Assembly (NCBI GenBank): GCA_016192145.1
Contig: JACPUT010000008.1
Coordinates: 248,001-312,000 of the forward strand
Source: Acidobacteriota bacterium
GTDB taxonomy: Bacteria; Acidobacteriota; Holophagae; Holophagales; Holophagaceae
Length of the DNA stretch: 64,000 nucleotides
Reading direction: 5' to 3'
The notes under the pieces are model-generated. The model was not told the origin of the DNA. It searched no databases and saw only the letters and a program-made list of their open reading frames with translations. How positions within the stretch are numbered: position 1 is the stretch's first letter; each line of letters opens with the position of its first letter. This document shows positions 1 to 64,000 of the stretch, piece by piece. The position numbers and the translations under genes were made by a program.

Positions 1-2688
<2,688 letters not shown>

Positions 2689-2766
2689 GGCCAGAATGGA
2701 CTGGTCTACACCTGGAGAAGGGCACACACTATTCCCATCGCGATGCCATTTCTGGAATTCGCCCCC

Positions 2767-2946
2767 ATGACCACACTCACCCTCGCGCAGATCCTTCAAG
2801 CCTATGGCCCGAAAGTGGCCGGGAGGGCTTCGTCCAAACGCAGAGATCCTGTGGAGCGGGGTTTGCTGCTGAAGGCCGGCGATGCCCAGGCGAAACGAGA
2901 AGACCCTGCCCTGATCAAAAAAGCAGGGGAGAGGCCCAAACCTTGA
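2767..2946 (+). CDS. Small basic protein, first gene of a nucleotidyltransferase pair
   Basis: A 59-residue, lysine/arginine-rich protein that I do not recognise. The ATG at 2767 is preferred over an in-frame ATG at 2743 because neither has a strong ribosome site and the residues from MTTLTLAQIL onward look like a normal amphipathic N-terminus. Its TGA stop (2944-2946) overlaps the TTG start of the next gene, and an AGGGGAGAGG ribosome site for that gene lies inside its 3' end, so the two are translationally coupled. It sits between two copies of the mfd 3' end. By analogy with two-gene nucleotidyltransferase modules it may be a partner or antitoxin-like protein, but that is inference only. 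Confidence 0.6.
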   Translation: MTTLTLAQILQAYGPKVAGRASSKRRDPVERGLLLKAGDAQAKREDPALIKKAGERPKP

Positions 2947-3599
2947 CAGTCGCGCTCGATTCCAGGGACTTCGCACCCTTTCCGTTCCACGTGCCAAGGC
3001 CATTGATTCGGGCCTTCTCGCAGCTAGGGGTGGAGCCTGTGTTGGTCGGCGGGGCGGTGGTTGAAGTGTGGACCGGCGAGCGCGAGGGCGTGTTCAAGAC
3101 AATGGATCTGGATTTCGTGGGACCAGAAGTACTCACCGCCCATCGCATTCACTTGCTCCACCTCGAGGGCGTCGAAGGTGGTGAGGTGATCGGGTCGAGG
3201 CACCTCCTGATCGAGGGGATCCCCGTGGAGTTTCCGACGGGACCGCTTGGGATCGGCGACGCATACTTAAATCTCAGAGATGCGACCCTGCAAATTCCCA
3301 CGCGGGAGGGCGATCAGATCCGGTGCCTCAGGCCTGAGGCCTGCGTGCTCGACCGCCTGGCTACCGTGGCCTCAGAGTTCGGGCACTTCGAGCAATACAT
3401 CCAAGCCCTGGCGGTCGCAGTGGCGCAAAGCAATCAGCCGGGGTGGTCGGATTCCTGGATTGAGGCCCTTTCGAAGCAGGCCCGACTCCATCGTCTTTGG
3501 GCCTTCATGCGACAGGAACTGGAATCCGGTCAGCCTCAGGCTGAACGCCTCGATGAGGCCATGAGCCTCGGGTGGGACCCCCTGGGGTATAGAGGCTGA
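2943..3599 (+). CDS. Nucleotidyltransferase-fold protein (AbiEii/MNT-like)
   Basis: A 218-residue protein. Near residues 33-60 it has the pattern LVGGAVVEVWTG then KTMDLDFVG, which is the GG...DxD signature of the polymerase-beta-type nucleotidyltransferase fold; a third acidic residue may be the Glu of IPVEFPTG. These proteins transfer nucleotides to a protein or RNA target, and many are halves of toxin-antitoxin or abortive-infection pairs. The TTG at 2943 is chosen because it overlaps the upstream TGA as TTGA and has AGGGGAGAGG 12-20 bases before it. The longer open frame back to 2667 overlaps mfd and reads as noncoding. The module lies exactly between the two mfd 3'-end repeats, which suggests horizontal acquisition. 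Substrate and partner are unknown. Confidence 0.75.
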   Translation: MTVALDSRDFAPFPFHVPRPLIRAFSQLGVEPVLVGGAVVEVWTGEREGVFKTMDLDFVGPEVLTAHRIHLLHLEGVEGGEVIGSRHLLIEGIPVEFPTGPLGIGDAYLNLRDATLQIPTREGDQIRCLRPEACVLDRLATVASEFGHFEQYIQALAVAVAQSNQPGWSDSWIEALSKQARLHRLWAFMRQELESGQPQAERLDEAMSLGWDPLGYRG

Positions 3600-3602
3600 A
3601 TA

Positions 3603-4024
3603 AGGCCCAGCTGGGCCGCCGCTGGATGGATCAGGCCAGCGAGCGCCTGGTGGCCTTCAAGCGCGTGAGCCGCCTCAAGGACCTCCGCGACCTCGAGCTC
3701 TACAAGCTCGACCTCGAGGATCGCTTCGGCCAGATCCCCACCGATGACGACGAAACCCGCCGCTTCTTCGAACTCGTCAAAGTCCGCATCCTCGCCCAGC
3801 ACCTCGCCGTCAGCGAAGTGGGCCTCAGCCAATCCAAGCTCCGCCTCAAGCTCAGCCCCCAGACGCCCGTCAACCCCGCCAAGCTCATGGTCTGGGTCAG
3901 CCAGCAGAAGGGCGCGACCCTCACGCCCGATGGGGCGGTGCTGTTGCCCTCCGTCGGGACGCAGGATGGACCCATCCTCCAGGCCCAGCAGGTGCTGGAG
4001 GGGTGGAAGGGGTTGGTGGGGTAG
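3603..4024 (+). pseudogene. Duplicated 3' end of mfd, copy 2
   Basis: This segment repeats the last 422 bases of mfd, including its stop codon. Read in the mfd frame it encodes the last 140 or so residues with only three conservative changes (Tyr to Phe, Ala to Ser, Met to Leu), while about 14 other differences are synonymous or neighbouring. That pattern means the copy diverged while it was part of a working gene and not as a relic after duplication. It is either the displaced original terminus or the terminus of a related strain's mfd brought in with an insertion. An internal ATG at 3626 could start a 132-residue fragment, but there is no convincing ribosome site, so expression is unlikely. 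Confidence 0.93.
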
Positions 4025-4030
4025 ATTCCC

Positions 4031-5221
4031 CTATTTCTTGCCGCGTCGTTGGAATTGGATCTCCGCCCAATACGCTGGAGAGATTGGCCCGACGGTGAAT
4101 CGGTAGGAGTCCATCAGGGCACGGGCGGCGGGTTCGTCTTCCGCCTTCGGGACTACGATGGTCAGCACCACAAGCCCTTTGGGGTTCGGCGTGGTGAGGA
4201 TGAATTGGGTGCCTTCCTTCCCGATCTCCCCTAAGCGCATCTTCCAGGAATAGAAGGCCCGTGGGGTGCCATCCAGGCTCCGGCCTTCTGTGAACGCCTG
4301 TTCAGAAATGACGGGCGGGGGCAAATTCTGGCTTTTGAAGCTCCCTTTGATGAAGTTGGTTTCCCAGAGGAAATGGGCTTCCGCGCGCTTTCGGGCGGAA
4401 GCTTCGACCCTTTCAAGAAACTGTGAGTCCTCAACCAGAAACCACTGCACCAGAAGGGGGCCGATCCAGAAGGAGGGATTCGGTGATTGGGAGCCATCTT
4501 CCGTGGTCGCAATTCGAAATGATGGGCCAAAGAACTGGGCGGATACGCTCACAGGCCCATCAGTGATGACCCCGCGGTAGCCACCATAAATCTCTTGGAA
4601 CGATGTCTCACCATTCGTTGGAAGGGGCCCAGGGTTGAGATCGGCGGGTGCTGAGGAAGACGGATCAAAGGCGGCGGAATTCAGCCAAGCCCAAAAATCA
4701 TCCTCGACCGCCCCTAGTACGGTGTCTGTGGAATCACACATGACTTGAAGCCCATGGGCTCCCTGGACCTGGAAGCCGCAAAGGATGTGATGGGTATAGC
4801 CTCCATATTCCACCGTTCCGCGGGCAACCAAGGTATTCCCCCGGATGCCTCTCTGCAGCCCACTCAAGCTGGTGTTGTCCAATTGGCGGCGGGCGAATTC
4901 ATAGGCACTGATGCCTTCCTCGCCGAAGCTCAAAAGCATCGCTGACATGACCGGTTTGACCTCGATGCCACGGGGGTCCTTGATCGGATCGCGCATCAGA
5001 CCGTAGGCAACGACGCCAGGTTTGGGTTTATCGGTGATTTGGAAGGGGTGCCAATGGGCGGGGTCGGGGTTGCAAAGCTGGGCTTTGGCTTTGCCCAACA
5101 AGAGCACCGGAAGTTTCTCTGAGGATTTGACCGAGGTGGACTGGCTCCAAGTCGGTAGAGAGGAAAGGCAAAGGAGGGAGGCCAAAAACAATCGGATCAC
5201 GTTCAACCTCTTGATGGGCAT
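4031..5221 (-). CDS. Secreted protein of unknown function
   Basis: A 396-residue protein with a clear Sec signal peptide: basic MPIKRLNVIR, a hydrophobic core of about 14 residues and a probable cleavage after PTWSQ. The mature part has no motif I recognise. It is a mixed alpha/beta sequence with several aromatic and glycine patches and ends in a basic tail. It is convergent with the second mfd terminus (7 bases apart) and divergent from the MFS gene (98 bases between starts). No strong ribosome site precedes the ATG. It lies in the segment bounded by mfd-end copies 2 and 3, so it may belong to an acquired block. Confidence 0.8.
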   Translation of the reverse strand: MPIKRLNVIRLFLASLLCLSSLPTWSQSTSVKSSEKLPVLLLGKAKAQLCNPDPAHWHPFQITDKPKPGVVAYGLMRDPIKDPRGIEVKPVMSAMLLSFGEEGISAYEFARRQLDNTSLSGLQRGIRGNTLVARGTVEYGGYTHHILCGFQVQGAHGLQVMCDSTDTVLGAVEDDFWAWLNSAAFDPSSSAPADLNPGPLPTNGETSFQEIYGGYRGVITDGPVSVSAQFFGPSFRIATTEDGSQSPNPSFWIGPLLVQWFLVEDSQFLERVEASARKRAEAHFLWETNFIKGSFKSQNLPPPVISEQAFTEGRSLDGTPRAFYSWKMRLGEIGKEGTQFILTTPNPKGLVVLTIVVPKAEDEPAARALMDSYRFTVGPISPAYWAEIQFQRRGKK

Positions 5222-5319
5222 GGATTCAGTTTGACCGATCAGTTGGTCATCTCAAGATCAACCCAAAGCCCGCGGGAACGCCATCCAGTACAGTAAAGCC
5301 CTCGGGGAGGGCCCATGCC

Positions 5320-6555
5320 GTGATTCGCACTGATGGGGAACTCCGGGATCCCGACGTCTCCCTTCTCTTCGCCACGCGGGCGCTGCGGATGTTCGCCTAC
5401 GGATTCCTCTCCGTGGTGTTGGTGCTCTACCTCGCCGGATTGGGCTTCAGCGAGGGGCGCATCGGCCTGCTGCTCACCCTCACGCTGGTGGGCGATGCGC
5501 TCATCTCCCTCTGGATCACCCTCCGCGCCGATCGCGTGGGCCGGAAGCGCATGCTCCTGCTGGGCTCGGCCCTCATGGTGGGAGCGGGAGTGCCCTTCGC
5601 GCTCAGCGGGCATTTCGGGGTCCTGCTCCTGGCGGCCACCCTCGGAGTCATCAGCCCTTCGGGCCACGAAGTGGGCCCCTTCCTGGCCCTGGAGCAGGCG
5701 GCCCTCGCCCAGGTGATCCCGGAGGAGCGGCGGACGGCCGCCTTCGCCTGGTACAACCTCACGGGCTCCTTCGCCACGGCGGTGGGCGCCCTGGCGGGAG
5801 GCTGGACGGCCCAGGTCCTCCAATCCTCGGGCGTGGCCCCCGTGGCCAGCTACCGGGTCGTGATCATCGCCTACGCGATCACGGGGGTGGCCCTCGCGGC
5901 CCTGTTCTTCCGGATCTCGGCGGCCGTGGAGGCACCTCCCTCTCGCGAGGTCTCGCGGTTCGGATTGCACCGGTCCAAGGGCGTGGTGCTGCGCCTGTCC
6001 GCCCTCTTCTCCCTGGATGCCTTCGCGGGTGGCTTCGTCATCCAAAGCCTCATCGCCTACTGGTTCCACCAGCGCTTCGGCGCCTCGCCGGGCCTGCTGG
6101 GCTCCATCTTCTTCGCGGCCAACCTGCTGGCGGGCCTCTCCTCCCTCTACGCCGTGCGCCTGGCCGCGCGCATCGGCCTGATCCGCACCATGGTGTTCAC
6201 GCACATCCCCTCCAACGTGCTGCTGATCCTCGTGCCCCTGATGCCGAACCTCCCCCTGGCCATCGCCGTGCTGCTCCTCCGCTTCAGCATTTCGCAAATG
6301 GACGTCCCCACCCGCCAGGTCTACACGATGCATGTGGTGGCGCCGGATGAACGCTCGGCAGCTGCTGGAGTCACGGGCATCGCCCGCACGACGGGGGCCT
6401 CCCTTTCACCGGTGCTGGCGGGGCAGCTCCTGGCGATTCCGGGTCTGGCGGGAGTGCCGTTTTTCCTGGCCGGAGGTTTGAAGGTCCTATATGACTTGCT
6501 GTTGTACCGGGGATTCAAGGCTTCGGACCTTGGCGCAGGGTGCGGGAAGACCTGA
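5320..6555 (+). CDS. Major facilitator superfamily transporter
   Basis: A 411-residue inner-membrane protein with about 12 hydrophobic helices. The cytoplasmic loop after helix 2 reads ADRVGRKRML, the MFS signature between helices 2 and 3. It probably exports or imports a small molecule by proton antiport or symport; the substrate cannot be predicted. The start is GTG at 5320, supported by GGGGAGG nine bases upstream. An ATG at 5315 is out of frame and closes after two codons, so it may act as a tiny leader. The gene is divergent from the secreted protein at 4031-5221. Its end is followed by a decayed mfd-terminus remnant. Confidence 0.9.
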   Translation: MIRTDGELRDPDVSLLFATRALRMFAYGFLSVVLVLYLAGLGFSEGRIGLLLTLTLVGDALISLWITLRADRVGRKRMLLLGSALMVGAGVPFALSGHFGVLLLAATLGVISPSGHEVGPFLALEQAALAQVIPEERRTAAFAWYNLTGSFATAVGALAGGWTAQVLQSSGVAPVASYRVVIIAYAITGVALAALFFRISAAVEAPPSREVSRFGLHRSKGVVLRLSALFSLDAFAGGFVIQSLIAYWFHQRFGASPGLLGSIFFAANLLAGLSSLYAVRLAARIGLIRTMVFTHIPSNVLLILVPLMPNLPLAIAVLLLRFSISQMDVPTRQVYTMHVVAPDERSAAAGVTGIARTTGASLSPVLAGQLLAIPGLAGVPFFLAGGLKVLYDLLLYRGFKASDLGAGCGKT

Positions 6556-6640
6556 GGCGCCCAGGATCCCCTCGCAGGGAATGGCCGCTGAGCGCGAGGG
6601 TCGCCGCCCCTCCCCTGGACGGATGCGGGTCCGCATCGTC

Positions 6641-6740
6641 GGCCGGATGGAGAGGTGCCAATGCCCTCCGTGGAGATGCAGAATGGGCCCGTCCTTCAGC
6701 CGCGGCAGGCGCTGGAGAAGGAAGGGGTTGGTGGCACAGG
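6641..6740 (+). pseudogene. Third, decayed copy of the mfd 3' end
   Basis: Read in frame from 6643, the translation contains PDGEVPMPSVEMQNGPVL and continues QPRQALE, against PDGAVLMPSVGTQDGPIL and QAQQVLE at the end of Mfd. At the nucleotide level, the 57 bases from ATGCCCTCCGT agree at about 46 positions (roughly 80%). Just after CTGGAG a 2-base deletion shifts the frame, removing the mfd stop while keeping the GGAAGGGGTTGGTGG tail. No convincing similarity extends upstream of about 6641. It is older and more degraded than copy 2 and lies between the convergent MFS and globin genes. Confidence 0.85.
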
Positions 6741-6762
6741 CGGGTCCCCTTGGGGGCTTTAC

Positions 6763-7215
6763 CTACTTCTTCGCGATCTTCACGATGTCGGGTTTGGCGG
6801 CGCCCACGGCTGCGAACAGCTCTTTTTGCTCGGCGTCGGGCACCTTGTAGTGGTCCAGGCACTGCTTGAAGATCAGCACCATTTCGTCCCACTCCCTTTC
6901 GGTGATGCCCAGGTGGTCGTGGGACTCCTTCATGGTGCGGCCGTTGTAGCGCTCGGGGCCGCCCGCGAGCTGGCAGACGAGGGTTGTGACTTGGTACTTC
7001 AGGCCGGGAAGGGGCACTCGCTCCCGCGCTTCGCGGATGGCGGGGTTGGCATTCAGGATTCCGTCGCCTGATAGGCGGTTGATGAAGTCGTCCACCACCA
7101 CGGAGATGGGGTAAGCCCCTCCCAGACGTTCATAGAGGGATTTCTGCGGTTTCCCCTGGGCGAAGGCGGGGAGGGCCAGGAGGAGGGTCAGGAGGGTGAC
7201 GCGAGGGACACGCAT
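6763..7215 (-). CDS. Exported group I truncated haemoglobin
   Basis: A 150-residue globin of the 2-over-2 truncated family. After an N-terminal signal peptide (about residues 1-20, cleavage near AFAQ) come SLYERLGGAYPI, typical of helix A/B, and YNGRTMKESHDHLGI. In the latter, His99 aligns with the proximal haem ligand (F8). Family members bind O2 or NO and often act in NO dioxygenation. The signal peptide places this one in the periplasm, which is unusual because most family members are cytoplasmic. The start is supported by AGGAG seven or so bases upstream. The gene is monocistronic and convergent with the MFS gene. Confidence 0.9.
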   Translation of the reverse strand: MRVPRVTLLTLLLALPAFAQGKPQKSLYERLGGAYPISVVVDDFINRLSGDGILNANPAIREARERVPLPGLKYQVTTLVCQLAGGPERYNGRTMKESHDHLGITEREWDEMVLIFKQCLDHYKVPDAEQKELFAAVGAAKPDIVKIAKK

Positions 7216-7379
7216 GGAAACTCCTATAGGGGGGCATTCAGGGCACCCAAAATAGGCCGGATCCAGGCGTGCGGTAGCTAGGCTAAATAAAATTTAACCA
7301 AGTGGAAGCAGCGATAATTTCAGACGACATTGCCTGGTTTGGCCTCCCGGATCGGCTGGAACCCGAGCCGATCCAGGGG

Positions 7380-8840
7380 CTACACCGTCAACGGCGGCCC
7401 CCCCGGGCTGCTCGGATCATGGGGCAGGCTCCCCCGCGGGCTGCGCAGGTACACGTAGGGCGTGGCGTGCAGGAAGTTGCTCACCCTTGAGGTGTACACG
7501 TCCGCATAGCGCTCGATCTGCCGGGCCAGGTGGCTCTTGTCGTTGCCGGCGCGGGTGAGGAGGCCCCAGCGGGGGTTGAGCAGCTCCGTGGCGGCTTGGG
7601 CGAGGGGGGCGATTTCAGTGTCGAGGGAGGTGAGCTTGGCCTTGAGCTCCTGGATGCGGGCGTCGAGGGTGGCGTTGTCCTCCGGGCAGGCGGGGCCGTA
7701 GCCGGCTTTGCGGCGCTGGAGATCGAGGCGGGCGCGGGAGACCTGGGCTTCCAGTTCCTCCTTGAGGGTCATCAGCTCGGCGAGGTGGGCTTCGGTGTCC
7801 TTGAAGCCCTCCAGGGCCTCCACCTCGGCTTCCAGTTCCCGGAGCACGAGGGCGGTGCGCCAGCGGAGGCGGCGCTTGGTCATGTGCACGTCGCCGAACA
7901 TGTGGTCGCCCACGTAGAGCACCTGATCGCCGGCGAGGCCCAGGTCGCGCTCCACCTGCACGGCGCTGCCGCCGAGGTAGATGCCGCCCGTCTTCAGGGG
8001 GCCCACGAGGGGTTTCAGGAGGCCGGCCTCATCCACCACTTCGAAGAAGGGGCCGCGTTCCATGAAGAAGGCGGGCTTGCGGGCGCTGACGATGATGTAG
8101 TCGAAGAGGTCGCGCCAGGTCATGCCCGCGGGCAGGTAGCGATCGTAGGCGTAGCTCATGAGCGGCGCGGTGTAGGCCCACTCGGAGTTGGTGATGAGGA
8201 GCAGGCGCTTGCCCGCGGCCCGCTGATCCAGCAGGGCCAGGGCGGCCTCGGGATCGAGGATCACGTATTTCTCGGGGGCCTGCAGGATCTCGGCCTTGAG
8301 GCGGCCCTCGATGTGCTGGGCCTCGATGCGTTTGCGCACGTGGTCGTAGACTTCGGCGGGCGTGCGGGCACCCGGGAGCTGGCCCGCCTCGAAGAGATCC
8401 ATGAGTTGCGCGAAGAGGCAGCCCTCGGAAAGGGAGAACACGGTGTTGAGGAAGATCCAGCGGGGGTCGGAGAGCTCCACGAGGGTCTGGGCGTATTCGT
8501 CGCGCTGCTCGGCGAAGCTCAGGGGCCGCGTGCCGCGCAGGGCCCGCTTCACGAATCCGAAGCGGTTGGCCTTCACGAGGTTGCCCGTCTGCAGATCGAG
8601 GATGAGGCCCCGCGCCACCATCTCGGGGTCGAAGCGCAGCTCGGCCACGGGCCAGCCCGCATCCAGGAAGGAGGCCCGGGCCAGCTCGTAGACGCGCTCC
8701 TCGAAGGCCTCCGCGTGGTAGTCCACGAGGGTGTAGTCCATGTCGTAGCCGATGGCCTTGAGGGACCGGAAATTCAGCGTGCGGTTGCAGAAGACGCTGC
8801 GGCTGCGGGGGATGGGGGAGGCGGGGATGGTGTCGGACAT
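7380..8840 (-). CDS. HAD-superfamily 5'-nucleotidase (IMP/GMP-type)
   Basis: A 486-residue protein of the cytosolic purine 5'-nucleotidase (NT5C2-like) family, which hydrolyses IMP or GMP to the nucleoside. The HAD motif I sits near residue 33 as GYDMDYTLVDY (DxDxT nucleophile). Motif II is LLLITNSEW, and motif III/IV is around LYVGDHMFGDV. A long charged coiled-coil region spans about residues 330-440, as is usual for the bacterial branch of this family. The gene stands alone; upstream of it lies inverted-repeat element A. Confidence 0.9.
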   Translation of the reverse strand: MSDTIPASPIPRSRSVFCNRTLNFRSLKAIGYDMDYTLVDYHAEAFEERVYELARASFLDAGWPVAELRFDPEMVARGLILDLQTGNLVKANRFGFVKRALRGTRPLSFAEQRDEYAQTLVELSDPRWIFLNTVFSLSEGCLFAQLMDLFEAGQLPGARTPAEVYDHVRKRIEAQHIEGRLKAEILQAPEKYVILDPEAALALLDQRAAGKRLLLITNSEWAYTAPLMSYAYDRYLPAGMTWRDLFDYIIVSARKPAFFMERGPFFEVVDEAGLLKPLVGPLKTGGIYLGGSAVQVERDLGLAGDQVLYVGDHMFGDVHMTKRRLRWRTALVLRELEAEVEALEGFKDTEAHLAELMTLKEELEAQVSRARLDLQRRKAGYGPACPEDNATLDARIQELKAKLTSLDTEIAPLAQAATELLNPRWGLLTRAGNDKSHLARQIERYADVYTSRVSNFLHATPYVYLRSPRGSLPHDPSSPGGPPLTV

Positions 8841-8900
8841 GGATGGAAGGATGGTCCCAGCAAATGGGTGCGACGTGCACAGGATGTGAAAGGAATAGGT

Positions 8901-9110
8901 TTAACAGGGATGGAGGGGATGAAGGGGATGGCTAGGCCTTGATGCCGACTCGATCGAGTCATTGTGAATTTGGCTGCTTTCCTTCGGCCCTGTGCTATGG
9001 CCATCCGGGCCTACGGCCCCTGATCCAGCCAGGCTGGATCAGCCTCCCTGGGAGGGGATGGCCACGGGTGGGTCGGCGCCCATCCCCTTTATCCCCTCCA
9101 TCCCTGTTAA
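8901..9110. repeat. Intergenic inverted-repeat element A (GGATGRAG units)
   Basis: Arms 8901-8931 and 9080-9110 are 31 bases each and complementary with one mismatch. Each arm is made of three degenerate copies of an eight-base unit, GGGATGRA. The 148-base interior holds more perfect palindromes: GACTCGATCGAGTC at 8947-8960, GGGCC-TAC-GGCCC near 9008, and a ten-pair stem with a three-base loop at 9020-9042. It lies between the 3' end of the DUF488 gene and the 5' end of the nucleotidase gene. This accounts for nearly all of the 289 bases without a gene at 8841-9129. Confidence 0.85.
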
Positions 9111-9129
9111 TTGTCTTTTCTGTTTGAGA

Positions 9130-9519
9130 CTAGGGAGCCATCTCCGCACCAGCTTCCGTCAGCATGGCTCGCAACACGCTCCGATGGCATCGCGCCTCGT
9201 CCTCGCAGTAGCAGCCCACCGAAAGATCCGTGGTCTTCGACAGCGCGGCGAGCAGCGCCAGGGTGTGCTGGGCCTCGGGGCGGGCCAGCTCGGCCTTGAA
9301 GGCGCGGGCGAAGGCCTTCCAATCGGCGTCGGTTTCCACGGCTTGGCCCTGCTTCATGAGCGCATCGCTGGGCGAGAGGATGGGCAGCCATGTGTCGTAG
9401 TAGTTCCGCGTGCCGAACTCGGCCTTGGGCACGCCCCGGGGCGGGCGGCGCACGGTGCCGATGCGCAGGCCTTCCTTGGGGTGGCGGGGGCTTCCCAAGC
9501 GGACGATGCGCAGGGACAT
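9130..9519 (-). CDS. DUF488 family protein
   Basis: A 129-residue protein. The C-terminal half shows the DUF488 hallmark LSVGCYCEDEARCHRS, with clustered Cys and His residues that suggest a metal or redox site. The N-terminus IVRLGSPR and the segment RNYYDTWLP also fit the family. Its biochemical role is not established. The ATG at 9519 is chosen because GAGGAG lies eight bases before it; an upstream in-frame extension overlaps the divergent KAS III leader and is not needed. The starts of this gene and of the KAS III gene are about 106 bases apart and divergent. Confidence 0.85.
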   Translation of the reverse strand: MSLRIVRLGSPRHPKEGLRIGTVRRPPRGVPKAEFGTRNYYDTWLPILSPSDALMKQGQAVETDADWKAFARAFKAELARPEAQHTLALLAALSKTTDLSVGCYCEDEARCHRSVLRAMLTEAGAEMAP

Positions 9520-9625
9520 GGCGACTCCTCGAGTTTCGTCATTGTCGCTCAAGGGGCCGGGGGAGGGGACTCCTCTTGACCTGAGGTCCAATCCCCCTGG
9601 ATGCTTGCCTCAGGAACCCACGCCC

Positions 9626-10741
9626 ATGACGCATGCTGCCATCACCGGCTGGGGCAAGTGCATGCCCCCGGCCGTCCTTTCCAATGAGGACCTCTCCACC
9701 TTCCTGGAGACCACGGACGAGTGGATCACCACCCGCACGGGCATGAAGGAGCGGCGCATCTCCCACGTCACCGGCGTGGAACTGGCCACCGTGGCCGCGG
9801 CCCGGGCCCTGGCCTGCGCGGGGCTGGAGGCCGCGGACGTGGACCTCATCATCTACGGCAGTTGCAGTGGCACGGAGACGGTGCCCAACAGCGCCTCCGG
9901 CGTGCAGCTGGCCCTGGGCGCCGCGAACGCGGGGGCCATGGACCTCAACACGGCCTGCACGAGTTTCCTCTACGCCCTCACCACGGCCACGGCGATGATC
10001 CGCAGCGGGGCCATCCGCTCGGCGGTGGTCATCGGGGTGGAGCTCATCTCCACCTGCATGGACTGGAGCAACCGCAACGTGGCCGTGCTCTTCGGCGATG
10101 GCGCCGCCGCCGTGGTGCTGCAGGCCTCGGATCAGGAGGAGGGGTTGCTGGGCAGCGTGCTGGGCTGCGACGCCGAGGCCCGCCATATCCTTAGGGTGCG
10201 GGGCATGGGCTGCGGGTACGCGGGGCGCGGCATCAACCTGGGCGACACCCTCTGGGATTTCGATGGACAGGAGATCTTCAAGCGGGCCGTGAAGGCCATG
10301 AGCGCCGCTTCGGAGCGGGTGCTGCGGGAGGCCGGAGTCATGGCGGAGCAGGTGGATCTCGTCGTGCCCCACCAGGCCAACCTCCGGATTATCGAGTCCG
10401 TGGCCAAGTACGCCTTCATCCCCATGGAGAAGGTGTTCCTCACGGTGCGGCGCTACGCCAACATGAGCGCCGCCACGGTGCCCGTGGCCCTCGTGGAGGC
10501 GCTGGAGGCGGGCCGGGTGAAACCGGGCGCCCTGATCCTCATGCCGGCCTTCGGCGGCGGCCTCACCTGGTGCGCGCACCTCGTGAAGTGGGGCCAGCGC
10601 ACGACGCCGCTCGCGGTCAGCGACCGGGAACTGGCGCCGTGCACGCAAACGGCGTTGGAGCTGGTGAACGCGATCCGGGCCCGCCAGGATCCCCATGGGG
10701 CTTCGGCCGCGGGGTTGGCTGGGGCGACTGGGTCAAGATAA
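9626..10741 (+). CDS. fabH: 3-oxoacyl-ACP synthase III (KAS III, FabH-type)
   Basis: A 371-residue condensing enzyme of the thiolase fold, which joins an acyl-CoA starter with malonyl-ACP to open fatty-acid synthesis. The catalytic triad is visible: Cys111 in LNTACTSFL, His249 in VVPHQANLRI and Asn279 in RYANMSAAT. The arginine-containing TTRTGMKERRI segment near residue 36 is also typical. The C-terminus runs about 40 residues past the usual FabH end (LVKWGQ) with a low-complexity Ala/Gly tail. The ATG at 9626 has AGGA nine bases upstream. A family relative acting on other acyl groups cannot be ruled out. The gene is followed by terminator-like element B. Confidence 0.9.
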   Translation: MTHAAITGWGKCMPPAVLSNEDLSTFLETTDEWITTRTGMKERRISHVTGVELATVAAARALACAGLEAADVDLIIYGSCSGTETVPNSASGVQLALGAANAGAMDLNTACTSFLYALTTATAMIRSGAIRSAVVIGVELISTCMDWSNRNVAVLFGDGAAAVVLQASDQEEGLLGSVLGCDAEARHILRVRGMGCGYAGRGINLGDTLWDFDGQEIFKRAVKAMSAASERVLREAGVMAEQVDLVVPHQANLRIIESVAKYAFIPMEKVFLTVRRYANMSAATVPVALVEALEAGRVKPGALILMPAFGGGLTWCAHLVKWGQRTTPLAVSDRELAPCTQTALELVNAIRARQDPHGASAAGLAGATGSR

Positions 10742-10754
10742 GGAAAACCGAAAA

Positions 10755-10850
10755 CCGGTGATGAACAGTGATGAAAAAGGATGAACGGTGATGGTGGGTC
10801 GAGGTGCCATCACCGTCCATCACTGTTCATCACCGGCTTTTTTTGTTTTT
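10755..10850 (+). terminator. Inverted-repeat element B (GATGAAC units) with T-run
   Basis: Arm 10755-10773 is a perfect 19-base complement of 10818-10836, and an inner ten-base stem pairs 10785-10794 with 10807-10816. Arm 1 carries one additional copy of the ten-base GATGAAC-like unit. The second arm is followed by CTTTTTTTGTTTTT, the form of an intrinsic terminator for the KAS III gene. It shares its sequence plan, and the preceding AAAACCGAAA, with element I at 44557-44640. Confidence 0.85.
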
Positions 10851-10991
10851 CCACGGCTTCTCCCTGGCGGCCCGCCCCATCCGCCGCCCTCCCCGGCCCC
10901 GCTCACCGACGCCCATCCGCCATTCGCCGATCCCCGCCCACGGGGGCGATCGACATCGCCCAACCTGGATCATCGGTTGCCGGAGAAGCCC

Positions 10992-12371
10992 ATGTCCGAC
11001 GTTGAAATGCCTTCCCTCCCTGGTCCGCTGCGCATCCTGCTGCTGGCCTTCCTGATCCTCTTCTCGGCCCATGCGGCTCGGGCCCAGGAGCCCGTGATCG
11101 TGAGCCTCAAGGACACGATCGCCAAGGAGGTCCAGTCCCAGGGCTTCACGCTGCCCCGGGACGCGAAGGTCCACGTCTACGCCCGGGGCGGAGCCTCCCA
11201 GGGCCTGAACCGGGGCCCCTTCTTCGCCTATGGCTGGATCCTCAATGCCAGCACCCGCGAGGTGGTGTGGCAGATGGACGGCCGCAACAGCAAGCTCGAG
11301 GGTGGCTTCGAGGTCGCCGATCACTACCTCGACCTGCCCAAGGGCAGCTACGAGGCCTATTACGCCAACCATGGATTCGAGCGCAAATCGTTCTTCATGG
11401 GTTGGAGCCGGAACATCGATCGCCGCTCCGCGGACCGGGAAGAATCCGAAGACGACCGCCATCATGGCTTCGTCGAGGGGATCCAGGCGGGGCAGCTGCG
11501 GCGCTGGCGCAAACAGGCCGGCTTCTACGGCATGGAGATCTACCTGCCCGGCGGCGATTCCCAGGAAGTGGCGCGTTTCGAGGCTCCCTTGCGCTGGAAG
11601 GGGGAACTGCTCTCCTTCACGGGCGGAGGCGACTCGGGGTACTGGACCCAGGGCTTCAAGGTGAAGCGCCCCATCATGCTGCACGTCTATGCCCAAGGCG
11701 AACGCACGGGAGAGCGCAGCTTCGCTGACATGGGCTGGATCGTGGATGCCCGCAGCGGCAAGCGCATCTGGACGATGGATGGCGCGAAGGCCCAGTTCGG
11801 CGGCGGCAGCAGCAAGAATCGCCGGCAGGTGGAATCCCTGCGCCTGCCCGAAGGCGAGTACATCGCCACCTACATGACGGACGACAGCCACTCCCCGGCG
11901 GATTGGAATGCCGCTCCGCCCTGCGATCCCCTGCTGTATGGCCTCACCCTCTCCATTCCCGATCCCGCGGAAGCCCCCCACGCGGCCCTGGCGGAGATCC
12001 GTCGGCCCAGCCGCGTGCTGGCGGAGCTGGTGCGGGTGGGCAACAACGAGCGCCGCAAGACTCCCTTCTCGCTGAAGGCGAAGACCACCCTCCGCATCTA
12101 TGCCCTGGGGGAAGGGGATGGGGACGAGATGGCCGATTTCGGTTGGATCGAGGATGCCCAGGGCCAGAAGGTGTGGGTCCAGCGCCACGAGGACACCGTG
12201 CCCGCCGGTGGCGCCTCCAAGAATCGGCAGTCGGACACGATGATCGAGCTTCCCAAGGGGGACTACACCTTGCGCTATGAAACGGACGGATCCCACGCCT
12301 TCGGGCACTGGAACTCCCGCCGGCCCAAGGATGAAGATCACTACGGGATCACGGTTTACTTAGGGAACTGA
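10992..12371 (+). CDS. Secreted protein with three tandem beta-domain repeats
   Basis: A 459-residue exported protein of unknown function. It has a signal peptide (hydrophobic core LRILLLAFLILFSAHAARA, probable cleavage after ARAQ). Three homologous units follow, each built around [AD]xGWIxDAxxxKxxWxMD and a later LPxGxYxxxYxTDxSH segment. They centre near residues 75-130, 245-310 and 375-440. The last two end in YGLTLSI and YGITVYL. Units look like beta-sandwich domains of about 130 residues; the first keeps the GWI and LPKGSYEAYY parts but diverges afterwards. The ATG at 10992 has GGAGAAG upstream; M at 11007 is an alternative. The gene is alone between two inverted-repeat elements. Confidence 0.85.
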   Translation: MSDVEMPSLPGPLRILLLAFLILFSAHAARAQEPVIVSLKDTIAKEVQSQGFTLPRDAKVHVYARGGASQGLNRGPFFAYGWILNASTREVVWQMDGRNSKLEGGFEVADHYLDLPKGSYEAYYANHGFERKSFFMGWSRNIDRRSADREESEDDRHHGFVEGIQAGQLRRWRKQAGFYGMEIYLPGGDSQEVARFEAPLRWKGELLSFTGGGDSGYWTQGFKVKRPIMLHVYAQGERTGERSFADMGWIVDARSGKRIWTMDGAKAQFGGGSSKNRRQVESLRLPEGEYIATYMTDDSHSPADWNAAPPCDPLLYGLTLSIPDPAEAPHAALAEIRRPSRVLAELVRVGNNERRKTPFSLKAKTTLRIYALGEGDGDEMADFGWIEDAQGQKVWVQRHEDTVPAGGASKNRQSDTMIELPKGDYTLRYETDGSHAFGHWNSRRPKDEDHYGITVYLGN

Positions 12372-12422
12372 TCCGATCGGGCAGGCGGGGGCGCCATGCA
12401 GCCCGGATCGCGCGATTGGCTC

Positions 12423-12523
12423 TGGGCTTTCGGCTCTAGCTGGGCACGGCAATTCTGGTCGATTCACCCTTGGACGGACCAACGCCAGGTCGGAATCGGC
12501 AACAGCCTAGAGCCCAAAGCCCA
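12423..12523. repeat. Inverted-repeat element C (AGCCCAAAG family)
   Basis: Arm 12423-12442 (TGGGCTTTCGGCTCTAGCTG) is complementary, with a few mismatches, to 12503-12523. The stretch CGGAATCGGCAA before the right arm also occurs in element E. The right arm reads as AGCCTAGAGCCCAAAGCCC, the same word pattern as elements D and E. It fills most of the 218-base gap between the three-repeat secreted protein and the following membrane-protein gene. Confidence 0.7.
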
Positions 12524-12589
12524 CTCCATGAAAACCCAACTGCACGGTCCGGGTTAAGCCTTCCCTTCCAAGGTGCCGAAACCCCAGCC

Positions 12590-14068
12590 ATGACGACGTG
12601 GCAGATCGGGCGTTCACGGAGCCCCGGAAGGTTGGAACTCCTGATGGGGGCCGGCTTCATGCTGGCGGTCGGGTTGACGATCCTGATCGGAGTCCGCGGC
12701 GTCAATCAAAACCTGGATTCCGTGACGATGCCCGTGGCGGGGCGGACCTTGAACCAGTTCATGGCGATCGTGCTCACCTGCATCGCCCTCATCGTGCCCC
12801 TGACGGCCAACCTGTACAGCCCGAAGCTGGTGACCCTGTACGTTCGCCACCCCCTGATCGTCGTCATGCTGAGCGTGCTGCTGGCGAGCCAGATCCTCTG
12901 CCTCCTGCTGAACTTCGTCCCCGCGGGCCACCGCTTGAATCGCGCGTTCACCACCCTGGTGTCGCTGATCTACCTGAGCGTGATGGTCGGCGCGCTGCCC
13001 TTCCTCTATGGCATCAGCCGGTTCCTGCGTCCCGATTTCTTCATGCCCATGTTGACCAAGAAGGGCATCGCGAACTTGAAGGACCTCCGGGATGGGCGGA
13101 AGGTGGAATTCAACTCGGAAAACCTCATCGAGACGATCGATGTGGTGGCCAATATCGCCTTGACCGGCTTGAACCGGGGGGACCGCCAGCTGGTGCTTCT
13201 GGCGCTCCAGTCCTTGAACGTCCTCCTCCTTGAGATCATCGGGAACGGCGGGGGGGCCACGGCCATGACCTGGCGATCCGGGCGGCCCCACTTCATTCCC
13301 GGAGTGGTGAGGGAGGGCCAGGATTTCCTCACCCGGGAGCGGGTGTGGCCCGAGGCCTACGTGCTGGGCCAGGGGCTCAAGATCATGGAGGCCTCGGAGC
13401 GCCGTCAGCAGGAGATGGTGAGCGAGTTCGCCAGCCATCTGGTGAGTTCCGCGGGACTCGCCTTCGCCCACGGGCAGGGCCAGGTCGTGGAGCTCCACGT
13501 CATGAGCTTCAACGCCCTGTTCCGGCGGGCCGTGGAATCAAAAGATCTCCGCCGCTTCCAGAACATCTCCTACAGCGGCCGTCTGCTGGTGGAGGCCCTC
13601 CAGGAGGATCCCTACCGGATGCTCGAGGTGGCGGGCCATATCATCCATTACGCCCGGCTGGCCCATCGGGCCGGCATCCCCAATGCCCTGGAAACGGTGA
13701 TCTACGACATGGGCGAGCTGGCGCTCTCCCTGGGCTCACCCGTGCAGGAGCGGGCAGTGGAGCTGGTGCAGATCTGCGCGGGGCCCCTGTGGCAGGAAGG
13801 GCTCGCGCCCGAGAGCCCGCAACGGCGGGCCGCGTGGCGCACCGTGCTCCGGGTCTTCTGGGAAGCGAAGGCGGCGGGGCTCCATGAATTGGCCGATGCC
13901 ATCTACTGGCGCTTCCTGATCGACGAGCCGATCCACAAGGAACAGCTCGAGCTGTTGATCGAGGAAAACCGCGAACTCCACTTCGAATTCAACGACCGGC
14001 TGCTCCGCTTCGCCTTCCTCTCGCCCGCCGCCGTGAAGGCGGGGCAGGAGTTTTTGCAGTCCTGGTAG
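12590..14068 (+). CDS. Integral membrane protein, DUF2254-like
   Basis: A 492-residue protein with four hydrophobic helices in the first 145 residues (about 20-40, 60-80, 88-110 and 120-143). A long soluble, helix-rich domain follows that probably faces the cytoplasm. The layout and the sequence after the last helix (FLRPDFFMPMLTKKG) resemble DUF2254-type membrane proteins, whose function is unknown. No enzymatic motif is visible. The ATG at 12590 lies directly before MTTWQIG; no clear ribosome site is seen. Flanked by inverted-repeat elements C and D, it appears to be a single-gene unit. Confidence 0.75.
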   Translation: MTTWQIGRSRSPGRLELLMGAGFMLAVGLTILIGVRGVNQNLDSVTMPVAGRTLNQFMAIVLTCIALIVPLTANLYSPKLVTLYVRHPLIVVMLSVLLASQILCLLLNFVPAGHRLNRAFTTLVSLIYLSVMVGALPFLYGISRFLRPDFFMPMLTKKGIANLKDLRDGRKVEFNSENLIETIDVVANIALTGLNRGDRQLVLLALQSLNVLLLEIIGNGGGATAMTWRSGRPHFIPGVVREGQDFLTRERVWPEAYVLGQGLKIMEASERRQQEMVSEFASHLVSSAGLAFAHGQGQVVELHVMSFNALFRRAVESKDLRRFQNISYSGRLLVEALQEDPYRMLEVAGHIIHYARLAHRAGIPNALETVIYDMGELALSLGSPVQERAVELVQICAGPLWQEGLAPESPQRRAAWRTVLRVFWEAKAAGLHELADAIYWRFLIDEPIHKEQLELLIEENRELHFEFNDRLLRFAFLSPAAVKAGQEFLQSW

Positions 14069-14110
14069 GTCGGTTCAGACGGGATTCTGTTGAATTCGAT
14101 CGGGGGGGGT

Positions 14111-14224
14111 GGGCTCTCGGCTCCAGGCTCTAGCTGATTCCGGCTTCGCATCGATCAGCCCGCGGGCCAATCGATTGAACATGCCGTACCCAGCTGGAGC
14201 CCAAAGCCCAAAGCCCAAAGCCCA
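14111..14224. repeat. Inverted-repeat element D (AGCCCAAAG family)
   Basis: The right end is a run of AGCCCAA words (14198-14224), and the left end is 14111-14136, GGGCTCTCGGCTCCAGGCTC and on. The best stem pairs GGCTCTAGCTG (14126-14136) with CAGCTGGAGCC (14191-14201), one mismatch. The interior contains an ATCGAT...ATCGAT pair. It lies in the 171-base space between two convergent genes, where a bidirectional terminator would be expected. Confidence 0.65.
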
Positions 14225-14239
14225 ACGCACGATTCGCGC

Positions 14240-14566
14240 TCAGAAGGGCCGGCCATCCTCGTAGTAACCGCGCCGCGCCAACGGGATGAAGCAGATGTCC
14301 ACGGAAGGGCAGCCGGCTTCCCGGAGGCGATCCGTGAGGATGCGGGCCACGGCGTCCTGCGCTTCGAGGCCGCGGTCGAACCAGGCCACCTCCACGAAAG
14401 GCGGTCCGGAGACGAGGGATTCGTCCTGGAGGTAATGATCGGTGGGTACGTGGAAGACGAGTTCCTCCCGGGCACCGCCCAGCAGCCGCTGCAGATCATC
14501 CGCCATCGGGACGCTGGCGGCCTTCACGGTGGCGAGGGGGATGGCGTGGAAGGCGAATCGCGGCAT
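14240..14566 (-). CDS. DUF1904 family protein
   Basis: A 108-residue protein beginning MPRFAFHAIP. The segments LLGGAREELVFH, FVEVAWFDRG with AQDAVARIL, and VDICFIPLARRGYYEDG match the DUF1904 pattern, a small tautomerase-like fold of unknown function. The N-terminal proline after Met is the position of the catalytic base in tautomerases, although activity has not been shown for this family to my knowledge. The start is set by TTAGGAG eight or so bases upstream. It lies ten bases after the stop of the DinB-like gene, so the two form an operon. Confidence 0.85.
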   Translation of the reverse strand: MPRFAFHAIPLATVKAASVPMADDLQRLLGGAREELVFHVPTDHYLQDESLVSGPPFVEVAWFDRGLEAQDAVARILTDRLREAGCPSVDICFIPLARRGYYEDGRPF

Positions 14567-14576
14567 GGACACGCTC

Positions 14577-15035
14577 CTAAAGGCCGAACTGGCGGAGGTG
14601 GTGGTCCGTATGCCGGAAGGCCCAGCGGAACCAGTCGGCTGGCTCCATGGTGCCGAAGACCTTGTGGGTGCGGGGCCAAACGTGATCGGGGGCCGCGGCG
14701 AGCCGGGCGAGGCCGTCCAGGGCGCGGCGGCGGTCCGCCTCGAACTCCACGGGGGGCGTGCCACCCTTGCGCTGATCGATGCGGGTGGGAGCCTGGAAGC
14801 CTTTGGGCCAGGGCAATCCGGACCGCAGGGCGATCCACTTGATGATCGGCTTCGCGCCCACCTCGGGGCGCTTGCCCTCGGGATCCAGCACGGCGTCGGC
14901 GGCATCGGCCACGTGGCAGAGCATCTCGTGGGCGGTCAAGGTGCCCCAGCGGCGCGGGGTATCCGGCCTCAGGGCCTGGAGGCGCTGGCGGAGGCTGGCG
15001 TAGGTGTCGGGATCAGCGAGGGTGGGGCGGGGCAT
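14577..15035 (-). CDS. DinB-like / DUF1569 family protein
   Basis: A 152-residue all-helical protein of the DinB/YfiT four-helix-bundle class. Histidines lie at the expected metal-binding places: LTAHEMLCHVAD near residue 38 and FRHTDHHLRQFG at the C-terminus. Members act as thiol-dependent transferases or are of unknown function. The start is taken at MPRPTLAD (15035); a Met seven codons upstream is possible. It is the first gene of a two-gene unit with the DUF1904 gene. Inverted-repeat element E lies upstream. Confidence 0.8.
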   Translation of the reverse strand: MPRPTLADPDTYASLRQRLQALRPDTPRRWGTLTAHEMLCHVADAADAVLDPEGKRPEVGAKPIIKWIALRSGLPWPKGFQAPTRIDQRKGGTPPVEFEADRRRALDGLARLAAAPDHVWPRTHKVFGTMEPADWFRWAFRHTDHHLRQFGL

Positions 15036-15103
15036 GGTCGGGCCAGCATGGGCCATGGGCCCGCGGCCCGCAAGCCCCAGCCCGGATTGTGCGTTTGGCT
15101 CTC

Positions 15104-15213
15104 GGCTCTTGGCTTTGGGCTCTTGCTTGGAACGGAAATCCGGTCAGCTCGACTGGGAATGGGTCGATGAAAGACCGGAATCGGCAAAAGCCCAGAGCCC
15201 AAAGCCAAGAGCC
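15104..15213. repeat. Inverted-repeat element E (AGCCCAAAG family)
   Basis: Arms 15104-15123 and 15194-15213 are perfect 20-base complements (GGCTCTTGGCTTTGGGCTCT and its reverse). The loop carries a nested stem: CCGGTC (15140-15145) with GACCGG (15173-15178), and inside it TCGAC (15149-15153) with GTCGA (15163-15167). The sequence GACCGGAATCGGCAA links it to element C. It separates the 3' end of the alpha/beta hydrolase gene from the 5' end of the DinB-like gene. Confidence 0.85.
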
Positions 15214-15246
15214 CTGCACTGGTGAGTCGAACTGGCTAGTTCAGCC

Positions 15247-16029
15247 TCAGGGTTTGACGAGGGACTGGAACCAGGCGAGCACCGCCTCGGCCTGGGGGCC
15301 ATGGGGCTGCAGGGGAAGCACCTGGATGGGGATGGGGGCGAAACCGCGGGCGGCAGCCTGCTGGAGGGCCTCGTGGGTCTGCTGGAGCAAGGCCGCGCGC
15401 GCGAGGTTCGCCGGGCCCTGGAGGGGGCCGCAGAAGAAGACCCGCACGGGCACCAGGGCGCGCCCCGGGGCTTGGGACCAGGAGCCTGCACCGAGCCAGC
15501 GGCCCGCGAAGTTGGGGGAGACGGGGGCGACGCCCGCCCAGCGTTCCGGATGGTGGAAGAGCTGGGCCCACACGGTGTGGCCCCCGGCCTCCCAGCCCGT
15601 GAGGAAGGCCTTGTCCTGGCCCGCGTAGCGGGCCCGAACATCCTCCAGCACGGCCTCCAATCCGGCGTCATCGAAGCCGAAGTCGCCGACGCGATCCACT
15701 TCGTGCCACACGGCCACTTCGTACTGGAAATTCGGGTTGTCGCGGTAACTGCCTCCGCCGCTCGTGACGACGAAGGGGGCGACGAGGATGAAGGGGCGAT
15801 CGCCCCTCGCCTTCACGAAGGCGTTGAGGTTGCCCTGGAAATCGCGCGCGGCATCGGGGATGAGCACCACCACGGGCCAGCTGCGGGTGGGGCACCAGCC
15901 TGCGGGCAGGGCCACGCAATACTGCATGGGGTGGCGCAGGGCCGTGCGGACCCGGTTCCAGGATTGCGGCCGTGCGGTGAGGGCCGTCCCCACCAGCAGC
16001 AGCAACATTCCCCCGAACATCCGGCGCAT
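15247..16029 (-). CDS. Secreted alpha/beta hydrolase (esterase-like)
   Basis: A 260-residue protein with a signal peptide (MRRMFGGMLLLLVGTALTA). The core reads WPVVVLIPDAARDFQGNL, then FLTGWEAGGHTVWAQLFHHPERWAGVAPVSPNF. This is the beta-strand, nucleophile-elbow and helix layout of the PHB-depolymerase/esterase-type alpha/beta hydrolases. The nucleophile elbow is odd: the usual GxSxGG appears as GWEAGG, with Glu in place of Ser, so classical serine-hydrolase activity is doubtful. The ATG at 16029 has GGAGAGGA upstream; a longer start at 16077 lacks one. The gene is downstream of, and in the same direction as, the acyl-CoA synthetase gene, 105 bases away. Confidence 0.75.
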   Translation of the reverse strand: MRRMFGGMLLLLVGTALTARPQSWNRVRTALRHPMQYCVALPAGWCPTRSWPVVVLIPDAARDFQGNLNAFVKARGDRPFILVAPFVVTSGGGSYRDNPNFQYEVAVWHEVDRVGDFGFDDAGLEAVLEDVRARYAGQDKAFLTGWEAGGHTVWAQLFHHPERWAGVAPVSPNFAGRWLGAGSWSQAPGRALVPVRVFFCGPLQGPANLARAALLQQTHEALQQAAARGFAPIPIQVLPLQPHGPQAEAVLAWFQSLVKP

Positions 16030-16134
16030 GGCGTCCTCTCCAGCCTCTATGAACGGCCAACGACGGCGCGGGATCAATGGCTCAGGGACCAGCGCCCTCG
16101 CCCCGGTGGTGGAATGAGCCCCGACGGGGCGAAA

Positions 16135-18264
16135 TCAGCCCAACGCCTGGAGCCCTTCCAGGGCCTCTTCCACCCGCGAGAACACGGGCACGCCAGATCG
16201 GGCGAAGGCGCTGCGCAGGGCCTCGTAGGCGGGGCCCGCATCGAGGGCGAGGGCCAGGGCATTGCCGTGGGACGCGGCCTCCAGGGCGAGGCTGCGGGCG
16301 AAGGCCTCGGGATCCGGGAAGGCGAGCCGGCGGGTGAAGGGGATGAGCCCCACCACGACCACGGTGGCTTCCGTATCCAGCAGGAGCTTGGCCGCGGCGA
16401 CGTAGGCGGCGTCGTCGGCCATGGGGGTGAGGTCCAGGGGCAAGCGGGGGGAGACGAGGCCCGCCAGCCCGGCCCGCTGGATCATGGCCTGGAGGCGTTC
16501 CACCTGGGCCGGCAGGAGGGTGGCGCCGGGGAAGGCACCGCCCAGGCGATCGGCGGCGCTGACGCTCTCGAAGCCCGCGTTGCTCATCACTGCCACGGGG
16601 CCGGGGCGCAGCTGCGGATAGGTGCCCAGCCAGGTCATGGCGGCATCGAAGGCGCTGATGGTGGGGGCGATCTTGACCCCCGCCCGGCGCAGCAGCGTGT
16701 CCTCCAGCACCTGATCCCCGGCCAGCGCCCCGGTGTGGCTCGCGGCGGCGGCCTGGCCGGCCTCCGTGCGGCCGGCGCGGTAGAGGAGCAGCGGCTGGTT
16801 GGAACCCTTCAACCAGGCGGCGGCGCGGGCCGTGGCGGCCAGCTCGCCGGGGCCGAAGCCCTCCACGTAGGCGGCGATGGCGCTCACCTCCGGATGGGGC
16901 TCCAGGGCTTCCAGCACCTGGCTCAGGCCGAGGTCCAGCTGGTTGCCCAGGGCGAGGCCCAGGCCCAAGCCCAGGTGGGGAGCCCGGTTGAGGCGGCTCA
17001 GCATGAAGGCCCCGCTCTGACTCAGCAGGGCCAGGGGGCCGGGCGTGCCGGGCGGGGCCCACTTGTCCACGGGGATGAAGCTGGTGTTGAGCTTGCGGCC
17101 GGGGACGACGTGCCCCAGGAAGTTGGGGCCCAGCACCGTGGGCGTCCAGGCGTTGTCTTCACGAGCGGTCTGGAGCATCTTGCGAACCCGCTCGGCGAGG
17201 CCATCGTGATCGGCGCCATCGCCGATGCCGCCGGCGACGAGGCCCACCACCCGGGCGCCGCCACCCTGGGCGACGAGGGCTTCGAGAGCCTCCACCGCCG
17301 CGAGGGCGGGCAGGGCCAGGAGCAGGAGATCCACGGGGTCGCGCGCCAAGCCCGTGACGTCGGGGAGGCAAGGCAGATCGAGGAAGCGGGACTCGCCGGG
17401 CTTCAGGATGAGGAGGTCGCCCTCGGGCAGGCCCGCGGCTCGGAGGTTCTCGAGGATGATGCGGCCCACGCCATCGGGTTTGCTGGAGACGCCGGCCACG
17501 GCCACGCGGCGGGGGGTGAGCAGGGCTTCCAGGAAGTCGGGGGGCGGCGGCAGCTTGGCCAGACGGGGGGCGGCGCGATGGCCCACGCCATCCAGGGGCC
17601 GGGGCTCGCCCTTGGTATCGAGGACGACGGGGTTCAGCTCCAGCAGATCGAGCCCTTCGGCCTCGGCCAGGGCGGTCAGGGCCCAGAGGCGTTTCAGGAA
17701 TAGGCGGAGCTGGGCTTCGGAGGTGAGGGGTTGCGTCCCCCGCAGGCGGCCCAGCCAGATGCGCCCCAGAAGGTGCGCCTCCAGTTCCTGGTAGGCCTTG
17801 AGGGGATCCACCCAGGGGATGGGCCAGCGCAGGGGCGGGATGGCTTCTCCCATGGCCTCGGCCTGGAGGCCGCCGAGCCCGAGGATGAGCGTCCAGCCGC
17901 CCTCGCCCTTGGTGAGCGAGACGAAGGCTTCCGTGGGCAGACCCTCCGCTCGCGCGATGGGCACGCGTTCGCAGACGAGGGCGCCGATCCAGGGATAGCC
18001 CTCCCCCTCCACCTTGCCCCGCATGACCTCCGCCGCCGCCTGGAGGGCGCCGGGGTCGAAGGGAAGGAAGCGCAGGGCGCCCAGCTCGCTCTTGTGCCAC
18101 AGCCCTTCAGCCAGGCCCTTGAGCACGATGGGTTCCCCCGGCTGGAAGGGCAGGGGGCGATCCAACCACCCATGCCGGGGCGGCACCCAGCCCACCTGGG
18201 CGAGGAGGGCGTGGGTGTCGGCCTCGTGGAGGAAATCCGTGCGGGTGGCTTGGGCTGTGGTCAT
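16135..18264 (-). CDS. ADP-forming acyl-CoA synthetase (acetate-CoA ligase type)
   Basis: A 709-residue NDP-forming acyl-CoA synthetase, which turns acyl-CoA, ADP and phosphate into the free acid, CoA and ATP. The domain order is ATP-grasp first (residues 1-230), then CoA-binding Rossmann domain (from about 240, VAVAGVSSKPDGVG) and succinyl-CoA-ligase-like domains. The phosphorylated histidine is in ASHTGALAGD near residue 510. The beta domain therefore precedes the alpha domain in one chain. The gene begins four bases after the stop of the 2-oxoacid oxidoreductase beta-gamma gene, so the enzyme probably harvests ATP from the acyl-CoA that oxidoreductase makes. This linkage is established for amino-acid fermentation in other microbes. 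Confidence 0.9.
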   Translation of the reverse strand: MTTAQATRTDFLHEADTHALLAQVGWVPPRHGWLDRPLPFQPGEPIVLKGLAEGLWHKSELGALRFLPFDPGALQAAAEVMRGKVEGEGYPWIGALVCERVPIARAEGLPTEAFVSLTKGEGGWTLILGLGGLQAEAMGEAIPPLRWPIPWVDPLKAYQELEAHLLGRIWLGRLRGTQPLTSEAQLRLFLKRLWALTALAEAEGLDLLELNPVVLDTKGEPRPLDGVGHRAAPRLAKLPPPPDFLEALLTPRRVAVAGVSSKPDGVGRIILENLRAAGLPEGDLLILKPGESRFLDLPCLPDVTGLARDPVDLLLLALPALAAVEALEALVAQGGGARVVGLVAGGIGDGADHDGLAERVRKMLQTAREDNAWTPTVLGPNFLGHVVPGRKLNTSFIPVDKWAPPGTPGPLALLSQSGAFMLSRLNRAPHLGLGLGLALGNQLDLGLSQVLEALEPHPEVSAIAAYVEGFGPGELAATARAAAWLKGSNQPLLLYRAGRTEAGQAAAASHTGALAGDQVLEDTLLRRAGVKIAPTISAFDAAMTWLGTYPQLRPGPVAVMSNAGFESVSAADRLGGAFPGATLLPAQVERLQAMIQRAGLAGLVSPRLPLDLTPMADDAAYVAAAKLLLDTEATVVVVGLIPFTRRLAFPDPEAFARSLALEAASHGNALALALDAGPAYEALRSAFARSGVPVFSRVEEALEGLQALG

Positions 18265-18268
18265 GAAT

Positions 18269-19696
18269 TTAACTAACTGGCGAGCCGACCGCGTTCTGCC
18301 CGGCGGCGAAGGCGGCTTCGTTCAGCGGCAGGAGGGCGGCCTTGTCCTTGAGGACCGTGCGCAGGGTGGCCATGAAGCTCTCCGCGGGGAAGAGGTGCGT
18401 GGCGGCCTGCAGGGCGCCCAGGGCGACGATGTTCTTCACCATGGGGCGCTGGAGTTGGGTGGCGATGCCCGTGAAGGGCACGCCGTACACCGTGCGGCCC
18501 GCGGGCAGGACGCCGGGATCCGTGATGATGGTGCTGTCGTAGATGATCACGCCGCCCTCGCGCACCTGGGGCGCGAACTTGGTGAGGCTGGGGGCGTTGA
18601 AGGCCAGCAGCACGTGGGGATCGGGAGCGGCGGGATTGAGCACCTCATCCTTGGCCAGGTGCACGTCGGCGTAGGAGGTGCCGCCGCGGCTTTCGGGGCC
18701 GTAGCTGGGGATGTGCGTGGCGTCGAATCCCTCATCGATGGCGGTGCGGGCCAGCAGCAGGGCCGCCGTCTGGGCGCCGTCGCCGCCGGAGCCGGCCAGC
18801 TTGAAGGAGATGTCCACGCACTTGAAGTGGTCGGGGAAGCCCTTGGCGTGGCGCTCGGCGGGCTCGGTATCCACGCCCATGAGGCCCAGCACCTTCTCGG
18901 GGGCGAAGCTGGGGGCCTTGCGATCCCACCAGGGCTCCGTCTCCGCGCTCTTATCCTTCAGCACGCCCAAGGGGAAGATGGGCGTCATGCACTCCTTCAC
19001 CCACTTCTCCGTGTCCTCGGGGCTCTTCTTGAGGTGGGTGGGGCACTCGGCCAGCACTTCCACGAAGGCGTAGCCGCGGCCTTCCTTCTGGATGCGCAGG
19101 GCCTTCTCGATGGCCTTGCGGGCCTTGATGCGCTGCTTGGGATCGAAGAGGGCCACGCGCTCCACGTAGACGGGGCCATCCAGCTGGGCGATGAGCTCGG
19201 CCATGCGGATGGGGGAGCCCATGTTCTGGTTGCGGCCGTCGGGGCTGGTGGCCGTCTTCTGGCCCATGAGGCTGGTGGGGGCCAGCTGGCCGCCCGTCAT
19301 GCCGTAGATGGCGTTGTTGATGAAGATGACCGTGATGGGCAGGCCCATCTGCGCCGTGGCGATGGTTTCGGCCAGGCCGATGGAGGCCAGATCGCCATCG
19401 CCCTGGTACGAGATGACGATGCTCTCGGGGTTGGCCAGCTTGTGGCCGAGGCCGACCACGGGGGCGCGCCCGTGGGGGGCCTGGGTGTTGCCCACGTCGA
19501 AGTAGTAGTAGGCGAACACGGAGCAGCCCACGGGGGAGACGAGCACGGTGCGGTCCTGGATCCCCAGGGCCTCGATGCTCTCGGCCAGCTCGCGGTGCAC
19601 GATGCCGTGACCGCAGCCGGGGCAGTAGTGGGTGCTGTGCCCCTTGAGGCCTTCGCCGTGGGAGTGGCGATCGAACTTCTCGTAGAAGACGCTCAT
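18269..19696 (-). CDS. 2-oxoacid:ferredoxin oxidoreductase, fused beta and gamma subunits
   Basis: A 475-residue protein joining two subunits that are usually separate. Residues 1-260 are the thiamine-diphosphate beta subunit: CPGCGHGIVHR near residue 25, and the TPP/Mg motif GDGDLASIGLAE followed by INNAIYGMTGGQ. Residues 290-475 are the gamma subunit, with GSGGDGAQTAALLLA and SYGPESRGGTSYADV. Together with the ferredoxin-alpha gene it decarboxylates a 2-oxoacid to an acyl-CoA and reduces ferredoxin. Its ATG overlaps the stop of the upstream gene by four bases (ATGA), indicating translational coupling. Confidence 0.92.
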   Translation of the reverse strand: MSVFYEKFDRHSHGEGLKGHSTHYCPGCGHGIVHRELAESIEALGIQDRTVLVSPVGCSVFAYYYFDVGNTQAPHGRAPVVGLGHKLANPESIVISYQGDGDLASIGLAETIATAQMGLPITVIFINNAIYGMTGGQLAPTSLMGQKTATSPDGRNQNMGSPIRMAELIAQLDGPVYVERVALFDPKQRIKARKAIEKALRIQKEGRGYAFVEVLAECPTHLKKSPEDTEKWVKECMTPIFPLGVLKDKSAETEPWWDRKAPSFAPEKVLGLMGVDTEPAERHAKGFPDHFKCVDISFKLAGSGGDGAQTAALLLARTAIDEGFDATHIPSYGPESRGGTSYADVHLAKDEVLNPAAPDPHVLLAFNAPSLTKFAPQVREGGVIIYDSTIITDPGVLPAGRTVYGVPFTGIATQLQRPMVKNIVALGALQAATHLFPAESFMATLRTVLKDKAALLPLNEAAFAAGQNAVGSPVS

Positions 19697-21102
19697 CGGG
19701 CACCCCCCTTCAACACGGCTGCGACAATCTCGGTTTGCTGGGGCAGGATGCCGCCGTAGCGCTGCACGGGCGTGATGGGCGGGCAGGCCAGGCCGGCGTG
19801 GCTGAGGGCGAGGCGCAGCTCATCCTCGAGCTGGCCGGGGCTCGCTTCCACCATGACGAGGCGCTTCACCTGGGGCAGGAGGGGCTTGAGGCCCTCGATG
19901 GGGAAGGGCCAGATGGTGATGGGGCGGAAGAGGCCGGCCTTGATGCCCTGGGCGCGGAGATCCTCCACGGCACCCTTGGCCATGCGGGCGGGGGTGTTGC
20001 AGGCCACGAGGAGCACGTCGGCATCCCCGGTGCGGTAGGTGTCGAACATGGCCTCGGCCTTCATGGCGTCGTACTTGGCCAGGAGCTTCACGTTGTGGGC
20101 TTCGAGGTCGGGCTCGCTGAGGAAGATGGAGCAGATGAGGTTGCCGCGGTGCTCGCGGTCGCCCCACACGGCCCACTCGGGCAGGCCGGGTTTCGTCATG
20201 GTCGCGGGCAGCTTCACCACGCCCGTCATCTGGCCCAGGTAGCCATCGGCGGCGATGATCACGGGGTTGCGGTACTTGAAGCTCAGCTCGAAGGCCTTGC
20301 GGGAGAGGTCCAGCATCTCCTGCGGCGTGGCCGGGGCGAGCACGATGGCGTGGGTGTTGCCGTGGCCGAGGCCGCGGGTCATGAGCTTGAGATCGGCCTG
20401 TTCCGGCGCGATATTGCCCAGGCCGGGGCCGCCGCGCATGACGTTGACGATGACGCCCGGGAGTTCCGCGCCGATCATGTAGCTGATGCCTTCCAGCATC
20501 AGGCTGAAGCCCGGGCTGCTGGTGAAGGTCATGCAGGGCAGGCCCGCGCCGGAGCAGCCATACATCATGTTGATGGCGGCCACCTCGCTGACGGCCTGCA
20601 CGAAGGCGCCATCCAGCTTGGGAAGCACCTTGGCCATGAGCTCGGCCCCTTCCGTGCTCGGAGTGATGGGGTAGCCGAAGACGTGGCGGCAACCGGCGAG
20701 CAGGGCGCCCAGGGCCGAGGCGTAGGTGCCCTTCAGCACCATGGGCTGGCCCAGGGGCAGGGGGATCTCCTCGGAAGGCTGGGCCTTCGCCACGGGGGCG
20801 CCGGTCTCCTTGGCGCCGAAGAGGTTCTTGGGATCCTCGAGATCGAAGTCGCCATGCGCGTCCGTGGCTACGGGGCCCGCCTGGGGGCGCAGTCCGTAGG
20901 GTTCAGGGCAGGCTTGGACGCACAGCTGGCAGCCGTTGCAGTTGTCCAGGTTCAGGTTCACCGGCACGAGGCCCGTGGCGGCGTTGATGGCGTCACCTTC
21001 CGTGATGCACTCCTTGGGGCAGGCGTCGATGCAGCGAAGGCAGCCCTTGCAGTACTCGGGCTCCAGGAACGGCTTGGGGCGTTGGGATGCGGGAATGGCC
21101 AT
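19693..21102 (-). CDS. vorB: 2-oxoacid:ferredoxin oxidoreductase, fused ferredoxin and alpha subunits (VorB-like)
   Basis: A 469-residue protein. Residues 1-65 are a ferredoxin domain with two 4Fe-4S motifs (CKGCLRCIDACP and CNGCQLCVQACP). From about residue 105 comes the alpha subunit: FGYPITPSTEGAELM, ESEVAAINM-like VSEVAAINMMYG, and RGGPGLGNIAPEQAD. The last two resemble branched-chain 2-oxoacid (VorB) enzymes more than pyruvate enzymes; 2-oxoglutarate is an alternative substrate. The delta and alpha subunits are separate in most organisms. The ATG at 21102 is preferred with GAGGG upstream; a TTG seven codons earlier is possible. It is the first gene of a three-gene operon with the beta-gamma fusion and the acyl-CoA synthetase. 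Confidence 0.88.
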   Translation of the reverse strand: MAIPASQRPKPFLEPEYCKGCLRCIDACPKECITEGDAINAATGLVPVNLNLDNCNGCQLCVQACPEPYGLRPQAGPVATDAHGDFDLEDPKNLFGAKETGAPVAKAQPSEEIPLPLGQPMVLKGTYASALGALLAGCRHVFGYPITPSTEGAELMAKVLPKLDGAFVQAVSEVAAINMMYGCSGAGLPCMTFTSSPGFSLMLEGISYMIGAELPGVIVNVMRGGPGLGNIAPEQADLKLMTRGLGHGNTHAIVLAPATPQEMLDLSRKAFELSFKYRNPVIIAADGYLGQMTGVVKLPATMTKPGLPEWAVWGDREHRGNLICSIFLSEPDLEAHNVKLLAKYDAMKAEAMFDTYRTGDADVLLVACNTPARMAKGAVEDLRAQGIKAGLFRPITIWPFPIEGLKPLLPQVKRLVMVEASPGQLEDELRLALSHAGLACPPITPVQRYGGILPQQTEIVAAVLKGGAR

Positions 21103-21183
21103 GGATTTACCCTCGGTCTCCAAGATCAGGCTTGGCCCCTGTGCAAGCTGTCACACGGTCAGTGCGGCCCATCACATGGAATA

Positions 21184-21205
21184 AATCCGGCAAAAATTCC
21201 GGATT
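21184..21205. promoter_or_regulatory. Palindrome upstream of the oxidoreductase operon
   Basis: AATCCGG and CCGGATT are perfect seven-base inverted arms around an eight-base AT-rich centre, about 80 bases before the first codon of the ferredoxin-alpha gene. The size and place fit a dimeric repressor or activator site. No regulator gene is adjacent, so this is a suggestion only. Confidence 0.35.
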
Positions 21206-21233
21206 GAGACGCGCCGTCTGTCTCAAGGCGCGG

Positions 21234-21259
21234 CGCGAGGCCGGATGGCCGGCCTCGCG
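21234..21259 (-). terminator. GC-rich hairpin after the small Cys-rich gene
   Basis: CGCGAGGCCGG (21234-21244) pairs perfectly with CCGGCCTCGCG (21249-21259) around the loop ATGG. It lies 22 bases past the stop codon of the gene at 21282-21506 and before the oxidoreductase promoter region. There is no T-run, so it may be a Rho-independent terminator of weak type or an RNA 3'-end stabiliser. Confidence 0.6.
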
Positions 21260-21281
21260 GGAACGCGGTCTGTGATCGGGG

Positions 21282-21506
21282 TCAGGCTTTGGCGAATGAC
21301 TCCAGGGCGGCCATGAGCAGGTGGCAGCGCTCGCACTCATCGCTGGGGGAGCCGCAGGGGAAGCCGTCGATGCCGATGCCCGCGCAGCGGGGGTTGTGTT
21401 CCGCGAGGATGAGCAGCTCCGTGCAGGCCTTGGCCATGGGGGCCTGCTTGTCCTCGGGGAGGTTGCGGAGGGTATCGATGAGCTTCGTTTCGTGGGGGGC
21501 CAGCAT
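21282..21506 (-). CDS. Small cysteine-rich conserved-looking protein
   Basis: A 74-residue cytoplasmic protein. The N-terminal half is helical, and the C-terminal half holds four cysteines in the order C-x10-C-x6-C-x2-C (CAGIGIDGFPCGSPSDECERC region, plus a following His). That spacing could bind zinc or an iron-sulfur cluster, or form disulfides. I do not recognise the family. The start MLAPHETK has AAGGAGG eight bases upstream. It is transcribed toward the oxidoreductase operon but is separated from it by a hairpin and a possible promoter. Confidence 0.75.
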   Translation of the reverse strand: MLAPHETKLIDTLRNLPEDKQAPMAKACTELLILAEHNPRCAGIGIDGFPCGSPSDECERCHLLMAALESFAKA

Positions 21507-21676
21507 GGTCGCCTCCTTCGGTTGCTCCCCCAAGATGGGGTGGGATTGGGGGGACCGCCGTCACAGGTGCGATGGGTTTTCAGACCCGGTTTCAGCGCAA
21601 TGACGCCATGACGAGAGATCCCGGATATCGGGACAAACAGAAGGAGCACAGAGGCCGCAGAGAAATGCACAGAGGC

Positions 21677-21889
21677 CACAGAGGCCCGCCGACCCAACCG
21701 CGCGATCAGGCCCCAATCCCGGGCCGGGCCCGGGCGGGCCAATGAAGGCCCGCCAAGGCCCAGCCTGGGATCAAGGGCCGCCTGGCGGCCCTTGGGCGCG
21801 AAGCGCCTGGGCCTGCTCGCGACGCGGTACCCATGGCGCGGGCGAGGCCTTGGACGGGCGAATTCAAGGGTGGGTCGGGGGCCCTCTGT
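21677..21889. repeat. Large multi-branched inverted-repeat element F
   Basis: This lies in the 607-base gene-free interval 21507-22113, between divergent genes. The outer arms 21677-21699 (CACAGAGGCCCGCCGACCCA and on) and 21867-21889 pair over 23 bases with few mismatches. Next inside, 21701-21713 (CGCGATCAGGCCC) pairs with 21809-21821 at 12 of 13 positions. The centre has perfect hairpins at 21733-21754 (eight pairs) and 21773-21793 (nine pairs), and a GGCGC-GAA-GCGCC stem at about 21796-21808. CACAGAGG-type words continue to the left (from 21644). The rest of the interval shows no open frame I would trust. The divergent flanking genes argue against a plain terminator. Confidence 0.75.
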
Positions 21890-22113
21890 GTTCCATCCTT
21901 TCCCAACCCGAGGCGTTGGGCTTCCGCTCGGGCAGGCGTCCTGGCGAGGATGGAATTCCCAGAAGCTCATTCTTGGCGTGGTTGCGCTGGCTCCTGTCAT
22001 GCCATGTCGAACGATTGCGTTGACCCCGGGGTGGACGGATCTCCCCTCGGGGCGAGCGGTAGCCCTTCACGGGAGGTTCACGCGAAACTGGGGGATTCCC
22101 CCTTGGAGGTGCC

Positions 22114-24138
22114 ATGTCCCGCATCCTGCGCCAGCTCGCCCTGGGCGCCCTATCCCTCAGCCTCGCGGCCCAGGGGAAACCGGCCTCCAGCCTGGGCTTC
22201 GATCCCGCGAACGTCGATTCCTCCGTGAAGGCCTGTGAAGATTTCTACGGCTACGCCAACGGCGGGTGGATGAAGCGCAACGCGATCCCCGCGGACAAGG
22301 CCCGCTGGGGCGCCTTCGAGGAGCTGATGGATCGCAACCGCGCCCACATCAAGGCGGTGCTGGATGAGACCAGCCCCCGCCGGGACTGGCCGAAGGGCAG
22401 CGTCGAGCAGCAGGTGGGTGACTTTTTCGCGTCGGGCATGGATGAGGCCCGCATCGAGAAGCTGGGCCTGAAGCCGCTGGCGGCCGATTTGAAGCGCATC
22501 GAGGGCTTCACGAAGCTCTCCCAGCTCCCCCACTTCCTCGCCGAAAGCCACAACCTGGGCCTGGGCGCCGGGTTCGCCTTCTTCGTGGGCCAGGATGCCA
22601 AGGAAAGCACCCGCTACCTGGGGGCCTTGAACCAGGGGGGCCTGGGCCTGCCGGACCGGGACTACTACCTGCTGCAGGACAAGAAGAACGCGGGCATTCG
22701 CGCGGAGTACGAGGCCCACGTGGCCCGGGTCTTCGCCCTCGCCGGAGAAAAGCCCGAGCTCGCCAAGGTCCACGCCCGCATGGTGGTGGACCTGGAGACC
22801 CAGCTCGCCCAGGCGGCGTGGTCCCGGGTGGAGAACCGGAATCCCAACAAGACCTACAACAAGCGCACCCTCGATCAGCTGAGCGCGGAGGCGCCGGGCT
22901 TCGATTGGAAGGCCTACTTCCAGGCCCGCGGCGCCCAACTCTCGGAGGTCAACCTCCGCCAACCCTCCTTCTTCAAGGCCTTCGGTGAGTTGGCCCAAAA
23001 GGTCCAGACGCCCCAATGGCGGGTGTACTTCAAATGGAATCTGCTCCGCGCCGGTTCCTCGGCCCTGCCCAAGGCCTTTGGGGATGAAGCCTTCGCCTTC
23101 AACGGCAAGTTCCTCAACGGCACGCCGGAGCAGGAAGCCCGCTGGAAGCGCATCCAGGCGGCCACGGATGGCAACCTCGGTGAAGCCCTGGGGCAACTCT
23201 ACGTGAAGAAGGCCTTCAGTCCCGAGGCCAAGCAGAAGGTGCTCGACATGGTGGCCAACATGCGCGCCGTGCTGAAGGAACGCATCCTCGGCCTGGAGTG
23301 GATGGGCGAAGCGACGAAGCGGCAGGCCATCCGCAAGCTGGAGGCCTTCGGCGTGAAGATGGCCTACCCCGATCACTGGCGCACCTACGCCTTCGACGTG
23401 AAGCGCGACGATTACTTCGGAAACCTGCGCCGCGCCCGCCTCTTCGAAACGAAGCGCAACCTGGCGAAGCTGGGCAAGGCCATCGACCGCACCGAGTGGA
23501 ACATGACGCCGCCCACCGTGAACGCCTACTACAGCCCCACCATGAACGAGATCGTCTTTCCCGCGGGCATCCTGCAGCCGCCCTTCTTCGATCCCAAGGC
23601 GGATATGGCGGTGAACTACGGCGGTATCGGCTACGTGATCGGCCACGAGATGACCCATGGCTTCGATGACAGCGGCAGCCAGTTTGACGCGGAGGGCAAC
23701 CTCAAGAACTGGTGGACGGAGGCGGATCGCAAGGCCTATGAATCCCGCGCCGATCTGGTGGTGAAGCAGTACGAAGGCTACGAACCCCTCAAGGGCGAAC
23801 ACGTGAACGGCAAGCTCACCCTGGGCGAGAACATCGCCGACCTGGGCGGGATGAAGATCGCCTTCGCCGCCTGGAAGAAGAGTCTGGGCGGCCAGCCCGC
23901 GCCCATCCTCGAGGGCTTCACCGGTGAGCAGCGCTTCTTCATCGGTGCCGCCCAGGTGTGGCGCAACCACATCCGTCCCGAGGCCCTCAGCGTGCGCCTG
24001 AAGACGGATCCCCACAGCCCCGGCCGCCAGCGCGTGGTGGGCCCCATGTCCAATCTGCCGGAATTCTTCGAGACCTTCGGCTGTGGGGATGGCCAGCCCA
24101 TGAAGCGGGAGGAGGAAGCCCGCCCCGCCATCTGGTAG
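22114..24138 (+). CDS. Secreted M13-family zinc metallopeptidase (neprilysin/PepO type)
   Basis: A 674-residue M13 endopeptidase with an N-terminal signal peptide (MSRILRQLALGALSLSLAAQ). The family signature CEDFYGYANGGWM is near residue 42. The zinc site VIGHEMTHGFDD lies around residue 508, with the distal glutamate in GENIADLGG about 65 residues later. The substrate-binding NAYYSPTMNEIVFPAG precedes the zinc motif. Such enzymes cleave oligopeptides outside the cytoplasm. GGAGG lies seven bases before the ATG. A paralogue follows 90 bases downstream. Confidence 0.95.
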   Translation: MSRILRQLALGALSLSLAAQGKPASSLGFDPANVDSSVKACEDFYGYANGGWMKRNAIPADKARWGAFEELMDRNRAHIKAVLDETSPRRDWPKGSVEQQVGDFFASGMDEARIEKLGLKPLAADLKRIEGFTKLSQLPHFLAESHNLGLGAGFAFFVGQDAKESTRYLGALNQGGLGLPDRDYYLLQDKKNAGIRAEYEAHVARVFALAGEKPELAKVHARMVVDLETQLAQAAWSRVENRNPNKTYNKRTLDQLSAEAPGFDWKAYFQARGAQLSEVNLRQPSFFKAFGELAQKVQTPQWRVYFKWNLLRAGSSALPKAFGDEAFAFNGKFLNGTPEQEARWKRIQAATDGNLGEALGQLYVKKAFSPEAKQKVLDMVANMRAVLKERILGLEWMGEATKRQAIRKLEAFGVKMAYPDHWRTYAFDVKRDDYFGNLRRARLFETKRNLAKLGKAIDRTEWNMTPPTVNAYYSPTMNEIVFPAGILQPPFFDPKADMAVNYGGIGYVIGHEMTHGFDDSGSQFDAEGNLKNWWTEADRKAYESRADLVVKQYEGYEPLKGEHVNGKLTLGENIADLGGMKIAFAAWKKSLGGQPAPILEGFTGEQRFFIGAAQVWRNHIRPEALSVRLKTDPHSPGRQRVVGPMSNLPEFFETFGCGDGQPMKREEEARPAIW

Positions 24139-24176
24139 GCACGAAGCACCGGGATGAAATGATGTGAAGGTGGGGG

Positions 24177-24202
24177 CCGGGGACGAAACTCCCCGGTCCT
24201 TT
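24177..24202 (+). terminator. Short hairpin between the two M13 peptidase genes
   Basis: CCGGGGA (24177-24183) pairs with TCCCCGG (24190-24196) around a six-base loop, followed by TCCTTTTCC. The stem is short and the T-run broken, so it may only attenuate transcription into the second peptidase gene. Confidence 0.5.
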
Positions 24203-24228
24203 TCCGTATGCTGAAGGAGGAGTCCCCC

Positions 24229-26238
24229 ATGCGCATCCAAGCCCTTCCCCTCGCCCTCACCCTGGTCTGCGGCGCCCTGTCGGCCCAGCAGCCCCAGCCC
24301 GAACGGGCCGTCCTCGGGGTGGATCCCGGGTACATGGATCGCAGCGTCGACCCTTGCAAGGACTTCTACCGCTATGCCAACGGGACGTACGATCGGGAAC
24401 CCATTCCGGCGGCCTACGGCTCCTTCGGCGTGAACCAGGAAATCGACGACCGCAACTGGGCGTTGCTCAAGGGCATCCTCGAAAGCGCCGCCGCGGCCAC
24501 GGCCACGCCGGGAACGGCGACCCAGCGCATCGGCGATTTCTACGCCAGCGCCATGGATGAGGCCGCCATCGAGGCCGCGGGCCTCGCCCCGCTCAAACCC
24601 TGGCTCGAGCGCATCGAAGGGCTCAAAGGCCCCAAGGACCTGGCGCCCCTCCTGGCGGAAATGCACAAGGCCGGCCTGCGGGCGGGCTTCGGCTTCAGCG
24701 TGGGCATCGACGATAAGGACGCCACCGCCATGATCGGCCAGTTCTACCAAGGAGGCCTGGGCCTCCCCGAGCGGGAGTACTACCTCCGCAAGGACGCCAA
24801 GACCGTGGCCCACCGGAAGGCCTACGTGGCCCACGTGGCACGGATGCTGGAGCTATCCGGCCTGAAGGCCCCTGCCGCCAGGGCCGGTGCCCAGCGGGTG
24901 ATGGCCCTGGAGACCCTGATGGCCCGCGCCTCGCGCACCCTGGAAGCCCTGCGGGATCCCCAAAAGAACTACCACAAGGTGGCGCGCGCCGAACTGGCCA
25001 AGGTGGGAAAGGGCTTCCGCTGGGAGGCCTATTTCGAGGCCCTGGGTTTCCCGGCAGCCGAACGGAACGTGCTCGTGGGCCAGCCTGATTTCCTGAAGGG
25101 CTTCGGGCTGCTGGCCTCCCGGGGTTCCCTGGGGGATTGGAAAGTCTACCTCCGCTGGCACCTGCTCAACGGCACCGCTTCGTCGCTGCCCAGGGCTTTC
25201 GATCAGGCCAACTTCAACTTCTACGGCCGCGTCCTCTCCGGCACCCAGGAGCAGCTGCCCCGCTGGAAGCGCATGCTGGTGGCGACGGACCGGGCCATCG
25301 GTTTCGACCTGGGCAAGCTGTACGTGGAGAAGGCCTTCAGCCCCGCGGCCAAGGCCAAGGTGCTGGAGATGGTGGCGTGGCACAAGGAAGCGCTGCGGCA
25401 GAGCATCCAGCGGGCCCCTTGGATGGGCGCGGCCACGAAGGTGCAGGCCCTCCGGAAACTCGACAGCATGACGGCGAAGGTCGGCTATCCCGACGTGTGG
25501 CGGGATTACAGCGCCCTCACCGTGGCCCGGCGGCCCCACGTCCTGAACACGATGGCGGCCAAGGCCTTCGAGTTCAACCGCCGGCTGGCCAAGCTGGGCA
25601 AGCCCGTGGATCGCACCGAGTGGCTGATGACGCCCCAGACCAACAACGCCTACTACGAACCCACGCTCAACGAGATCTGCCTGCCCGCGGGCATTCTGCA
25701 GGCGCCCTTCTTCGATGAGAAGGCCGACGACGCCTCCAACTACGGGGCCCTGGCCTCCACCATCGGCCATGAGATCCTCCATGGCTTTGATGATCAGGGC
25801 AGCCAATACGACGCCCAGGGGAATCTGAAGAACTGGTGGACCCCCGAGGATCGCAAGGGCTACGAGGCCCGCACAGGAGAGGTGGTGGCCCTCTACGATT
25901 CATTCGAGCCCCTGCCGGGCCTGCACATCCTGGGCAAGCAGACCCTGGGCGAGAACCTGGCGGACATCGGCGGCCTCAAGCTCAGCTTTGAGGCCTGGAA
26001 GCTGGCCACCGCCGGCAAGACCCTCGCTCCCGCCGATGGCCTCAGCCCCGAGCAGCGCTTCTTCGTCGCCTTCGCCCAGGGCTGGCGCACCAACCAACGC
26101 CCCGAGGAAATCGACACCCTGGTGAAGAGCGACGTCCACAGCCCCGTGCGGGAACGGGTGCTCGGCCCCGCCAAGATGGTGGGCGCCTTCCAGGAGGCCT
26201 TCGGATGCAAGAACGGGAAGGTGCTGGAGCTCTGGTAG
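24229..26238 (+). CDS. Secreted M13-family zinc metallopeptidase, paralogue
   Basis: A 669-residue paralogue of the preceding gene, with its own signal peptide (MRIQALPLALTLVCGALSAQ). It keeps CKDFYRYANGTY near the N-terminus, the zinc motif TIGHEILHGFDDQGSQYD and GENLADIGGLKLSF. The cysteine-containing C-terminal motif GAFQEAFGCKNGKVLELW ends in Trp, as in the family. The two copies are clearly homologous but well diverged, so the tandem duplication is old and substrate ranges probably differ. AAGGAGGAG precedes the ATG at 24229, which is chosen over an ATG seven codons upstream. Confidence 0.95.
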   Translation: MRIQALPLALTLVCGALSAQQPQPERAVLGVDPGYMDRSVDPCKDFYRYANGTYDREPIPAAYGSFGVNQEIDDRNWALLKGILESAAAATATPGTATQRIGDFYASAMDEAAIEAAGLAPLKPWLERIEGLKGPKDLAPLLAEMHKAGLRAGFGFSVGIDDKDATAMIGQFYQGGLGLPEREYYLRKDAKTVAHRKAYVAHVARMLELSGLKAPAARAGAQRVMALETLMARASRTLEALRDPQKNYHKVARAELAKVGKGFRWEAYFEALGFPAAERNVLVGQPDFLKGFGLLASRGSLGDWKVYLRWHLLNGTASSLPRAFDQANFNFYGRVLSGTQEQLPRWKRMLVATDRAIGFDLGKLYVEKAFSPAAKAKVLEMVAWHKEALRQSIQRAPWMGAATKVQALRKLDSMTAKVGYPDVWRDYSALTVARRPHVLNTMAAKAFEFNRRLAKLGKPVDRTEWLMTPQTNNAYYEPTLNEICLPAGILQAPFFDEKADDASNYGALASTIGHEILHGFDDQGSQYDAQGNLKNWWTPEDRKGYEARTGEVVALYDSFEPLPGLHILGKQTLGENLADIGGLKLSFEAWKLATAGKTLAPADGLSPEQRFFVAFAQGWRTNQRPEEIDTLVKSDVHSPVRERVLGPAKMVGAFQEAFGCKNGKVLELW

Positions 26239-26258
26239 TTCGGATCATCAAGCATCAC

Positions 26259-26308
26259 TGAACGGATCCGGCGCCCTGAAATTCCAGCGCGCCGGATCCA
26301 TTCAGTTT
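26259..26308 (+). terminator. Intrinsic terminator after the M13 gene pair
   Basis: GGATCCGGCGC (26264-26274) pairs perfectly with GCGCCGGATCC (26289-26299). The stem extends outward as CTGAAC/ATTCAG with one mismatch, and TTTTG follows. It lies 20 bases beyond the second peptidase stop and before a convergent gene. Confidence 0.8.
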
Positions 26309-26344
26309 TGAGCTAGTGGGTGGACCAGGCGCAGACCCTGCCGT

Positions 26345-26761
26345 TCAGGGATCTCTTCTGAAAATTCCCGTCCCCGCACAGGTCTTGCAGGCGGTTTCAA
26401 TTTGAAGGCTTCCCCGACATTTCTTGCATGGGAGCTTCACGGAACCACTGCCCGAGCACTTCGCGCAGGCCGAGGTGAACGCCGACTGGGTTCCGGTCCC
26501 CCTGCAGCGAGGGCACTTCGCACCATCACCGAGCACCCCTTTCGTGCCGCAGCGGGCGCAGGGCCCGGCCTCCTGGGAATAGGTGCCCGTTCCGGAGCAT
26601 TTCCGGCAGCTCAGTGCGACGGATCCCTGGCCGCTGCAGAGATCGCAGGCGCAGGCCATGCGGCCGGTCCCCTCACATCGCAGGCATTTGACGCCTGAAT
26701 CACCTGAAGATGACTTCGGAGAAGGTCGCTTCGGATTGGGGGGGGCGGATGGGGCGTTCAT
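26345..26761 (-). CDS. Stand-alone DnaJ-type zinc-finger repeat protein
   Basis: A 138-residue protein. From residue 25 on it is almost entirely CxxCxGxG-type repeats: CLRCEGTG, CDLCSGQG, CRKCSGTG, CARCGTKG, CPRCRGTG, CAKCSGSG, CKKCRGSL and CKTCAGTG. That is eight CxxC pairs, enough for four zinc sites, twice the content of DnaJ. There is no J-domain and no C-terminal substrate domain. It may act as a disulfide or chaperone-like factor or bind nucleic acid; this is inference. The N-terminus is a short Pro/Ser/Lys-rich tail. The ATG at 26761 is six bases from GGGGG; another ATG lies two codons upstream. Confidence 0.8.
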   Translation of the reverse strand: MNAPSAPPNPKRPSPKSSSGDSGVKCLRCEGTGRMACACDLCSGQGSVALSCRKCSGTGTYSQEAGPCARCGTKGVLGDGAKCPRCRGTGTQSAFTSACAKCSGSGSVKLPCKKCRGSLQIETACKTCAGTGIFRRDP

Positions 26762-26819
26762 GGGCATCCCCCAATGCTGATCTGAATCGAATGGTTAGGC
26801 CGAAGGGGTGCGTGCTTCA

Positions 26820-27473
26820 TCAATCCCAATCCTCTCGAACATGGTCCTCAACTGTGAACCCTCCGGATCTTTGACCAACGAGAAGCACCGTTTCGAGTGC
26901 CATGTATTGCTCGAGTTCTATGACAAGGTCCGGCAGCCCATCACAATTGAGATCTCCGACCCAGGCAATGCGCCACCCATTGTTAGAAGGGTCCTGATTC
27001 GCCTCGTGAAGTAGATGTGTGGAAATACCATGGCGGATTGCCGATAACGAATAGGAGCCATCGGGTTTCTTGTTACAGGAAATGGTGATCGGGTCTTTGC
27101 CGAATTTGGCCACCATGCGCGCTGGGAGGCGAGTCTTCACTCGTTCAATAACTCCTGTCGGGATTTTCCCCGGGCGCAAGTCGGCACCTCGGAACCAAAA
27201 ACGGAGTTTCCCTTTGGCTCCCCTTGGTGGGAGAACCTGAAAATCCTCTTCGTGAGGGCTCATGCTCCCCGCTGGCCGAAACCTCGGCGAACCACTTATC
27301 AGCTCGAAACCGTTTGAGGTCGACATCAAGGCGAACCAGGATCCTTGATTTAAAAGGTCGACTCCGCCCTTGCTGACCACGCGATGAGGAAAAATCTCGA
27401 AATGGCCTTTCGGCTTATCGCCGGAGACCAGGTGAACAGAGAGAAGAGTGAGTGCGAGAAATCTAGAATTCAC
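26820..27473 (-). CDS. Putative exported protein with a C-terminal FG-GAP-like motif
   Basis: A 217-residue protein if started at GTG 27473, which gives a plausible signal peptide (NSRFLALTLLSVHLVSG). The C-terminal WVGDLNCDGLPDLVIELEQY is a calcium-binding FG-GAP/VCBS-like repeat (DxNxDGxxD). Most of the rest has no recognisable motif. Codon use is visibly less GC-biased than in the neighbours (many A- and T-ending codons), which suggests recent acquisition. An open frame extends 31 codons upstream of the chosen start. The gene points toward the DnaJ-type zinc gene and may be cotranscribed with it. Confidence 0.65.
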   Translation of the reverse strand: MNSRFLALTLLSVHLVSGDKPKGHFEIFPHRVVSKGGVDLLNQGSWFALMSTSNGFELISGSPRFRPAGSMSPHEEDFQVLPPRGAKGKLRFWFRGADLRPGKIPTGVIERVKTRLPARMVAKFGKDPITISCNKKPDGSYSLSAIRHGISTHLLHEANQDPSNNGWRIAWVGDLNCDGLPDLVIELEQYMALETVLLVGQRSGGFTVEDHVREDWD

Positions 27474-27543
27474 GAGTGCATGAACCCCAAAAAAAGACGT
27501 GGCTTCGGCCTGATTTTGAATCGGCGGAAAAAGTAACCCCAAG

Positions 27544-29445
27544 CTACTTAACCCCCAGCACCCCATCCACCGTCCCCTGCGCCATGGGGTGATATCCCGG
27601 ACGGGCCTTGGCGTAGATGGCCTTGGCGCGGGCCAGCCCTTCCGGGGTCTTCACCAGCTCCCGGTAGAGCGGCACGATGAGCTTTCGGCGGCCGATCTCC
27701 ACGAGGTAGCGCTCGAGGCGGGGCCAGGCGGGCTCGTAGCCGGCGCGGATGCACTTGAGCAGCCACTCGTGAGCGATCTCGGCGTTGCCGGTGTCGGTGA
27801 GGTGGAAGGCCTTGTCCAGCGCCGCCATGGGCGTTGGCTGGAGGTCGGGCAGGGCCCGCAGGAAGTGCATCCACTCCTGGGTGCTCCAACCGGTGGGATC
27901 GATGAGGCGTTTGGGGCTGTCCATGTCGTACCCGGCGGGCTGGCCGGGCTCCAAGGGCTGGCCGTCCCCCTTGGACCAGCGCTGCACCTGGGCTTCCACC
28001 GCGGCGAAGGCGGGGCTCTCGGGGCGCGGGGCGTCGGCGGGGATGGTGCCCTCCGTGAGCCAGGCCGCGAGGTCCGGCGCCTTTTCGGGGGCCTGGCTCA
28101 GCAGGTGCTTCCGCACGTGGGTGAGGAAGTCGGCGGTGTGGACGCTCCGCAGGGCGTGATCCTGGAACCAGCGATTGAGCCAGGCGTCGAAGGCGGGGCG
28201 GCCGTAGGCCTCCTCCAGGCGGCGCAGCAGCAGTGCGCCCTTTTCGTAGGGGATGCGGGAGTAGGCGTCGTCCGGATCGTCCTCCCCCATGTCGGGCAGC
28301 AGGGGGCGGTGGAGGGGCGCCATCTTGGCCACGTCCCCCCGGAGATCCTGCGCGCCGAGCACGGCTTCCATCTCCGCCATCTTTCGGCCGTACACGGCCT
28401 CGAGGATGCGGCGCTCCACGTAGGTGGTGAATCCTTCGTTGAGCCAGAAATCGCGCCAGGTGGCGTTGGTGACGAGATTGCCGCTCCAGCTGTGGGCCAG
28501 CTCGTGGGCCACGAGGCTCACGAGGCTCTTGTCGCCGGCGAGGATGGTGGGCGTGGCGAAGGTGAGCTTGGGGTTCTCCATGCCGCCGAAGGGGAAGGAG
28601 GGCGGCAGCATCAGCAGGTCGTAGCGGCCCCAGGCGTAGGGGCCGTAGAGGGCCTCCGTGGCCTTCACCATGGCCTCGGTGTCTTCCAGCTCCTTGGCGG
28701 ACTTGGCCAGCATCGAGGGCTCGGCCCACACGCCGGTGCGGGTGCCCAGGGATTGGAATTCCAGATCGCCCACGGCGAAGGCCAGCAGGTAGCTGGGCAC
28801 GGGCTGATCCAGGTGGAAGCGGTAGTCCCCGTTCCGGGGGGCGTGGCGATCGAAATCCGCCGCCATGAGGGCGCGCAGCTCCTTCGGGGTGCGGAAGCGG
28901 GCCGTGAAGGTGATGCGCACGCTGGGCCCATCCTGGCAGGGCACGAAGCTGCGGGCCTGGATGGCCTGGGCCTGGGTGAAGAGGAAGGGATGGCGCTTGC
29001 CGGCCGTCTGGGCGGGTTCCAGCCACTGCAGGCCGCCGGCGTGATCGCTGGTGCGGTAGGCGAGGCGCACGTGGCGGTGGCCCTTGGCCACCTTCACTTC
29101 GATGCGCTGGCCCAGGGCCTTGGAGACGGGCACCACCTGGAAGGCGGCACGGCGCCAGGCCTTCCCATCCCGGCTCGTGGTCACGGTCTGGATCTCCAGA
29201 TCCCGGCCATCGAGGTTGAGGATGGTGGGTGCCTTGGGCGCGGCGGCGAGGGCCCAGGTGGCAGAACCGCCCAGGCGATGGGTGGCGAAATCCACCTTCA
29301 AATCCAGATCCAGGTGCTTCACCGTGGGCCCGCCCCGGTGGGCGGCGCTGTGCACGTCCACGCCGGGGCGCAGGAGCGCTTCCGGCAAGGGAGCCTGGGC
29401 GGCGGCGGGCAGGGCGAGGGCGGCGAGGAGGGCGAGGGTGCGCAT
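27544..29445 (-). CDS. Secreted M1-family aminopeptidase
   Basis: A 633-residue metallopeptidase of the aminopeptidase N / leukotriene A4 hydrolase class, which removes N-terminal residues from peptides. It has a signal peptide (MRTLALLAALALPAAAQA). The exopeptidase motif reads FGGMENPKL near residue 280. The zinc site is HELAHSWSGN, with the third ligand in WLNEGFTTYVE 18 residues later. A helical C-terminal domain of about 150 residues fits the LTA4-hydrolase branch. Its start is 55 bases from that of the divergent polysaccharide deacetylase gene. Confidence 0.93.
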   Translation of the reverse strand: MRTLALLAALALPAAAQAPLPEALLRPGVDVHSAAHRGGPTVKHLDLDLKVDFATHRLGGSATWALAAAPKAPTILNLDGRDLEIQTVTTSRDGKAWRRAAFQVVPVSKALGQRIEVKVAKGHRHVRLAYRTSDHAGGLQWLEPAQTAGKRHPFLFTQAQAIQARSFVPCQDGPSVRITFTARFRTPKELRALMAADFDRHAPRNGDYRFHLDQPVPSYLLAFAVGDLEFQSLGTRTGVWAEPSMLAKSAKELEDTEAMVKATEALYGPYAWGRYDLLMLPPSFPFGGMENPKLTFATPTILAGDKSLVSLVAHELAHSWSGNLVTNATWRDFWLNEGFTTYVERRILEAVYGRKMAEMEAVLGAQDLRGDVAKMAPLHRPLLPDMGEDDPDDAYSRIPYEKGALLLRRLEEAYGRPAFDAWLNRWFQDHALRSVHTADFLTHVRKHLLSQAPEKAPDLAAWLTEGTIPADAPRPESPAFAAVEAQVQRWSKGDGQPLEPGQPAGYDMDSPKRLIDPTGWSTQEWMHFLRALPDLQPTPMAALDKAFHLTDTGNAEIAHEWLLKCIRAGYEPAWPRLERYLVEIGRRKLIVPLYRELVKTPEGLARAKAIYAKARPGYHPMAQGTVDGVLGVK

Positions 29446-29500
29446 GGAATTAGGATCGCAGGTTTGCCGAAAGGACCCGAAGGCCGGGGGATACTGGGCC

Positions 29501-30403
29501 ATGCGCTTCCTCCCCCTGCTCCTCCTGACCGGCGTGCTTCAAGCTCAACAGGTGGCCCTCACCTTCGATGACGGCCCGCGGACCCGAGCCACCCCGAAGC
29601 TGACCGCCGGGGAGCGGAACCAGGCGCTGCTTGACCATTTGGCCAAGGCCGGCGCCCCCGCGGCCCTCTTCGTCACCCTGAGCAACGGCGCCGACACTCC
29701 CGAAGGGCTGGCCCTCCTCAAGGCCTGGGGCGCGGCGGGGCACCGCATCGGCAACCACACCTTGAGCCATCCCGACCTCAACGCCGCGGGCACTACCCTG
29801 GCGGCCTACCAGAAGGAACTGGTGGACTGCGACGGCGTGATTTCGCAGATCCAGGGCTACCGCCCCTGGTTCCGCTTCACCTTCCTCCGCGAAGGGAACA
29901 CCCCGGAGAAGCGGGAGGGCATGCGCAGCTTCCTGAAGGCCCAGGGTTGGCGTAACGCCTACGTTTCCCTGGATACCAGCGATTGGCGGTTGGATGAGCG
30001 GCTGGAGCAGGTGCTCACCCGGACCCCCAAGGCGGATCTGACCCCGATCCGGGAGGCCTACGTCGCTCACGTGAAGCAGCGGGCCACCGCCTACCGCGAC
30101 CTCTCCCGACGCCTGCTGGGGCGGGACATCCCGCAGGTGATGCTCATGCACCACAACCTCCTCAACGCCCTCTTCCTGGGGGACGTGGTGGCCATGTTGC
30201 GCGCGGAGGGGTGGACCTTCGTGGACCCAGAGAAGGCCTTCGCGGATCCCGTGTACCAGCTGCAGCCGGAGCGCCCGGCCCCGGGACAGAGTCTGCTGCT
30301 CTCCCTGGCGCGCTCCCAAGGCTGGAAGCTGATGCCGGAGTTCGAGCGCCTCATGGATGACGGCGACTTCGAGATTGCGGCCCTGGAGAAGCGGGGCTAC
30401 TGA
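29501..30403 (+). CDS. Secreted polysaccharide deacetylase (NodB domain)
   Basis: A 300-residue carbohydrate esterase of family 4. After a signal peptide (MRFLPLLLLTGVLQAQ) come VALTFDDGP (catalytic Asp and metal Asp) and GNHTLSHPDL (two metal-binding His), the paired NodB motifs. These enzymes remove N- or O-acetyl groups from chitin-like or peptidoglycan sugars. The C-terminal half, including MLMHHNLLNALF, closes the barrel. The start at 29501 is chosen because it begins the signal peptide and avoids overlap with the divergent M1 gene. Confidence 0.92.
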   Translation: MRFLPLLLLTGVLQAQQVALTFDDGPRTRATPKLTAGERNQALLDHLAKAGAPAALFVTLSNGADTPEGLALLKAWGAAGHRIGNHTLSHPDLNAAGTTLAAYQKELVDCDGVISQIQGYRPWFRFTFLREGNTPEKREGMRSFLKAQGWRNAYVSLDTSDWRLDERLEQVLTRTPKADLTPIREAYVAHVKQRATAYRDLSRRLLGRDIPQVMLMHHNLLNALFLGDVVAMLRAEGWTFVDPEKAFADPVYQLQPERPAPGQSLLLSLARSQGWKLMPEFERLMDDGDFEIAALEKRGY

Positions 30404-30414
30404 AAACGGCTCGC

Positions 30415-30951
30415 TCAGCGCCAGCGGAGGCGATACCGGATCCCGCCAGTGGCTTCCATGGACTGCAGGGTGACGTCCTTCCCCCCGTGCAGTTCGAGCG
30501 ACCTCCTAAACCACGAACCCGCGGTGGTCGGGAACCACTCGGGGTCAGGAGGGTTGGCCTCGATGCGCACGAGGGCCTCGCCGGGCAGCAGGCTCTCCAA
30601 GGTGACGTGGAGGCCCTGGGCGTTCGCCTCCCAAAAATCATGGATGCCGCGGAGGAAGTCGCCTGGGTTCCGGGCGCCTTCATCCACCTTGGCCCCGAAC
30701 ATCAGCTCGGCGAGGACCTCCCCCCGCACCCGGCGGGACTCGATCCCGGACCAGGCGATGAAGGCCTCGTCGCAGGCGACCAAGGCGGCCACGGGGACCC
30801 ACTCGCCCGGGGCCGGGACTTGGCGCCACGGATTGTCCGGGGGCAACGTGGCCAGGAAGGTCTCCCAGCGACCCGCGTCCACCTGGGCTCGGGACAACTC
30901 CCGCAGCAGGGGGACCAAGGCGCCGCGGATGAGGAGGGGGTCTGGGTTCAT
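30415..30951 (-). CDS. Hypothetical protein, possibly DUF2378/haem-NO-binding-like
   Basis: A 178-residue soluble protein without signal peptide. The C-terminal pattern (GEALVRIEANPPDPEWFPTT then WFRRSLELHGGKDVTL and RYRLRW) recalls the DUF2378 and haem-NO-binding-like group of mostly delta-proteobacterial proteins. The match is from memory of the pattern and is weak. There are no conserved His or Cys residues that would clearly bind haem. AGGAAT precedes the ATG. It is convergent with the deacetylase gene (11 bases between stops) and lies downstream of the inositol-phosphatase-like gene. Confidence 0.55.
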   Translation of the reverse strand: MNPDPLLIRGALVPLLRELSRAQVDAGRWETFLATLPPDNPWRQVPAPGEWVPVAALVACDEAFIAWSGIESRRVRGEVLAELMFGAKVDEGARNPGDFLRGIHDFWEANAQGLHVTLESLLPGEALVRIEANPPDPEWFPTTAGSWFRRSLELHGGKDVTLQSMEATGGIRYRLRWR

Positions 30952-30984
30952 GGGATTCCTTTGATCGGTGGAGCGGGCTCCCCC

Positions 30985-31758
30985 CTAAACCAGGGCCCTG
31001 AGCAGCTCCTGCTGGACAGCTGGATTGCCGGCGAGCAGGTTGCCCGTGGTCGCCCAGGTTTCCCCGCCATCCCAATCGCTGAGCAGGCCGCCCGCCTCGC
31101 TCACCAGCAGCACGCCCGCGCCCAGATCCCAGGGCTGCAGGCCCATCTCCCAGAAGCCGTCGTAGATTCCCGCCGCCGTGTGGGCGAGGTCCAGGGCGGC
31201 GCTGCCCGCGCGGCGGATGCCCTTGGCCCGGGGCCAGATGCGATCCAGGGATTCCCGCCAACGGGGATAGCGGTCCCCCAGCTGGTAGGCGAAGCCCGTG
31301 GCGAGGAAGGCGCCATCGAGGCTCGGGTGCCGGGAAACCTGCATGGGGCGGCCGTTCCACGTGGCCCCATCGCCGCGGGAGGCCACGAAGAGATCCTGCT
31401 TCAGGGGATCCCACACCACGCCCACGGCGGGACCGGCGGCGTCCCACAGCGCGATGGACACGCACCACTGGGGGAAGCCCTGGATGAAGTTCAAGGTGCC
31501 ATCCAGGGGATCCACGATCCACTTGCGCTCGGTATCCCCGGCGGCGCCCGTCTCCTCGCCCAGCCACCCGTATTGGGGGAAGGCGTGCTCCAGCACGGCG
31601 TGGATGGCGGCCTCACTTTCCCGATCCGCGATGCTCACGAGGTCGTTCTTGGTCTTCTCCTGCACCGTGGCCGGATCCAACTGGCGCCAGTGCCCCATGA
31701 GGATCGCCCCGCCCGCCTTCGCCGCTTCCACCGCCGCATCCCGCTGAGCCTCGAACAT
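30985..31758 (-). CDS. Inositol monophosphatase family protein
   Basis: A 257-residue Mg-dependent, Li-sensitive-type phosphatase fold. Motifs in order: WLGEETGA (metal Glu), WIVDPLDGTLNFIQGFP (the DPxDGTxN metal/nucleophile box) and a C-terminal WDLGAGVLLVSEAGG. Substrates in the family are inositol phosphates, fructose-1,6-bisphosphate, histidinol phosphate or PAP, and cannot be separated here. The ATG at 31758 is chosen because GGAGG lies seven bases upstream, inside the longer frame. The gene is divergent from the thiolase gene, with about 160 bases between the starts. Confidence 0.92.
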   Translation of the reverse strand: MFEAQRDAAVEAAKAGGAILMGHWRQLDPATVQEKTKNDLVSIADRESEAAIHAVLEHAFPQYGWLGEETGAAGDTERKWIVDPLDGTLNFIQGFPQWCVSIALWDAAGPAVGVVWDPLKQDLFVASRGDGATWNGRPMQVSRHPSLDGAFLATGFAYQLGDRYPRWRESLDRIWPRAKGIRRAGSAALDLAHTAAGIYDGFWEMGLQPWDLGAGVLLVSEAGGLLSDWDGGETWATTGNLLAGNPAVQQELLRALV

Positions 31759-31919
31759 GGGGCCTCCAGGGATCATGGTGACGGAATTCGCCTTCCTTGA
31801 CCTCGGGTCGACAAGAAGGGCATCGGCCATTGACCGACGGTAACCGCTGCGCGCTCCCCTGCCCCTTGTTAGCCTTCCCGGATATCCCCTGGTCCGACAC
31901 CCCTGTTTCTGGAGGAATC

Positions 31920-33077
31920 ATGTCCCCGCTCAAGAACGCCGTCATCGTCGAAGCCAAGCGCCTGCCCCAGGGCAGGGGCGTGAAGGGCGCCTATGCGGCC
32001 ACCCGCCCGGAAAAGCTGGGCGCCGTGGTCATCGAGGCCCTCAAACCCCTGCTGAAGGACTGGTCCGCGCTGGAGGACGTGCTCGTGGGCTGCGCCATGC
32101 CGGAGGGCGAGCAGGGCATGAACATGGCCCGCCTCATCAGCTTCAAGGCCGGCCTGCCCATCACGGCCGCCGCCGCCACCATCAACCGCTTTTGCGGCTC
32201 CAGTCAGGAGACCGTGCTCATGGCCCAGCGGGCCATCCAGACGGGCGTCGGCACCCTCTACCTCGCAGGCGGCGTGGAGAGCATGAGCAAGGTGCCCATG
32301 ATGGGCTTCAACCCCAGCGTGGATCCCGAGCTCACGGCCACCTTCCCCGAGGCCTACTGCGGCATGGGCGTGACGGCGGAGAATCTCGCCGCCGACTACA
32401 AGATCACCCGCCGCGAGCAGGATGAGTTCGCTTACCACAGCCATCAGAAGGCCGCCGCCGCCTGGGCCAATGGCAAATTCGCCAAGGAAGTGGTGACCTT
32501 CGAGACCAAGGGCCTCGACGGCAAGATGGTGACCCTCAAGCAGGACGAGTGCGTGCGCGCCGACACCTCCATCGAGAAGCTGGGCGAATTGAAGGCCGCA
32601 TTCATCAAGGACGGCAGCGTCACGGCCGGCAACAGCTCGCCCATCACGGATGGCGCCGCCTTCCTGATCGTCATGGAAGAGGAAACTGCCAAGGCCCTGG
32701 GCCTCAAGCCCCGCGCCCGCATCCTCCAAGGCGCCGTGGCCGGTTGCGCCCCGGATCGCATGGGCCTCGGCCCTGTGCCCGCCACGAAGAAGGTATTGGA
32801 GCGCCTCGGCCTGACCCTCGACCAGATCGACGCGGTGGAGTTGAACGAGGCCTTCGCGGCCCAGAGCATTGCGGTGATCCGGGAAGGGAAATTCGATCCC
32901 GCGAAGGTGAATGCGTGGGGCGGGGCCGTGGCGCTGGGGCATCCCCTGGGATCCAGTGGGGCGCGCATCATCACGACCCTTTTGAACCGCCTGGAGACGG
33001 ATGGGGGCAAGTATGGTCTGGCCACCATGTGCATCGGCGGCGGGCAGGGCATCGCGTCGGTCATTGAAAAGCTGTAA
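31920..33077 (+). CDS. Acetyl-CoA acyltransferase (thiolase)
   Basis: A 385-residue thiolase that cleaves 3-ketoacyl-CoA with CoA to acetyl-CoA and a shortened acyl-CoA, or the reverse. The nucleophilic Cys92 is in NRFCGSSQET, the histidine in GGAVALGHPLGSSGARI and the second cysteine in TMCIGGGQG, the standard order. GGAGGA precedes the ATG. With the following dehydrogenase/hydratase gene it forms a beta-oxidation pair (FadA-type partner). Terminator-like element G separates the two. Confidence 0.95.
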   Translation: MSPLKNAVIVEAKRLPQGRGVKGAYAATRPEKLGAVVIEALKPLLKDWSALEDVLVGCAMPEGEQGMNMARLISFKAGLPITAAAATINRFCGSSQETVLMAQRAIQTGVGTLYLAGGVESMSKVPMMGFNPSVDPELTATFPEAYCGMGVTAENLAADYKITRREQDEFAYHSHQKAAAAWANGKFAKEVVTFETKGLDGKMVTLKQDECVRADTSIEKLGELKAAFIKDGSVTAGNSSPITDGAAFLIVMEEETAKALGLKPRARILQGAVAGCAPDRMGLGPVPATKKVLERLGLTLDQIDAVELNEAFAAQSIAVIREGKFDPAKVNAWGGAVALGHPLGSSGARIITTLLNRLETDGGKYGLATMCIGGGQGIASVIEKL

Positions 33078-33082
33078 AGAGG

Positions 33083-33180
33083 AACCGCGAATGACGCGAA
33101 TGGACGCGAATGATTACGGGGTCCGTCTCGCGGGGGCTTTCATTCGCGTGAATTCGCGACATTAGCGGTTTCACTTTTTT
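33083..33180 (+). terminator. Inverted-repeat element G (GCGAATGGAC units) with T-run
   Basis: Arms 33083-33113 and 33140-33170 are 31 bases long and complementary at all but about four positions. The left arm is three degenerate copies of a ten-base unit (CGCGAATGA / CGCGAATGGA / CGCGAATGA). The right arm is followed by TCACTTTTTTC. It lies between the thiolase and hydroxyacyl-CoA dehydrogenase genes, so it may reduce read-through within this pathway cluster. Confidence 0.8.
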
Positions 33181-33191
33181 CGGGATCAACC

Positions 33192-35552
33192 ATGGACATC
33201 AAAAAAGTAGCGGTACTTGGATCCGGGGTCATGGGCTCCGGGATCGCGGCGCATTGCGCGTCGGCGGGGCTGCAGGTGGAGTTGCTGGACATCGTCATTG
33301 ATGACGCGGCGCCCGACAAACTGGCGGAAGGGGCCTTGGCGGGGCTGAAGAAGAGCAAGCCCGCGCTGATGATGCACGAGTCGCACCTGAAGAAGATCCG
33401 CACGGGCAACCTGCGGGACCACCTGGATCGCCTCAAGGAATGCGATTGGGTGGTGGAGGTGGTGAAGGAGGACCTGAAAATCAAGCAGGCCCTTTACGAG
33501 CGCCTGGAGACGGTGCTGAAGCCCGGCGCCTGGGTGAGCTCGAACACGTCGGGTATCCCCCTCAAGCTGCTCGTGGAAGGGCGCTCAGCCGCCTTCCGCG
33601 GGCGCTTCGTCATCACCCACTTCTTCAACCCGGTGCGCTACCTGCGCCTGCTGGAGTTCGTGAAGGGGCCCGAGGTCGCTGAAAGCGAAGCCGCGGGCTT
33701 CCGCGAGTGGTTGGAAGTCGCCTTGGGCAAGGAAGTCGTTCCCGCCTTCGACAGCCCCACCTTCATCGGCAACCGCATCGGCATCCACGGCATCATGAGC
33801 GTGCTGCACCTGGCCCTGAAGGAGAACATCCCCTTCGAGGTCATCGACTCCGTGCTGGGCGAGGCCGCGGCCCGGGCCAAGAGCGCCTCCTTCCGCACGG
33901 CGGATCTGGCAGGCGTGGACATCATGGCGGCCACCGCCAAGAACGTGTACGACCTCTGCCCCAACGACGAGGTGCGCGACACCTTCAAGTTCCCCGAGCT
34001 GCTCCAGTGGATGCTGGACACCAAGCTCTTGGGCAACAAGACGAAGCAGGGTTTCTTCAAGAAGGACAAGGCCCCCGACGGCAAGAAGCTGTTCCTCTCC
34101 CTGGATCCGGCCACCAAGACCTACAAGCCCCAGGAGAAGAAGGACTGGCCCCTGCTCAAGGAGCTCAAGGGCATCGATGAGCCCGTGGAGCGCGTGCGCG
34201 CCCTCTTCACCTCCGATACGGAAGCGGGCCGCCTGGCCTGGCGCTGCGTGGCCGACAACCTCATCTACGCCGTGAACCGCCTGGGTGAAGTGACCGATTT
34301 GCCGCTGAACGTGGACCGCGCCATCCGCAACGGCTTCGCCTTCGAACTGGGGCCCTTCGAGCTGTGGGATGCCCTGGGCGTGGATCGCGTGGTGGCCCGC
34401 TTGCGCTATGAGGAACGGCCCGTGCCGGCCCTCGTGGAGCAGATGCTCGCCAAGGGCGTGACCAGCTTCTACCGCATGGAATACGGCGTGCCCGTGGCCC
34501 AGCTGGACCCCGCCACCCTCAGCATGGTGCCGGTGCTGGAGGACAAGCGGATCCTCATCCTCAAGCGGGAGGAGGGCCGCGGCAAGGTCATCGCCGAGAA
34601 CAGCAGCGCCCAGCTCATCGACGTGGGCGACGATGTGGCCTGCCTCAGCTTCCGCACCAAGATGAACGCCCTGGACGACGGCATCGTGATGCTGATGGAA
34701 GACGCCGTGCAGAAGCACATCCCGGGCAAGTTCAAGGGCCTCATCGTGGGCAACCAGGGCAAGGTCTTCAGCGCCGGCGCCAACCTCGTGTTCGTGCTGA
34801 ACGCCGCCAAGGACAAGCAGTTCGACCTCATCGAAGAGGCGGCCCGCCGCCTGCAGTTCGCGGCCCGGGGCCTCACCTACGCGCCGTTCCCCACGGTGTC
34901 GGCGCCCTTCAACCTCGTGCTGGGCGGCGGCTGCGAAGTGACGCTGGCCTGCCAGGCCACGGTGGGCTTCGCCGAGACCTACATGGGCCTCGTGGAAGTG
35001 GGTGTGGGCGTCATCCCCGCCGGGGGCGGCTGCCTCCAGATGCTCATCCGCATGGAAGACGCCATGAAGGCCAAGGGCGAACTGGGCCCCATGCCCAAGG
35101 TGAAGGCGGCCTTCCAATTCATCGGCACGGCCCACGTGAACACCTCCTTCGACGAAGCGCAGCGCAACGGCTACTTCCGCCGCACGGACACCCGCGTCAT
35201 GAACCACGCCCACCTGCTGCACGACGCCAAGCAGCGGGTGCTGGCCATGGCCGCGGACTTCAAGCCCGTGGAGCCCCGCACCTTCCGCCTGCCGGGCCTC
35301 GGCGGTGAGACCGCCCTCAAGCTGGCCGTGAAGGATTTCCAGCTGCAGGGCCTCGCCAGCGAGCACGACGCCATCATCATGGGCGAGCTGGCCCACGTGC
35401 TCTGCGGCGGCGACGTCAGCCTCGTTCAGGACGTCACCGAGGAGCGCATCCTGGAGCTGGAGCGTCAGGCCTTCGCCCGCCTCTGCGGCTACGAGAAGAC
35501 CCAGGCCCGCATGGACAGCATCCTCACCAAGGGGAAGCCGCTGCGGAATTAG
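33192..35552 (+). CDS. Bifunctional 3-hydroxyacyl-CoA dehydrogenase / enoyl-CoA hydratase (FadN-like)
   Basis: A 786-residue beta-oxidation enzyme. The N-terminal NAD domain begins VAVLGSGVMGSGIAAHCAS, and the dehydrogenase catalytic part contains ITHFFNPVRYLRLLE. The enoyl-CoA hydratase domain is C-terminal (about 490-690), with SAGANL at the first oxyanion position and VGVIPAGGGC later. This domain order, dehydrogenase first, is that of Bacillus FadN and not of E. coli FadB. The enzyme hydrates enoyl-CoA and oxidises the 3-hydroxyacyl-CoA. Only a weak ribosome site precedes the ATG. The reductase gene starts ten bases after its stop. Confidence 0.95.
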   Translation: MDIKKVAVLGSGVMGSGIAAHCASAGLQVELLDIVIDDAAPDKLAEGALAGLKKSKPALMMHESHLKKIRTGNLRDHLDRLKECDWVVEVVKEDLKIKQALYERLETVLKPGAWVSSNTSGIPLKLLVEGRSAAFRGRFVITHFFNPVRYLRLLEFVKGPEVAESEAAGFREWLEVALGKEVVPAFDSPTFIGNRIGIHGIMSVLHLALKENIPFEVIDSVLGEAAARAKSASFRTADLAGVDIMAATAKNVYDLCPNDEVRDTFKFPELLQWMLDTKLLGNKTKQGFFKKDKAPDGKKLFLSLDPATKTYKPQEKKDWPLLKELKGIDEPVERVRALFTSDTEAGRLAWRCVADNLIYAVNRLGEVTDLPLNVDRAIRNGFAFELGPFELWDALGVDRVVARLRYEERPVPALVEQMLAKGVTSFYRMEYGVPVAQLDPATLSMVPVLEDKRILILKREEGRGKVIAENSSAQLIDVGDDVACLSFRTKMNALDDGIVMLMEDAVQKHIPGKFKGLIVGNQGKVFSAGANLVFVLNAAKDKQFDLIEEAARRLQFAARGLTYAPFPTVSAPFNLVLGGGCEVTLACQATVGFAETYMGLVEVGVGVIPAGGGCLQMLIRMEDAMKAKGELGPMPKVKAAFQFIGTAHVNTSFDEAQRNGYFRRTDTRVMNHAHLLHDAKQRVLAMAADFKPVEPRTFRLPGLGGETALKLAVKDFQLQGLASEHDAIIMGELAHVLCGGDVSLVQDVTEERILELERQAFARLCGYEKTQARMDSILTKGKPLRN

Positions 35553-35562
35553 GCGCGGGCCC

Positions 35563-36546
35563 ATGGAATCCATGCGCGCCCTCCGCTTCTCCACTTCCGG
35601 GAGCCCTCTCGAGGCGCTCGCGATGGAGGAGGTCCCCCTTCCCGAACCCGGCCCGGGCGAAGTCCGCCTGCGGATGCGCCTGTGCCCCATCAACCCTTCG
35701 GACCTCCTCCAGGTGCAGGGGGTCTATGGACGTATGCCTGGGTTACCCGCCACGGGGGGCCTGGAGGGCCTCGGAGTGGTGGAGGCCCTGGGCGAAGGGG
35801 TGACCGGGTGGGCGGTGGGCGATCGCGCCGTTCCCCTGGGTGCCCAGGGCACCTGGGCTGAGGCCCTGGTGACCCCCGCGGAGAACCTCATTCGGGTGCC
35901 GGAGGGTTTGGCCGATGATCAGGCCGCCCAAGTGATCGTGAATCCCCTCACGGCTTGGATCATGGCCCACCAGCTGGGGTTGGGCCGAGGGCAGACGCTT
36001 CTGCAGAGCGCCGCGGGCTCCATCGTGGGGCGGGCGTTGATCCAGCTGGGGAAGGTGATGGGCTTCCGGACGGTGAACCTCGTCCGTCGACCGGAGCAGG
36101 TGATGGAACTGCTGTCGATGGGTGCCGATTCGGTGGTTTGCACCGGGGACCCGGAATGGGCCATCCAGGCGGCCCGCTTCCTGCCCAAGGGCGCCGACGC
36201 GGCGGTGGATTCCGTGGGCGGGACCCTCGGCGGCGAAATGGTCAAGCTGCTGCGTCCCGGCGCCACGATGCTGGTCTACGGCGCGCTGAGCATGGAGCCC
36301 CTGCAGCTCCCCGGTGGCCAGCTCATCTTCCGGACTGCGACCGTACGTGGTTTTTGGCTGACGGATTGGAAGCGGCGCACCCCCAAGGCCGAGCGGGATG
36401 AGATCTGCGGCGCATTGATGGCCTGCATGGCCGGGGGCCGGCTTCACTGCCCCGTGGCTGGGATCCATGCCCTGGCGGATTGGCGCGAGGCCATCGCCCA
36501 GGCCCAGGCGGCAGCCCGGGGCGGGAAAGTGCTGCTATCCATCTGA
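35563..36546 (+). CDS. MDR-family oxidoreductase (2-enoyl-thioester reductase-like)
   Basis: A 327-residue medium-chain dehydrogenase/reductase without the zinc ligands. The N-terminal catalytic domain contains INPSDLLQVQGVYG, as in mitochondrial-type trans-2-enoyl-CoA reductases (MECR/ETR1). The nucleotide site is in LLQSAAGSIVGRALIQLGKVMG. It probably reduces an enoyl thioester or quinone-like substrate with NADPH. It follows the dehydrogenase/hydratase gene by ten bases, so a role in fatty-acid metabolism is likely. A second ATG at 35572 (MRAL) is an equally good start. Confidence 0.85.
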   Translation: MESMRALRFSTSGSPLEALAMEEVPLPEPGPGEVRLRMRLCPINPSDLLQVQGVYGRMPGLPATGGLEGLGVVEALGEGVTGWAVGDRAVPLGAQGTWAEALVTPAENLIRVPEGLADDQAAQVIVNPLTAWIMAHQLGLGRGQTLLQSAAGSIVGRALIQLGKVMGFRTVNLVRRPEQVMELLSMGADSVVCTGDPEWAIQAARFLPKGADAAVDSVGGTLGGEMVKLLRPGATMLVYGALSMEPLQLPGGQLIFRTATVRGFWLTDWKRRTPKAERDEICGALMACMAGGRLHCPVAGIHALADWREAIAQAQAAARGGKVLLSI

Positions 36547-36616
36547 GACCGGGCGGAGGGAACATTTGGGGGGCCACCTGCATCCAAAGGTCGATCTGAC
36601 CTTTGAGGCCCCACCC

Positions 36617-36775
36617 ATGCCACGCGGCGCTGAACGTAGTCTGACTTACGTGCGTGAAAAGGATGCCCAAGGGCGCCTGGTGATCCGCGCCGTGGCGAAT
36701 GAGCGGCCTTCCCCTGAGGCCCCCAAGGACGCTAAAGGCTTCCCAACAAAAGGTGCAAGGCTCTCCGGCCGATAA
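36617..36775 (+). CDS. Small hypothetical protein
   Basis: A 53-residue, basic, hydrophilic protein (MPRGAERSLTYVREKDAQG...). GAGG lies nine bases before the ATG. The sequence is not low-complexity and ends before the haemerythrin gene, so it may be real, but nothing in it is recognisable. Confidence 0.4.
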   Translation: MPRGAERSLTYVREKDAQGRLVIRAVANERPSPEAPKDAKGFPTKGARLSGR

Positions 36776-36807
36776 GGGACAGACAATAGCATTGGGTGGA
36801 GGTCGGG

Positions 36808-37215
36808 TTGCCGAGAATCGAGTGGTCGCCCTCTTGGAGTGTCGGTGATGATCGGCTCGATCACGAACATCAAAGCCTCGTCGCCTTGATCAATCGGCTC
36901 GTGGAGCCCGAGATCAGGGAGTCAAACGATCCCCAGGTGAGGCGAGCTTGCGTCGCGGAAGTGATCCTCTATGCGGAAAACCACTTCCGCTATGAGGAGG
37001 ACCGCATGGAGCAGGTGAAGTACCCGAATCTGGAAGGGCATCGGGCGGGCCACATGCGCTTCCGGAGGCAGATTTCCCAGCTGACCCTGGGCGCCTTCGA
37101 GGAGACCCCCGGGCTGCTTTCTGATCTGCACACCTTCCTCATCGCCTGGCTCAAGAACCACATCCTCGATGAGGATCAGCGATACGCCGCCTACCTGGTG
37201 GCTGGGCCGGAATGA
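36808..37215 (+). CDS. Bacteriohaemerythrin
   Basis: A 135-residue four-helix protein with a non-haem di-iron O2 site. All ligand positions are present in order: HEH in LDHEHQSL, HFRYEE, HRAGH and HILDEDQRYA. The N-terminus IEWSPSWSVGDDRLD is the standard family start. TTG at 36808 is preferred because GGAGG lies six bases before it; GTG at 36796 would add four residues. These proteins carry or sense oxygen; a cytosolic O2-scavenging role fits a microaerophile or anaerobe. Confidence 0.92.
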   Translation: MPRIEWSPSWSVGDDRLDHEHQSLVALINRLVEPEIRESNDPQVRRACVAEVILYAENHFRYEEDRMEQVKYPNLEGHRAGHMRFRRQISQLTLGAFEETPGLLSDLHTFLIAWLKNHILDEDQRYAAYLVAGPE

Positions 37216-37233
37216 ACCGAAGGCGGGGAATCC

Positions 37234-37362
37234 TTAACCCCTGAGGCTGGGCCACAGGAGCATGGCCAGCAGGGCCGCCATGAAGAAGAGGATCCATCCG
37301 GCTTCTTCCATCCAGACGGGGTCGTGAAGCGGCTGGTGGAACCTCGGCATATGGAAGCGCAT
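37234..37362 (-). CDS. 42-residue single-pass membrane peptide
   Basis: A very short gene encoding MRFHMPRFHQPLHDPVWMEE followed by one hydrophobic helix (GWILFFMAALLAMLLW) and ending SLRG. A perfect AGGAGG lies five bases before the ATG. The N-terminal 17 residues hold three histidines and several prolines. It lies about 125 bases downstream of the tRNA-Leu gene on the same strand and may be cotranscribed with it. I know no family; small peptides of this form often modulate membrane complexes, which is inference. Confidence 0.6.
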   Translation of the reverse strand: MRFHMPRFHQPLHDPVWMEEAGWILFFMAALLAMLLWPSLRG

Positions 37363-37488
37363 GGGAACCTCCTGATGCACGACCAGTATCGGTCGCTCCC
37401 GGGTTCGTGCCCGGGAATCTGGGCGGAGGGCCCCCGCCCGGTTGAGCATCACCGGTGTCCCGGTTCGAGGGGCCGACATCATGGAACC

Positions 37489-37574
<86 letters not shown>

Positions 37575-37629
37575 GAGGTTCCAGGCTACCTCAAGGCAGT
37601 CATACTGGGGCAGCACCCTTGGAGGTTGG

Positions 37630-37947
37630 ATGTCCGCGATGCTGTTGCTGCTTTCCGGAATGGTCACCGTGCCCCAGGCACCCCGGAAGGACCTGGCCCT
37701 CTTCTATCGGCGGGCCTGCGCGGAATGCCATGGGGTGGACGGCGGGGCCCGTTCCGGATCCGGACTTCGCCTGGCCGGGCGGAATCTCGCGGACCATCGC
37801 TGGCAGGCCCGGACGACGGATGGGGATATGGTGAGGGCCATTCTCAAGGGAAAGCGTGAAATGCCTGCATTTGGCGCCAATCTGTCGGAAGAGGACGCCA
37901 AGCGCCTCGTCACCGAGATCCTGCGGCCCATGGCCGCCCGAAAATAG
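37630..37947 (+). CDS. Small exported c-type cytochrome, first of three
   Basis: A 105-residue class I cytochrome c. It has a short signal sequence (MSAMLLLLSGMVTVPQ), the haem site CAECHG near residue 35 and a probable axial Met in KREMPAFG. Its C-terminal helix NLSEEDAKRLVTEIL is typical. The ATG at 37630 follows TTGGAGG. It lies 11 bases before a second, related cytochrome gene. Such proteins shuttle electrons in the periplasm. No oxidase or dehydrogenase gene is adjacent, so the partner is unknown. Confidence 0.85.
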   Translation: MSAMLLLLSGMVTVPQAPRKDLALFYRRACAECHGVDGGARSGSGLRLAGRNLADHRWQARTTDGDMVRAILKGKREMPAFGANLSEEDAKRLVTEILRPMAARK

Positions 37948-37958
37948 CAGGAGCGCCC

Positions 37959-38345
37959 ATGCGCACCCCCTTGATCTTCTTGGCCGCCGTCCTTTGGGCG
38001 CTGGCCCCCCTTTCGGCCCAGGCGTCCCCGGGGGCCCCGGGGCAGGCTCCCGGCAAGGATGCCAAGGCGCTCCGCGCCTTTTTCGCGGCTGAGTGCGTGC
38101 GATGCCACGGCGCGGATGGCAGCGCCCTGGGGCCGGATGGGAAGCGGCTCAAGGGGCAGGACTTCACCAACCCGAAGGAGATGGCGGAGAAGCAGGACGC
38201 CAAGCTCGCCAACACGGTGCTGAAGGGCATCTTCTTCGGGAAGGTCATGCCGTCCTTCAAGGGGAAGCTGACGGAGGCGGAGGCCCTGGCCATGGTCACC
38301 GAGGTGGTGCGCAAAGCCGAGAAGGGCAAGGCCATCCAGCCCTGA
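37959..38345 (+). CDS. Small exported c-type cytochrome, second of three
   Basis: A 128-residue class I cytochrome c with a signal peptide (MRTPLIFLAAVLWALAPLSAQA), haem site CVRCHGADGS and axial Met in FGKVMPSFKG. AGGAG precedes the ATG. The stretch VLKGIFFGKVMP is shared nearly exactly with the third cytochrome (ILKGIFFGKVMP) and, more loosely, with the first (ILKGKREMPAF), showing descent by local duplication. Confidence 0.9.
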   Translation: MRTPLIFLAAVLWALAPLSAQASPGAPGQAPGKDAKALRAFFAAECVRCHGADGSALGPDGKRLKGQDFTNPKEMAEKQDAKLANTVLKGIFFGKVMPSFKGKLTEAEALAMVTEVVRKAEKGKAIQP

Positions 38346-38405
38346 GGCCTGGCCTGGACGGCCGGAGGGGTGCGGATTTTGGAACCGGCCCTCCCTGAAG
38401 CGCTA

Positions 38406-38433
38406 CCGCGGGCTGATCGTGGATCAGCCGCGG
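38406..38433 (+). terminator. Hairpin between the second and third cytochrome genes
   Basis: CCGCGGGCTGATC pairs with GATCAGCCGCGG around GTG, with a single bulged G. There is no T-run. It may separate expression of the third cytochrome from the first two. Confidence 0.5.
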
Positions 38434-38455
38434 ATGGCATGGGGCAGGAGGTCGC

Positions 38456-38893
38456 GTGAAGGCAAGGTCCCTCGGGTGGGGTTGGCTCTTCGGCTTGGCG
38501 CTCGGGGCCCAGACTCCATCCGCCCCGGCCCGCTCCATTGACGAATTGCGGGTGTTTTTCCGGGAGAATTGCGCGCGCTGCCACGGGGCGGATGGATCTG
38601 GCCGGGACGCGGGGGGACGGCGCCTCACGGGCCAGGATTTCTCGGAGTCCCCGAAGGTCAGGCACGCGCGCGCGGCGGAAGCCGCGGGCCATGGCAGTGC
38701 TTCCCGGGAGGTCCGCTCCATGGTGCGCACCATCCTGAAGGGGATCTTCTTCGGAAAGGTGATGCCGGCTTGGAAGGACCAGTTGAGCGAAGCCGAGGCG
38801 GAGCTGTTGCTGAGGGAGGTGGTGATGAAGGCGGAAAAGGGCAAGGTCATCGGCCCGGCCAGCCCAGCCCCCCTGGCGGCCTCCCGGGAGTGA
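38456..38893 (+). CDS. Small exported c-type cytochrome, third of three
   Basis: A 145-residue class I cytochrome c that starts at GTG 38456, with AGGAGG six bases upstream. It has a signal peptide ending near ALGAQ, haem site CARCHGADGS and axial Met in FGKVMPAWKD. It carries an insertion of about 20 residues (SPKVRHARAAEAAGHG) between the haem site and the Met loop compared with the second cytochrome. Its stop lies 25 bases before the helicase start. Confidence 0.88.
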   Translation: MKARSLGWGWLFGLALGAQTPSAPARSIDELRVFFRENCARCHGADGSGRDAGGRRLTGQDFSESPKVRHARAAEAAGHGSASREVRSMVRTILKGIFFGKVMPAWKDQLSEAEAELLLREVVMKAEKGKVIGPASPAPLAASRE

Positions 38894-38918
38894 CGGGCCC
38901 ACGGGGTATGATCGGAGG

Positions 38919-41900
38919 ATGGATTCCCAGCTCGATCATCCCCTCCTCCGGGGCCTGAACCCGCCCCAGCAGCAGGCGGTGAAGCACGTGAAGGGCCCCC
39001 TGCTCATCCTGGCGGGCGCCGGCTCCGGGAAGACCACCGTGATCACGAGGCGCATCGCCTGGCTGGTGGAGGAGGAGGGGGTGAATCCCTCCAGCATCCT
39101 GGCCGTGACCTTCACCAACAAGGCGGCCGAGGAGATGCGGGAGCGCGTTTCCCGCCTCGTCTCGGTGCCCGTGAACCAGCTGTGGGTGAGCACCTTCCAC
39201 AGCTTTTGCACAAGGCTGCTGCGGCGGGAGGGGGACCGCACCCCCGTGGGGAAGTCCTTCGTCATCTTCGATCCCAGCGACCAGAAGAGCCTCATCAAGC
39301 AGGTCCTGGCGGAGCTCAAGCTCTCCGAAAAGCAGTTCCACCCCCGCAAGGTGCTGGAGCACATCAGCGACTGGAAGAACCGCTGCCTCCTGCCCGAGGA
39401 GGCCAAGGACGAAGCCCTGGACGCCTGGAGCCGCAAGGTCCTGGACGCCTACGCCCTCTACCAGAAGGGCCTCACGAACCACCGGGCCTGCGACTTCGAC
39501 GACCTCCTCCTCCACGCGGAGCGCCTGCTGCGCGAGCCCGTGATGCAGGAGGCCTATGCCCAGAAGTTCCGCCACGTGCTCGTGGACGAGTACCAGGACA
39601 CCAACTTCGCCCAGTACAAGCTCGTGCAGCACCTGGCGGGACTGCACAAGAACTTGTGCGTGGTCGGCGATGAGGATCAGTGCCTGATCGCGGGTACGCG
39701 CATCCGCCTGGCCGATGGCCGGGAACGGGCCATCGAGAAGGTGAAGGTCGGCGACCTCGTCCTTTCCTGCCATGGGAGCGGGGATATGCGACCCGCCCCG
39801 GTGACGAGGGTCCATCGACGTGAGGGCCGGAAGCAGGGCGTGGAGATCCGGACGGAATCCGGTCGGAAGGTCGTGAGCACCCCCGACCACACGCACTTCG
39901 CCGGCTATCGTCTCGGCCTCAGCCCCCAGTGGCATTTCGTCTACCTCATGCGGAAGGAGGGGATGGGCTGGAGGCTCGGCACCACCCAAGTCCACACGCG
40001 CGGGCAGGCGAAGCCCGTGGAGGGATTCAAGCAGCGAGCCTTGCAAGAGCACGCGGACGAGCTTTGGGTGGTGGGCGTTCACGGAACGGAAAATGAGGCT
40101 CGGGCCGAAGAGGTGATCCTCTCTCTGCAGCACGGCATTCCCGCCCTGCCGTTCGTGCCCCGGCGGGGTGCCTCATCCAAGGGACTGGTGCACGATGGGA
40201 AAGCCATCGCCCGGGTTTTCCAAGCCCTCGAAGGCGGCGAAGCTGGAGCCAGAACCCTGTTGAGACAGCGTGGGCTCTCCGAAGAGCACCCCCATCACAG
40301 CGCTCAAGGCGCTACCGGGCGGCGGCGCAACCTCGTGCTCACCCTCTGTGGCGATCGCCGAGGGCGCACACCCATGCATCGCATCTCCATGGTCGGCCAG
40401 GACGCTGAGGGGCGCCGGGTCCTGGAAACCATGGGCTATTCGGTCCGAGCCGCGAAGGCGGGCTCCACCAGTTGGCGGTTCGAAACTTGCCGCAAGGACT
40501 TTCAGGAGGTGATGTCCATCGCTGAAAGCATCCAGAAGCGACTGGGGGCGCAGCTCGTCATGAACGCCCGGCTGGGACAGAACGGAGATCGGGCGGAAAG
40601 CAACAGCCTGCCCATGCTTCCGGCCTCCAACGTCCAGCCCGGAATGGTGCTCTTCGACGCTGAAGGCGGCTATGACACCGTGGTGCGGGTGAGCCGCGTG
40701 GCTCTGGAGAAGCCCGTCTTCGATCTCGACATCCCGGGCACTCACAACTTCGTTGCGAATGGGTTGCTCACCCACAACTCCATCTACGGGTGGCGCGGCG
40801 CCGATATCCGCAACATCCTCGACTTCCAACGGGATTTCCCGGGGGCCGTGCAGATCAAGCTGGAGCAGAACTACCGCAGCACCCAATCCATCCTGGATGC
40901 GGCGAGCACGGTCATCGCCAACAACAGCCAGCGCCTGGGCAAGACGCTGTGGACGGACTTGGGCCAGGGCGAGCGGCTCTCCTTCCGTCTGCTGGACGAT
41001 GGCCGCGCCGAGGCCGAACACGTGGCGCGCCGCATCCGGGAGGAACGTGCCGCCGATCCCGAAGGCCGGGTGGCCATCCTCTATCGCGCCAATTGGCAGA
41101 GCCGGCCCCTGGAAGAGGCGCTGCGCGGCGCCAACCTCGCCTACAAGCTCGTGGGCGGCACGAAGTTCTACGAGCGCCAGGAGATCAAGGACCTCATCTC
41201 CTACCTGCGCCTCGGGGCGAACCCCTTCGATCTCACCTCCTTCCGCCGTTCGGTGAACACGCCCAGCCGCGGCATCGGGCCCACGACCCTGGCCAAGATC
41301 GAAGCCGCCATCCCCGAGAACGGCACCCCCATCGAGGGCGTGGCGGCGCTGCTCAAAGAGAAGGCCTTCACGGGTCGCAGCCAGCGGGAGATGCTGCGCT
41401 TCCACGACCTCTTCGCCAAGGCGGAGGGGGAACGCCGAGCCCAACCCCTGTCGGGCTTCATCCGCTGGATGCTCCATGAGAGCGGCCTGCTGCAGGCCCT
41501 GGTGGATGAGGACACCCTGGAGGCCAAGGGTCGCATCGAGAACCTGGAGGAATTCCTGAGCGCCGCCAGCGAGCTGGACGGCCTGGGCTTGGACGGCTTC
41601 CTGGACCGCATCACCCTCATGGCCGATGCGGATGAAGTGGAGCAGGACTCGCGCATCACCATGATGACGATCCACTGCGCCAAGGGGCTGGAGTTCCCCA
41701 CCGTGTTCCTCGTGGGCATGGAGGAGGATGTCTTCCCCAACCGCATGGCCAAGGAAGACGACGGCCTCGAGGAGGAGCGGCGCCTCTTCTACGTGGCCAT
41801 CACACGCGCCCAGCGGAAGCTCTACATGAGCGGCGCCCGGCGCCGCGCCGCCTTCGGCGGGCCGCCGACCCTGGGCATGCCGAGCCGCTTCTTGAAGGAG

Positions 41901-42287
41901 GTGCCCACGGAGGCCCTCGATCAGCCCATCCGCTGGGGCACGGAGATGTTCCAGGCGGGGCAGGGGGCTTGGACCCCCACCCCCGCGCGGGGCGGCGGGG
42001 GCGTCTCCGTGGCCGGTGAACTGAGCCGCATCCGTTCGATGTTCAGCCAAGTGAAGGCCCAGGCCACCTCGGAATCCGGCGAGGAAAGCGTGGAGGCGCC
42101 TCCCCCGCCTGAATGCGCGCCCGGTGATGCCTGGCCCGTGGGCACCCGCGTGCGCAGCCCGCGGTTCGGCCGCGGCGTGATCACCGGCGCCTCGGGACGC
42201 GGCGACATGATCACCTACACCGTGCGCTTCGCCGACAGCGGCGAGAAGCGCATCGTGGCCAAGTACGGGATGCTGGAGAAGGAGTAG
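38919..42287 (+). CDS. UvrD/PcrA-family DNA helicase interrupted by an intein
   Basis: A 1122-residue precursor whose spliced form would be 756 residues, normal for PcrA/UvrD. The helicase translocates 3' to 5' on DNA in repair and replication restart. Visible motifs are AGAGSGKTTVI (Walker A), VDEYQDTN (motif II), then VVGDEDQ broken by the intein before SIYGWRGADI (motif III). These are followed by LEQNYRST (motif IV), MTIHCAKGLEFPTVF (motif V region), FYVAITRAQ (motif VI) and a C-terminal Tudor-like domain (RFGRGVITG ... RFADSGEKRI). The helicase works only after the intein excises itself. The gene is followed by inverted-repeat element H. Confidence 0.95.
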   Translation: MDSQLDHPLLRGLNPPQQQAVKHVKGPLLILAGAGSGKTTVITRRIAWLVEEEGVNPSSILAVTFTNKAAEEMRERVSRLVSVPVNQLWVSTFHSFCTRLLRREGDRTPVGKSFVIFDPSDQKSLIKQVLAELKLSEKQFHPRKVLEHISDWKNRCLLPEEAKDEALDAWSRKVLDAYALYQKGLTNHRACDFDDLLLHAERLLREPVMQEAYAQKFRHVLVDEYQDTNFAQYKLVQHLAGLHKNLCVVGDEDQCLIAGTRIRLADGRERAIEKVKVGDLVLSCHGSGDMRPAPVTRVHRREGRKQGVEIRTESGRKVVSTPDHTHFAGYRLGLSPQWHFVYLMRKEGMGWRLGTTQVHTRGQAKPVEGFKQRALQEHADELWVVGVHGTENEARAEEVILSLQHGIPALPFVPRRGASSKGLVHDGKAIARVFQALEGGEAGARTLLRQRGLSEEHPHHSAQGATGRRRNLVLTLCGDRRGRTPMHRISMVGQDAEGRRVLETMGYSVRAAKAGSTSWRFETCRKDFQEVMSIAESIQKRLGAQLVMNARLGQNGDRAESNSLPMLPASNVQPGMVLFDAEGGYDTVVRVSRVALEKPVFDLDIPGTHNFVANGLLTHNSIYGWRGADIRNILDFQRDFPGAVQIKLEQNYRSTQSILDAASTVIANNSQRLGKTLWTDLGQGERLSFRLLDDGRAEAEHVARRIREERAADPEGRVAILYRANWQSRPLEEALRGANLAYKLVGGTKFYERQEIKDLISYLRLGANPFDLTSFRRSVNTPSRGIGPTTLAKIEAAIPENGTPIEGVAALLKEKAFTGRSQREMLRFHDLFAKAEGERRAQPLSGFIRWMLHESGLLQALVDEDTLEAKGRIENLEEFLSAASELDGLGLDGFLDRITLMADADEVEQDSRITMMTIHCAKGLEFPTVFLVGMEEDVFPNRMAKEDDGLEEERRLFYVAITRAQRKLYMSGARRRAAFGGPPTLGMPSRFLKEVPTEALDQPIRWGTEMFQAGQGAWTPTPARGGGGVSVAGELSRIRSMFSQVKAQATSESGEESVEAPPPPECAPGDAWPVGTRVRSPRFGRGVITGASGRGDMITYTVRFADSGEKRIVAKYGMLEKE
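39681..40778 (+). mobile_element. Intein in helicase motif III (366 residues)
   Basis: The inserted segment runs from Cys255 to Asn620 of the precursor. Splicing block A is CLIAGTRIRLADGRERAIEK. Block B is VVSTPDHTHFA, with the TxxH signature. Block F is VFDLDIPGTHNFVANGLL, and block G is THN followed by Ser as the first residue of the C-extein. All residues for class 1 splicing are present: Cys1, block-B Thr and His, penultimate His, terminal Asn and +1 Ser. About 200 residues between blocks B and F exceed a mini-intein. They include LCGDRRGRTPMHRI and a segment SWRFETCRKDFQEVM, but I see no LAGLIDADG or HNH motif. A homing nuclease is therefore absent, degenerate or of another type. Confidence 0.93.
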
Positions 42288-42292
42288 ACCGG

Positions 42293-42411
42293 AGGCTGGA
42301 GACCGGAGGCTGGAAGCTGGAGGTCAAGCAGGCTCCGACCCAAAGCCACCGTGCGGCCCTGATGGGTCGGCGGATGCATTCCTCCAGCCTCCAGCCTCCG
42401 GTCTCCAGCCT
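42293..42411. repeat. Inverted-repeat element H (GGAGGCTGGA units)
   Basis: Arms 42293-42323 and 42381-42411 are 31 bases each with one mismatch. Each arm is a string of GGAGGCTGGA-type words (AGGCTGGAGACCGGAGGCTG and on). The interior of 57 bases includes GGCTCCGACCC and GGGTCGGCGG, which can pair in part. It lies immediately after the helicase stop and before the spermidine-synthase-like gene. No T-run follows. Confidence 0.85.
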
Positions 42412-42447
42412 GACTCTGTCATCCTGGATCCACTCACCTGGTGATCC

Positions 42448-44514
42448 ATGACCGAAGCTCCGGCGCGCCCTTCCGACGCCCCCTCCCTGCTGTTGCCCTG
42501 CGCCATGGTGGGCCTGGGCGCCTTCCTGCTCTTCCAGGTGCAGCCCCTGCTGGCGAAGCGCATCCTGCCCTGGTTCGGCGGATCGGCGGCGGTGTGGACG
42601 GCGTGCATGCTCTTCTTCCAGGTGATGCTGCTCCTGGGTTACGGCTATGCCCACCTGCTCCAGAAGCTGCCCGTGCGCCGGCAGGCCACGATGCATGGGT
42701 TCCTCCTGCTGGTCAGCCTCCTGCTGATGCCTTTGAACCCCAGCGCCTCCTGGAAGCCCCACGATCCGGGCGATCCCACCCTGCGGATCCTCGCCCTGCT
42801 GGGGGCCACGGTGGGCCTCCCCTACCTGCTGCTCTCGGCCACGAGCCCCCTCGTGCAGGCCTGGGTCTCCCGGGAGCGGCTGGGCTGGCAGCCCTGGCGC
42901 CTCTTCGCCCTTTCCAACGCCGGCAGCCTCTTCGCGCTGCTCAGCTATCCGGTGCTCATCGAGCCCTTCCTCGTGCTCCCGACTCAGGCCTGGGCGTGGA
43001 CGTGGACCTTCGTGGCCTATGTGGCTTGCGCGCTCGCCATGGCGTGGCGGGCCCGGGTGCTGCCTGAGATCGAGGCGGCCCAGGGCCAGGGGGACGGTCC
43101 CGCGCCGAACTTTGGCCTACGCGCCTTCTGGGTGGCGCTGGCCTTCGTGCCCAGCCTCCTGCTGCTCTCGGTGACGAGCCACCTGAGCACCAACGTGGCC
43201 CCCATCCCCTTCCTCTGGGTACTGCCCCTCTGCCTCTACCTGCTCAGCTTCATCCTCACCTTCGAGCACCCCCGGTGGTACGTCCGAACGGCGTGGCTGG
43301 GATTGCTCGGGCCCGCCCTCATCGCCATGGGGCTCATGCTGAGCCGGGATTTCGCCCACGCGCCCGTGCGCGTGCAGGTGCCGTTCTTTTCCGCGGGGCT
43401 GTTCACCGTCTGCATGGTCGGCCATGGCGAGCTGGCCCGCCTGCGCCCCCATCCGCGCCACCTCACCGGCTTCTACCTGTGCCTTTCCGTGGGCGGGGCG
43501 CTGGGCGGCGTCTTCGCGGGGCTCATCGCCCCTCGGATCTTCAACACCCTCCTGGAGCTACCCCTGGGCCTGGTGCTGTGCGGTGGGCTCGCCTTCCTGA
43601 GCTGGGCGCGGGACTCCAAGGCAGAGAATGTCTGGGTGCGTCGCGCCCTGATGCTGATGCTGGCGCTCTCGGCGGGTGGCGTCTTCGCCATGGCCACCTA
43701 CTACCGGCGCGAGTCGGCCAAGGAGAGCCTCGTCCAGGGGCGCAACTTCTACGGCGCCCTCCGCGTGAAGGAGGAAGGCGAGGGCGACGACCACATGCGG
43801 CTCCTCCTGCACGGCACCATCAATCACGGGGGCCAGTTCCTGAAGCCGGGCCACGAGCGGGATCCGGCCACTTACTACGGCCGCAGCAGCGGCGTGGGGC
43901 GCGCGATCACCGATGCCCAGGTTGGGGGCCCGGTGAAGGTGGGGGTCATCGGCCTCGGTTCCGGGGGCCTGCTGTCCTACGTCCGTCCGGGCGACAGGTT
44001 CCGGGTCTACGAGATCAATGCGCTCGTCGAGGCCATGGCCCGAACCTGGTTCGAGGGCCTGCCCAAGGCCCCGGAACCCGTGGATCTGGTGCTGGGCGAC
44101 GCGCGGTTGATGCTGGAGGTGGAGGCGCCCCAGGCCTACGACGTGCTGGCCGTGGATGCCTTCAGCAGCGACTCCATCCCCGTCCACCTGCTGACCCGCG
44201 AGGCCTTCGACGCCTACCGCCGCCACCTGAAACCGGACGGCATCCTCGCCGTGCACATCTCCAACCGCTACCTGGATCTCAAACCCGTGCTCGTGGCCGA
44301 GGCCGAGGCGGGGGCCTGGTTCGCGGTGTACGTGAACGACGGGGCGGAAGAGGAACCCGAAGGGGTCTACAGCTCGGATTGGGTGCTGCTAACCCGGGAT
44401 CCGGCCGCCCTCCAGCGGGCCCGGGTGAAGTCGGGCTCGGAGCCGCTGGCGAGCAAGCGCACCGTGGGCCGCTGGAGCGACGACTTCAGCAACCTCTACC
44501 GGATCCTCAAGTAG
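42448..44514 (+). CDS. Membrane-anchored spermidine synthase-like protein
   Basis: A 688-residue protein. About 450 N-terminal residues are a multi-spanning membrane domain of MFS-like type. The C-terminal 230 residues are an aminopropyltransferase/SAM-binding fold: VGVIGLGSGGLLSYV, then RVYEINALV, LGDARLMLE and VLAVDAFSSDSIPVHLL. This fused arrangement is common in uncharacterised bacterial homologues, and polyamine synthesis has not been shown for them. The motif carrying the catalytic Asp (DAFSSDSI) is kept. It lies between inverted-repeat elements H and I. Confidence 0.85.
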   Translation: MTEAPARPSDAPSLLLPCAMVGLGAFLLFQVQPLLAKRILPWFGGSAAVWTACMLFFQVMLLLGYGYAHLLQKLPVRRQATMHGFLLLVSLLLMPLNPSASWKPHDPGDPTLRILALLGATVGLPYLLLSATSPLVQAWVSRERLGWQPWRLFALSNAGSLFALLSYPVLIEPFLVLPTQAWAWTWTFVAYVACALAMAWRARVLPEIEAAQGQGDGPAPNFGLRAFWVALAFVPSLLLLSVTSHLSTNVAPIPFLWVLPLCLYLLSFILTFEHPRWYVRTAWLGLLGPALIAMGLMLSRDFAHAPVRVQVPFFSAGLFTVCMVGHGELARLRPHPRHLTGFYLCLSVGGALGGVFAGLIAPRIFNTLLELPLGLVLCGGLAFLSWARDSKAENVWVRRALMLMLALSAGGVFAMATYYRRESAKESLVQGRNFYGALRVKEEGEGDDHMRLLLHGTINHGGQFLKPGHERDPATYYGRSSGVGRAITDAQVGGPVKVGVIGLGSGGLLSYVRPGDRFRVYEINALVEAMARTWFEGLPKAPEPVDLVLGDARLMLEVEAPQAYDVLAVDAFSSDSIPVHLLTREAFDAYRRHLKPDGILAVHISNRYLDLKPVLVAEAEAGAWFAVYVNDGAEEEPEGVYSSDWVLLTRDPAALQRARVKSGSEPLASKRTVGRWSDDFSNLYRILK

Positions 44515-44556
44515 GGCCGGTGATCCTGGGTCAGAGGGCAGAGAGAAAACCGAAAG

Positions 44557-44640
44557 CCAGAGATGAACAGAGATGAACGGAGATAAAAGCGACCGGAGTC
44601 CATCTCCGTTCATCTCTGTTCATCTCTGGTTTTGTTTTTG
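44557..44640. terminator. Inverted-repeat element I (AGATGAAC units) with T-run
   Basis: Arms 44557-44584 and 44602-44629 are perfect 28-base complements around a 17-base loop, followed by TTTTGTTTTTG. The left arm is AGAGATGAAC repeated. It lies between convergent genes and can serve the membrane-anchored spermidine-synthase-like gene as an intrinsic terminator. It is the sister of element B: GTGATG/CATCAC there is AGATG/CATCT here, a compensated change in both arms. The following 44641-44766 has no feature I can identify. Confidence 0.88.
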
Positions 44641-44766
44641 CGTTGCTTCTTGAAGAGGCTCGTCCAGCATTGACCGTGGATATAGCCGGTCCTGGCTCTT
44701 CACCCAGGCCAGAAATTCCGCGATGAACATCAATTGGCCGTGATGAAAATGGGTGGCGCGCTGGCG

Positions 44767-46767
44767 TCAGAAAGTTCGCCGCCCCTCTGGCCGGCGATGC
44801 CAGGCCCTCGCCTCTGCCTTGGCGAGGGCCCCGAGTTCGGTGCTTTTGGCACCCCCATAAGCCAAGTTGTCCACGGCCTGGGCCAGGGTGCAGAGGGGAT
44901 CCATCCGTTCTGGCCATGTCCCGGCAAGGCGCATCAGCCAGGCTCGTGCTGTCTCGCCGGTGGTAGGGCGGAGGCCGACAGGTACGCTACGAAGCAGTGG
45001 CTTCAATTGGCGCAACCCACCTGGGGGCGTCTCGGGGAAGCGTGGAATGGACGGCCTGAACCAGCGCAGCAGCAGGAGCGCGAGGAGCGCACCGCCGGTG
45101 GCGAGCCAGGGCCAGGAGGGCCGCTTCCAGCTCCACCCTTCCAGGCGTTGCTGGGCCCAGCTCAGACCCGCTTGCTGGTCTTCGTCGGAGAAACGCACCA
45201 CGTAGCGCTCCCACCGGTAGCGGAGGGCATCGGTCAGCCGTTCCCAGCCGGAGAGGGCCTGGGCCTCGCTGGCACCGAGTTGCGTCGCCGGGGTGGCATC
45301 CTCGGCCCGCCAGCGGCCGGTGGCTTCATCCCACCACTCCACCCAGGCGTGGGCCTGCTCCTGGGTGACGAGGAAGTAGCCCCCTTCTTCCACCCACGGC
45401 CCCAGGCGGTACCCGTTCACCACCCGGGCGGGCACGCCCCGGGCCCTGAGCATGAGGGCGAGGCTGGAGGCGAAGTATTCGCAGTGGCCCGCCCGGGTGC
45501 GCTCCAGGAAATCCTCCAGGGGATTTTCCGCACCTCCACTGGGGTTGGCGAGGGTGTAGGTGAAGCGGTTGCGAAGCTCTCCGGCCAGGCGCTGGGCCAG
45601 TTCGGGTGCGGACTGGTAGCCTGGTGCCAGCAGGTGGCTGGCGCGGCGGGCTGCTTCATGCTCGGGACCCAGCTGGGTGAGGGCGTTCCAGCGGACGCCG
45701 GACTGCTCCCGGGGCTCTGCCAACGCACGGGCTGCGGCCTCCCGGGGGGACCAGCCGAGGCGGAGGGGAAAACCCTGGCTGGTGAGCCAGGCCCAGCGGA
45801 GTCCACCCCCCTCGCCGGCCCGGAGGGGCAGGAGGAGGGGCCCCTTCAGCGCGTCCAACCCATAGGGGACGGTGAGCAGGGTGTTTCGGCTGGGGAGGAG
45901 AAAGAACTCCGCCTCCCGGAGGCCCGGGCCCGGATTTCCGGCCATCAGGCTCTGCAGGGGGGGGCGGGGCGTGCGCGGTGAGGCCTGCCAGCCCATGCCC
46001 TTCACCTCCTCCAGGGCCAGGCCGCGGAGGAGGGAGAGTTCCTCCGCCCAGCGGGCCCTTTCCAGCGGCGGCAGGGGCCGGGTGGGAGCCACGCGCAGCA
46101 CCGCGTCGCTGTTGGGCCGGATGGGCCCCTCCTTGCCGAGATCCAGGCCATCGGAAAGGCCGGCGGCGGCGCCGAGCATGCCCCGCCGGACGAAGGAGAA
46201 AGGCCGGAGCCCCACGGTGACGCGGGGCATGACGAGGAAAGCCGAGAAGGCCAGGAGCAACACCCCCGCCGACCAGGGCAGGAGGCGGCGGAAGGGGGCC
46301 TGGGGCGAGGGGCCCCGCCGCAGGCTGGCGCTCTCCTCCCAGTTGAGGTGGAGCAGGGCGGTGGCCGCGGCGACCAGGAAGGCGAGCGCGGCGACGAAGA
46401 ATTGAAGGTCGGTGGTGCTGATGGCGGTGGTGAGGAAGAGCAGGAAGGCCATGAGCAGGAGCTGGCGCCGCTCCCGGCGCTGGCGGGGCAGGGCCAGCCG
46501 CAGCCCCATGAGCACGAAGAGCACCCTCACGAGGGCGCCCAGGAAGTTGCGGGTCAGGAGTGCATCCAGGATCAGGAGGAGCAGCGCTCCCGATTCCAGG
46601 CCCCGCCGCCACCCGGAGAGATCCGACCTCCGGGCCTCGACGGCGGCCGCGAGGATCAGCGGCAGGCTCATGGCCACCAACTCCCAGGCGTCGTAGATGC
46701 CGGTGGATGCCACGGCCCCCCAGACGACCCAGGGGCAGAGGTGATCGATCCAGCGGCCGGCCTTCAA
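44767..46767 (-). CDS. TgpA-like transmembrane transglutaminase family protein
   Basis: A 666-residue inner-membrane protein. Residues 1-190 have about six hydrophobic helices (DUF3488 region). A transglutaminase core follows, with the Cys-His-Asp triad in RAGHCEYFASSL, QAHAWVEWWD and AEDATPAT (residues about 430-505). A final helix near residue 580 precedes a cytoplasmic DUF4129-like tail. Homologues in Pseudomonas (TgpA) are needed for viability; the substrate is unknown. The start is TTG at 46767 with GGAG seven bases upstream. It follows anmK by 21 bases, so the two are cotranscribed. Confidence 0.9.
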   Translation of the reverse strand: MKAGRWIDHLCPWVVWGAVASTGIYDAWELVAMSLPLILAAAVEARRSDLSGWRRGLESGALLLLILDALLTRNFLGALVRVLFVLMGLRLALPRQRRERRQLLLMAFLLFLTTAISTTDLQFFVAALAFLVAAATALLHLNWEESASLRRGPSPQAPFRRLLPWSAGVLLLAFSAFLVMPRVTVGLRPFSFVRRGMLGAAAGLSDGLDLGKEGPIRPNSDAVLRVAPTRPLPPLERARWAEELSLLRGLALEEVKGMGWQASPRTPRPPLQSLMAGNPGPGLREAEFFLLPSRNTLLTVPYGLDALKGPLLLPLRAGEGGGLRWAWLTSQGFPLRLGWSPREAAARALAEPREQSGVRWNALTQLGPEHEAARRASHLLAPGYQSAPELAQRLAGELRNRFTYTLANPSGGAENPLEDFLERTRAGHCEYFASSLALMLRARGVPARVVNGYRLGPWVEEGGYFLVTQEQAHAWVEWWDEATGRWRAEDATPATQLGASEAQALSGWERLTDALRYRWERYVVRFSDEDQQAGLSWAQQRLEGWSWKRPSWPWLATGGALLALLLLRWFRPSIPRFPETPPGGLRQLKPLLRSVPVGLRPTTGETARAWLMRLAGTWPERMDPLCTLAQAVDNLAYGGAKSTELGALAKAEARAWHRRPEGRRTF

Positions 46768-46788
46768 TTCAACGCTCCGGGAAGGGGT

Positions 46789-47901
46789 TCACGGGGGAAA
46801 GGCCCAGCTGCCCAGTACCGCCGCCCGGGCGGCACCGGTCACCTCGGGCACGTTGCCGGCTACGCCCGCGCCGCTGGCCGCGCCCAGCAGGGCCCAGCTG
46901 ATGGCCTCGCGGGCGCCGGTGGGGAAGGCCTCATCCTCGTGGAAGGGGAGCGCGGGCAGGCGCGATGCGAGTTCCTCGCGCAGCCGCGCGTGGTGGGCCC
47001 CGCCACCGCTGACGAGCCCGGTGGCGGGCAGGTGCCCGAGCCGTCCCAGCTCCCGGGCGATGGCCTCGGCGCTGAAAGCGGCGAGCGTGGCCAGCCGATC
47101 GGCCAGGGGCAGGGCCTCCAGGAAGGGGGCCTCCTGCTCGAGCCACGCGGCCCCGAAGGCCTCCCGCCCCGTGCTCTTGGGAGGGACCTGGCCGAAATAG
47201 GGGTGGGCCATCCAACGGTCCAGCAAGGACGCTTCCACCGTTCCGAGCGCATAGGCGCCACCGGGATCGAAGGGGATCCCCAGCCACCGGCGGGCCGCGA
47301 GATCCAGCAGGCTCATGCCGGGCCCCACATCCCAGGCCTGCACCCGTTCCCCATCCCATAGGGTGACGTTGGCGATGCCGCCCAGGTTGAGGGCCGCCCA
47401 GGGGGCAGCCTGCCCCCGCAGCCATACCTCCGTGAGGGGAACGAGGGGGGCGCCCTGGCCTCCCAGGGCCATGTCCATGCGGCGCAGATCCCACACGACG
47501 GGGCAATCCAGGCGGAGGGCGAGCAGGTAGGGATCGGCCAGCTGCAGGGTGCTCCCCTGGCCGGGCTGGTGCTGCACCGTTTGACCATGGAGGCAGGCGA
47601 AGTCGGGGGCTTCGTCGGCCAGGGCCGCGGCGGCCTCCGCGTTGAGTTCCCCGAGCTCCCGCTGGAGGATGCACAGCTCGCTCGGGCGGAGGCGATCCGA
47701 GGCCGCTTCGACCACCCGGTGGTGCAGGGATTCGGGATAGGGATGGTGCCGGTGGGCGCGCCAACCGAGGAAGGGCCGGCCCCCATGGAAGCCGCGGGGA
47801 TCGACGTCGATCACCACCGCATCCACGCCGTCCGCCGAGGTGCCGCTCATGAGGCCCAGGACGCGCCAGGGCCGGTCCAGCGGAAGGGTGGGAAAGGGCA
47901 T
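46789..47901 (-). CDS. anmK: Anhydro-N-acetylmuramic acid kinase
   Basis: A 370-residue sugar kinase that phosphorylates and opens 1,6-anhydro-MurNAc released during peptidoglycan turnover. The N-terminal phosphate loop GLMSGTSADGVDAVVID is diagnostic. LHGQTVQH, LNLGGIANVT, DVGPGMSLLD and VSGGGAHHARL follow in the family order. The ATG at 47901 begins just before the conserved core; no clear ribosome site is seen, and the frame remains open further upstream. Its pairing with a periplasm-facing transglutaminase gene may reflect a cell-wall theme, an inference. Confidence 0.94.
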   Translation of the reverse strand: MPFPTLPLDRPWRVLGLMSGTSADGVDAVVIDVDPRGFHGGRPFLGWRAHRHHPYPESLHHRVVEAASDRLRPSELCILQRELGELNAEAAAALADEAPDFACLHGQTVQHQPGQGSTLQLADPYLLALRLDCPVVWDLRRMDMALGGQGAPLVPLTEVWLRGQAAPWAALNLGGIANVTLWDGERVQAWDVGPGMSLLDLAARRWLGIPFDPGGAYALGTVEASLLDRWMAHPYFGQVPPKSTGREAFGAAWLEQEAPFLEALPLADRLATLAAFSAEAIARELGRLGHLPATGLVSGGGAHHARLREELASRLPALPFHEDEAFPTGAREAISWALLGAASGAGVAGNVPEVTGAARAAVLGSWAFPP

Positions 47902-48048
47902 GGCTTGGATGATGGCACGGGGAGGGCCACCTGGGCCAAGAGGGTGGGGTCGAATGGGACGGCCCGCGCAGGGGGCGCCGGCGAAGCCAGCCAAACCCGC
48001 TAAGCCGAGCGCCGGTCAGGGTGTAGCCTAATCACCCTGGAGGCCCCC

Positions 48049-48651
48049 TTGTTCTGGTTCATCCTCATCGCCGGCATCGTGCTGTACTTCGTCATGAAGG
48101 GCCGATCCGACCGGCCCCAGGTGCTGGGGGCCCCGAAGCGGGGCATGGGCAGCGGGAACGTGGAGCCCGTCACCTTCGTCTGCCCTTATCCCAAGTGCGG
48201 CGCCTGCGGCGCGGCGCCCGACAAGATGAAGCAGGAATGGGATGGCCTCCGCTCCGTGAAGTGGACCTGCGGATACTGCGGCAACGGGGCGGGGATCCAG
48301 GAGCTGAGGGACGAGGAGTTGCCGGCCAGCGCCCGGCGTCGCCTGGGGCTCGACCAATCCCCCATGCACCCCGGCATGCAAGGGGGCATGAACCAAGGCT
48401 ATGGTCCCCAGGGCGGCGGGGTGGGGAACCTCCTCACGGGCCTCATGATCGGCTCCATGATGGGCGGGAATCGCCACCATCACGATGGCCCCGAAGGCGG
48501 GGGAGATTGGGGTTCGTCTTCCGGAACCGGCTCCGGCGACAGTTCCTGGGGGGACTCCGGCAACGAGAGCTGGGGCGATTCGGGGGACTCCGGCGGCGGC
48601 TCCGACTTCGGCGATTCCGGTGGCGGCGATAGCGGTGGATCCGACTGGTGA
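48049..48651 (+). CDS. Membrane-anchored zinc-ribbon protein with Gly/Ser/Asp-rich tail
   Basis: A 200-residue protein starting at TTG 48049, with GGAGG six bases before it. One N-terminal membrane helix (FWFILIAGIVLYFVM) is followed by two Cys clusters, CPYPKCGACG and CGYCGNG, that could form a zinc ribbon. A hydrophobic Gly/Met stretch comes next (LLTGLMIGSMMGG). The last 60 residues are nearly all Gly, Ser and Asp with regular Trp (GDSSWGDSGNESWGDSGDSG). Such tails are seen in other bacterial membrane proteins of unknown function. It is divergent from anmK. Confidence 0.75.
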   Translation: MFWFILIAGIVLYFVMKGRSDRPQVLGAPKRGMGSGNVEPVTFVCPYPKCGACGAAPDKMKQEWDGLRSVKWTCGYCGNGAGIQELRDEELPASARRRLGLDQSPMHPGMQGGMNQGYGPQGGGVGNLLTGLMIGSMMGGNRHHHDGPEGGGDWGSSSGTGSGDSSWGDSGNESWGDSGDSGGGSDFGDSGGGDSGGSDW

Positions 48652-48859
48652 ACGGCCGCGGCGAACTGGAACGGATTCCTCGCGGGTGACCGGTATCAAG
48701 GGCTTCCGTGCCCCGGAACCCGCGGGTCGTCCGGTGCGGTTCCTGAACAACTCGCGTTGAGGAATTCCCCTTGGCGGCAGGAAGCCGTCCGCGCATCATG
48801 GGGCCACTTACCCACCAGGCCCCATGAGCCGGAACGCCGGCCCCTTCGCAGGAGAACCC

Positions 48860-51631
48860 ATGCGTGCATCGTCCCTTCGATGCCTACCGCTGATCATCGC
48901 GGCAGGTGCCCTTCCCCTCGCCGCCCAGACCACGGGCAATGTCCAGGGACGAGTCGTGGATTCCAAGGGCGCCCCCGTGGGCGGAGCCCGGGTGACCGTG
49001 ACTGGATCCAACCTCCAGGGGGCCCGGATCACCACTTCGGATGCCGAAGGCGCCTTCCGGATCGGATTGCTGCCCCCGGGCCCGTGCACCGTCACCGTGA
49101 CCAAGGAGGGCTTGAACACCACGCGGGCCTCCGCCGTGGTGGGGCTCGATAAGACGGCTTCCCTCGAGATCCGCATGGCCGCCGTGGCCCAGGCCACGGT
49201 GGAGGTGGTGGACCAGGCCACCTCGGTGGATGTGAAGGCGACCACGGCGGGCGCCAACTTCACCAACGAATCCTTCCAGAAGCTGCCCGTGAGCCGCGAT
49301 TTCGCCAACATCGCGCTGCTGGCGCCGGGCATCACCCCGGAGTCCATGCCCGGGGGCAACCAGGGCTTCAAGGTGTACGGCGCCACGGGGGCCGAGAACA
49401 ACTACGTGGTGGATGGCATCAACACCACGGGGGTGGAATACGGCACCCAGGGCAAGCGGGTGCCCATGGAGTTCATCCAGGAATTCCAGGTGAAGACGGG
49501 CGGCTACGAGGCCGAGTTCGGCAAGGCCATGGGCGGCATCATCAACGTCATCACCAAGAGCGGTGGCAATGAGTTCACGGGCGATGTCTTCCTCTACACG
49601 GAGGGCACCTTCCTGAAGAGCGGCAACAAGCATGTGAACGACGCCAACCAGATCGTCCGGCCCCTCCAACGGGAGAACAAGACGAACGAGTTCGGGTTCG
49701 ACGTGGGCGGCTACCTGATCAAGGACAAGCTCTGGTTCTTCGTGGCCTACGATCGCCGCTCCAACAAACAACAGAACGAGATCCGGGATGGCGGTTTCAA
49801 CAACGGACTCATCGCCCCCTCGGATTCCAGCCGGGATCTGTTCGCGGGCAAATTGACCTGGAAGATGGCTGAAGGTCATACCCTCGTCGCCTCCTTCCTC
49901 GGGGATCCCGAGAAGACCACCGGCGCCGTGAAGGCGCCCCAGGGCCCCCTTGGGACGTGGGATGGCGAACGCAAGGTCGGCGGCACGGACTACAGCCTGC
50001 GCTACGAGGCCGCCTTCGGCTCCTTCTTCGGATACCTTCAGGCCACCCGGCACAACGAGACGAACACCGTCCTGCCAGGCGCCTCAGGTGGCGGGATCCA
50101 GCAGGTCAACCAGGATCTTGGCGGCTCCATCGAGGGCGGTTTCGGGCGCTACGATGAGAAATCCTTCACCCGGGACAACCTCCAGGGCGCGATCACGTGG
50201 TTCTCGGGCCCCCACGAATTCAAGGCCGGCTTCGACTTCCAGAAGGATGAAGCGGATATCCGCCGCGGGTTCACGGGCGGGCAGCTGGTCACGCGGTACG
50301 ACAATCCCGCCTACCCCCTCACCAACAGCGTGGACCCCTACATCTTCAGCCACTACTGGTGGACGACGGCCGATGCCACGATCACCGCGCCCTTCAATGC
50401 GCCCTCGATCACCTTCTCCAGCAAACCCAAGCATGAAAGCCAGGCCTACTTCCTTCAAGGCAAGCTGGCGCTCACGCCCAACCTGCTCCTGAACGTCGGT
50501 GGGCGACTCGACATCACCACCGTGAAGAACCAGTTCGGCAGTTCAGTCTTCAAACTGCAGGACCAGTGGAGCCCGCGCCTCGGGCTGGTGTGGGATTTCA
50601 AGGGCAAGGGGCAGGATAAGGTGTACGCCAGCTTCTCCCGCTACTACGAGCAGCTGCCCTTGGACCTCGTGATCCGCTCCTTCAGCGTGGAGCGCAATCC
50701 GACGAGCTACAACTACTCGGCGACCTCCATGACCCCCAATGCCCAGGCTGAGACCGAATACGGGGAGGCCTCCAACATCGTGGGCTCCTACGTGGAACCG
50801 GTGGACCTCGATCTGAAGGGGGCCTACTCCGACGAGTTCATCCTGGGGGCCGAGACCACGCGGGGGAACTACACCCTGGGCGCCAAGTTCATCCGCCGCT
50901 GGGTGGGCCGGGCCATCGAGGATGGCCTGGACGTGAACTCCGTTTACGGCGACTACTTCATCATGAATCCCGGCCAGAGCCATGGCGCGGGCGTCACCTA
51001 TCCGGATGCCGTGCGCGACTTCAAGGGCCTCGAGTTCACCGCCCAGCGGAAGATGGCCAACCACTACACCTGGCAGGCCAGCTACCTCTGGAGCCGCCTC
51101 GAGGGCAACTACGAGGGCGCCTTCCAGGGCATCGGGGGCGCGGATGGCACGGGGCAGCTGGATCCCAACATCAACGCGGCCTACGACCTCCCCGAGTTCA
51201 TCGTGAACAGCAAGGGCAAGCTCAGCGGGGACCGTACCCATCAGGTGAAGGCCAACGGCGCCTACGAATGGGACATGGGGCTATCCCTGGGCGCCAGCTT
51301 CCAGTATCTGAGCGGTACCCCGGTCAGCCGCCTCGGTTACAACGACTACTATGGTCGCTATGAACTGTTCCTCACCCAGCGCGGCACCGACGGGCGGACC
51401 CCTGCCACCTATCGATTCGACGCCAACCTCGCCTATGCCATGAAAGTGGGCAAGGGGCAGCTGCTGCGCTTCAACCTGGACATCACCAACGTGCTGAACA
51501 CCCAGACGGCCACCGTGCTGGATCAGCGCTACAACCTGGTGGAAGGCGGGCCGCAGGAACCCACCTACAAGCAGGCCTACCATTACCAGACTCCGCGGAA
51601 CATCCGCCTCGGCGTCCGCTACAGCTTCTGA
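48860..51631 (+). CDS. TonB-dependent-receptor-like outer-membrane protein
   Basis: A 923-residue outer-membrane protein. After the signal peptide (cleavage near PLAAQ) comes a carboxypeptidase-regulatory-like domain (residues 25-105, NVQGRVVDSKGAPVGGARVT). A plug domain (about 130-250, with NNYVVDGINTTGVEYG and GKAMGGIINVITKSGGNEFTG) and a long beta-barrel follow. The chain ends in Phe (VRYSF), as needed for barrel insertion. The carboxypeptidase-like N-terminus is frequent in Acidobacteriota. No TonB box is obvious. The ATG at 48860 has GGAGA upstream. Ligand unknown; no transport genes are adjacent. Confidence 0.9.
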   Translation: MRASSLRCLPLIIAAGALPLAAQTTGNVQGRVVDSKGAPVGGARVTVTGSNLQGARITTSDAEGAFRIGLLPPGPCTVTVTKEGLNTTRASAVVGLDKTASLEIRMAAVAQATVEVVDQATSVDVKATTAGANFTNESFQKLPVSRDFANIALLAPGITPESMPGGNQGFKVYGATGAENNYVVDGINTTGVEYGTQGKRVPMEFIQEFQVKTGGYEAEFGKAMGGIINVITKSGGNEFTGDVFLYTEGTFLKSGNKHVNDANQIVRPLQRENKTNEFGFDVGGYLIKDKLWFFVAYDRRSNKQQNEIRDGGFNNGLIAPSDSSRDLFAGKLTWKMAEGHTLVASFLGDPEKTTGAVKAPQGPLGTWDGERKVGGTDYSLRYEAAFGSFFGYLQATRHNETNTVLPGASGGGIQQVNQDLGGSIEGGFGRYDEKSFTRDNLQGAITWFSGPHEFKAGFDFQKDEADIRRGFTGGQLVTRYDNPAYPLTNSVDPYIFSHYWWTTADATITAPFNAPSITFSSKPKHESQAYFLQGKLALTPNLLLNVGGRLDITTVKNQFGSSVFKLQDQWSPRLGLVWDFKGKGQDKVYASFSRYYEQLPLDLVIRSFSVERNPTSYNYSATSMTPNAQAETEYGEASNIVGSYVEPVDLDLKGAYSDEFILGAETTRGNYTLGAKFIRRWVGRAIEDGLDVNSVYGDYFIMNPGQSHGAGVTYPDAVRDFKGLEFTAQRKMANHYTWQASYLWSRLEGNYEGAFQGIGGADGTGQLDPNINAAYDLPEFIVNSKGKLSGDRTHQVKANGAYEWDMGLSLGASFQYLSGTPVSRLGYNDYYGRYELFLTQRGTDGRTPATYRFDANLAYAMKVGKGQLLRFNLDITNVLNTQTATVLDQRYNLVEGGPQEPTYKQAYHYQTPRNIRLGVRYSF

Positions 51632-51644
51632 TCCTCCTCCCCAA

Positions 51645-51670
51645 GCGGCCCGGGCTTCGGCCCGGGCCGC
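51645..51670. terminator. Bidirectional terminator with UUCG loop
   Basis: GCGGCCCGGGC and GCCCGGGCCGC form a perfect 11-pair stem capped by TTCG, between the convergent receptor and OsmC genes. The tetraloop and stem are ideal for an intrinsic hairpin, although no T-run follows on either side. Confidence 0.8.
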
Positions 51671-51682
51671 TCGCGTTGGGGC

Positions 51683-52237
51683 TCAGTGGGAAACTTTCAC
51701 GTTCACCGGGTTCTTGAAGGTGTCGAGGAGGGGCGAGGTGCGCATGGCCTTCTCGTGCAGCTCCTTGATCTGGGCGGGGGTGCCGTTGCAGGCGAGGTTC
51801 ACCTTCACCCGGATCTCCGAGAGGCCCGGCCGGATCTTCTTGTCCAGCTCCAGGAAGCCGCGGAGGTCGGTATCCGTCTCCAGATCGAAGCTGAGGCTGG
51901 AGATGTCCAGCCCCATGGCGGCGGCGTTGTAGGCGTAGGTGACGCTGAGGCAGGAACTCAGGGCGTGCAGGGCGGCCTCGCCGGCGTTGGGGGCGAGGTC
52001 GGTGCCCAAAAGGGCCTCAGGTTCATCGCCTTCCAGGAACAGGGGCTTGGCCCGCTTGTGCTCCAGCCCGGCTCCGAAGAGGGAATCGAAGGTGCTGCTG
52101 GAGTGGGCGCCGTTGATCCACTTCGCCTTGGAGCGGAATTTGAAATGGGCCAAGGCGGGGTTGGCTTTGACCGCGGCGATGGTGGTGGTGAGCGCTTCCA
52201 CGTTCACGCCGTTGTGGGATGAAATGATGCTACCCAT
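51683..52237 (-). CDS. OsmC family protein
   Basis: A 184-residue OsmC/Ohr-fold protein. The helix carrying the family cysteine reads GEAALHALSSCLSVTYAYNA, preceded by PLFLEGDEPEALLGTDLAPN. OsmC and Ohr reduce organic hydroperoxides with two cysteines. Only this one cysteine is at the expected place here, and the first redox Cys is not evident, so peroxidase activity is uncertain. GGAGGAGATCCC precedes the ATG at 52237, which is chosen over a longer frame. Monocistronic. Confidence 0.88.
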   Translation of the reverse strand: MGSIISSHNGVNVEALTTTIAAVKANPALAHFKFRSKAKWINGAHSSSTFDSLFGAGLEHKRAKPLFLEGDEPEALLGTDLAPNAGEAALHALSSCLSVTYAYNAAAMGLDISSLSFDLETDTDLRGFLELDKKIRPGLSEIRVKVNLACNGTPAQIKELHEKAMRTSPLLDTFKNPVNVKVSH

Positions 52238-52447
52238 GGGATCTCCTCCACAAAGGGGTTCAGCCCCCGAAGGGGCGGCCACCCGGGCCTCGGCCCGGAG
52301 CTGCGATTGGACGGACAGGGCGATCCGGCCTGACAAAAAAGGCCCGAATCGAAGAGAACCGGAGCCATGGTGAGGCGATGAAAGGGCGGCGCAACACCGC
52401 AACCTTTGCGCCAGGATTCAATACCAAGGGATCCGAAGGGACAGGGC

Positions 52448-52732
52448 TCAGAGCACTTTGGGAACGACGAAATGACCCTGGGCCGCCTCGGGCGCTTGAG
52501 CCAGCGCCTCCGCCTGGGTGAAGGTGGCGCGGGCTTCATCTTCCCGGCGCGGCAGGGGCAGATCCAATCCGTGAAGGGTCGGCTCGACACCCTCCAGATC
52601 CAGCTCCAGCAGGCTCTGGGCGTGATCGAGGATGCGGCTCATGTCCCGCTGCAGGGCGGGGATCTCCGCTTCGGTGAGCTGCAGCCGGGCCAGTTCGGCG
52701 CAGCGCAGCACGTCTTCGCGGGTGACCTCCAT
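52448..52732 (-). CDS. gatC: Aspartyl/glutamyl-tRNA amidotransferase subunit C
   Basis: A 94-residue subunit of the GatCAB complex, which converts mischarged Glu-tRNA-Gln or Asp-tRNA-Asn to the amide. The N-terminal helix TREDVLRCAELARLQLTE and the central LDHAQSLLELDLEGVEPT are the family signature. GGAGG lies six bases before the ATG at 52732. It starts 19 bases after tsaD on the same strand, so the two are cotranscribed; gatA and gatB are not in the window. Confidence 0.94.
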   Translation of the reverse strand: MEVTREDVLRCAELARLQLTEAEIPALQRDMSRILDHAQSLLELDLEGVEPTLHGLDLPLPRREDEARATFTQAEALAQAPEAAQGHFVVPKVL

Positions 52733-52751
52733 GGAACCTCCAGGTGCCAGT

Positions 52752-53774
52752 TTACCCCTGGGTGAGGCGCAGGTCGGAATCCGCATTCAGGCTCCAGTCG
52801 CGCTCCACCGGCAGCAGGGCCCCGGCGGCGGCGATCATGGCGCCGTTGTCGGTGCAGTAGCGGGGTTCGGGCACGGCCAACGTCAATCCCAGCCGATCGC
52901 AGAGGTGCTTCGCCTGTTCCCGCAGGGCTGAGTTGCAGGCCACGCCGCCACTGAGGATGAGGCTCCTCGCGCCGGTAGCCTCCGCATGCCCGGGCAGGGG
53001 CTTCAGCAGCCACTCGGCGATGGTGTCCTGCAGGCTGCGGCAGAGCGCCTGCACTTCGGGCGCTTCGGCGCCGCCCGTGGCGAGGATGGCATCCGCTTCC
53101 ACTCTCAGCTTCACGCCGGTCTTCAGCCCGCTGAAGCTCCAGCTGGCCACCCCATCCCGGAATTTCGGCGCCGTGAAGCGGGGGCCAGGGGCTGAGGCGC
53201 GCCGGGCGCAGGCGTCCACCAGGGGGCCGCCGGGGTAGCCCAGGCCCATGAGCCGCGCAGCCTTGTCGAAGGCTTCGCCCGCGGCATCGTCCCGCGTCTT
53301 CTGGAGCAGTTCCAGATGGGTCCAGTCCTTCGCGAGATAGAGGTGGGTGTGGCCGCCGCTCACGAGCAGGGCCAGGGCGGGGAAGGGGAGATGGGGCGAG
53401 GCGATGCGCGCGGCGTTGAGGTGGCCGAGCAGGTGGTGCACGCCCACCCAATCCTTGCCGCTGCGCCAGGCCAGGGCCTTGGCGGCGCTGAAGGTGCAGA
53501 GCAGGCTGCCCACGAGGCCGGGGCCCCGGGTCACGGCGATGCGATCCAGCTCGGCCAGCGTCACCCCCGCCTGATCCAGGGCCGATTGCACCACGGTGCG
53601 CACCTGGAGCAGGTGCTCGCGGGCGGCCAGCTCCGGCACCACCCCCCCGAAGGGGCCATGGAGCTCATCCTGGCTCTTGCGCACGAGGGAGCGTACCCGC
53701 GGGCCGTCGGCCGACTCCTCCAGCACCGCGGCGGAGCAGTCGTCGCAGGAACTTTCGAGGCCCAGGACCAGCAT
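52752..53774 (-). CDS. tsaD: tRNA N6-adenosine threonylcarbamoyltransferase TsaD
   Basis: A 340-residue ASKHA-fold enzyme that installs threonylcarbamoyl on A37 of ANN-decoding tRNAs. The N-terminus LVLGLESSCDDCSAAVLEE, the metal-binding HHLLGHLNAAR, the GGHTHLYLA segment and the C-terminal SGGVACNSALRE are all present. In many TsaD proteins the metal motif reads HMEGH; here the equivalent is HLLGH, still with both histidines. Its start is 24 bases from that of the divergent priA gene. Confidence 0.96.
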   Translation of the reverse strand: MLVLGLESSCDDCSAAVLEESADGPRVRSLVRKSQDELHGPFGGVVPELAAREHLLQVRTVVQSALDQAGVTLAELDRIAVTRGPGLVGSLLCTFSAAKALAWRSGKDWVGVHHLLGHLNAARIASPHLPFPALALLVSGGHTHLYLAKDWTHLELLQKTRDDAAGEAFDKAARLMGLGYPGGPLVDACARRASAPGPRFTAPKFRDGVASWSFSGLKTGVKLRVEADAILATGGAEAPEVQALCRSLQDTIAEWLLKPLPGHAEATGARSLILSGGVACNSALREQAKHLCDRLGLTLAVPEPRYCTDNGAMIAAAGALLPVERDWSLNADSDLRLTQG

Positions 53775-53798
53775 CTTGGTAGTCTATCGCTCCCCCTG

Positions 53799-56072
53799 AT
53801 GATTCCCACCCGCATCGAACTGAACCGGCCCCTGCCGCCCCTCACCTACCTGGCGCCCCCGGGGCTTCCGGCCGGTGTGCGGGTGCAGGTGAAGGTGCGA
53901 GCGGGGGCGGCGATGGGCTTGGTGCTGGGGCCGGATCCGGATCCCCCGAAGGTGAAGCTGCGCCCCATCGAAGGTGTGGTGGACCCCTTTCCCCTGCTGC
54001 CGCCCAAGGTCCGTGAACTCATCGCCTTCGCGGCGGGTTACTACGCCTGCGGCGAGGCGGCGCTGCTGCCCCTGGCGTTACCTCAAGGGCTACGGGCCCG
54101 CTGGGAATCGCCTTTGGCGGATGGCCGCACCCTGGCCCACCTGCGGGAGGCGGGGGCCTGGGAGGAACTTTCGGCCCTGGGCGAGGCCTGGCATGCGGGG
54201 GCCCTCAAACTGCCGACCTTCCTCCACCGGCCCGAGCGCCGGGGGGCGGGGCTCATGGAGGTGCGCCTCACGGATCGCCCCCATCCGCCCAAGGTGACGG
54301 CCTCGCAGGCCAAGATCCTCCTCGCCCTGGAGGATGCGGGTGGGGCCCTGCTGGAGGAGGAACTCCTGGATGTGGCGGGTGTGGGTATCGGCGTGCTCGC
54401 CACGCTGGAGAAGCACGGTCTCATCGAGAAGCTCAAGCGGGTGGATCTCCTCTCCCAGCGGCGGGAGGCGGGGGTGGATCGCATCGTGCAGCTCAACGAG
54501 GAGCAGCAGGGTGCCTTGGAGGGCATCGAAGTGGGGCGCTTCGGCACGCACCTGCTCTACGGGGTGACGGGCAGCGGCAAGACGGAGGTGTACCTCGCCC
54601 TGGTTGAGCGCGTGCTGGCCCAGGGCAAGCGCGTTCTGTGGATGGTGCCGGAGATCGGCCTTACCCCGAGGTTGCTGTCGCGGCTGGAGGCCCGCTTCCC
54701 GGGCCTCGTGGCCGTGGGGCACGCGGGTCTCAATACCGGGGAGCGGGTGGCGGACGTGGTGCGGCTGCTCAACGACGAACCCTCCATCTTCGTGGGCGTT
54801 CGCAACGCCGTGCTCGCGCCCCTTCGCGACGTGGGCCTGATCATCGTGGATGAGGAGCACGAGGGCTCCTACAAAAGCGAGGAGCATCCCCGCATCCACG
54901 CCCGGGATCTCGCCATCAAGCGGGCCCAACTGGAGGATTGCCCCGTGGTGCTCGGCAGCGCCACGCCTTCCCTGGAGAGCTGGCAGGCGGCCCAGGCGGG
55001 GCGCTACAAGTTGCTGAAGCTGACGCAGCGGCCGGGCACCACGGTGATGCCCACCGTGGAGGTGGTGGATCTGCGGGAGGTCTACAAGGCCACGCGGCGC
55101 AAGGTCCTCTTCTCCCCAAGACTGCTGGAGGCCCTGGCGGACACCCTGAAGCGCGGCGAGCAGGCCATGATCCTGCTCAACCGGCGGGGCTTCGAGAATT
55201 TCTGGATGTGCCGGGCCTGCGGCAAACCCCTGGAGTGCCCCCACTGCGCGCTCAGCCTTACCTACCACAAGGGTCACTGGCGCCTGCGCTGCCACCTTTG
55301 CGGCTTCGAGGCCGTGCCGCCCGAGGCCTGCCCGGCATGCGGGGCCGAGCATCTGCGCGGCGTGGGCGAGGGCACCGAGCAAGTGGAGGAGCAGCTCACG
55401 GCCCTCTTCCCCACGGCCCGCATCCTGCGCCTGGACCGGGATACCACCAGCCGGCGGGGAAGCCTGGAAGCGGGGCTTCTGGCGGCGGAATCCGGCGAGG
55501 TGGATTTCCTGGTGGGTACCCAGATGCTGGCCAAGGGCCACACCTTCCCGCGCCTCACCCTCGTGGGCATCCTCAACGCGGATCAGGGCCTCAAGGTGGC
55601 CGACTTCCGGGCCGCGGAGCGGACCTTCCAACTGCTCACCCAGGTGGCGGGCCGCGCCGGCCGGGCCGAGCTACCGGGCAAGGTCGTACTGCAGACTTAC
55701 AGCCCCGACCACCCGGCGGTGCAGTGCGCGGTGGCCCAGGACTTCGAAGCCTTCGCCGCCACGGAGCTTCCCTTCCGCCAAAGCCTGGGCTACCCGCCCT
55801 TCGTGTCGCTCACCCTCTACCGGGCGGAGTCCGATACCCCCGAGGCGGCCAAGCAGGCGCTCGATGCCTTGAAGCAGCGCCTGGAGGGCACTCCCGGGCT
55901 GCGCCTCCTGGGCCCCATCGAGGCGCCCGTGGCCCGGGCCAAGGACCGGTGGCGCATGCAACTCCTCGCCAAGGCCGCCGAGAGGGGCACCCTGGGCCTG
56001 GCCTTGAGAAAGGCCCCTCTCAAGCGGGGTGGGGATTTGAGTCTGGATCGGGATCCCCTGCAGTTTGGGTAG
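53799..56072 (+). CDS. priA: Primosomal protein N' (replication restart helicase PriA)
   Basis: A 757-residue 3'-to-5' helicase that reloads the replisome at collapsed forks. After the N-terminal DNA-binding domain comes YGVTGSGKTEVYLALVE (Walker A), IIVDEEHEGSYK (DEEH box) and a zinc-binding stretch with four CxxC pairs (CRACGKPLECPHC, CHLCGFE and CPACGAEHLRGVGEGTEQ). The C-terminal helicase lobe contains LVGTQMLAKGHTFPRL and QVAGRAGRAELPG. The ATG at 53799 fits the conserved N-terminus; the longer open frame overlaps tsaD. No clear ribosome site is seen. Confidence 0.97.
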   Translation: MIPTRIELNRPLPPLTYLAPPGLPAGVRVQVKVRAGAAMGLVLGPDPDPPKVKLRPIEGVVDPFPLLPPKVRELIAFAAGYYACGEAALLPLALPQGLRARWESPLADGRTLAHLREAGAWEELSALGEAWHAGALKLPTFLHRPERRGAGLMEVRLTDRPHPPKVTASQAKILLALEDAGGALLEEELLDVAGVGIGVLATLEKHGLIEKLKRVDLLSQRREAGVDRIVQLNEEQQGALEGIEVGRFGTHLLYGVTGSGKTEVYLALVERVLAQGKRVLWMVPEIGLTPRLLSRLEARFPGLVAVGHAGLNTGERVADVVRLLNDEPSIFVGVRNAVLAPLRDVGLIIVDEEHEGSYKSEEHPRIHARDLAIKRAQLEDCPVVLGSATPSLESWQAAQAGRYKLLKLTQRPGTTVMPTVEVVDLREVYKATRRKVLFSPRLLEALADTLKRGEQAMILLNRRGFENFWMCRACGKPLECPHCALSLTYHKGHWRLRCHLCGFEAVPPEACPACGAEHLRGVGEGTEQVEEQLTALFPTARILRLDRDTTSRRGSLEAGLLAAESGEVDFLVGTQMLAKGHTFPRLTLVGILNADQGLKVADFRAAERTFQLLTQVAGRAGRAELPGKVVLQTYSPDHPAVQCAVAQDFEAFAATELPFRQSLGYPPFVSLTLYRAESDTPEAAKQALDALKQRLEGTPGLRLLGPIEAPVARAKDRWRMQLLAKAAERGTLGLALRKAPLKRGGDLSLDRDPLQFG

Positions 56073-56213
56073 TGTAAAAAAAGGTTACACTTGAATACAG
56101 ATCCTTTTCATCTTGCCTCGAATGTAATTCTAAGTATCTTTCAAAACAAGATTTTAAATTATCGTGCTCGGCCTCAATCCTGCTCGCAACCTTATCCACT
56201 GACCGAGGTTTCC
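56073..56213 (+). promoter_or_regulatory. AT-rich leader of the minor-pilin operon
   Basis: These 141 bases are strikingly AT-rich between GC-rich genes. They begin with a perfect seven-base inverted repeat, AGTGTAA-TTACACT, separated by AAAAAGG (about 56073-56093), just past the priA stop. The stretch TTCAAAACAAGATTTTAAATTATCG follows. I cannot assign -35/-10 or sigma-54 boxes with confidence. The place and composition fit a promoter region with a possible operator or an attenuating hairpin. Confidence 0.5.
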
Positions 56214-56861
56214 ATGCGTGTCCACCGATCCAGAAGCGGCTATTCGCTCATCGAGCTTCTAATCGTGCTCGTCATCGTGGGCGTCCTGGCCCTTTTCGCG
56301 GGCTCCTATTTCTTCCAGCCCCGGCAGGGCCCCGCCGTGCAGAACCTCCTGAATGAAATCGAAGGGATCATCGCTGAATCCCACAAGGTCGCCGGCTCGA
56401 CCTTGGGCAATGTCCGGCTCGAGGGGACGGGAAGCTGGGGAGATAAGTCCCTCGAACTGAAATTCAAACGGGTGTCAGGCCTCGGTGGGGATCTGGGGAA
56501 GCTCCGTGCTGACACGTTCCGTGATTGGTCCAGTGCCGGCATTGACGCCTCGGATACCGGCATCGCGACGGCCGTGGGCTCCGAAACCCTGGCTTCGGCC
56601 CTTTCAGCCACGGCCCCCGACCTCCTGAATGACCTGACGCAGGCCATGACGGTGAACCTGTTCGCCGGAGGTGGGAAACAAATCGAGCTGAACGCCTTCA
56701 ACAAACAGTTCATGACGGGATTCAGCATTCCCGTGGTGGGGCTCAAGGATGGGAAGGCCTACGCCGGTGCCCCCGCAGGCGTCATCGTGGTAAGCGGTAA
56801 TCGAATCTATAAGTTCTACAAGTCCGGATCTGGATCCGCGAAGCCCTGGAGGCGCCTGTGA
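56214..56861 (+). CDS. Type IV minor pilin / prepilin (FimU/GspH-like)
   Basis: A 215-residue prepilin. The short basic leader ends at Gly and is followed by YSLIELLIVLVIVGVLALFA, the prepilin-peptidase site G^Y with Glu5 and the hydrophobic helix. The soluble domain holds no recognisable motif beyond a GspH/FimT-like length. It is the first gene of an operon that continues with PilV, PilW, PilX and PilY1 types, so it takes the FimU/FimT place. Its stop overlaps the next start as GTGA. Confidence 0.85.
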   Translation: MRVHRSRSGYSLIELLIVLVIVGVLALFAGSYFFQPRQGPAVQNLLNEIEGIIAESHKVAGSTLGNVRLEGTGSWGDKSLELKFKRVSGLGGDLGKLRADTFRDWSSAGIDASDTGIATAVGSETLASALSATAPDLLNDLTQAMTVNLFAGGGKQIELNAFNKQFMTGFSIPVVGLKDGKAYAGAPAGVIVVSGNRIYKFYKSGSGSAKPWRRL

Positions 56862-57382
56862 GCCGCTCGAACCCTCGGAATCCTTCAGGAGGCCAGGCCG
56901 GTTTCAGCATGGTGGAACTCCTGCTGGCCGCCTTCATCATGGGCATCGGCCTCCTCGGGCTGTCCGCCCTCCAGATGCTCTCAATCCGCACCGCGGGCGT
57001 CGGTGCCCGCATGGGTGATGCCGTGCGGTTGGGGGAGATGGTCATGGAGGCAGCCTCCGCCGAAGCCACGCAATCGATTCTCGGCGAGCGGTATCAGAAC
57101 GCGGCAACCGCCCCCAAGACATGGTTGGGCAGTGGCGCCACGCCCCATTATTACAAGTACCGGGCCGCTGATGATGCCGGAGGAGCCAAGGGCTCGATCA
57201 TGGATGCCACCGATGCGACAGATGGCGTGTTCACGGTGACCGTCACGCAGACGAATCAAGCGAACACGGGCCGGGGTCAGATCACCCGGCTCGATGTCCA
57301 GGTGGTCTTCACGGAGACCCTTGCCGGGGGAACCGCTGTGAATCGGACCGTCCAGCTGTTCAGGGAGGTGGCCCATGCCTAA
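56858..57382 (+). CDS. pilV: Type IV pilus minor pilin PilV-like
   Basis: A 174-residue prepilin that starts at GTG 56858 and overlaps the upstream stop by four bases. The leader cleavage site is GGQAG^FSMVELLLAAFIMGIGL. As is typical for PilV, the helix is followed by LGLSALQ. The remaining part is a small beta domain. Minor pilins of this type prime pilus assembly at the inner membrane together with PilY1. Confidence 0.88.
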   Translation: MSRSNPRNPSGGQAGFSMVELLLAAFIMGIGLLGLSALQMLSIRTAGVGARMGDAVRLGEMVMEAASAEATQSILGERYQNAATAPKTWLGSGATPHYYKYRAADDAGGAKGSIMDATDATDGVFTVTVTQTNQANTGRGQITRLDVQVVFTETLAGGTAVNRTVQLFREVAHA

Positions 57383-58523
57383 GCGCGCTCCTCAGCAGGG
57401 GTTCTCTCTTGTAGAACTGATGGTGGCGGTGCTGTTCACCGGCATCTTGATGGCCGGGATGGCCCAGGTTTACAAATCAAGCCTCTCCAGCTTCCAGACC
57501 ACGGCCGAGAAGATCGGATCCAATCGCCGTGGCCGCGTGGCCATTGACATGCTCGTGGATGATCTCAACTCCGCCGGAATGTACCTTTGGGATCTGAATC
57601 GCTATCCCGCGGCCATCACGCCCGCGAACCCCGGGTTCTGGATCAATCCCGATGTTCCGGTCGCCCTCACGGATGGTACGGTCACCGGCGACCAGCTGCT
57701 TTTCTACTATGACGAGCCCCTGCCCTTCGAGGGAAAACTCAGCCAACCGGCCGCCAGTGCCAAGATCGCTGGCGTCGCCGAACTGGAGGCGGCCGGGACG
57801 GCCATCACCTCCGGCGCGGTCTCCTTCACGATTGATACGGGCAATGACTCCTTCGCCTCAATGGTCAAGTCCGGGCAACGGCTGATCATCAAGGATGGTT
57901 GGCCGGGATTCGAAATCAAGACGGCCACGGTATCCGGCCAGCTGGTCACGATCGAACCCGCGGAAAACTATCAGGACTCCACAGGCACCCCCACGGGTGG
58001 GAACTGGATCAGCAAGGACCGCCACCGGAATGATTCGCCCGTCACGTTCATGAAGACCGCGCAGATGGTTCGTTATGGAATCCAGAGCCGGCAGCTGGAT
58101 CCGGCAGAGCCCGGGCGCTCCGTCCCTTGCCTGGTCCGCGAGCAGGGCGCCTACCAGCCTGGCGGCTTCTCGTCGCCCACCGAAACCCAGGTACTTGCCG
58201 AAGATGTCAGCGGGATCCAGGTGTTCCTGAGTGTGGATGGCGGCGCCACGTGGCTTCGCTCGGCTGCTGGGGGCGGCTGGGATGGGTACAAGACTCTAGT
58301 GGCCGCTGCTCTTGGTGCCGGGAAGCACGGGCGAACGGGGTTCACGACCCTCGACGATCCGAACTGGTACCGGGATATCCCTGTGCTCGTGAGGGTGGAT
58401 GTGAAGACCCGAACAACCACCAAGCGGAGTGAATATGCATCCACGCCGACGGCGCTGGCCTACCGCGAACAAACCCAAAGCCTGGTGATCCGTCCCCGAC
58501 ACTTCGGTCTCTCCTTCCGCTGA
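57375..58523 (+). CDS. pilW: Type IV pilus minor pilin PilW-like
   Basis: A 382-residue prepilin with cleavage site QQG^FSLVELMVAVLFTGILM and the PilW-like pattern RRGRVAIDMLVDDLNSAGMY. A large C-terminal domain follows. It overlaps pilV by eight bases, and GGGAGG lies eight bases before the ATG. In Pseudomonas, PilW forms part of the priming subcomplex. Confidence 0.88.
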   Translation: MPKRAPQQGFSLVELMVAVLFTGILMAGMAQVYKSSLSSFQTTAEKIGSNRRGRVAIDMLVDDLNSAGMYLWDLNRYPAAITPANPGFWINPDVPVALTDGTVTGDQLLFYYDEPLPFEGKLSQPAASAKIAGVAELEAAGTAITSGAVSFTIDTGNDSFASMVKSGQRLIIKDGWPGFEIKTATVSGQLVTIEPAENYQDSTGTPTGGNWISKDRHRNDSPVTFMKTAQMVRYGIQSRQLDPAEPGRSVPCLVREQGAYQPGGFSSPTETQVLAEDVSGIQVFLSVDGGATWLRSAAGGGWDGYKTLVAAALGAGKHGRTGFTTLDDPNWYRDIPVLVRVDVKTRTTTKRSEYASTPTALAYREQTQSLVIRPRHFGLSFR

Positions 58524-58530
58524 GGAACCC

Positions 58531-59088
58531 ATGAACGCCATGAACCCTCGACTCAGCTCCAAACGCCATCCTCGGAATTCCCAGGCCGGTGGCGTGGTCA
58601 TCCTCGTAGTGCTTTCCCTGCTTGTCCTCATGACTGTGGCGGCCATGGGCATGTCCCGGAACAGCCTCCGCGAAGTGATGATCGTAGGGTCCGCCCGCCA
58701 AGCTTCCGCCGTGCGCCAACTGGCGGATTCCGGGCTGGAATTCAGTTTGCTCTGGTCCGATCCCCAAAATGTCGCCACCGGGCTCGGTGCCATTAAATAC
58801 CAGGAGAAGATGCGCGACCTCCTTGTAACGCCTGATAAGCAAGGCAGTTATGAGGAACTACCAAAGGGGCTTTCCGATATGAGCCTGCAATCAGCGGAGC
58901 CCAGCCAGGCTTTCGAACTCCGTCTCTTGCGGTTGGGCAAGCTCCCAGTGCTGAAGACAAGTGTCCCCGACGAGCGGCTCTACAACGACATCTGGGTGAC
59001 CCAATCCATGGGCGTGATGAAAGTCGGAACCCTCGAATTCCAGCACCGCAAAGAAGCCTGGCTCACGACGCCCGCCCAGTCCAACTGA
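58531..59088 (+). CDS. pilX: Type IV pilus assembly protein PilX-like
   Basis: A 185-residue protein with an N-terminal hydrophobic segment QAGGVVILVVLSLLVLMTVAAMG. It lacks the Glu5 of the other minor pilins, as PilX often does, and continues SRNSLREVMIVGSARQ. AGGA precedes the ATG seven bases after pilW. It would link the minor-pilin complex to PilY1. Confidence 0.82.
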   Translation: MNAMNPRLSSKRHPRNSQAGGVVILVVLSLLVLMTVAAMGMSRNSLREVMIVGSARQASAVRQLADSGLEFSLLWSDPQNVATGLGAIKYQEKMRDLLVTPDKQGSYEELPKGLSDMSLQSAEPSQAFELRLLRLGKLPVLKTSVPDERLYNDIWVTQSMGVMKVGTLEFQHRKEAWLTTPAQSN

Positions 59089-59117
59089 TTCTGCCCTTGA
59101 ACCATTGAGGTGTACCC

Positions 59118-62100
59118 ATGTCCGCACATCGTCTCTCCGGGTTGCTGAAATTCGCGGTTGGCCTGATGCTCGCCTCATTGAGCCTCCATGCCCAGTTGGA
59201 CCCCAAGATCCAGGGCATACCCGGCAAGAGCACGGACTTCCTGGATCTGTTCCAGACGGGATCCCGGGCTTCCGTGAAGCCGGAAGTGGTGACGACTTTC
59301 GACTTCTCGGGATCCATGCATCAGATCATGTACCATCCCGCCTTCCCGAATAAGGCGAGTGAGGAAGGAAGCTCTGACCCGAACATCCGGATCCGGGTCC
59401 AAGCCGACGGCAGTGCCTTCCGTTCATTTGATTGGAACACGAGCACTTCCCGAACGATTGGTGGAGTTACCTATTCCTTCGTGGGGAATGGGCTGGTGAA
59501 GCCGAATGGGACCTTGGTCACCTCCGCAGACGCCCAAGCATTGACCTCCCAATCCAATACGAATTACCCCGGTGCCTCAAGTGGGAAGCTGGATGCCCGG
59601 AATTGGATCCGATGCGCGTCCCATGTCCGGGTCACGGCAACCTGGAGTGGGAATTCCAGGACGGTGGACCTGCCCCTCCCATGGACCATCCTGGACAAGG
59701 GGACAAGCGGAACTCCCCTTCGGGCCGCCTACACCACCGACCCGAAGACAGGCACCGATATTGAGCTTGATACCAATTACCTTGGGGCGGAGACGGCCTA
59801 CACGAACCTCCGTGTGAATTCCTCCTCCATTGCCACGGCACATCTCCGGAATGGGGACTACAACCACCTATACCGGGATACCTATATCGCGTGGATTTTC
59901 TCCGCGAAGGACAGCAGCAACAATTACTACATCAAGGACACCACCGCGGCCCCCATCCCCTTCGACAATGGGCTGCCGAACAGGACCCGAATCCAGGCCG
60001 TGAAGGAAGCGGCCATCAAGACCTGGCTCAAATACCAAGATCGCGTGCTTTGGGCGATGAGAGGACTGGAAGATACGACTTATCCGGCCAAGAGCACAAA
60101 CCCGGTATCCCCCATCCCCACGGTCACCAACAACTCCACCACGGGTGGCAACCGGGAGTGGATCCTCTTGAACGATGATCCCCTCGGTGGGGCGCGTTAC
60201 ATCGCCAAATTGGTGGCCTCCACCAGCACGCCTTTGACGCATGCCCTTGCGGACACTTATTTTCAGCTTCAGAACGATAACCCCTTCGCGAAGGTCCACA
60301 AGAAGATCAGTGATACGGATGACCAGCGGCCGGTGGATTGCCTCAAGCACTTCGTGATCCTATTCACGGACGGTAACCCCAATATCGGCTCGGATCTGAA
60401 CGCTGGAAATGAGGATTGGCAGCCCTATTCAAGCGGCCCGACCGCAGGCAACGCCGCCGTCGCGGGCAGCATTGGTTCGCTCGAACGATTTGGCACCCTA
60501 TGGAATGTCCCAACTTTGGCGGGTGTGGCCGCGCATGGCGGTAATAAGGAGATTGGCTGGATCCGCGATCCGTCCACTCAGAGCGGCACGACGATCACGG
60601 GCCTCGCCCCATTCTGGATCCCATCCCGCGTGGACAACACCGGCGTGCGCACCACCTTCTCCACCCCTCACGCCATCCAGACCATGACGGTCGGTGTGAG
60701 CCTTGGCGAGAATTTCCAGGCGGATGGGATCACCCCCATCCCCATCGCCGCCGACAAAACGAGCCCCAAGTATCGCCTGCTTGCGGCGGCCACCTATGGT
60801 GATCCTTCCAAGAGCAAGACTGGATATGACATCAGCACGGCTAAGGAATTTGCAGTTGATGGGATCGGGGAGCCGTTGACCGATAGCGTCTACTATTTTG
60901 ACGGCCGAGATCCCGACACCCTGGTGGACAACCTGGACAAGGCTTTCAAGCTCATCAACAACATCAATGCGCAAGGCATCACCTCCACGCCCGTCGTCCC
61001 CTTCTCCGGCCTCGCTCTTTCTAGGCAGATCTATCTGGGAAACTTCGAGGCGCCCGATAAATCGGACCCTAACACGCTCTGGAGCGGTGACCTCCTGATG
61101 TTCCCGACCCGAGTCACCAGTGGAAAGACGGAGATCCTTACCAACACCGGCGGGGTCGTGGCGGCCCTTTCCCCGGCTACGGCATCTGCTCAGGCCCAGT
61201 GGAGCGCGAAGCAGATTCTCAACTCCACCCCGTGGAGTTCCCGGATCGTCTACACCCGACCCTCGGCAACGGCCGGCAACCCGAATCCCGCCCTCGTGGA
61301 ATTCACCTCGGACGCTGGTGCCCTGAAGTTTGATGGGTTCAAGGGGGAACTACCTGCGGGCACGGATGCCCAGCGCCAGGCCCTGGTGAACTGGATGAGA
61401 GGCGGGGACAACAAGGCGGATGCCGCGGTCCCTCTTCCCTATGGCAATCGTTCCAACCTCATGGGCGACATCATCAATAGCGCCCCCACTGTGATCGAGT
61501 ATGCTTCGTCCGCAGGCTTCCCTTCGGCGGTTGGCGCGCCAGGGGATGCGGTTTTCCACTACCGCCTCGTCATCGTGGGCACCAACAGCGGGTTCCTCCA
61601 TGCCTTCGCGGAGACGAGCTGGGATGAAGAAATCACGGTGGGCCCTGAGAAGTTCAAGATCACGAAGGGCGTCGCCAAGGAGATGTGGTCCTTCATTCCG
61701 ACGGACTTCTTGAAGTACCTCTCCTACCTCACGGTGAAAACCAACCCCCACCGCTTCCTCGTGGATGGGGCTCCGGTGGTCTACCATCGGGACCTTCCCA
61801 CTACCAGTTCCTCCGTTGCCGGCAACGGGAAGGTGGATAACGGCGAAAAGGCCTTCCTGGTATTCGGCTTGAGGAAAGGCGGGCGGAGCTATTACGCCCT
61901 CGATATCAGTAATCCGAGTGCACCCACCGCCGCCTGGGCGCTTCGCGCGGATGAAGCGACGACCATTCCCTCGACCCGAGTGCTGGCGCCCACGACGGCC
62001 TTGGCAGATGCCCAGAAGATCGTGGGGGATATGGGGTATTCCACGTCCCAGCCCGCCATTGGCCGCGTGCTATTCACCTCGAATGGCGCCCGGAAGGTGC

Positions 62101-63263
62101 GTCCGGCCGTGTTCCTCGGGGGCGGGTTGAGTGATCCCGAAGTGGAGACGCTCAACTTCAGCGGCCGCAAAATGGGGCGAAGCGCCATTGCGCTTGACGT
62201 GACCAGTGGCGAAATCCTCCAGGTTTGGGATCTCTCCGCCAAAGCGGGTGTCGGTTCGATCTCCGCCGGGGTGGTTCCCTTCGAGTTCTTCCCGAGCTCC
62301 GGGTTCGTTCAGCGTGGCTATTTCACGGATAACGCCGGCGGCGTTTGGGCCCTTGGATCCGACAAGCATAGCTCCGGCGACTATTCCAAATTCCGGCTCG
62401 ATTCGAGCGACCTGGACAATTGGACGGTGGATGGAACCCGGACCGGGGCTCCCTCCATCCGGAAGGTGTACCAAGCCACCAACGACAAGCACAGCACCTT
62501 GCCCGCCCCCTTCAACATCGGTCAGTTGCCCGTCTTCCGGGATACCGACCCCAAGGTGGCCCCTGCGACAGTGGGCCTCGCCTTCACCAGCGGGGATCGA
62601 AACAACCCCTTGGATCTCTATCTCAAGGACCCCAAGCCGACCCGCCACCGGATCAATATCGTGTTTGATCGCCAGGACAGTCAGGGACTCGGGATCGATG
62701 TTACGGGCATGACCGACGGAAACCTCGAGGACATGAGTGCGTCCACGGACCCGACTGCCGATGTGATCAATCCTTCGAAGCCTGGCTACTACCTTAGGAA
62801 CAAGTACGGGTATTACATTAATTTCCCCAGCCCAATCACAGTCGGGACCAGCACCTTCTATTCCAAGGGCATCAACGAGCCCACAGTCCTGGCCGGTGTG
62901 CTTTTCTACAGCTACTTCAAACCCACCTCGGGCGATGCCTGCAGCCCTGGCACAGGTCTCACCCGCAGCTGGCGAGTCTGTGATGTCATTAACCCCGTCG
63001 TGAATACGGGTGAGGCCGCCCTCAGCTCCAAGTCCTGCACCGCAGGGTTCGTCATGGAGTGGGCGGGCGTCGCCTCCAACTTCGGGGCCCGCGGAACCGT
63101 CGCCGTCAATCAGGCTGGTGGCGTGCTGGCTGCCGGCGGGGGAGGCGATAGTGGCACGGGTGCCTCGGATATGGGCAAGGTCGCCATTGGTACGGCCACG
63201 GGAAGTTACTCCGAATCATTCCCCAAGCCCCGGGTTTGGCGCAGCGTCCACAGCAACCAATAG
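59118..63263 (+). CDS. pilY1: PilY1-type pilus adhesin / assembly factor
   Basis: A 1381-residue exported protein. It has a signal peptide (cleavage near LHAQ). An N-terminal von Willebrand A-like region follows, with the MIDAS motif DFSGSMHQ near residue 62 and further conserved acidic loops (HFVILFTDGNPNIGSD). From about residue 750 comes a C-terminal beta-propeller typical of PilC/PilY1 (VGTNSGFLHAFAE, YYALDISNPSAPTAAW, AIALDVTSGEILQVWDL). Family members act at the pilus tip in adhesion, calcium-controlled retraction and surface sensing. TTGAGGTG precedes the ATG. It is the last gene of the operon, which ends in a strong terminator. Confidence 0.92.
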   Translation: MSAHRLSGLLKFAVGLMLASLSLHAQLDPKIQGIPGKSTDFLDLFQTGSRASVKPEVVTTFDFSGSMHQIMYHPAFPNKASEEGSSDPNIRIRVQADGSAFRSFDWNTSTSRTIGGVTYSFVGNGLVKPNGTLVTSADAQALTSQSNTNYPGASSGKLDARNWIRCASHVRVTATWSGNSRTVDLPLPWTILDKGTSGTPLRAAYTTDPKTGTDIELDTNYLGAETAYTNLRVNSSSIATAHLRNGDYNHLYRDTYIAWIFSAKDSSNNYYIKDTTAAPIPFDNGLPNRTRIQAVKEAAIKTWLKYQDRVLWAMRGLEDTTYPAKSTNPVSPIPTVTNNSTTGGNREWILLNDDPLGGARYIAKLVASTSTPLTHALADTYFQLQNDNPFAKVHKKISDTDDQRPVDCLKHFVILFTDGNPNIGSDLNAGNEDWQPYSSGPTAGNAAVAGSIGSLERFGTLWNVPTLAGVAAHGGNKEIGWIRDPSTQSGTTITGLAPFWIPSRVDNTGVRTTFSTPHAIQTMTVGVSLGENFQADGITPIPIAADKTSPKYRLLAAATYGDPSKSKTGYDISTAKEFAVDGIGEPLTDSVYYFDGRDPDTLVDNLDKAFKLINNINAQGITSTPVVPFSGLALSRQIYLGNFEAPDKSDPNTLWSGDLLMFPTRVTSGKTEILTNTGGVVAALSPATASAQAQWSAKQILNSTPWSSRIVYTRPSATAGNPNPALVEFTSDAGALKFDGFKGELPAGTDAQRQALVNWMRGGDNKADAAVPLPYGNRSNLMGDIINSAPTVIEYASSAGFPSAVGAPGDAVFHYRLVIVGTNSGFLHAFAETSWDEEITVGPEKFKITKGVAKEMWSFIPTDFLKYLSYLTVKTNPHRFLVDGAPVVYHRDLPTTSSSVAGNGKVDNGEKAFLVFGLRKGGRSYYALDISNPSAPTAAWALRADEATTIPSTRVLAPTTALADAQKIVGDMGYSTSQPAIGRVLFTSNGARKVRPAVFLGGGLSDPEVETLNFSGRKMGRSAIALDVTSGEILQVWDLSAKAGVGSISAGVVPFEFFPSSGFVQRGYFTDNAGGVWALGSDKHSSGDYSKFRLDSSDLDNWTVDGTRTGAPSIRKVYQATNDKHSTLPAPFNIGQLPVFRDTDPKVAPATVGLAFTSGDRNNPLDLYLKDPKPTRHRINIVFDRQDSQGLGIDVTGMTDGNLEDMSASTDPTADVINPSKPGYYLRNKYGYYINFPSPITVGTSTFYSKGINEPTVLAGVLFYSYFKPTSGDACSPGTGLTRSWRVCDVINPVVNTGEAALSSKSCTAGFVMEWAGVASNFGARGTVAVNQAGGVLAAGGGGDSGTGASDMGKVAIGTATGSYSESFPKPRVWRSVHSNQ

Positions 63264-63282
63264 GCACCCCCTACCACCACCC

Positions 63283-63309
63283 AAGGGGCCCCATCCGGGG
63301 CCCCTTTTT
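63283..63309 (+). terminator. Intrinsic terminator of the pilin operon
   Basis: AAGGGGCCCC (63283-63292) pairs with GGGGCCCCTT (63297-63306) around ATCC, followed by TTTC. It lies 20 bases after the pilY1 stop and 33 bases before the rsmA start. It is a textbook Rho-independent structure. Confidence 0.93.
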
Positions 63310-63341
63310 CGTTCCGGGGCCGGAGGGTGCGATAGTGGGAT

Positions 63342-64000
63342 GTGGATGCATCACCGCTGGGTCTGAAGCCCAAGAAGGCCTTCGGGCAGAATTTCCTGGT
63401 CAACGAAGGGGCCATCCGGGGGATCGTCCAGGCGGCGTTGGTGTCCAAAGCCCCTGAAATCCTGGAGATCGGCCCTGGGCCCGGGGTGCTGACGGAGAAG
63501 CTGCTGGTGGATGGGCGGCCGGTCCACGCCATCGATTTGGATCCGGAGGCCATCGCGCTGCTGGAATCCAAGTTCGCGGACCGAGCCCACTTCCACCTGC
63601 GCCAGGGGGATGCCGTGACGGCGCCTCTTCCTGAAGGGGGCCCCTTCGTCGTCATCGGCAACCTGCCTTACAACGCGGCCACGCCGATCCTCACGCGGCT
63701 GCTGGTGGAGGGTTACCCTTTCGAGCGCATGGTGCTGATGTTCCAGCTGGAGGTGGGAAAGAAGCTGCTGGGTGGCCCCTCCACCAAGGACTACGGTCCC
63801 TTGGCCATCCTCAGCCAGCTCTGCTGCCGGCTGACGAAGGTGATGACCCTGGGGCCCGGTTCCTTCCGGCCTGCCCCCAAGGTGGATTCGGCCGTCCTCC
63901 TCTTCGAGCCCAAGGGGGATGCCCCCAGCCTCGCCGAGCGCCGGGCGCTGCTGGCTCTCCTCCATCGGGCCTTCGCCCAACGGCGGAAGACCCTATCCAA
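63342..64000 (+). CDS. rsmA: 16S rRNA dimethyladenosine transferase RsmA (3' end outside window)
   Basis: The first 219 codons of RsmA (KsgA), which dimethylates two adjacent adenosines near the 3' end of 16S rRNA. The frame begins at GTG 63342 and reads into GLKPKKAFGQNFLVN, the conserved N-terminus. It then has EIGPGPGVLTEKLL (SAM site), IDLDPEAIALLES and VVIGNLPYNAATPI (catalytic NLPY). There is a stop codon three codons before the GTG, so no earlier start is possible. GGAGGG lies about 14 bases upstream, a rather long spacing. The gene is open to the end of the window. Confidence 0.95.
   Translation, partial: MDASPLGLKPKKAFGQNFLVNEGAIRGIVQAALVSKAPEILEIGPGPGVLTEKLLVDGRPVHAIDLDPEAIALLESKFADRAHFHLRQGDAVTAPLPEGGPFVVIGNLPYNAATPILTRLLVEGYPFERMVLMFQLEVGKKLLGGPSTKDYGPLAILSQLCCRLTKVMTLGPGSFRPAPKVDSAVLLFEPKGDAPSLAERRALLALLHRAFAQRRKTLS

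Follow-up and report, generated by a model that had tools for sequence, protein, structure and literature searches.

The UvrD/PcrA helicase gene of a 3.8-Mb acidobacterial genome is interrupted by a complete class 1 intein, which is probably mobile and equipped with a homing endonuclease of a divergent, GIY-YIG-like kind, and which probably does not carry a regulatory domain. The gene lies in a stretch of 64,000 nucleotides that was analyzed as a whole (the window), and its nearest relatives are found in the Holophagaceae, including Geothrix fermentans DSM 14018. A whole-genome profile scan yielded a single intein-splicing match, which is the UvrD/PcrA intein. We further consider it probable that this intein belongs to a widespread and unrecognized class with an active, cis-fused GIY-YIG-derived homing endonuclease, in which the active site is altered to Tyr..Arg-x-Gly..Arg..Glu and the bacterial members hold in addition a DNA-recognition domain without recognized relatives.

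Translation of the gene places the insertion point in UvrD/PcrA motif III, exactly between GDEDQ and SIYGWRGAD (Table 1). A preliminary description of this DNA had proposed an intein at 39681-40778 from blocks A, B, F and G, Cys1, TPDH, HN and a +1 Ser, and this is borne out by the translation as well as by intein profiles, with a PF14890 (Intein_splicing) match of 2.3e-12, well over chance. Cys1 and His70 are present in all 86 aligned intein sequences, and the splicing part of an AlphaFold2 model superimposes on the Ssp DnaB mini-intein with a VIA-align Z of 20.5 over 130 residues (rmsd 1.4 Å). Cys1, the TxxH of block B, the His-Asn end, the +1 Ser, the Hint fold and clean empty alleles together identify a class 1 intein. 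It probably removes itself from the helicase; the expected product of 1122 − 366 = 756 amino acids had been predicted correctly and is as long as helicases that naturally have no intein.

Table 1. Features of the intein-containing helicase gene and their positions in the window.
Feature	Position	Strand	Basis
UvrD/PcrA helicase precursor, 1122 aa	38919..42287	+	ORF list; PF00580 5.5e-85, PF13361 2.3e-72
N-extein, C-terminal end VVGDEDQ	38919..39680	+	translation; empty alleles in relatives
Intein, 366 aa	39681..40778	+	translation; starts CLIAGT, last residues LLTHN, then +1 Ser
Hint N-terminal splicing part, residues 1-79, with Cys1 and block B TPDH (67-70)	39681..39917	+	TIGR01445 2.2e-7
GIY-YIG-like nuclease domain, residues 80-166, beta-beta-alpha-beta-alpha	39918..40178	+	AlphaFold2; VIA-align top 14; hhalign
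Tyr88, counterpart of the GIY tyrosine and putative general base	39942..39944	+	86/86; role by analogy with Slx1 Y14 (PMC8599992)
Arg98, at the YIG tyrosine position (RxG, not YxG)	39972..39974	+	Arg in 86/86; hhalign alignment
Arg119, counterpart of the invariant Arg on alpha-1	40035..40037	+	85/86
Glu144, equivalent of the metal-anchoring Glu	40110..40112	+	85/86
Two-helix linker, residues 167-207 (helices 173-182, 186-196)	40179..40301	+	AlphaFold2 secondary structure
Second domain, residues 208-304 (LCGDRRG..HRIS..SWRFET), beta-beta-alpha-beta-beta-alpha	40302..40592	+	AlphaFold2; alignments
Hint C-terminal splicing part, residues 305-366, blocks F and G, terminal His-Asn	40593..40778	+	TIGR01443 1.4e-6, PF14890
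C-extein, first residues SIYGWRGAD with +1 Ser	40779..42287	+	translation; empty alleles

The N-extein was found in 71 of 77 genomes of the same family. Seventeen helicase frames are long (963-1176 amino acids), and most others have about 757-795 amino acids. The comparison with inteinless relatives, which had been proposed earlier, gave both states at one junction: 30 loci could be read across it, eight of them filled (continuing with C...) and 22 empty, running straight from GDEDQ into SIYGWRGAD. Mapped onto an N-extein DNA tree, the presence and absence of the intein require at least 10 changes, compared to a mean of 14.8 after shuffling, but the well-supported branches force only three. 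Such a patchy presence among close relatives would be expected if the element is mobile or often lost.

Blocks B and F had been placed about 200 residues apart; the stretch between them is in fact about 270 residues long, of which about 225 are extra domains. That this stretch contains no recognizable homing nuclease motif proved correct, since searches of Pfam, NCBIfam and PHROGs gave no nuclease profile, and together with PDB sequences these libraries returned only chance matches (PAPS reductase, 0.05-0.15). No HNH family was among the Pfam, NCBIfam and PHROGs matches of the intein with E values up to 10, no Pfam match to LAGLIDADG was found in the insert and no PF14528 match in the genome, and PF01541 and PF10544 did not match the insert even at E 10. 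An AlphaFold2 model of the whole intein, for which the alignment of 86 sequences was used as input, reached a pLDDT of 93.9 and a pTM of 0.91. It consists of the Hint fold, a beta-beta-alpha-beta-alpha domain (80-166), two helices and a second domain of the type beta-beta-alpha-beta-beta-alpha (208-304). Because fold searches with the whole intein were swamped by Hint matches, the nuclease-like domain was folded alone.

Residues 80-206 gave a pLDDT of 92.9 when folded alone, and the domain has strands at 85-92 and 96-103, a helix at 115-122, a strand at 127-134 and a helix at 137-151. Foldseek detected no significant match in the PDB and listed no GIY-YIG chain in its top 50. With VIA-align, 999 PDB chains taken from the Foldseek candidates were re-aligned, and ranks 1 to 14 were all occupied by GIY-YIG nucleases, namely PD-T4-3, Slx1 and the UvrC N-domain, with Z values of 3.2-4.6, which are weak in absolute terms; the first unrelated chains followed at 3.1. 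Each of these Z values is weak when taken singly, but the occupation of all top ranks by one rare family is not a weak result. The predicted order of the secondary structure elements is that of the GIY-YIG core beta1-beta2-alpha1-beta3-alpha2, which is the topology of Slx1 (PMC8599992), and the fold comparison is consistent with this core, although at low Z values. Profile comparison with hhalign against 30 PF01541 members scored 25.65 over 66 columns at a probability of only 51%, compared to at most 18.1 for 150 column shuffles, 10.6 for the reversed profile, 16.9 for LAGLIDADG_3 and at most 13.7 for UvrD windows; nothing was found against T5orf172, a related GIY-YIG family. Among 199 genomes of the phylum the nuclease-like domain occurs solely within the intein. 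The preliminary description had offered a different nuclease type as one guess, and this guess is supported, since residues 80-166 look like a GIY-YIG nuclease that has diverged but has kept its putative active site. It had also held that a standard endonuclease fold would make the intein ordinary; this applies only in part, as the predicted fold is GIY-YIG-like, which is unusual for an intein.

The putative active site is formed by Tyr88, Arg98, Arg119 and Glu144. Tyr88, Arg119 and Glu144 are kept over 86 sequences with identities down to about 25%, and since all four positions lie outside the scan patterns, their conservation was not forced by the search. No weight was given to the invariance of Glu123, Ala125, Asp126 and Trp129, which were required letters of the scan patterns. 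Tyr88 and Arg98 are 10 residues apart, the same spacing as in T. maritima UvrC (Y19/Y29). The tyrosine of the YIG motif is present in none of the 86 sequences, its place being always taken by Arg, and the insert was thus filed as GIY-YIG-like and not as a canonical member. No C-terminal Asn was found; Slx1 likewise does without it (PMC1564403). In Slx1 the GIY tyrosine is the general base, the YIG tyrosine and the invariant Arg hold the phosphate and the Glu anchors the metal (PMC8599992), and the biochemistry of ANKLE1 concurs on Tyr and Glu (PMC10287932). By this analogy nuclease activity is plausible despite Arg98, because the missing Tyr and an Arg can both bind phosphate. The earlier guess of a degenerate nuclease is not supported for the UvrD/PcrA intein copy, in which Tyr, Arg and Glu are all intact. 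The sole exception in the alignment is a phage member on a viral contig (L045, 3252-4235), in which Arg119 is replaced by Pro and Glu144 by Ala; from its sequence, this copy looks like a decayed, natural dead version.

The two-helix linker possibly contacts DNA. In the second domain, which spans 217-297 in its secondary structure elements, lie the segments LCGDRRGRTPMHRI and SWRFETC, which had been pointed out before and are indeed found in the insert, outside the nuclease-like domain. The second domain is present in the long members of the family (about 345-370 amino acids) and missing from the short phage members of about 275-290 amino acids, the SPO1-type inteins. No match was obtained against PDB sequences, and among 99 genomes of the phylum the domain was found solely within the intein. 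That it reads the target DNA is a natural guess. The strands and helices of the second domain follow one another as in a LAGLIDADG half that lacks the first helix; in an hhalign comparison a LAGLIDADG origin gained no profile support (14.8 against a shuffle maximum of 17.2), and it stands as a guess only.

The insert is not confined to the Holophagaceae. In phages, tblastn detected it in 65 records, and the carriers include Bacillus phage SPO1 (gp34.33) and CampHawk, Escherichia phages phi92 and PaulScherrer, and methylases of Streptococcus suis phages. A scan of viral sequences with a single intein sequence found nothing, whereas alignment-based scans succeeded and gave 22 loci in viral contigs and 74 loci in bacterial genomes. 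The latter come, by the names of the submitters, from Acidobacteriota, Pseudomonadota, Actinomycetota, Dormibacterota, Chloroflexota and Nomurabacteria/Patescibacteria, and in nearly all of them UvrD motif III is interrupted at this very point; in one rumen Bacteroidales MAG a family intein lies in a methylase-like protein. Phage copies were also met in a DNA methylase, in a RecB-like protein and in a helicase motif other than motif III, these hosts having been assigned from sequence motifs and partly by inference. A 512-kb viral contig (L039, 3201-4118) has a family member at a helicase motif other than motif III (STVH/C...HN/SVKGAQW). The helicase of Klebsiella phage KP13-16 (L023, 521-4117) seems to hold two inteins, one of LAGLIDADG-like look in the P-loop and one of the GIY-YIG-like family in motif III, and an unannotated frame of the Providencia rettgeri plasmid NZ_CP077319.1 (L018, about 2501-2836) encodes a DNA methylase with a short family member. 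Weak matches in L014-L016 were discarded as chance, their frames being broken or unrelated.

Within the Holophagaceae the identity of the inteins is about 0.60, compared to about 0.73 for the host protein, and between phyla it is about 0.45-0.56 compared to about 0.38-0.47, distant acidimicrobial copies excepted; paralogy among UvrD, PcrA and Rep could depress the host identities. The intein is therefore more alike than its host across phyla and faster-evolving within the family, which suggests transfer after the host genes had parted. Against this, the tree of the intein and that of the host each follow the phyla for the most part. Transfer of the intein across phyla is likely, and its occurrence in phages and several bacterial phyla points to mobile elements of a widespread family that has been overlooked.

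The following mechanism is proposed. After translation the Hint domain would splice by attack of Cys1, cyclization of Asn366 and ligation to the +1 Ser, giving a UvrD of 756 amino acids. The excised or precursor intein would recognize uvrD alleles that have no intein by their strongly conserved motif III coding sequence, presumably through the two-helix linker and the second domain, and the GIY-YIG-like domain would cut this empty site. In this reaction Tyr88 would activate water, Arg119 and Arg98 would hold the phosphate, with Arg98 substituting for the usual second Tyr, and Glu144 would hold the metal. Repair would afterwards copy the intein into the cut allele.

Other explanations of the insert differ in how well they agree with the data. 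A non-cutting relic of a nuclease fold might have been kept for DNA binding or for stabilization of the intein, for example in a maturase-like or a splicing-helper role, and the Arg found throughout in place of the YIG tyrosine would fit this, as would the agreement of intein and host trees mostly by phylum, which is seen with vertically kept elements. We regard such a relic as unlikely, since the deep conservation of Tyr88, Arg119 and Glu144 and the patchy presence among close relatives argue against it, and the nuclease-like domain has a lower dN/dS (0.40) than the splicing parts (0.43 and 0.50), values of which only the ranking can be read because synonymous changes are near saturation. Furthermore, the only copy that lost Arg119 lost Glu144 too, a pattern of decay that is not found in the UvrD/PcrA intein. 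It is also improbable that the domain is a fold of its own, representing a new homing-endonuclease family that resembles GIY-YIG enzymes by convergence: the elements and the catalytic residues come in the same order, the 14 best re-aligned chains are all GIY-YIG and the profile score is clearly over the shuffles, even if convergence would agree with the lack of a sequence match in any library, with a Foldseek top 50 free of GIY-YIG chains, with VIA-align Z values of at most 4.6 and with the Arg at the second Tyr.

The preliminary description had also considered that the insert might regulate splicing in response to redox conditions or DNA damage. Some inteins of repair proteins are known to splice conditionally, which would fit, and Cys223 is present in most long members. 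However, the cysteines hinted at are not strictly conserved, since of the 73 rows with this column 56 have Cys223 and 17 have Phe, Tyr or others in its place. What is conserved makes up an active site of nuclease-like type, and the module also occurs in methylases and helicases of phages, for which a mode of regulation in common with a bacterial UvrD is unlikely; we found no support for a regulator and consider it very improbable. A mobile intein with a GIY-YIG-like homing endonuclease is therefore preferred.

The helicase inteins of SPO1 gp34.33, CampHawk, phi92 and PaulScherrer are likewise inserted after GDxxQ of motif III, share the module VYLM..RxG..R..E and are about 25-33% identical. 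Those of SPO1, CampHawk and PaulScherrer are annotated as inteins (for CampHawk see PMC3868849), and no nuclease type is given in the annotations that were read. Compared with Slx1, the UvrC N-domain, I-TevI and PD-T4-3, the UvrD intein is alike in the predicted beta-beta-alpha-beta-alpha core and in the order of Tyr, Arg and Glu; it differs from GIY-YIG nucleases in having Arg for the YIG Tyr, in that no Asn was found, in being embedded in an intein and in falling under every curated profile cut-off. The LAGLIDADG inteins PI-SceI and TliVMA also have their endonuclease domain between blocks B and F of the Hint domain, whereas the UvrD intein has no LAGLIDADG motif or profile match and a different predicted nuclease fold. 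A case of an HNH intein endonuclease is known as well. Generally, intein endonucleases are of the LAGLIDADG type (PMC5050341), and a survey of 2006 reported GIY-YIG nucleases in group I introns and their absence from inteins (PMC1564403). In the AceL NrdHF split intein a GIY-YIG homing endonuclease is also tied to an intein, but as a separate free gene between the two halves (PMC7891396), whereas it would be fused in the continuous UvrD intein. No subsequent description of an intein with an internal GIY-YIG domain was found in the literature searched, which consisted mostly of papers available without subscription, and priority for a fused GIY-YIG-like intein nuclease cannot be claimed.

If the proposal is true, GIY-YIG enzymes would no longer be missing from inteins, as had been reported, and phage helicase and methylase inteins would be linked with UvrD inteins of several bacterial phyla. 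The fused enzyme would be a new combination and would show that one more nuclease fold was captured by inteins. With Arg where the second Tyr is usual, it would also be a natural active-site variant that tests the GIY-YIG mechanism. The insert of well-known phage inteins such as that of SPO1 would be given an identity, and a whole family would have been missed by profile libraries.

Just upstream of the helicase, three short plus-strand ORFs (37567-37947, 37959-38345 and 38456-38893) contain one CxxCH haem motif each (CAECHG, CVRCHG and CARCHG) and, by these motifs, are likely a tandem of small c-type cytochromes. An open frame of 625 amino acids on the opposite strand (40173-42050) runs across the intein and the C-extein and is probably a shadow of the high G+C coding sequence. 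The only tRNA of the window, which is also its only Rfam match, is a tRNA-Leu (anticodon TAA) at 37489-37574 on the minus strand.
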